Positions 1 to 64,000 of a stretch of 64,000 bases of DNA are shown here, piece after piece; the stretch's first letter is position 1, and each line of letters begins with the position of its first letter. A program made the translations under genes and the position numbers. The notes under the pieces are model-generated. The model saw only the letters and a program-made list of their open reading frames with translations, ran no database searches and was not told where the DNA came from. This stretch comes from Bactericera cockerelli (lineage: Eukaryota; Arthropoda; Insecta; Hemiptera; Triozidae): assembly GCA_024516035.1 (NCBI GenBank), contig CM044955.1:18346547-18410546 (forward strand), given 5' to 3'.

Positions 1-1025
1 CATCATAAAAGGTTAAGTAAAAATAAGAGGAAAAAAAGCACCAAGATATAATATTTGAAATCAGTGTTAGAAAGAAGAGTGTTTTTTGGTATTTCCTTTC
101 ATACAGCCTTCATGTCTATTTGTTTGTTCGTTTGGTTACCGGAAATTAGAGGCAGCGTATCTGTATTTCTTACTCTGAGAAGTCTGTACTTCTGTCTGTA
201 TTTCTTACTCTGAGAAGTAGAAACACACAATAAATCCTGCAATGGAATTATTTAGGAAACTTGGAGAGTTACAACTCTTCTTATTATAAAAGGAAAGGAT
301 CCGTAGCGTCTAAAGTTAAGTCATACAGTTAAAGTAAGTAGATCGTTCAGAAAAAAAACTTACACACACCTTGAGAACGAGTGTGCTAGGAAATTTGCTT
401 TTTCTTGGTTCATTGTGTCCTTATCAAGACACGAGAACTTTCTCATTACTCAGGTGGAATATGAAAATTAAAGTGTCATCTGCTCACTTCGAAAATTTAT
501 CTCGTCACAAAACATCATATAAAAAGTGATTCATCCTAAAAAGGGCATAACAAACCATTAAAAAACAATTTTACTTAAAAATTAAGAAATGTTTAATCTA
601 TTAAAATATATCAACGTTACGTTAATTGTTTATCAATTGGAAACATTTCCATTGGTACAGCAGAAGTGTCTATTCTGAGTCAATTTCATGATATTCTCCA
701 ATTAAGACGGTTGAATTGAATCAGTAGACAAATTCCATTTAAGACAATCGATAGCAGAAAACATAGCTATTGTAAATTATAAACTTGATCGATACTACTG
801 GCAAGCGGCAATGTTTGCATGGTGCATTGCCGCGTTGAATTCCTATGGACACTCAGCCGACAGCGCCTCACGGTCCGAATTCTCATCCTCTTTGTCTCGA
901 TGTCGTAGAAATATAGTTAGGTTTTGATTTGTAGGCTCGTATTATGTACCTGTAATGAAAGCAAGAAGTCCGAGTTTTAGGTTGCTCATATACTGAAATT
1001 TCAACAGTATCCAAAGAGAAGACAG

Positions 1026-1245
1026 GTCAGCGTGGATGCACCAGCGTTGAATGCACCGGTTCTCGTAGGAACACCGAAATTAAGCAACGTCCAGCGTGAT
1101 GCTGGCATTCTGGCCCAACCCAGGCTGAGTGAGATTTATGTGGGTAGCAGGTTTGTGAGTTTCCTGCGAATGGAGGGTAACACCCCCGTCGTGTTATGAC
1201 CATGCAATTGAAAGCGACGTTAAACCAAAATAAAAAAAAAAGTGA
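1026..1245 (+). mobile_element. 5S rRNA-headed SINE
   Basis: The head GAATGCACCGGTTCTCGTAG ... ATTAAGCAACGTCCAGCG resembles 5S rRNA with its internal promoter, followed by a tail (CAGGCTGAGTGAG, GTGGGTAGCAGG, GTTAAACCAAAATAAAAA) shared with other copies in the window. It ends in an A-rich run. It lies downstream of the PFKFB stop codon. Confidence 0.7.
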
Positions 1246-2009
1246 AGACAGTTGGATTAGTAGAATATAATTTATCTCAAGTTTCAAATAAGACATCCAA
1301 TTATCATTTTATATTTTACTAGGATTGAATAAAATTCTTGTACAACATAAAATATAAATGCCAGTATGGTGCTTTAAATCGACAGCACTTTTTAGAAACA
1401 AGCAAACACCCTTCATTGGGAGGACAAGACAAGAGATATAACGAAACTACTCAAACAATGGGTGCTATGTCAAAATCATATCTATATGTACATACAAAAT
1501 TATAACAGCAATAGCAGCAAAATAATAAACAGCTAAAATAATAGACACCAAGGATACAAGACTTCATAACCTTCGCTTGAAGTTGATAGTTTTATGAAAA
1601 AAGAATCGGCATAAATTACAACGAGGCTTTGAAATGTTATTTATTTTGAAAATATGAACCATATATTTACATGTCTGAACATTGGATTCTTTACAAACAT
1701 AGCCTCATCCAATGAAATCTTTAGAATTGATGATTATGAATGCTCAACAGATAATCATGACAGCAAAAATATGGTCTTCAGATTACCTTAAACATAATAT
1801 CCTCTAATTTCATTGGACAAGACTATACTTAAAAATAACTTGAGGGAATCCCCATACTATCTCTTATGGTTTTCCGTTCGAGGAATGTGTTTGAGGATTT
1901 ATGTAACTCAAGAAATCATGAATTCCACCTAACAGGTCAATCAAGATCCCCCTTCTATCTAATTCACCCCATGTACTCACCTCATCTCAGCTCTCAGGTC
2001 TCAGCCTCA

Positions 2010-34256
<32,247 letters not shown>

Positions 34257-35877
34257 CCTGATTCCTGGATTCTAACTATAGCGGCAGATCTCAACAACTG
34301 CCACTGTTACTTAGTAGTACAAAGCACTCATGGTTATCTGATAGGGCGAGAATTCTTTCATCTGTCAGTCAAAACCACATGTTGCACGATCGCGTCATTC
34401 ATTCACAATTCAGACGTAAATTATTATTTTGAATCACGCCACATGCGTCAGATTCTCAGATTTCAAAAATAATATTTTTCCAAATGTGTTTTGACTGTGG
34501 TCGTTTGAGATTCAAGAAATGTACTTACAAATTCATGTTTTTTTATAATGGTATTTTGCTGTTGTTATTCGATAAATAACAAAAAATAAATTATATTTGA
34601 TGTTATACAATAGATTGGTTTATATTATACAATAGATTAGTTGGTATTATACAATAGATTAGTTGAAATGACAATTTCACTAATGAATCTCGAGTGGTTA
34701 CACAAGTCTCGATTTTCTTATTATAAACTGGTCAGAGTCCTCCAAGAGAAGCCCCAATTATCACAGTGACCTCTATTAGATCTATTGTAACCTAAGTTTA
34801 GATTTTAGGAACACTGGAAAATAAAGTAGACACTAAAATCTAGACATGTACGTACAATGAGAAATCTGATGAGAAAAAAACATCACATAAAAAAACATCA
34901 CATACAACTAGTCCGCTAAAAAAATTCCAACGAAATTCCTAACCATCACTAATGCAGACACTCCGTTGATTACTAATAAGTTAAATAAATTCAGTACAGA
35001 AGTTACCTACTTCATTATCTCTCAATTCCCAAGCACATTATTCCTATATCACGATTATCACAACACTCGACAAAAGCGAAAAATATCCAAGCCGGCAAAG
35101 ATAACGTGCTTAGGATTATTTTAAAATAACGATTTTTTTGGAATCAGAAGGATATTTACAGTAAAAAAAGCGCAATTTTAATGAGCCTGGGACTAATTAA
35201 AAAAGCCTAGGACAGACAGTGGGAGGAAAGTATTTAACGCACTACTCATCTCACGGTGAGACAAGGATGTGTGGACCGGACAGTTTCTTACGGCGGAAAT
35301 TTTGATCGGACTGTCAGGGCAGGGACTCTTGAACAGAAGTAGTGTGAATTGGCCTCTGCAACTACCACTGTCTTTGTGAAACTAACAAAGCTTGAGTGAG
35401 CCTTGACGACACGCTAGCAGAAAATCAAGTCTGAAAATCGATAGATTCCATTTTTTCTCCATGTTTCTGTAAACGATTTAAACTATTTTAATAATCTTGC
35501 TGGGCTAGGAAGCAACAATGATAGGTCTCTAGTTCAGTTTAGGAAAAATAGTAACTATATCTCTTGGATTATGTCTCTTTTGCCACTTTCGCATTTTCCA
35601 GACTATGAAGTATATTTTCTTCTTCGCCACAATCGCCAATGGCTTGGATGGTAGAGATTGTCTCAAGCATTAATTCCGCCCTTTGTGATTTTTGTAAATA
35701 AATTTCAATAAAGACTTTACTACTACTACATCTGGCTGGGGGTCATTAAACAGGGAGAAGAGAAGTGTTTCGTTAGAGGACTATATTAACCAGCTAACCC
35801 TAACAAGCCAGGCTAAATTGCAATTTCCTAAAGGTTCATTGGTTTACAGAGAAAAAGTTCAAGTCCTCAAGTTGGAT

Positions 35878-35990
35878 GGTTGCAGATAGAAATATGTGGT
35901 TCGGGACGAGCCAACTTTTCCACTTAAGGGAGCTGGAGACCATCAATCCCCCTCCAGCTGTAGCCAAGCTGTCTACAACTACTACTTGAA
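35878..35990 (-). repeat. Interspersed repeat, shared with 59601-59722
   Basis: GATAGAAATATGTGGTTCGG, ACGAGCCAACTT and GCTGTAGCCAAGCTGTCTAC recur at 59601-59722, there followed by an (ACA)n run. It is probably a short retroposon on the minus strand; family unknown. Confidence 0.6.
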
Positions 35991-36069
35991 TGATAAACTT
36001 GAGAAATCTGATCCGTCTGGAATTGGTAAGTGCTTGTGAATTCAACTGTCGACAATCTTAACAGACTGA

Positions 36070-36197
36070 CAGCCGTATTTATGAACAGAAAACGCCGTTT
36101 GAGCATGGTCTGAAGCATGATTTCTTTTAATATTATTGGCCAATACCTTGCTTGAGACAGTGCTCAGACAAAATTCGCTGTTCATAAATACGGGTGT
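36070..36197. mobile_element. Short MITE
   Basis: Ends AGCCGTATTTATGAACAG and CTGTTCATAAATACGGGTGT are inverted. A half copy (AAATCATGCTTGAGAC ... TTCATAGATACGGGTATGAG) is at 33178-33232. Confidence 0.7.
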
Positions 36198-36789
36198 GAA
36201 TCTCGACAGAGGAATACAAGTTTCACCCAAATCAACCAATGTGCATGATTGCAAACAAGTTTTCGCGATGTAGACGTACACTACGAGGCCCTTAGTTTAA
36301 TTGAGCAAGGTTTCGAGATGACGATAGTCACATCTTATCACCACGGAGCCAGGAGCGTCCCTAGGATCAGGCATGCACGAGGCAGGACTCAAACTTCTAG
36401 AGCACACTCAGATTTGACCGAAACATGCATCAAGTGTGGGTGTATATACGCTCAAAAATTCAACGCATAATGGTGCTGAAAATAGATATCCTTAGGCCGC
36501 AGTGTTCTCAATTGTATGGAGTTTCCAGAGAAACCTTATAACAATTAGGATTAGAAATTATAGGGGTATTATTATATGTACAGTACAATCTGTACATACT
36601 CACAGGATAATTATAATTCCTAGCAGTTTCTAACAGCACTATATTAGTTTATTGGAAGGAGGGGTTTCATCCATTAGTTATAGAGACAGTGGGTCAACAC
36701 CAACCAACTGAGTCAAGTCAAAAAGCAAGACGAGTCTACCAAGAGATATTATACGCCCGAAAGCACTCCTATTTACACACGCATACAAC

Positions 36790-37105
36790 AGATGCAACCG
36801 TTCAGCCATATTGACCAATCGAAATCTCCCATAAACCGTTCGAGATTTTTACACTGGCGGCATTAAAGAATACTTTTCAAAAATATTTTCACTGTTGGTT
36901 TTTCTACCCATGGTCAAAATCTCAAACTTTTTTGGTAGATACAACCGTTCAGCTATATTGACCAATCGAAATCTCCCATAAACCGGTCGAGATTTTTACA
37001 CTGACGGCATTATAGAAAAAATTTCAAAAATATTTTCACTGTTGGTTTTTCTACCCATGGTAGGAGGAGTCAAAATCTCAAACTTTTTCGGTAGATATCT
37101 ACCCG
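36790..37105. repeat. Tandem duplication of about 146 bp
   Basis: ACCGTTCAGCCATATTGACC, AATCGAAATCTCCCATAAAC and TTCACTGTTGGTTTTTCTAC occur twice in order, from 36796 and from 36942. The second copy has a small insertion (TAGGAGGAG). Confidence 0.85.
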
Positions 37106-37854
37106 TTCCATCTCACGCACAATGCCGACTTATAGTGTGAACGAAACCGATGCTACTACTAACCCATATTGCACAAGTTATGCGAGGACCTAGGGGATTA
37201 GTGCACAAAGCAATGCATGTGTAGCGAGATAACCGTTTGTTTTCAAGTAAACTGAGCAAAAAAAATACCGAAGCGTAATCTTTGAACTAAGTTTAATGAC
37301 TAATATTTTCCAAGTTGATTTATGGAAAACTAAAACTGGACAGCAAAACCTATTATTCAATACACCACTCGAGGTGTTTGCTAGGTCCATTTCAGGAGCT
37401 GTCAAACCGTCCCGAGTTGGAAGCATCTGTTGAAAACTAAAAAAAAAACAGACTAAAGATCTGCAAAATCGTTTTAAAAAGAGAAGTTTAAAAAAAAAAA
37501 AAAAAAAAAATGTATTTAAAGTCCCTTTTAACTGTATGGTAAAATGCACTTAGGCAGATTTTGTGTTCAATATCTGAAAGTCTAGACTAGATGTTGATTG
37601 CAAACCAAATGAATACACTCCACTGTTTGACATTGCAACGGTCACTGTATCTATTGAAGTTAAGTATGTTAAGTTTTGCGATAACCTTTAGTAACCATGC
37701 TAATTAGTTAATTATCATAGTTTGCCCCTCAAAACTTACCTTTAAAATAAATTACTTGTTTTTTGTACTGTAGAAATTTCTCGAGTTTAAGAAACATTCG
37801 TAGAGAGTACCATAGTATGATAATTTCTTATTATAGAATAAGGAAAGTAAGGAA

Positions 37855-38038
37855 AGCGTCGCTGGCGCGTTGAATGCACAGTCCAGCGAGTGAAGACTTC
37901 GTGATACTGACATTCCGGCCCAACTCAGGCTGGATGAACTTAATGTGAGTAGCAGGTTTGTGATTTTCCTTCGTATATTGAAGGAACACCTCCGTCGTGA
38001 TATGATCCTGCAGTTGAAAGTGTCGTTAAACCAAAAAT
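37855..38038 (+). mobile_element. 5S-headed SINE, deleted head
   Basis: GCGTTGAATGCACAGTCCAG then the tail GGCCCAACTCAGGCTGG, GTGAGTAGCAGGTTTGTG and GTCGTTAAACCAAAAATATG. The middle of the 5S-like part is missing compared with the copy at 1026. Confidence 0.6.
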
Positions 38039-38794
38039 ATGACTATTGTAATGTCAGAAAAGAAAAGTAGTTTGTTTCTACTGTAAAAGATTGATTCATC
38101 AGTAAATTTCACTCTGAGGGATTTTTCGGTCTTTGTCAGGAAGAGTACTCAAACTTTGCCTGGTTCCTTAGCCACTACGTCTCAACCACAAACAAAGGAT
38201 TGGGCGTGATTTTGACACACCATCCATTTTCGCCGCTAATAAATCACTATTACTGCTATACAGTAGTGCCTAATGGAACCAAGTTAGTTATAGTAAAATA
38301 CTCATACGTAGTAGATGTGCTAATTGATCATTCAATATCTGCTGATAACCTTCAGTGCAGTAGAAACGCATTGTACATTTATATACTATACACTCACATC
38401 ACACATAACTATTTACTTTAGTCGACCTCAGTAGCTCAATCGTTAAGACGGCAGAATCGTAATCGTAGCAAAAAGAAAAAAGTCGAAGCTCTTTTTCAAG
38501 CCAATTTAAATATTGAATAAATTCAATTTATCATTTTTTTATACAATTCTAAATTCTCGAATACCCAAATTTTCAATTAATCATTTTTTAATTATACAAT
38601 TCTAAAATTCTCTCTGAAAATACTCTTTTCAAATTATAGTATCAGAGACATGGAAACATGTAGGACTCCCCTTCTTCAATTTTAGATTCATAAAGCCCCT
38701 AAAATAATTCTTATTCCAAATTAACTGAGTATGATGGAGAAGGAATAGTGATGTAGATGTGAATATTGAAAGTTAAAGTAATGATTAATTTCTA

Positions 38795-39310
38795 CTCAAG
38801 TCAAAATCTCAAGTACCTACAACTCAAAACTATCAGTCAAAATCTCAAGTACCTACAATTCCAAAACTATCAGTCAAAATCTCAAGTACCTACAACTCAA
38901 AACTATCAGTCAAAATCTCAATAGGTACCTACAATTCCAAACTATCAGTCAAAATCTCAAGTACCTACAACTCAAAACTATCAGTCAAAATCTCAAGTAC
39001 CTACAACTCAAACTATCAGTCAAAATCTCAAGTCTACAACTCAAAACTATCAGTCAAAATCTCAAGTACCTACAACTCCAAACTATCAGTCAAAATCTCA
39101 AGTACCTACAACTCAAAACTATCAGTCAAAATCTCAAGTACCTACAACTCAAAACTATCAGTCAAAATCTTAAGTACCTACAACTCAAAACTATCAGTCA
39201 AAATCTTAAGTACCTAACAAAATTTCAAGTACCTACAACTCAAACTATCAGTCAAAATCTTAAGTACCTACAACTCAAAACTATCAGTCAAAATCTTAAG
39301 TATAAATAAA
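38795..39310. repeat. 36-37-bp minisatellite, about 14 copies
   Basis: Unit: CTATCAGTCAAAATCTCAAG plus TACCTACAACTCAAAA. Copies are near-identical with small deletions, and the array decays on the right (39300-39380). There are no unique spacers, so it is not a CRISPR array. It lies in the intergenic region. Confidence 0.95.
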
Positions 39311-39399
39311 AAAGTCAAAATCTCAAGTAACCAGAAGTCAAAATTTCAAGTATAAAAAGTCAAAATTATCAGCTATATATCAAAGTCTCAAGTACATGT

Positions 39400-40787
39400 C
39401 GCTGTTAGCATTAAGTTAGCACCCTACGAGTAAGCATTCTCCAGCTCTTCACATAAGCCTCTACTAGATAAATGCGTATTGCGTAACCCTCCAGATTATA
39501 ATTATTTTAATGCGAAGTTATCATTAAAAAAATATGCCTGAAATGACGTAAACTCGTAACTTAATATCTTCCCACTACGATATTATATTTGAACAAAAAA
39601 AGTTTACTATTTTCTCCACTGTGAATGCCTCAGCGACCTTGACATTGAATATTTTAAACGTGTTTATAAGCAACTATAAGTATACAAAATACCTAGCGAG
39701 ATGTATTGATGTCTGTGTTATAACATGCTGAATCAGTTATGCCATCATATATCTTCAAATTCATGACACATTGAGCCTATTTGCCTACGCTACCGCGAAC
39801 AATATTGTTCAAACGAGGAGGGGTTTGTAAACGATGGACCTGACTTGGCTCTTGAAAAACACATGTGATCTACATTAGGAACTTAAGAATTGGCATGGAA
39901 CTTTAAAAAGACACCACCAAGAAAGCTCATTATTCAATTTAACAACATAAATATGTATTAAATGTTGTTTGAATTAATTTACTTTTGAAATTTCAAAGAG
40001 CAATCTTAACCAGATACACCACCTTTTTCATTACATTTATTTTAAAATGAAAAACAATTAGGTTTTTTTTTACAGTGTAAAAAAAAACCAATCACTGTAA
40101 TCAGTTGCGGGACATGGATCAAATATTTGAAAAGTTTAGCGACCTCCACACTAAATGGATCTGTAGATTCGTTATGTAAAGAGCACGTGCGTTTGGTATT
40201 TTTAGTTCCTCGTCTCTACCTATTGAATCTACATAAATATATTTATTTACATTAGCCTGCTTGTTGTTCCGAGCTAATATATTCACGCCGGGCTCAGACA
40301 CATCCCAGATCGCTAAAATACTTCACGGATTTCAAGCGCGGCACATCCCATCGTGTGACGATTCACGTAGAAAATCATAAAAATATTCTCAACAAACTAT
40401 CCAATGCTGGCCGCGAGGTCAGTTTGTTCAGCTTCTGTGGATTAATAAAAATAAAATGAATTCCATGTTCTTAAGACAAGATGAAAATAATCCACAACTT
40501 CATCTCAAGCCACAGTAGTGCGTCAGACGCCAGGCCAGGCAAGATGGGCTTTTATGCTTTTAATGTGGTATCTACTATGTATGTATTAACATGTAAACTA
40601 TATTTACCGTTATATAAGCACTTTAGTTTCTGGGAGGCGTTCTCCCGCGAAACGACCGTTTCGTTGATAAAATTAATAACAAATGTCTTAATATTGTATT
40701 TCCCTACCATATTATTAGAGCTCAAATATTAAATAAAGAATAAATATTACAATGACTTTAGTGAGTGGGGTACAGAAGAATAAAATG
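39400..40787. other. Apparently unique intergenic stretch
   Basis: No repeat family recognised. A minus-strand open frame at 40119-40301 and a locally GC-richer zone at 40260-40450 could belong to an upstream, non-coding PFKFB exon or promoter, but nothing decides this. Confidence 0.4.
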
Positions 40788-40925
40788 ATTTTTTTTTTTT
40801 TTTTTTTTATTTGTCCATATTCCTCCACTGGTTGCTCGGTGTTAACATCAAAGCAGTGCGCAAGTCGGAAAAATCTGTGCCTGTCGGAATTCTAACCTGG
40901 GTCTCATGTGTACAATCCAAATACC
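40788..40925 (-). mobile_element. tRNA-like SINE with poly(A) tail, minus strand
   Basis: A T-run at 40789-40810 is followed by CCTCCACTGGTTGCTCGGTG and a B-box-like TTCTAACCTGGGTC. On the minus strand this reads as a tRNA-like head, body and poly(A). Confidence 0.5.
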
Positions 40926-42339
40926 CTCTTCTGCGGACACAGTGACTAATATTATATTATACACTTCATTTTATAAATCGTGTAAACACACTAACAGCCC
41001 CCCCCCACCACCACACACACACATGCCCCTCCCCCCCCCATTGATGGAGAGAAATAATGTTTCAACCAAATCAGTAGCCACGTGTTTCAGTATAAAATCA
41101 TATTAATCTAAAATCTATTATTGCGAAAAACAAATTCTATTAGTATCTAGAAACTGGGTGCATAGATAAAAGATAAAGTTCATGGAATGTTATAGTAGGA
41201 AATGAACTTTTTATCATAGCTACTCTACCTAGAGACCTAGCCGTATCATGATAACGCACAAGCAGAACCCACGTTTGAAAATACAAATAGGTCAATACAA
41301 AGAAACCTTATATAAGTATAAGGTTTCTTTGTGATATATCACAAGTTTGGCGGGTAACTCAGCATTACAAAACTTGTCATTACATTATATGCCTGTTAAG
41401 AGAAATTGGTCTCGAAATTATAAAATGTAAAAGGCATGGTCATACCTACTATAGAGAACATAGTGATGTTCAATTTAGTCCCGCTGCAAAGTAGGGAGTA
41501 ACAGCTAGTTCTTAATAAATTAGTGAAGCAATAATGCCCTTCCTCTTTCTGTGTTTGTCTCTTAATTAATATTGAGTTCAGAGTTCAGTGCAGCACGTCT
41601 TCAATTTTCCTCACTTAATGAATTTTCTATTCATCAAGAAACCTAAGACTATTTCAGCAGCTATGTTCCTACATTGTGAAACCAATGAAGCAAGCTCCAT
41701 TAAAGAGATGTTTTTTTGGAAGAGTTTTCCTTTGTATAACTAGGGGTTGTCACAGTCATTTTTACAAGCTAATAATTCAGATAGAATAATTATATGAACT
41801 ATAAAACTTTCAAGATGAACCAAGTGGTAAATCAAGTGTTCACTCAACTTCATGTACATATCCATACCTACGTATACGTAATAAGTCCAAAAATCAACCA
41901 ATTTGGGCGTTTATATATAAAAAAAAAAATGTAAAATTGATATACAATTATATATATATTTGTAAAACACATTTATATTAAAGAAAAATGTGCCTTTAAA
42001 ATCAACACACACTTATTTGCTATTTGGGTGTTTTCAAACACAAACTTTTCTTTTGTGTGTTTACGATTTGACTTTGTAGCTGCTTTCGATTCGACAATTT
42101 ATCATCTGTAAGTCCAAAGTCCATCAGTAAGTTCCGTCCACACTGAAGAGTGCTATATCCGACAAGAGTCCGCCTGGCGGGACACACGACATCTCCACTT
42201 TCGTCATTTTCTATTGAATTGAGTTCATTAGTCCACCACACACATGTCTGAACTGAAGTCAGGGACAGTGCACTAATGGGAGGGGCAAAGTGAAGCCACT
42301 CAAGTGCCCAAAAGTAAGGGGTTCAATAACATAATAATA

Positions 42340-42523
42340 GTATCGCCTTATTTATACCGCCCGATCAGGACCAATAAGTACCATTATTCTAGCAGTAAGC
42401 CCAAGACGTATTATTATGTAGTAAAAATCGCAAAGGAGAGGATAACTTGTCATGGCTGGGTTTCGAACCAGCGACATCTGGATTACCAGACCAGTCTTGA
42501 CCACCGAGCCACCAGGAATACAT
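42340..42523 (-). mobile_element. tRNA-derived SINE (family 3), minus strand
   Basis: TATCGCCTTATTTATACCGC to ACCACCGAGCCACCAGGAAT matches the family. A body-only fragment is at 43206-43265. Confidence 0.75.
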
Positions 42524-42562
42524 AGTAAAAGCAATAGTTTTCGAGATTCTGAATAGATAGCA

Positions 42563-42714
42563 GACCTCAGTAGCTTGATGGATAAGGCGGTGGACTTGTA
42601 ACCTGGAGGTCGGTAGTTCAAGTACCGGTTTCAGCGTGGATTTGGTAATGCGAGTTTGAGTAGTTGTTATATCACGAAAGTGATTAACACAAAATTGATA
42701 ACTTTTAACTTTTT
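42563..42714 (+). mobile_element. tRNA-derived SINE (family 2)
   Basis: CAGACCTCAGTAGCTTGATG, GGAGGTCGGTAGTTCAAGTA and AAGTGATTAACACAAAATTG match the other copies. It follows a family 3 SINE by about 40 nt. Confidence 0.75.
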
Positions 42715-43298
42715 AACTTAAAACTTAGATAGCAGACTTGGTTGGAATGCAAGTGATCCGGGTTCGAATGCTGTCGCAAACCACTCAACTATATCGATGC
42801 ATGAAGAATTTTTTTTTGTTTGAGGCCCAACACCATCCCTCCCATAAACTGCCTTTGTCCGCCCCTGAATCCTGAAGGAAGATACGTCAACCATCACGTT
42901 TTTATTTCTTTACGACCCTTCCTACCCTTAGAAATGTACTTCATTAACTTGATTGAATTTCATGGTGTTCCAATGTTCAACTTTTTCCGAGGACCAAAGT
43001 TATTGTGGATTCCGCTTTCGATATAAACAATTGCTTTCTAATGGAAAAGTGGTGAAATAAATAGAAACGCCTCTTAATTAACGACTCATAACTCACAAGT
43101 TCGTCGTCGTATGACTAGAAAACTGTGATAAATGTTGTAGTATACTAACAAAGATCCTCTGTTGCTCTATAAATGATACATACAAAACCTTCACTACATT
43201 CTATGAATAATCAATGACCTTATTTATACCGCCTGATGAGGAATTTTCCATTTTTCCAGCAGTATTTTGGTTGCCAATAATTAGTGGTCATGTGTATA

Positions 43299-43472
43299 TC
43301 ACTTTTCTACTTATACTGATTCAAATAGAGAGGTTAGTTGATGGCATGAATATACAGAACTATTACCTGCTGATGAGAGCAAACAAGCTCGAAACAGCTG
43401 TCCACTGTCCAGGTATGTTCTGATATTCATATACATCTAGTAAAACTTCTCACTTATTTTCTTTTATACTGA
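43299..43472 (+). mobile_element. Retrozyme-like unit carrying hammerhead copy 1
   Basis: It shares the same order as the 52-kb copy: TCACTTTTCTACTTATACTG at 43299, AATAGAGAGGTTAGTTG, the hammerhead, ATATTCATATACATCTAGTA, then a diverged repeat of the start at 43450 (period 151 nt). It is more diverged than the 52-kb copy. Confidence 0.65.
43355..43422 (+). ncRNA. Type I hammerhead ribozyme motif, copy 1
   Basis: Stem I: CAGAAC (43355-43360) pairs with GTTCTG (43417-43422) and TACCTG (43364-43369) with CAGGTA (43410-43415), separated by a small internal loop (TAT/T). The core CTGATGA is 43370-43376. Stem II is GAGC/GCTC with loop AAACAA (43377-43390). GAA follows at 43391-43393. Stem III can form as ACAG (43394-43397) with CTGT (43405-43408), and C43409 is the predicted cleavage nucleotide in GTC. 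Compared with copy 2 it carries 7 extra nt that lengthen stem III from 2 to 4 bp. All invariant core bases are present. Confidence 0.85.
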
Positions 43473-44637
43473 CGTTTATACACATTATACTGACCGACTC
43501 TTGAGAGAACAAGCAATCAATGCATTGAGTGGGATTCGTAACTACAAATACATCAGTGATGTTGATATTGATGATGTGCTACCTGGATTACCAATCTCAC
43601 GACCACTCGACCACTATACATAAAGGTGGTCATTACGTGCGCGTAACAGATATCCTAGTTCTTATTTCCAAAAATTATCTTGGTTAAGTCGAACTGTTTA
43701 TATTAGAACCCAAGGTACAGAGCAAAAAGGCTACTATAAAGAGGTTTCTAATATAGCCACTTCTCTATTACTGTACCAGTGTACCTACATAAACAGGTGA
43801 CGCAGGGACCTGAGATTTTCTCCATTATAAAGAGTTTTCTATTATATCCGTGTCCATTATCAATTATCAAATCGTATATAAATATTGATACGTATGAAAA
43901 GGTTTTTTTTTCTCCTGATTGGTCAGCAGTACCAAATCATCTGCATACAGTAACGCTTTTATATTATGAGTTTGATTTTTTTTTTACAACAAGATTTTAT
44001 TGATATAATTTTTTTTTCAATGTTTAACAACTTTCAAATACTAAGATTCCCGCCCCATCTTCACATTAATTCAACACCCCGCACTTTTTTCCTCATCCCC
44101 CTCATTCTTATTGACACGGCTCTGATAGTAGTCTTATTGACACGGCTCTGATAATCTGATACGTATACAAAGGTCACCACTTGCAATCGTGTGTGTGACA
44201 CTGACCAAGTTTTCCAAACACCTTATCTCTCTGGTATCAAATTCCACTTTCACATTGAACTTGAACTTCAAATACTATTATCATGTTTGTATGGAAGTCG
44301 TACCCAGTACCCACAGATTAGAGGTCTACTTCTCAACAAATAGTGGTCCTTCGATAGTGGAAATCGAGTAGAACAGTGGGTAAATAAAAGCTGTAAATAT
44401 GAACAAACATTGTGAAAGTAAACCATTCGATATCACTTTTAACTTATCATTTCAACAACTTCTCATTTTTCTATGGCTTTTTCCGTTCACAAGGGTATCG
44501 ACATTTTATGCTAGAGTACTGGACTCAGCAAGCTACAAACTACATAAATTTGTATTGTGAACTCTCAAGAGGCCAGCCCGGGTATTGCTAGGGTCCACTG
44601 AATTTGTAGTATACCAGCAGAACCACTGTTTGATGTT

Positions 44638-44822
44638 TTACACTACATTTTTTGTGGAATCTATAATGTAGGAAAAACGGTATACAACCATATTAGAGAA
44701 AATTGATAAACAAATCGCCTAAGAAGTTTTGGAGTTACAAGTGATAAGGTATAAATTCTCAAAATTGCCAAGTTATATACAATGTGAACCAATCACGAGG
44801 ATGTATTGTGTCCTTAATTGAC
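44638..44822 (+). repeat. Copy of the 12928 repeat body without the hairpin
   Basis: GGAATCTATAATGTAGGAAA, AAGTTTTGGAGTTACAAGTG and AATCACGAGGATGTATTGTG follow the order of 13000-13165. Confidence 0.6.
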
Positions 44823-45941
44823 AGTCTATTTTACTGTAGATTAGTTAATTAACCTAGATGTAGATAGCTGTCTGTACTTACCTATTTATATGATGAATGG
44901 TTTTTGATTAATCTCATTTTTTCCAACTTAGCATTAAGTACCTAATTAAATAGGATACTGGATATTTACTAGTGCTAGTACTAATCCATCAATAAATTTT
45001 ATCATCGATTTATTACAACACATTATTCCTGTAGATGTGAATTCCTAGCAAGTCTCTGCCTATCTAAGGTTTCATGTCATGACACAAGTGTTTGGATTAA
45101 GAAGGTCTATTCACGTGAAAACTGGAATGTAAAAAGAAACTAGGCGAAATTAGTAAAAATAATCTGATGAACCTCAAAAATAATTAGGTTTGAGAAATGT
45201 ATGTATATACGTAGGTACTTATTTCAAATTATAAAATATGAATATCTATCGAATTTATCATTTTTTAACTTATATTCTGTTTCTTAATGCTGCCACTGGT
45301 TTCTTTTCATACATTTTTCCTTTTTCCGATTTTCCTCACGATTTAGGAGGGGACTCCAGTTATCCAAGTACCAAGCAGAAAATTTCTGTGCTGCTGGTAG
45401 TGGTACCCAGGTACCCAGGTCACTGTTTGTGCAAGACAGTGTGCTACCCCACTTAGCCACAGTGACTACCTTAACATTTAATAAGAATTATGAATGAGAA
45501 GTTCGTATCTATATTGACAATGAGTTCATAGATATTTATAGGTACCTACTTCTCAAGTAGGTTTTATTGGTTAAGATTGCATTGATATCTGAGCAAGGTA
45601 GGTATATGATATATTTTATGTATTTCTATTTCCAGTAATTGATTACCTACCACTACTTTCAAATATTTTTTTAAAATAAATAGTAATAATTTAAATTCTT
45701 TAAATGCCTCTTAAGCCCTCTTTTAATAATTGTCTATAACCAACAACCAAGTCTGATTATCAATTCATTAGCTATATGTATATTAGATTTATCATCAATG
45801 TTCATAGTTTTCATACCTGCCCTTCAAGAAACACAGGGTGTCTACTAAATGGCCAAAGTAAAATTCCCTGACTTTTCCAGGTTTTCCAGACCATTTTTCC
45901 AGTTTCTCCAGTCTACTTTTTTAAGGAGACATTACATTATA

Positions 45942-47542
45942 CAGGGTGGACCAAAAAAACGTTTACACCCGTTAATGGTAGATTACTGACGACATTTCCA
46001 GGCCGGATCTGCAATCCGTTTTTTCGGATTCGCCTTCGTAACTGCACAAAGTGATTTTTTGCAACTTTCCGAAAAAGTCCGACTTTGGCTTATTTTTCAG
46101 GTCAGTACTTTTTTTCTGTTTAAGATGAGTTGATTCTGAACAATTTTGCAGAAAGCCAACAAAATTTCGATGTTTCTAGCTATACTACTTTGTTTTTTAC
46201 GATTTGGTTTGTCATATTTTTTTACACCTGAACAGAAAAAAAACACCCAAAAAAACTTTTTTACTAAATAAAACACTCGACATTTGTCCGAACAAATTTT
46301 GGCACAGACATGGGCAAGTTTGATAAAAGTTGGCGGCCGCCCCGAGGATGCTAAAAAATAATTTTACGATTTTTTATCACGTGATCTTCTGGGAAAAATT
46401 ATTAGATGTTTGCCAAAAACTCTTCAAAAATCCTAAGAGTTTTTAGTTGTAGACTGTGTAAGGGCGTCTTGTGTTGTTTACAAAAATTGTTTACATTGCT
46501 TTTTTTGAATACCGCGGTCTCACATGCCTTCAACAGCCAGTTTAAGAAAATTCAAATGATAAATTTCGTGCTTCTCAGATTGTCAGTGGTGTTAGCTAGA
46601 TGTGGTAGTGCTAAGAATGTTAGTCGCATGACCGAGGTTCAATTCTCGACGGTCAATATTATTTTAATTATAAAAAAAATCTGATGGAATAATTTATTCA
46701 TACCTGTATCTGACCTGTTGTAACACCAACAACTTATGGTTTTTTTGGGGGTAATACCATCTGTAAATTGAGTTCTATCAGATACTATTGGTATCACAAT
46801 ACACATAATTATTATTCATGTAAGACCCTGAGAGACTGCCTTGATAATGTAAGGATGGTTTTTCTTATGCTTCCCTACGAGAGAAAAAAAAAAACCAGCG
46901 AATTTTCCAAACGAAAATAGAAATAAATAAATAAATCCAGGTAAATATGTAGGTAGGTTCTTCTAACATAAACCATACTAAATAAATAACAAAAATATTT
47001 ACCGATTGCCAACTCTTAATAGAAGTCTTGAAAAAAACAAGATTATCTTTTGTAAAATTAATAAACTTTTGCAGTCTTTATTATGTTTTATACTATTTTG
47101 ATATAAACAAAAGGTATTTAAAAAATCATTTTGTGTTAGTATGTTCAATGAGAAACGATTAGACTAGACGCGTACGATTAGTTCAGTGGTAAGCTAGTCC
47201 ACCCGGTCCGAACGCCAGAGCCAGCAAAAAATTCATGACTACAAAATAAAAAAGACTGTTGCCATTTTTTATTTAGCCATAGTACACACCATGGATTCTC
47301 CTCACACAAATTTTTGAAACCAATGGTGACTTTAGTACCTTAGTTCTTCCTAAGAACTGTAGACTGTAGAGTGGAGTTATTAATAGCTTTGCAGAGATAG
47401 TAAATTTGTCCGTAATCTGCTGTTTTTGGCATTGTGATGCCACTGTGTTTTGATTAGTAAGCACTTATTGTAAACCAAGCCTTCTTACCTACGAGCTAAT
47501 ATTTCTCACATCCTCATTCTTGCCTCTCTCTCTCTCTTTCGC

Positions 47543-47614
<72 letters not shown>

Positions 47615-48578
47615 CTCTCCCTTCTCAATTCCCTCAGAGGAGCTGTTGGAAGTGACGTCCACCTTCCTGGATGCATAAGTTAAACCTCTTCATCATGAAG
47701 ATTCCAGGTTTTTCTGTCAGGTCATCGAATGCCAACAGGATTCTTGATACCAGATTCTGCTACTCTTGCGTCTCCACTGGTATTTCGTAAACTATGTTTT
47801 TCACGTGATTCCAAATGTTCCTGTTGGCAGCTCCATATGCTAAATGCATGTCTGCCATTTAAGCATCCGAATAATAATAATTATGTAACTTGTACTTAAA
47901 AACTCAAGAAGTTAAAAGATAATATTTCACAGAATGCAGAAAAATATTCTTGAAAACTATCATCGAGAAACAAACAATCATTAATTTGACTGGCCTTTAA
48001 TTAATTCCAAGGAAAATAGTTATCAGACATAAATAGCTAATTACTCTTTGAGTACAAGACGACCCTACACGGTCAACACTTTTAAGATTTTGAACATCAT
48101 TTTTTGAGACTTACCTGGTTCGTTTTCCCAGAAGATCACGTGATAAAAAATCGTAAAATTATTTTTTAGCATCCTTGGGTTGGCCGCCAACTTTTATCAA
48201 ACTTGCCCATGTCTGTGCCAAAATTTGCTCGGGCAAATCTTGAGTGTTTCAAAGTGTAAAAAATTTACATGAGAATTTTTTTTCTATTCAGGTGTCAAAA
48301 AAGATGCCAAACCAAACCTTAAAAAACAAAGTAGTGTAGTTAGAAACATTGAAATTTTGTTGGCTTTCTGCAGAAATGTTCAAAATCAACTCATCTTAAA
48401 CAGGAAAAAAGTTCTGACCTGAAGAATAAGCCAAAGTCGGACTTTTTCAGAAAGTTGCAAAAAATCACTTTGTGCAGTTATAAAGGCGAATCCGAAAAAA
48501 CGGATTGCAGATCCGTCCTAGAAATGTCGTCAGTAATCTACCATTAACGGGTGTAAACGTTTTTTTTGGTCCACCCTG
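45942..48578. mobile_element. TIR element with 455-bp arms and TA flanks
   Basis: Left arm 45942-46396 (CAGGGTGGACCAAAAAAACG ...) and right arm 48125-48578 (... CCACCCTG) are inverted copies flanked by TA, as in Tc1/mariner-like elements. The 1.7-kb interior contains a tRNA-like sequence (46596-46655), a (CT)n tract (47523-47627) and no transposase. Confidence 0.85.
47523..47627. repeat. (CT)n microsatellite
   Basis: About 100 nt of CT repeats with a few interruptions, inside the TIR element 45942-48578. Confidence 0.95.
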
Positions 48579-49111
48579 TATGTATATTATACATATAGGA
48601 CCTCAATCTGACTTCTTTTTTTTTTTTTTTTTTTTTTTTGCAAGCCCACCGCCTAGAAATATTAGGTATGTACAAATTGCTTACTCATGTACTGATTGAT
48701 TATTAGTACACAAAAGGTAATGTATATTAAAATAATAGTAAATATTAGACATGTCATATTTTTACAAAATGTGTTTGGCTCCTTGCTTTTTTTTTTTTCT
48801 TTTTTTTTAAATCTAGTGTGATCTCCACAAGACTTTCCTACCCTATTGCTAAGAAATCACCAATTCTTCTCTCGTAAATTTAATAAAAGTTCGCTAAACA
48901 AATTATACTCTTATATTTTTTTAAATTTTGCCGAATACAATACTTTTTTCATTATACGATAAGGAAAGGTAAAACTAAGTGTAATAAATGAACACAAAAA
49001 TAGGAACCCTAAAGAAAATTGAAGAACTTTCAGGGAAAACTCTGAAAAAAAAAAACCTGCTAAAATTTTGTTAATCTTATCAAAAAGTGGTTAAGAGTGT
49101 TTTGTGTTTCT

Positions 49112-49211
49112 NNNNNNNNNNNNNNNNNNNNNNNNNNNNNNNNNNNNNNNNNNNNNNNNNNNNNNNNNNNNNNNNNNNNNNNNNNNNNNNNNNNNNNNNN
49201 NNNNNNNNNNN
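49112..49211. other. Assembly gap (100 N)
   Basis: Exactly 100 N, a conventional gap of unknown size. Sequence to its right (TACAACTACAAGAATTGTGC, GTAACGCGCGAATTAC) is a diverged copy of 51536-51605, so the gap may hide a repeat. The unit ACAGACAAACGAAAGCCAA also occurs twice to the right (49320 and 49646). Confidence 0.98.
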
Positions 49212-49957
49212 TTTCCTACAACTACAAGAATTGTGCTACTTTTGCTCTGGCGTATAATATCACTCGGTAACGCGCGAATTACTTTGAGTTGGAGGTTCGG
49301 ATCTCGCCTTATTTATGAGACAGACAAACGAAAGCCAAATCGTCCAGTATGCAAATTAAAACAGAACCCCACTTAGTGAGGTTTCTTCTACATGGCAGGG
49401 TTCTCCTTAAAGAAGCTCTTCCATCCAACAATAACTACCTAGTGTTTCTTTCAACAGTAAACCTCAAACAGATTCAACTATCACATTATAAATGTTCAAT
49501 CAAGCATGAGGACATCGAGACCTTTTATTTAATACCCCTCGATAAGTTTTATACATATAAAACATATCAACCGACCTTTTTTTTTTTTTTTTTTTTTGGC
49601 CCTTTATCGATTTTTTACCACAGTGCGGCCCCCTTAGGTTTCAGACAGACAAACGAAAGCCAATTCGTCTAGTACCCAAGTTAAAACAGAACCTCACTTA
49701 GTGAGTTCGTTCTCACTGTGTTCGGTTAATTATGTTTAAGAGAAGGTAAGATAACAAGCGAGACCCTCCCTTAAGACGAAGAACGATTAGAGAGATAGTC
49801 CGGGTTATTCTAAAATTATTCCCGTTTCATAAAAATTGGCCTTTGTCACAGATTTTTACAAGGATACTGTGTGGTGCCATTCATTTTATCCAGATGGGCC
49901 CCTCAACTGGTTCAGATAGTGGGTACACCCTGAACATATTTCCTTAATTTATGTCAG

Positions 49958-50394
49958 ATATAATAATTAGGACTTTTAAGTCCCATTATTCCAGCAGTAT
50001 GCCCAAGATGTATTATTATGTAATAAAAACCACAAATGGGAGGATAACTATGTATTTTTACAATTAATGTCTGTGAAAGAATACTGTGAAAGAATACGAA
50101 GCTTATTGTGTCTTTTAAGTAATAAATGTATAAATATATAAAAAAAATTAACTGTTAATTTTTTTTATTATTATTGTATATTATAGATGAGGTACAACAC
50201 AACCCACAACAAAAAGGGTAATCGTTCCTCATTAACTCACTAAATTTAATGTAAATTATGTAAAATTAAAATAAGTAAAGAGTATTTTGTTTTTTAAAAA
50301 AACTGACATTTTCCAGCTGAGTTTCGAACCCGCGGACCTCTAGCATCTCTACAGTCACACTGTGCCGCCTTTACCACTGAGCTAACTGAGCTGT
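49958..50394 (-). mobile_element. tRNA-derived SINE (family 3), split by about 270 bp
   Basis: The body (GGACTTTTAAGTCCCATTAT ... GGGAGGATAACT, 49970-50050) and the head (GAGTTTCGAACCCGCGGACC ... CACTGAGCTAACTGAG, 50318-50394) lie in the right order and orientation, with AT-rich sequence between them. A single SINE with an insertion is the likely reading. Confidence 0.55.
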
Positions 50395-50817
50395 TATTGA
50401 TGGCTTGTGGTTTTTGCAACAGATAAAAGCTTCACTTTACTTTGTATAATAAACTTTATAGCGGCCAGCGAAAGAAATATTTTACTAGAGAGAATTGGAT
50501 AGGGAGGGAAGCCTTTCACTTCCTATGTACCTAATAGGTACCTACATTCCTAATTAGGAATAGGTATTAGGTAGTGTAGGGGCTTTTAGAAAGTTTTCTA
50601 TGAAACTTCTACATTTCCTACTTAGAAAGGTCCCCAAACATTTATGACATTCATGTTACACATACATAATATTATGTAACATTGGGTACTACAGATTTTT
50701 TTACATTTTTGAACCTAATATAAAAAACATTTTAGAAGGAAAAAAAATCTTGTCTTTTTTACTCCTTGGGCATTACAGGTTTAATATACCTATGTATGTA
50801 TGTATGAATTTATTTTT

Positions 50818-51098
50818 GGTCAAGAACAAGGCCTCTTCACAAATTTTGTGGATAGCGCAGCATTACTAAGAGCCTCCATTACTTTTCAAATTCTATTACA
50901 TTAATTTATTTTTACTCTGGTAATGCCGCCACTGGTCGTTACTTATTCAGTAACTACTCATTTTTCCTCACGAGGTATAAGTGGACCCCAAACACCCAAG
51001 TAATGTACAGAAAAATTCCTGACCAGCTGGGGATCGAATACAGGTCACCATGCGTGGTAAGCTTAGCGCGCTAACTCACTCAGCACCGTCGACTATTT
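50818..51098 (-). mobile_element. tRNA-derived SINE (family 5), minus strand
   Basis: GGTCAAGAACAAGGCCTCTT to GCGCTAACTCACTCAGCACC matches the 20865 copy on the opposite strand. Shorter relatives are at 32410-32600 (+) and 45330-45470 (-). Confidence 0.75.
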
Positions 51099-51947
51099 AT
51101 GGGTTAGAATACCTCTACACAATTTCACATCGGGACATGTGGATTGAAAGGTTTGTGAGTGAATAGGTATATACATAATAAACTAGATTAAATATCTATA
51201 CTCCAATGTTATTCTGTTCTCTGAAAATGATCCTTTTCCTAATTAACGGCCAAATGGTAGCTTTTGGGATAATGAAACCATAAAAAGGCACACCTACCAC
51301 CCAGAAGAAAAAAAATGAGCCATTGTTCATGAAAATCGGTCCAGTAGTTTTGGCTGTAGAGCGGTCAACGTCAAAGAAGAAGCAGAATTTTTTGGAAAAA
51401 AATGACGTTTTTATAGTGTGGTTTTGACCAACTTAACTCAAACAATTTCGATGTTTCTTTTTTAAAAGCTTGTTTATTATCGCGCCCCAATCTGTATATG
51501 TAGTTCAAATTCCTCCATCACTTGTACTTTTCCTCCTACAACTACACGAAATGAGCTACTTATGCTGTCGCGTATAGTATACTCTGGGTAGCGCGCGAAC
51601 TATTTCGATTGACTTGGCGGGTCGGAGCGCTACCGCGCTCCTTAATTAGTTTACCCAGCTAAGATATTCTTAACAATCTTAACCCTGGGATAACTTAGGT
51701 TGTTCGATTAATACAATGATTGATAAGTCCCTCGCTGATATTTCTAAATCTTTGATTCCTGGTCGGGACGAATATTTATTTTGACATTAAAATGAATCAT
51801 TTACACTGGTGGACCCGGTCTCTTCTAACCGGCTAACGTTTCTCTTTTATTTCCCAATATAAGTATATTTTATTTAGAGTGCAGTACAATACAAGTGTTG
51901 GCTTTAAAAAAGTTAGCCAGCACCCAATTACATATAACGCGATTTGA

Positions 51948-52121
51948 CTCACTTTTCTGTTTATACTGATTAGTGATTAAAATAGAGAGGTTAGTTGGTG
52001 ACATGGATATTCAGAACTATTACCTGCTGATGAGAGCAAATAAGCTCGAAACAGCTGTCCAGGTATGTTCTGATATTCATATACATCTAGTACAACTTCT
52101 CACTTTTCTGTTTATACTGAT
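51948..52121 (+). mobile_element. Retrozyme-like unit carrying hammerhead copy 2
   Basis: A perfect 23-nt direct repeat, starting CTCACTTTTCTG and ending TTTATACTGAT, occurs at 51948-51970 and 52099-52121, a period of 151 nt. One hammerhead lies in between. This is what a self-cleaving tandem-repeat element (one monomer plus a partial second) would leave. No protein-coding part is present. Confidence 0.7.
52012..52072 (+). ncRNA. Type I hammerhead ribozyme motif, copy 2 (minimal stem III)
   Basis: Stem I: CAGAAC (52012-52017) with GTTCTG (52067-52072) and TACCTG (52021-52026) with CAGGTA (52060-52065), internal loop TAT/T. The core CTGATGA is 52027-52033. Stem II is GAGC/GCTC with loop AAATAA (52034-52047). 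GAA is 52048-52050. Stem III has only two pairs, AC with GT around loop AGCT (52051-52058), and C52059 is the cleavage nucleotide. Short-stem-III type I hammerheads are known from Penelope-like elements and animal retrozymes. Confidence 0.9.
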
Positions 52122-52131
52122 ATACTGACAC

Positions 52132-52305
52132 CGGTCTAGTATATGATACCTACCGACTCCCCGCTACCTAAAGCCACCTAGTTGGTGGCCATGCCTTAGG
52201 ATAGACTGTAGAATAGGTTTAGGAAAAATATATGTGGGATCATGCTTCGTGTCTAGAGTAAAATATATGTAAAGGGTCGGTAGGTATCATACTAGAACGG
52301 TACCG
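52132..52305. mobile_element. Small inverted-repeat element beside hammerhead copy 2
   Basis: CCGGTCTAGTATATGATACC / TACCGAC at 52132 and GTCGGTAGGTATCATACTAG / AACGG ending near 52302 are inverted. It starts 10 nt past the retrozyme-like unit. Confidence 0.65.
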
Positions 52306-52476
52306 CAAAATTCAAGTTGAATTCCTTAGCCATCAGCACGTTGATAAAACAGTGAGTACGTACATACATAATATATCCACATAATATTCTGAATTAATAC
52401 ATAGAGACTGCCATGTGAAAGAACTGAAATCCAACATGAAAAAAAAAAACTTGAGACACAATTTGGCAAAAGATTA

Positions 52477-52606
52477 GGGGCGGAATTAATAGACATTTTA
52501 GTAATACCTCTGTGGCGCTAAGTCACGGATTGCGTATTCTGTAAGATAGGGAAAACCGACACTTACCAACGACTTAAGTTATTGATGTTGTCTATTAATT
52601 CCGCCC
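52477..52606. mobile_element. Harbinger-like MITE with TTA duplication
   Basis: Ends GGGGCGGAATTAATAGACA and TGTCTATTAATTCCGCCC are inverted and flanked by TTA on both sides (52474-52476, 52607-52609). Confidence 0.75.
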
Positions 52607-53049
52607 TTAATGGCACAGAGGCGTAAGATTTCAAAGATTTGTTATTTTTGCTAACAAAAAATTATTGAAATTACGTCTCGTGTGTTTCACTTGCTTTGAG
52701 AGGTTAACGCTTAAGAAAAACTTGAAACATATAAATTTACAACCGGTTCCGTACCAGAGCTCCGGATTGGATTCTATCTGAACACACGCATGCGCAGTGC
52801 CTGATATTTCCTATCAGGTAAATAAACACAAGCAGAATGGGAGAAGAGGTTGGGTGCCAAAATTTGGAAGGCATGGGGGAATAGATAACTGAGACCATGG
52901 TGATTAATAAGAATGAAGTAGTGAGGGTGGTTTTGAGGAATTTGCGGTTATTGACATTACATTTAATTGAAATATTTGAAAGGTTATAAACAAGAGTAGA
53001 TTGATGCAAGAGGTCACGTGATCATATCCTAGCCGATACAAGTAATTTT

Positions 53050-55430
53050 AAAAAAATAGCTAAGGCTGGGTGAGGTAAATGTTAGTAGATGTGTAGTTCG
53101 CTCCGGTTCAAGCCGTGTTTTCAGATGAGCACACCAAAGGATACTGAACAGAGATGTTAAACTTTCATACACTAGGTACGAATGTCGAAAATTGATCTAC
53201 CCAAAATAAGCTCCCATATGTCGTTTTAGGTTTTCGCACCAATTATTATTATGAATGAAGTATAATAGATCACGAGTACCTATTATAACAAGTTTTTGTT
53301 ATAGGCAATTGTTCATATCTTAACTTCGATAAATCTTTTGGACAGTTTGAAGCGAATGCAACAAAGAAGACACTCTTTTTAAGTGAAGCTGTTAGAAATA
53401 ACAGTAATTCATTTCTGAATTGAAATGCATTGAATAAACACAAACTTAACTTTAGGAAATACTTAGTTCAAAGCGTACCTACCTCAATGATTTTTTGCTA
53501 GTGGCCATGTTTACAAGTTTGTGAAATAAAATAAAAATCTCGTATATTGATATTGAATAGACTATATATGTTTTATTTTCAATAAATTGTGAGAAATTCA
53601 AAATGTTTAATGATATAGAGATAAAATACATTCGTACTTTTACGTGACAATTATGTGATAATTATGGAAATGGCAAAACATCGAGAAACGTACAAATTGA
53701 CTAATAATTTACAGACATGCAACTGCGTAAAATGTCAATCATACATTGATTTTATATTTTTTACTTTCAGATCCTATTTTTTCTTACATTAGGTAGGTAT
53801 GGATATGCCCATGTACATTTCACAGGGGTTACAAGTAAAACTAATATAATATGGAGTACAGAGAAAAGAAATGCAATTAAGTACTTATTACGTAAAACAC
53901 ATTAATAAAATCTTAAATATCACGAAACGATAATTTTTAATAAAATATATTCATTTTCAATAAAACATTATACAAATTAGGTATGTGTGAAGATATGAAC
54001 TATTAGGGTCCTAAGAGAAAATAGAGAAAGAGGTAGTAAAAGTTACAAGAAAAATGGTTATAGAGATTTATTTTGACTTGAACAGTCAAGTAAAAAAATA
54101 ATAAAGAGTATAAGTATAAGTTTTAAAATAAATAAAATAAAATTAGGTAAATCAGAGGAACCTTCGTAAAGCTGCAATCGATTGACTGGTGAGTCCCAAT
54201 ATTCTCATTATACATTAAAACAAAATCTTTTGTACTGCCTTTTAACTGATCATCACATCTCTTGACTGACAATATTATAACAAATCTGGAGTATTTTGAG
54301 ATAAATCTTGACCTATTTGGATATGTGTAGTAGGTAAATAAAAAAATAATGTCATATTATACGAATAATAAACATCACTACTGAGAATTCTTTTTTATTG
54401 ATATAAATGCTACCATTTCAGTCAAGGGCTTCATTCAGTTTCATTTAATTTGTGCTTTATTTTTAATAGGTAGACAACAAACTAAAGAGCAAAGTCACTT
54501 ATCTGATCAATTAAACTATTAAATGGCATGTAGATTTGGTTAAGGATAAACAAAAAATACTTATAATAAAATTGAAAACCAATAAATTAAAATAAAGAAA
54601 ATTATATTGCACAAAATATAGATAAAGTGAAAATAATATCTAGACGGAATATAAACTTTCAAAGGTTTAAACTTGAAAACCGTACTCAATTCTTGGAAAA
54701 TACACATTTTGATTCAGTAATTCTGAAGAAATTGATAGCGTAGTCAAAGCGAAACATAGAATTAGTCGAAGCCAACTCAATACAGTTCAAACCTTTTACA
54801 GTTGTATTAAAATAATTGGACATAGAATATAGAATAAACAGTGATATTCTTTTCTAATTGCAGGTGTTATTAACCTGGTATAAAATCATTTTTAAATGAC
54901 CTAAAATAAAATTTAAAAAAAAATAAAATAACTATCTAACATTTTTCAGAAACAGAAACACCACTTCTACTAATTCTTTTGATTTGTTTGTGATTGCGAG
55001 AAAAATAATTTCACTAAGTATACAATTAGGTAGGTACCGGAATGTTGTATATTCATTTGTTAAAAATTGTGCGTATACAGTAAGTATGGATTATAAGTTT
55101 AGTAAATGTATAAAGAAAGGAATGAATGAGTAAGCTTAGTGCAATATATTCAGTATTCACACACAGATAATTGCAAGCAGCTCGGTGTACCTTTTGAAAA
55201 GAAAGTTTACAGAGTCTCAAGATGTTTGAATACACTTTTTAAAGAGCTATTGTCGTAACTGTTAATAACACCGACACCATAAAACGACGAAATAATCTCA
55301 TATCAAACTCTTCCAATGTAGAATTAGCTAATAGGAGATGTGTTGCATTAATAAATAAAATCATTCATTTTTAAATAGCTGTTCATGTGGAATGTAACAA
55401 GAAAAGAGATTTTTACTAAAACATTACGTC
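53050..55430. other. AT-rich intergenic stretch without recognisable gene
   Basis: I see no open frame with family resemblance, no SINE and no inverted repeat of note. The sequence appears mostly unique and very AT-rich. Exons of a PHM 3' UTR or a non-coding gene cannot be excluded. Confidence 0.6.
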
Positions 55431-55781
55431 CTACTTGGGGATCGAACCCATGAACTCTAGCACTGAACTATGGGCAGGCGAGCGCTTGACATCAATAGCA
55501 AAACAAATAATCATGTACATTTAAGGATAATGGCAAGAATAGGTCTTTCCTATAAGATTGTTGAACCACATGTGTAATTTATTGTGATAAGGTGGGACAG
55601 CTGACACATGTACTAGTACCTACTATGATGAACAAAATAGCTTAAGAAGTCTACCGACAAATACTGCCCAATAGTAGTGATAAATTGATAATATTAATGC
55701 GCGTGTAGTTTCCTTGTCGTGTGCAAAATACCAACATTGACAACATAAGTGTTCCTGGGTATTTTTATTTTAAAAGTTAAT

Positions 55782-55950
55782 TGTGCCCCGGAACAGATTT
55801 CGCATTACTTCAGGGTACTTTACCTCTAAATCCATGCCATTCCGTAAGCGAAAAAACTCGGTTGGAATTTTCCGCTCCGGCCGGGATTCGAGCCAGCAAC
55901 CTTGGCATCAGCAATCAATGCTCTCAACCACTGAGCCATGGAGGTCGGCG
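55782..55950 (-). mobile_element. tRNA-derived SINE (family 4), second copy
   Basis: TGCCCCGGAACAGATTTCGC to CACTGAGCCATGGAGGTCGG matches the copy at 12695-12862 across its length, with scattered differences. Confidence 0.8.
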
Positions 55951-56384
55951 TTCTTGGGTATTGATTGTTTGCTAATCATGTCATTGTAGGATCCGTAACT
56001 TTCCAAACACATGAGTTTCTATGTCGTGTATAAAATTATACTATACTCTCACATTATACTATGTCATGTATCGATCCAGTCTAAATACGAAATAACAAAT
56101 GCACTAATTGATATCACTAGTAGTGAACAGTATTTGGTATTTGTCAGTATATCGCTAGCTTCTACACATAACTCGACTTAAAATTTGACTATAAAATACG
56201 AACTCGCTTAACTGTTGTTGTAAAGAAACTCAATTTTTCCTCTGGTAGAACCAAGGTCTATGATTCCTATTAATATGAGTGTAGTGGATATCATATGAGC
56301 ACTAATAATACTATAGTTACTATACATATATGTGGATCATATTATAATACTTTATATTTGCTTTGAATCCTGAAATAAATAAAG

Positions 56385-57030
56385 TTTACAGGAAAAGTAG
56401 AGTAGAGTTTGAAACATACCCCGAATTAGGGATGTTTAGAGCATGATTTTTACCCAGATCAAGAAAAAGTAGAGTAGGATGTTTGAATTGTTTGAAACAT
56501 ACCCCGAATTAGGGACGTTTAGAGCATGATTTTTAACCAGATCCAGGAAAAGTAGAGTAGGATGTTTGTAACATTACCCCAAATCAGGGATATTTTTTTG
56601 CTTTTTACGCAGATCAAGGAAAAGTAGAGCAGGATGCTTGTAACATTACCCCAAATCAGGGATATTTAGAGCATGATTTTTACCCAGTTCCAGGAAAAGT
56701 AGAGTAGCATGTTTGTAACATTACCCCAAATCAGGAATATTTAGAGCATAATTTTTCCCAGATCCAAGAAAAGTAGAGTAGGATGTTTGAAACATAACCC
56801 AAATCAGGGATGTCTAGAGGATGCTTTTTAGCCAATTTCAAGGAAAAGTAGAGTAGGATGCTTGTAACATTACCCCAAATCAGGGATATTTAGAGCATGA
56901 TTTTTACCCAGATCAAGGAAAAGTAGGGTAGGATGTAAACATACCCCAAATCAGGGATGCTTAGAGCATGATTTTTACCCAGATCAAGGAAAAGTAGGGT
57001 AGGATGTTTGAAACATACCACGAATCTTGG
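56385..57030. repeat. 73-bp minisatellite in the PHM 3' UTR region, about 9 copies
   Basis: Unit AAGTAGAGTAGGATGTTTGA / AACATACCCCAAATCAGGGA / TATTTAGAGCATGATTTTTA / CCCAGATCAAGG. The marker GGAAAAGTAGAG recurs near 56391, 56464, 56547, 56620, 56692, 56769, 56842, 56917 and 56987. On the minus strand it immediately follows the PHM stop codon, so it should form the start of the 3' UTR. Confidence 0.93.
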
Positions 57031-57034
57031 CTAT

Positions 57035-57270
57035 TTAGAGTACAATATTGGAAACAATTCCCGGATCCGGAATATTGTTGAGGTTGTCCCCCAGACCCCA
57101 GTAGTAGACAGGTGGGCCCTCTGAGAAGCAATACTTGGTCTCGAGGGGCGACGCGTGCTCCACCCAGTACATGAGGTAGAAGTTGCACATCTCATCCCGA
57201 CCCGTGCTGCCCACGTAAGTCTCCCGGCTCCGGAAGTTCTTCATCACGCACCGAGCCGCCATCACGTCCC
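57035..57270 (-). CDS. Phm: PHM last exon with the CuM methionine and stop codon
   Basis: The exon encodes GDVMAARCVMKNFRSRETYV, then GSTGRDEMCNFYLMYWVEHA and SPLETKYCFSEGPPVYYWGL, ending GDNLNNIPDPGIVSNIVL and TAA. The Met of DEMCN is the third CuM ligand. The tail YYW...NIPD is typical of insect PHM ends. The acceptor is TTGCAG/GG. The last codons and the TAA lie in sequence resembling a unit of the downstream 73-bp minisatellite. Confidence 0.93.
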
Positions 57271-60200
57271 CTGCAACACAACCAGGGGGCCAGGTGAGAT
57301 CTGTGTTATATTCTTCAGATAAAGCTTTTCTTTGCTCTAGGAATATTTTAATCTTGCCGGTTTGGTTTAAATTGGGAAAGTTTACCTTTATCGAACAGGG
57401 GATATCTTTGTTATATCTTGACATAAAGCTTTGCTTTGGTCGAGGAATATTTTAATCTTGCCGGTTTGGTTTAGATTGGGAAAGTTTACCTTTATAATGC
57501 AAAACTACAACATTTGAAGGTTGTATTTATGTTTAGTTTTAAGATAATTTTATCTCTCGTGAAACTATGTTTGCTCTAGAGGGAATTTCTCTCATGCTTT
57601 ATGTTGAGAGGTCTTAGCTTTCCGTTTAGAGTTATGTCTGTATCAACATTTTCGAAGGATTTTTCTTCATCTTGAGAAATAGTTTTTATCTCGGAAAGTC
57701 TATGCTTTATCTTGGAGGATTATGTACGATAATGCGACTCGTATATCTTGTGAGCGAAATCGTAGGGCTCGTGTTTAATTGTGTATCAAGAAGATTGAAA
57801 TTACCTTTATCCGCTATTCTGGGTCAAAATTATTCTTTTCAGCGGGAATTAAGGAACTATCAATTTTGTGAATTGGAAGTTATTTTAAAGATATAAAGAT
57901 AAAGTGCTAATTATTTGTATTATTATGTCACAATTTATTGGAAGTTATTTTGGGAGATATTATTATTATGTATATTAGGAAGAAAATGCTCCACACATAA
58001 ATCCCGTCTAATAACTAGAAATTTTTAATTCTGTGTTTCATTTAGGAATAGTAAAGTTGATAACTTAATATTACTTCGGAGAAATATCTAATATTAGAAA
58101 TCGGAGGTATTTCAAATCTAGGTTCGACTCTGAAAATACTATTTTCTTTTCTTCTATTTTTGATATAAATGTGTTTATGTACTAGGAATATTCTAATCGT
58201 GCAATAGTTATATCTTCTTCTTTCATTCTGTCTCATCCCGCTTAAGCAGGGTCGACGTGTTCAACCTCATGGTTGAGGTTGGTTGGTTGGCACATTTTTT
58301 ACAGCTGGATGCCCTTCCTAACGCCAACGATTCTATTTTGATTTAAGGTCCTGGATTAGGACGTGGGTTTTACCCTCCATTCGCTGGGAATCGTTCCAGT
58401 TACCCACATTAACCTCACCCAGCCTGGGTAGAGCCGAAAAGTTATATAAATGCAATTAATTGGGACGGGCACAGATCTACATATTTATGATAACCGACCT
58501 CAGTAGCTTGTTCGATAGGGCAGCGGACTTGTAACCTGGAGGTCGGTGGTTCAAGTACCGGTTTAAGCGTGGATTTAATAAAGCGAGTTTGAGTAGTTGT
58601 GATAACACGAAAGTGATTAACACAAACATGATAACTTTTTTTTATATATTTATGATAACACGGAGTATGTAACTTACCTTTATGTATGGTTACGTTTGCT
58701 TCAACAGGATAGAACATCTGAGGAGTCAGAGGATCCCGCTTGCCCAGTAGAATCCACTCATCCTTCAAGTTGTAGTCGTTCTTCTTCTTCACCACGTAGC
58801 CTTGCACCTCCTTGCCTGCAAGATAGATATCACGATACTGGAGACACACAGACTCTAGACATTGGATCTGGGCGTCCATACAACCGTTACACCACCTTGT
58901 TCACATATTGGTTAGCTCCTCAAACACATGGAAAGTAGTTAACTAAAGTTTCAGTAAGGATTACTTTTCACTGCCTGACTGATTTAATCGTAAATCGAAC
59001 CGTATAATCCGTAAATCGTGTAAAACCGTAAATCGTATGATCGAACATTAGCCATTTGATTGGGTGTCCAGTTGTTTTTATTTACATTTATCTGATAGCA
59101 ACTATGCAATTATTGGACGTAAAATGTATGGAATTCAACTGCCCACAAAATGAATGACAGGCTATGATTCCAGTTGACATTTCCCATGCATAGTCGGAAA
59201 GGTTTTAGTCGGTAGGAGATCATTATCTAGCAAACTTCGGTGATGGATTTGAAAAGAAGAGCTTAAGTACATCTGTTACAGAAACGGGTTTAAGGCTGAA
59301 TTGAAGCTTACCTAGCGCATGCGTGTGGGTTCGATACGCAAAGGGATGGATATCCTTGTCCTCCATCATGATGCAAGAGGTCTCCATATTCTCCACGGAC
59401 TGGGCTGGAATCTTCCCGCCAGTGCCCAGAAGTAGAACCCCCGCCTCTTTCGTAAGTCTGGAAGTTCAAGATGAAATGAAATGTTACCGAACGTCGCGGG
59501 TTTGATAAATATGTATTGTTCAAAATATGTATTCTTGTTCTACCTGTAAATATGTATTCTTGTTCTAAATATGTATACGTATTATTTTCACTTATCAGCT
59601 GTTGCACATAGAAATATGTGGTTCAGGACGAGCCAATTTTGAATTAAAGTTGGCTGGAGACCATCACTCACCCCTTCACCTGTAGCTAAGCTGGCTACAA
59701 CAACAACAACAACAAGAGTGTTTACTAGAGATGGTGAAATTAACAGATAAAAACAGAGGGCAGCACATGGGAAGGGTTGGGTGGAAGAGATTGTCATAGA
59801 CAATAACCCCGCCTTTTAGTTAGGGCATTTATGTATATGGAGGGGTGAGAAACATAGTGGTGTAAGTCCAAAAAAAATTAAAAATGGGTTCATGTTAAAA
59901 ACTATTATGTTAAAAACATTTTATAAGCGATATTATCGCTTATAAAATGGGTATATATACAGGGTGTCCCACCAAACTTGGACACCTCAAATTACTCGGC
60001 CCCTGAAAGAGTTTTTCAAAAATAAAAAAATCTAGGGTACATGTGCTAATTATGCGGTTTCAGTTATGAAATTTTTTTTATACAGGGTGGTTCAAAAGTC
60101 AGAAATTGAGGTGTCAACTTTCGATGTTTAAATGGATCGACCTGAATTTTATTTGATAATTTTACTTCTAAATGATTCCTGAGTACTTTTTTAAACAAAA

Positions 60201-62434
60201 ATATTACATACAGGGTGGTTTTTTTTCGACCAATTTTTTTTCTAAATCTTGAATAACTCAAGTTTGGTTAATTTTTTCGATAACAAGAATAGAAAGTGTT
60301 TGTGCAACAAATACACGCACTTTCAATTGGCATCAAAAATTTTTATACAGGGTGGTTCACAAGTGAAATAATGACTTGATTTTTTTTAAAACCGAGTTTT
60401 TTTAATTTTTTATTTAGGATTAATAATTCTCGTCTAATTTTACACATTTTTCGTTAGTCATATCGAAAAACAAAACTAAAGTGTTGTACAGGGTGAGACA
60501 TATTTTTTTTGTAACACCCTGTATATGGGCAGTCAAAGAGACGCAAAATTAAATATAAAGACTAAATATGCAAGAAAAACTTTGATTTTTAATTAAACTA
60601 AAAAGTTATGGTTTTTTAACTAATATTGTCGCATGGACCACCCTGTAGATATTTTCTTAAACTATCATGTAGGTACTTTAAGTTGTATAAAATTCAACGA
60701 ACACTTCGAATCATGTGGGAAAAACAAGTAAAAAACACGAATTTGAAGCCATTTTCAATTTGGTGTCCACACTGAATGATTTTAAAACTTGAAATAAAAA
60801 GTAGGTAGGTGTAGACACAAAATTGAGCATGGCGTTTTGAATTCATTTTTTTTCTTTCAGATTTGGACTCCTCGTTGAATTTTAGACAGTTTCGACTACC
60901 CATATGATGGTTTAAGAAAATATCTACAGGGTGGTCCATGCGACAATATTAGTTAAAACACCATAACTTTTTGGTTTAATTAAAAATCAAAGTTTTTCTT
61001 GCATATTTAGTCTTTATATTTAATTTTGCGTCTCTTTGACTGCCCATATACAGGGTGTTACAAAAAAATTATGTCTCACCCTGTACAACACTTTAGTTTT
61101 GTTTTTCAATATGACTAACGAAAAATGTGTAAAATTAGACGAAAATTATTAATCCTAAATAAAAAATTAAAAAAACTCGGTTTTAAAAAAAATCAAGTCA
61201 TTATTTCACTTGTGAACCACCCTGTATAAAAATTTTTGATGCCAATTAAAAGTGCGTGTATTTGTTGCACAAACACTTTCTATTCTTGTTATCGAAAAAA
61301 TTAACCAAACTTGAGTTATTCAAGATTTAGAAAAAAAATTGGTCGAAAAAAAACCACCCTGTATGTAATATTTTTGTTTAAAAAAGTACTCAGGAATTAC
61401 TTAGAAGTAAAATTATCAAATAAAATTCAGGTCGATCCATTTAAAAATCGAAAGTTGACACCTCAATTTCTGACTTTTGAACCACCCTGTATAAAAAAAA
61501 TTTCATAACTGAAACCGCATAATTAGCACATGTACCCTAGATTTTTTTATTTTTGAAAAACTCTTTCAGGGGCCGAGTAATTTGAGGTGTCCAAGTTTGG
61601 TGGGACACCCTGTATATATATACCCATTTTATAAGCGATAATATCGCTTATAAAATGGGTACTTACTCCAGTATTTTTCTGAAAAGAACTCGTCCTGGGG
61701 AGTTAGTTTTTAACATGAATCCATTTTTAATTTTTTTGGACTTACACCACTATGTTTCTCACCCCTCCATATATTTTGTTTATTTTTTTTTCTTGTTTAT
61801 ATTATTAATATTGTCAATTTTTATACTTGATTTTTACCATTATTTGTCTGTAAATATATTATGTTCTACTAATAAAGAGTTTCTAAATAAATAAATAAAT
61901 GGGAATTTCTTAACACTTTGAGCCCATGAATACCATATATGACTCTCAGCTGACATTTCACAAAGGACATGAGTACCATATATGACCCTCACCCGAAATG
62001 TGGAAATGAGTAGTCTATATGGTATTCACGACCTTCCTTTACTTTGAAGACATGAGTACTCCCTATGGTATTCGTTTCTATGTGTTTCTCATAGGGCCCA
62101 GGTTCTAGTGGTCCTTAGGAACAATGAACAATGTATGAGTGTTGGGTTCTAAAATTTGTGGTCCCTCGAGCTCACTCGCCGATCTCAGCTCTGGGACTCA
62201 AAGTGTTAAAGAAAGGACCCCCCTGGAAAGACGTAATGCAGGGCAGACTCACGGGCGCCGGGTGTACTGCAGGAACACCCCGCTGGCGTCGGAGCCCCCG
62301 TCCTGGAAGGTGTCGATGTGGGCGTAGTGCACCTGCAGCACGAGGTACTGGATAGCCGTGTCTCCGCCCACCTTGAAGCCCACGCCCTCGGGCAGGATCA
62401 GGGCGGGGGCGTCCCGGGCCCACGCGTAAATGAT
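57035..62434 (-). CDS. Phm: Peptidylglycine alpha-hydroxylating monooxygenase, C-terminal part (4 exons, 5' end beyond the window)
   Basis: PHM is a copper- and ascorbate-dependent enzyme of the secretory pathway that hydroxylates the C-terminal glycine of peptide precursors, the first step of neuropeptide amidation. Exons 62434-62253, 59457-59312, 58815-58678 and 57270-57035 join in phase: 702 nt, 233 residues plus stop. The sequence covers the end of the first copper domain and the second one: YAWARDAPALILPEGVGFKV, the CuM ligands HTH in YRTHTHALG and Met in GRDEMCNFYLMYW. The protein stops after YYWGLGDNLNNIPD plus a few residues, with no lyase domain, as in insects where PAL is a separate gene. 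The first-domain histidines and signal peptide must lie to the right of 64000. Introns carry several large mobile elements. Confidence 0.92.
57313..57495. repeat. Tandem duplication of about 103 bp upstream of the last PHM exon
   Basis: GAATATTTTAATCTTGCCGG / TTTGGTTTAAATTGGGAAAG / TTTACCTTTAT occurs from 57341 and from 57444. It lies in the intron, 40-220 nt upstream of the acceptor of the 57035-57270 exon. Confidence 0.85.
58340..58436 (-). mobile_element. 5S-type SINE tail fragment
   Basis: GGGTTTTACCCTCCATTCGC and TTAACCTCACCCAGCCTGGG match the tail of the family on the minus strand; the head is absent. The preceding 58236-58340 (AACCTCATGGTTGAGGTTGG, GGATGCCCTTCCTAACGCCA) is a repeat seen in opposite orientation at 13290-13390. 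Confidence 0.5.
58494..58642 (+). mobile_element. tRNA-derived SINE (family 2) in the last PHM intron
   Basis: ACCGACCTCAGTAGCTTGTT to TTAACACAAACATGATAAC, 35 nt past the donor of the 58678-58815 exon. A head-only fragment of the same family is at 38423-38462. Confidence 0.75.
58678..58815 (-). CDS. Phm: PHM exon, second copper domain
   Basis: The exon encodes GKEVQGYVVKKKNDYNLKDE, then WILLGKRDPLTPQMFYPVEA and NVTIHK. It aligns with the GKVVSGYRV...WTLIGRQSPQLPQAFYPV region of PAM. The insertion KKKNDYNLKDE is longer than the mammalian loop. The acceptor is TTGCAG/GC and the donor AAAG/GTAAGT. Confidence 0.92.
59312..59457 (-). CDS. Phm: PHM exon with the CuM histidine pair
   Basis: The exon encodes LTKEAGVLLLGTGGKIPAQS, then VENMETSCIMMEDKDIHPFA and YRTHTHALG. 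HTH corresponds to the two histidine ligands of the CuM site in the family. The acceptor is TTCCAG/A, completing a Pro codon, and the donor is GCTAG/GTAAGC in phase 1. Confidence 0.93.
59601..59722 (-). repeat. Interspersed repeat, shared with 35878-35990
   Basis: Same unit as at 35878, ending in CAACAACAACAACAACAAGA. It lies in a PHM intron, upstream of the 59312-59457 exon acceptor. Confidence 0.6.
59834..61773. mobile_element. 1.9-kb foldback with 835-870-bp arms in a PHM intron
   Basis: Left arm 59834-60668, spacer 60669-60902, right arm 60903-61773 in reverse complement with few differences. Each arm carries a near-palindrome TTATAAGCGATATTATCGCT / TATAA and six to seven ACAGGGTG or CACCCTGT mariner-type end motifs at 25-160 nt spacing. 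No transposase. The element is transcribed with PHM and could form one long hairpin. Confidence 0.92.
61914..62205. mobile_element. piggyBac-type MITE, intact copy
   Basis: TTAA (61910-61913 and 62206-62209) flanks CACTTTGAGCCC ... GGGACTCAAAGTG. Internal CATATATGA / TCATATATGG-type words are inverted. It sits 47 nt past the donor of the 62253-62434 exon. It shows the empty site of the hAT insertion in the 16.4-kb copy. Confidence 0.88.
62253..62434 (-). CDS. Phm: PHM exon (first in the window): linker and start of the second copper domain
   Basis: The exon encodes IIYAWARDAPALILPEGVGF, then KVGGDTAIQYLVLQVHYAHI and DTFQDGGSDASGVFLQYTRR. YAWARxAP-LPxGVGFxVGG and YxVLQVHY are conserved in PHM. 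The acceptor is TTTCAG/ATC and the donor CC/GTGAGT. Its codons are very GC-rich. A piggyBac-type MITE sits about 45 nt past the donor. Confidence 0.93.
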
Positions 62435-62567
62435 CTGAAATCATGTCAACATCATCAATATTATTTACTTCCGAGAAATTTCTTATATTAGAAAATCGGA
62501 AGAATTGTGTTCGTTTTTGTATACATGGGACTACCTGTCTTGCGCTGACAGTCTAAATACTCTAAAT

Positions 62568-63005
62568 CAGCGGTCGGCAACCTGGGGTCCGCGGACCCCC
62601 GGGGGTCCACGAGAGCTAAATTTTATTGGGGGTCCGCGAAGCCATTTCAGGATTTAAAAAGAGAAGAAGTTCAAACGTGAATTTTCTCTTGTTTCTCCCG
62701 AGTGTCGGGAATCCCAATAATCCCAATTCATAGTGAATGTTTGTTAAGTTTAGTTCTCCTTGATTTGAGCGTTAGGTAGGTGGTAGGTCAGTGATTAATT
62801 TTCTTTTCGTTTTATTTTTGTTTTTATTTTCGTTTTCTTGTTTCAATAAAGAACCAAATCCATTAAGAATCTTAATAACCATTTACATATCTACATACTT
62901 TTCTTTCGTACACCCCCCCCCCCCCGCTTTTGTGATGTGGGGGGCCCTTAAAAAAATTAGAGATAAACTAGGGGTCCGCGTAGTTCAAAAGGTTGCCGAC
63001 CGCTA
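62568..63005. mobile_element. hAT-type MITE with 8-bp target duplication
   Basis: Ends CAGCGGTCGGCAACCTGGGG and GGTTGCCGACCGCTA are inverted and flanked by the perfect duplication CTCTAAAT (62560-62567 and 63006-63013). GGGGTCCGCG occurs near both ends. The interior has no transposase. Confidence 0.92.
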
Positions 63006-63032
63006 CTCTAAATAAAGCACTACGAGTATATA

Positions 63033-63971
63033 CATGGTGCGGCGCGGTAATGTCCCATTTTGAATCGCCCAGTGTGAAGCCGCACTTCTAATTAGCCAAG
63101 TTCAAACAAAGTTAGAAGATGTACAAACTACTAATTTTTTCGATTCAATTTAGCTCTATCGTCAAAATGATTTTATCAAAGCAACAGAAAGCTTATTGCG
63201 TGGAGAGTTATTTTTCGAAAAATAAGTGTATCGTAGCAGTACAGCGGGAGTTTGACATTGCACACCAAACTGTAACTCGATCTGCATGGAGGGGGTTTTT
63301 ATGAAGTTCCCTAGGGTTGTTGTCACTCCAATAACGCATATTTTGTTTATTAACACAGCCTGAAATGTGAAAATGGGCTTCATCACTAAAGAAAACTATC
63401 GCATCTGGAAGCAAGGAGTCAATCAGGGTTTCAAATGCATTTTGTCGTTGAATAAAGTCTCGCTCGAACAATTCCTGCACCACTACCATTTTGTAGGGAT
63501 GAAAATGCAGTTCTTTATGAAGTATCCTCCGCAATGAACGGTCTGATATGCCAAGAGCAGCAGCATGTTTGCGAGCTGAGCGCCTAGGTCACTGCATTAT
63601 CGCCTCACGTACTCGTTCAAGGTTTTGGGGGGTTGACACAGGCTGTGTTAATAAACAAAATATGCGTTATTGCATTGACAACAACCCTAGGTAACTTCAT
63701 GAAAACCCCCTCCATGCAGATCGAGTTACAGTTTGGTGTGCAATGTCAAACTCCCGCTGTACTGCTACGATACACTACTTATTTTTCGAAAAATAACTCT
63801 CCACGCAAAAAGCTTTCTGTTGCTTTGATAAAATTATTTTGACAACTGAGCTAAATTGAATCGAAAAAATTAGTAGTTTGTGCATCTTCTAACTTTGTTC
63901 GAACTTGTCTAATTAGAAGTGCGGCTTTACACTGGCCGATTCAAAATGGGACATTACCGCGCCGCACCCTG
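63033..63971. mobile_element. Palindromic mariner-like element with transposase fragments
   Basis: Ends CATGGTGCGGCGCGGTAATG and CATTACCGCGCCGCACCCTG flanked by TA; inverted arms 63033-63375 and 63636-63971. It lies in a PHM intron. The arms each contain a piece of transposase N-terminus facing inwards and the middle has a catalytic piece, so the element is a rearranged derivative. Confidence 0.88.
63262..63534 (-). pseudogene. mariner-like transposase fragment, catalytic region
   Basis: The minus frame reads HFHPYKMVVVQEL, FFSDEAHFHISGCVNKQNMR, YWSDNNPRELHKNPLHADRV and TVWCAMS. SDEAHFxxSG carries the second catalytic Asp and VTVWCAxS is a family signature. The C-terminal third with the last acidic residue is missing, and a matching N-terminal piece (KQQKAYCVESYFSKNKCIVA) is on the plus strand at 63175-63255. 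Confidence 0.75.
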
Positions 63972-64000
63972 TAGAAGAAGAAAAAAATTCTCTAATTTCA

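Follow-up and report, generated by a model that had tools for sequence, protein, structure and literature searches.

Features of the window

The 64,000-nt stretch of the Bactericera cockerelli genome analysed here (the window) carries a non-LTR reverse transcriptase with relatives in other psyllids, two exon-like pieces of a copper monooxygenase and two copies of a short repeat that contains a hammerhead motif (Table 1). In a comparison with solved structures, the piece at 57035-57451 resembles peptidylglycine alpha-amidating monooxygenase. The first-pass annotation had placed the hammerhead motif on the strand opposite to two genes; this is correct for the monooxygenase gene, while a second gene was not identified.

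A number of smaller repeats and structured stretches are also present. Two regions are 5S rRNA-like (33944-34064, 36.2 bits; 1026-1107, 29.3 bits; Rfam cut-off 38), probably 5S-derived SINEs, as the latter has relatives elsewhere in the window. A tRNA-like stretch on the minus strand (12788-12856) scores 30.4 bits, just above the Rfam cut-off; it is not called by ARAGORN, which finds no tRNA in the window, and its relative at 55772-55949 suggests a SINE. The repeat at 42563-42705, tRNA-like by eye, has five further window copies at 83-92% identity. Directly 3' of the first copy of the hammerhead repeat lies a MITE-like pair of perfect 16-nt inverted repeats (52142-52157/52276-52291, 118 nt apart), present as a single copy in the window, and a 23-nt inverted repeat (52473-52495/52589-52611, 93 nt apart) is 96% complementary.

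Table 1. Coordinates of the features of the window and the evidence for each.
Feature	Position	Strand	Basis
Copy 1 of the element, made up of a 151-nt unit and 23 nt of the next; 1.16 typical units	51948-52121	+	Direct repeat, profile match, circular-unit fit
23-nt repeat, 5' copy	51948-51970	+	Direct repeat
Complete hammerhead motif, including the outer helix of stem I	52005-52078	+	Covariance match, descriptor, layout
Palindrome ACAGCTGT: 2-bp stem III closing AGCT, or one half of the 8-bp stem III of a dimer	52051-52058	+	
Predicted cleavage junction, C52059 / C52060	52059-52060	+	Position after the core by hammerhead alignment
23-nt repeat, 3' copy, ending in the tail	52099-52121	+	Direct repeat
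Tail TATACTGA followed by one microrepeat of the tail	52113-52128	+	Doubled motif
Copy 2 of the element, 1.15 units	43298-43475	+	Alignment, profile match, circular-unit fit
Hammerhead motif of copy 2	43348-43428	+	RF02275 below cut-off, descriptor
Stem III of copy 2, 4 bp	43394-43408	+	Widened by a 7-nt tandem duplication
Non-LTR reverse transcriptase	24781-27093		Best named protein relatives in the psyllids Diaphorina citri (63% identity) and Cyamophila willieti (58-67%); top match 64%
Copper type II monooxygenase, exon-like pieces	57035-57451 and 58442-58900	-	Pfam PF03712

Architecture of the hammerhead motif

By sequence and predicted structure, the motif at 52012-52072 belongs to the type I hammerheads and has a stem III of 2 bp. 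The motif contains the conserved core positions of the hammerhead, given in the available part of PMC3088659 as C3 U4 G5 A6 N7 G8 A9, G12 A13 A14, A15.1-U16.1 and H17, and both descriptor and layout place three helices around them, with stem I open-ended. CTGATGA occupies 52027-52033 and GAA 52048-52050; stem II (GAGC/GCTC, 52034-52037/52044-52047) is closed by the hexaloop AAATAA, and stem III (AC/GT, 52051-52052/52057-52058) closes AGCT ahead of the predicted cleavage nucleotide, C52059. The first-pass annotation had listed each of these elements, and all lie at the positions it gave. It had likewise described stem I as two 6-bp helices split by an internal loop, and we find TACCTG/CAGGTA and CAGAAC/GTTCTG flanking an internal loop TAT/T exactly there; an additional helix (52005-52010/52073-52078) extends the structure beyond the 61 nt originally delimited. 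The assignment to type I with a 2-bp stem III stands, but the epithet "minimal" was misleading, because stem I is long and carries the canonical type I internal loop, unlike that of the minimal Penelope-like hammerheads as they appear in the available text of PMC6155905 and PMC7761336.

A descriptor requiring the core, a 5-bp stem I, a stem II of at least 3 bp and a stem III of at least 2 bp, run on both strands, matched exactly two loci in the window (52012-52072 and 43348-43428) and nothing in 300 dinucleotide shuffles, in agreement with the original judgement that a chance origin was very unlikely. The region 52008-52080 folds with a z-score of -4.87, none of 200 shuffles being equally stable, although its minimum-energy fold is not the hammerhead. 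No hammerhead family exceeded its gathering threshold in an Rfam scan of the window, and RF00163 gave nothing over its cut-off in the window copies, which do not reach Rfam's curated score. The best covariance match to copy 1, spanning the whole model, was to RF02275 (Hammerhead_HH9), at 34.2 bits against a gathering threshold of 52 (E=1.4e-6 in 1.1 kb, 8e-5 over the window); the hammerhead of copy 2 scored 32.3 bits with the same model, also under the cut-off. The covariance-model check that the first-pass annotation had proposed therefore gave no match at gathering thresholds and a match to RF02275 by E-value. The lack of a gathering-level match for copy 1 is what a chance resemblance to the hammerhead consensus would have in its favour; we give that explanation practically no credence, as it is ruled out by the empty shuffles and by the membership of the motif in a genomic repeat family for which reversed control patterns have no match.

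The hammerhead lies in a short, dispersed repeat

The typical unit of the repeat, which we call the element, is 144 nt long, and the 151-nt unit of copy 1 has 7 extra nucleotides. The two window copies align at 85% (51949-52120 against 43299-43472); a profile built from them finds no further copy in the window, and the sequences that flank the two are unrelated. The 23-nt sequence that is repeated at the ends of copy 1 was considered as a target duplication and rejected, being common to separate insertions; as it is present in altered form in other insertions and at both ends of copy 2, it is part of the element. The doubled tail motif has a single match in the window and none in 100 shuffles. 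No open reading frame of at least 75 aa lies over the element, and Rfam scans revealed no tRNA or 5S head in the element family. The circular fold of the 151-nt unit has a z-score of -3.0, although the most stable of 200 shuffles surpasses it.

Searches of the 565 Mb assembly (1032 contigs) show that the 52012-52072 hammerhead forms the centre of a non-coding repeat that is dispersed in thousands of copies. The exact core pattern CTGATGAGNNCNAANAAGNNCGAAACNNNNGTC has 2572 genome matches (1331+1241; reversed control 0+0), a count that reaches beyond the element family, three rows with the stem II of a second family (family B, below) being among the matches listed. The 34-nt 3' end is matched exactly at 816+864 places (reversed control 0+0), and a DNA search with the element, in which 40 of 805 candidates were scored, returned at least 55 match rows. 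A genome search with the HH9 model gave at least 16 matches at E<=0.001, none above the cut-off; this is a lower bound, since 58 of 29466 candidates were scored, and the same search found no match in any of 14 control genomes. The exact patterns had no match in viral or prokaryote contigs. With a looser pattern, four viral contigs (L001, L002, L003, L004) contain hammerhead-like cores; only L001 reaches the Rfam Hammerhead_1 cut-off, and none is related to the element as far as seen.

Insertions share a fixed 3' tail and differ at the 5' end

Insertion ends were placed on the 144-nt circular unit in three sets of loci, which overlap (for example L068 and L096, L074 and L099, L062 and L084). 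Set 1 comprised 45 loci (the two window copies, L006, L018, L019 and L026-L065), from which three were dropped for a shared 5' flank (n=42). Its 3' ends fall at the TATACTGA tail, at position 136-140 of the unit, in 41 of 42 insertions (L065 ends at 130), while the 5' ends are spread over positions 24-125. Lengths range from 1.10 to 2.52 units and exceed one unit in 42/42, in a set where short copies are disfavoured because most loci were ranked by similarity to the 1.16-unit query. The 5' ends of L019, L037, L038 and L041 may have been called too late, as the sequence upstream of them is still element-like.

Set 2 was taken from the first 30 core-pattern loci by position, a choice that needs an intact core; four were dropped for identical 5' flanks and one belonged to family B (n=25). 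The 3' end lies at 135-140 in 23/25, and the remaining two, L073 and L077, align 11 nt further and have their 3' flank in common. Twenty of the 25 exceed one unit (range 0.68-3.22) and five are shorter. Set 3 consisted of 20 fetched places chosen by the tail pattern alone, in position order, with the duplicate-looking pairs L113/L114 and L103/L104 kept. Here the 3' end is at 138-142 in 19/20 (L110 reaches the end of the fetched stretch); ten exceed one unit, four lie between 0.43 and 1, and six are at or below 0.43, no longer than the distance from tail to cleavage site, these proportions being biased to long insertions because one with two exact tails has two chances of being drawn. The proposition that every insertion exceeds one unit is true of the similarity-ranked set 1 and false in sets 2 and 3. 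Tandem insertions of at least two units number 3/42 in set 1 and 2/25 in set 2, the others being at most 1.78 units.

Microrepeats of the tail, by a loose pattern, follow it in 34/42 of set 1. Across 256 kb of fetched loci, chosen for the element or family B, there are 40 doubled tails, all of them after an element tail. No TATACTGA-type tail was found downstream of the LINE within the window. The 5' flanks of L032, L040, L042, L046 and L053 adjoin (TAA)n or (ATT)n-like runs, L040 and L042 having similar 3' flanks; a target preference for such runs is possible.

For metazoan non-LTR retrozymes the criterion is that target duplications, where present, are longer than 4 bp. In set 1 the longest word common to both flanks averaged 5.9 nt, compared with 4.9 nt when flanks were randomly re-paired (0/200 re-pairings as high), and words of at least 8 nt occurred in 3/42 insertions, the re-paired flanks yielding 1.1 on average and at most 5. 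One insertion, L092, lies inside a 5S-like repeat whose uninterrupted relative at window position 1172 provides a single empty site, by which 0-1 nt was duplicated. There is no clear target duplication in the insertions examined; a short one may exist.

State of the ribozyme and predicted dimerization

The palindrome ACAGCTGT forms stem and loop III in all 43 of the hammerheads matched in 41 of the 42 set 1 insertions, copy 2 being the exception, an identity to be read with the youth and close resemblance of these high-similarity copies in mind. In two of the 43 a letter change in stem II breaks or weakens a pair, and one has a loop change. Among set 3 places, changes in and near the core comprise a C at position 7 (L100, L112), a longer loop II (L115) and cleavage-side changes (L106, L111); in L103 and L104 loop II is rearranged, with an extra self-complementary core stretch.

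Folding energies were calculated without tertiary contacts. For copy 1 the hammerhead fold lies at -20.4 kcal/mol and the predicted minimum at -26.4 kcal/mol (ensemble share of the hammerhead 8e-6), and for copy 2 at -24.3 and -25.8 kcal/mol (share 0.02). With its hammerhead fold 6 kcal/mol over the predicted minimum, the 61-nt RNA of copy 1 may cleave poorly on its own. By contrast, the dimeric hammerhead is the predicted minimum (-56.7) of the copy 1 homodimer, and in a modelled tandem transcript it is again the minimum, at -72.2 versus -56.8 when two monomeric hammerheads are enforced. No proper dimeric core is predicted when copy 2 is folded as a homodimer. The 2-bp stem III with its palindrome ACAGCTGT thus predicts, in these models, dimeric cleavage; this follows from the palindrome and is no proof, since 28/256 tetraloops yield the same dimeric fold.

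A second hammerhead family

Family B, present at L005, L006, L013, L015-L017 and L020-L024, has stem I GCCTAA/TTAGGC, stem II GTTC/GAAC and, as stem and loop III, the palindromic ACGATCGT. Of the eight loci scanned, four contain a total of nine hits over the RF00163 cut-off. For a homodimer of the one copy folded, the dimeric hammerhead was not predicted. Compared with the element (family A), its stems differ in a compensatory manner, 99.0% of 96 cells being paired, although this amounts to essentially one step (9 rows, 8 distinct) and homology of A and B is not established. Seven family B hammerheads lie in L013:2616-8550 at spacings of ~700-740 and ~1500 bp, possibly as a larger retrozyme-like array. 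In L016 and L023, A- and B-box-like words, resembling by eye the head of a tRNA-derived SINE, lie upstream of the family B hammerhead; Rfam reported no tRNA at E<=0.01 in L023 or in L006, which covers the place of L016.

Origin of the insertions

Taken together, these observations suggest, with a probability that we put at about 0.7, that the element is a non-coding retroelement of very small size and of the same kind as metazoan (non-LTR) retrozymes, whose insertions would arise by tail-started reverse transcription of circular or multimeric RNA. Transcripts of two or more units would self-cleave, probably in the form of hammerhead dimers paired at the palindromic stem III, and the unit-length RNA would be ligated into a circle. 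The reverse transcriptase of a resident retroelement would then start at the tail, at a broken target, and copying once round and a little further would leave an insertion of ~1.1-1.5 units. As the insertions frequently read through the cleavage junction into a second lap, the template must hold joined units, either a resealed circle or an uncleaved multimer. The palindromic stem III of family B also favours this explanation; against it stand the 10/20 tail-chosen places of at most one unit, the single-copy hammerhead fold, which is not the minimum, the failure of the family to give a hammerhead match at gathering threshold and, for dimeric action, the 28/256 tetraloops with the same fold and the improper core of the copy 2 homodimer.

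The same element could instead be copied from an uncleaved linear multimer produced by tandem read-through, with ribozyme and circles irrelevant to its mobility, which we consider unlikely but a serious contender. Such a template would equally explain the fixed 3' end and variable 5' ends, and it is in keeping with the insertions of two or more units (3/42, 2/25) and with the truncated copies (<1 unit in 5/25 of set 2, at most one unit in 10/20 of set 3). It would not lead one to expect insertions of 1.1-1.5 units to be common and those of two or more rare in all three sets, an argument weakened by two selected sets and by double-counted tails, and many copies retain an intact hammerhead core. 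In our judgement the many single insertions of 1.1-1.5 units, with few of two or more, are better fitted by a circle. The more specific reading, in which the insertions are the footprint left when a circular ribozyme RNA is reverse-transcribed from its one fixed tail, with a full turn across the resealed cleavage site, a short second lap and joining with almost no target duplication, is nevertheless tentative, and we hold it at somewhat below even odds.

It is quite improbable that the hammerhead is a passenger in a family that moves as an ordinary SINE-like element, with most ribozymes dead. The disfavoured hammerhead fold of single copies would suit such a history, as would the substitutions between the window copies, which are not clearly rarer in the hammerhead (3/74) than elsewhere (11/93; one-sided p 0.06). 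The exact core, however, has 2572 genome matches, all 43 hammerheads of the high-similarity set agree in stem III, albeit in copies that are young and closely similar, and no tRNA or 5S head was found in the family. Spread as DNA, for instance by satellite circles or a Helitron-like transposon, would accommodate both the scarcity of target duplication and the existence of some tandem copies, but DNA elements would carry two fixed ends; reverse transcription from a tail leaves one fixed, self-repeating end and one variable end, and nothing is shared between the flanks of the window copies. We regard this route as very improbable indeed.

If the footprint reading is true, the insertions would reveal the way in which animal retrozymes are mobilised, and the partner enzyme could be traced through the tail. 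According to the available text of PMC7761336, animal retrozyme repeats have no conserved motif pointing to a partner retrotransposon. Provided that the template is a circle, the TATACTGA tail would be a handle for finding the enzyme, and the element family would allow a sequence-level test of the retrozyme life cycle. The element also adds a hemipteran case of a palindromic stem III, with dimeric cleavage as the prediction.

Comparison with known systems

SINEs mobilised through a LINE-like 3' tail are dispersed, short, non-coding copies with a fixed self-repeating tail and variable 5' ends. The element resembles them in its dispersal, its fixed repeating tail and its variable 5' ends, and differs in that copies often exceed one unit and contain a ribozyme. 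The plant LTR retrozyme has a type III hammerhead in LTRs and a length of ~700 bp, whereas the element has a type I hammerhead, no LTR and a 144-nt unit. RF02275 (Hammerhead_HH9), which we take to represent a single amniote locus, is the best model match, but the score is far under the cut-off and the hammerhead here belongs to a repeat family.

The first-pass annotation had pointed to Penelope-like elements or animal retrozymes as the context of the motif, and the retrozyme-like alternative is the one that holds. Hammerheads of Penelope-like elements, as far as the accessible portions of PMC6155905 and PMC7761336 describe them, are likewise type I with a short stem III and linked to retroelements, but they are without helix III and loop-loop contacts, while the present one has a long stem I with an internal loop in a non-coding unit. 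The two window copies are not part of a Penelope-like element, since the unit ends within ~174 nt and the flanks are unrelated. A parallel in stem III is offered by HHR_Amex1/2 of newt and axolotl, in which helix III has one or two pairs and a tetraloop and is palindromic in Amex1 (PMC7229834, partial text). In the same text, the amphibian hammerheads whose palindromic helix III is weak are described as poorly active unless dimeric, cleaving far better as dimers; their repeats are 330-350 bp with other letters, and activity was measured there and is predicted here.

Metazoan non-LTR retrozymes are described in the available part of PMC7229834 as non-coding, low-GC repeats of ~150-450 bp with a type I hammerhead, insects being among the hosts, and circular unit-length RNAs are reported for them. 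The element shares with them the type I hammerhead and the many non-coding, low-GC copies, and no LTR is seen in it; some of its insertions are tandem (3/42 and 2/25 of two or more units), and its unit of 144-151 nt places it at the low edge of their size range. The element family is not described in the literature searched, which covered part of the published record. Its kind, that of the metazoan retrozymes, is already known; it is distinct from their descriptions, to the extent of the text available, in that the samples seen contain mostly single insertions of ~1.1-1.5 units and not long arrays, in its fixed TATACTGA tail with microrepeats and in having no clear or consistent target duplication.
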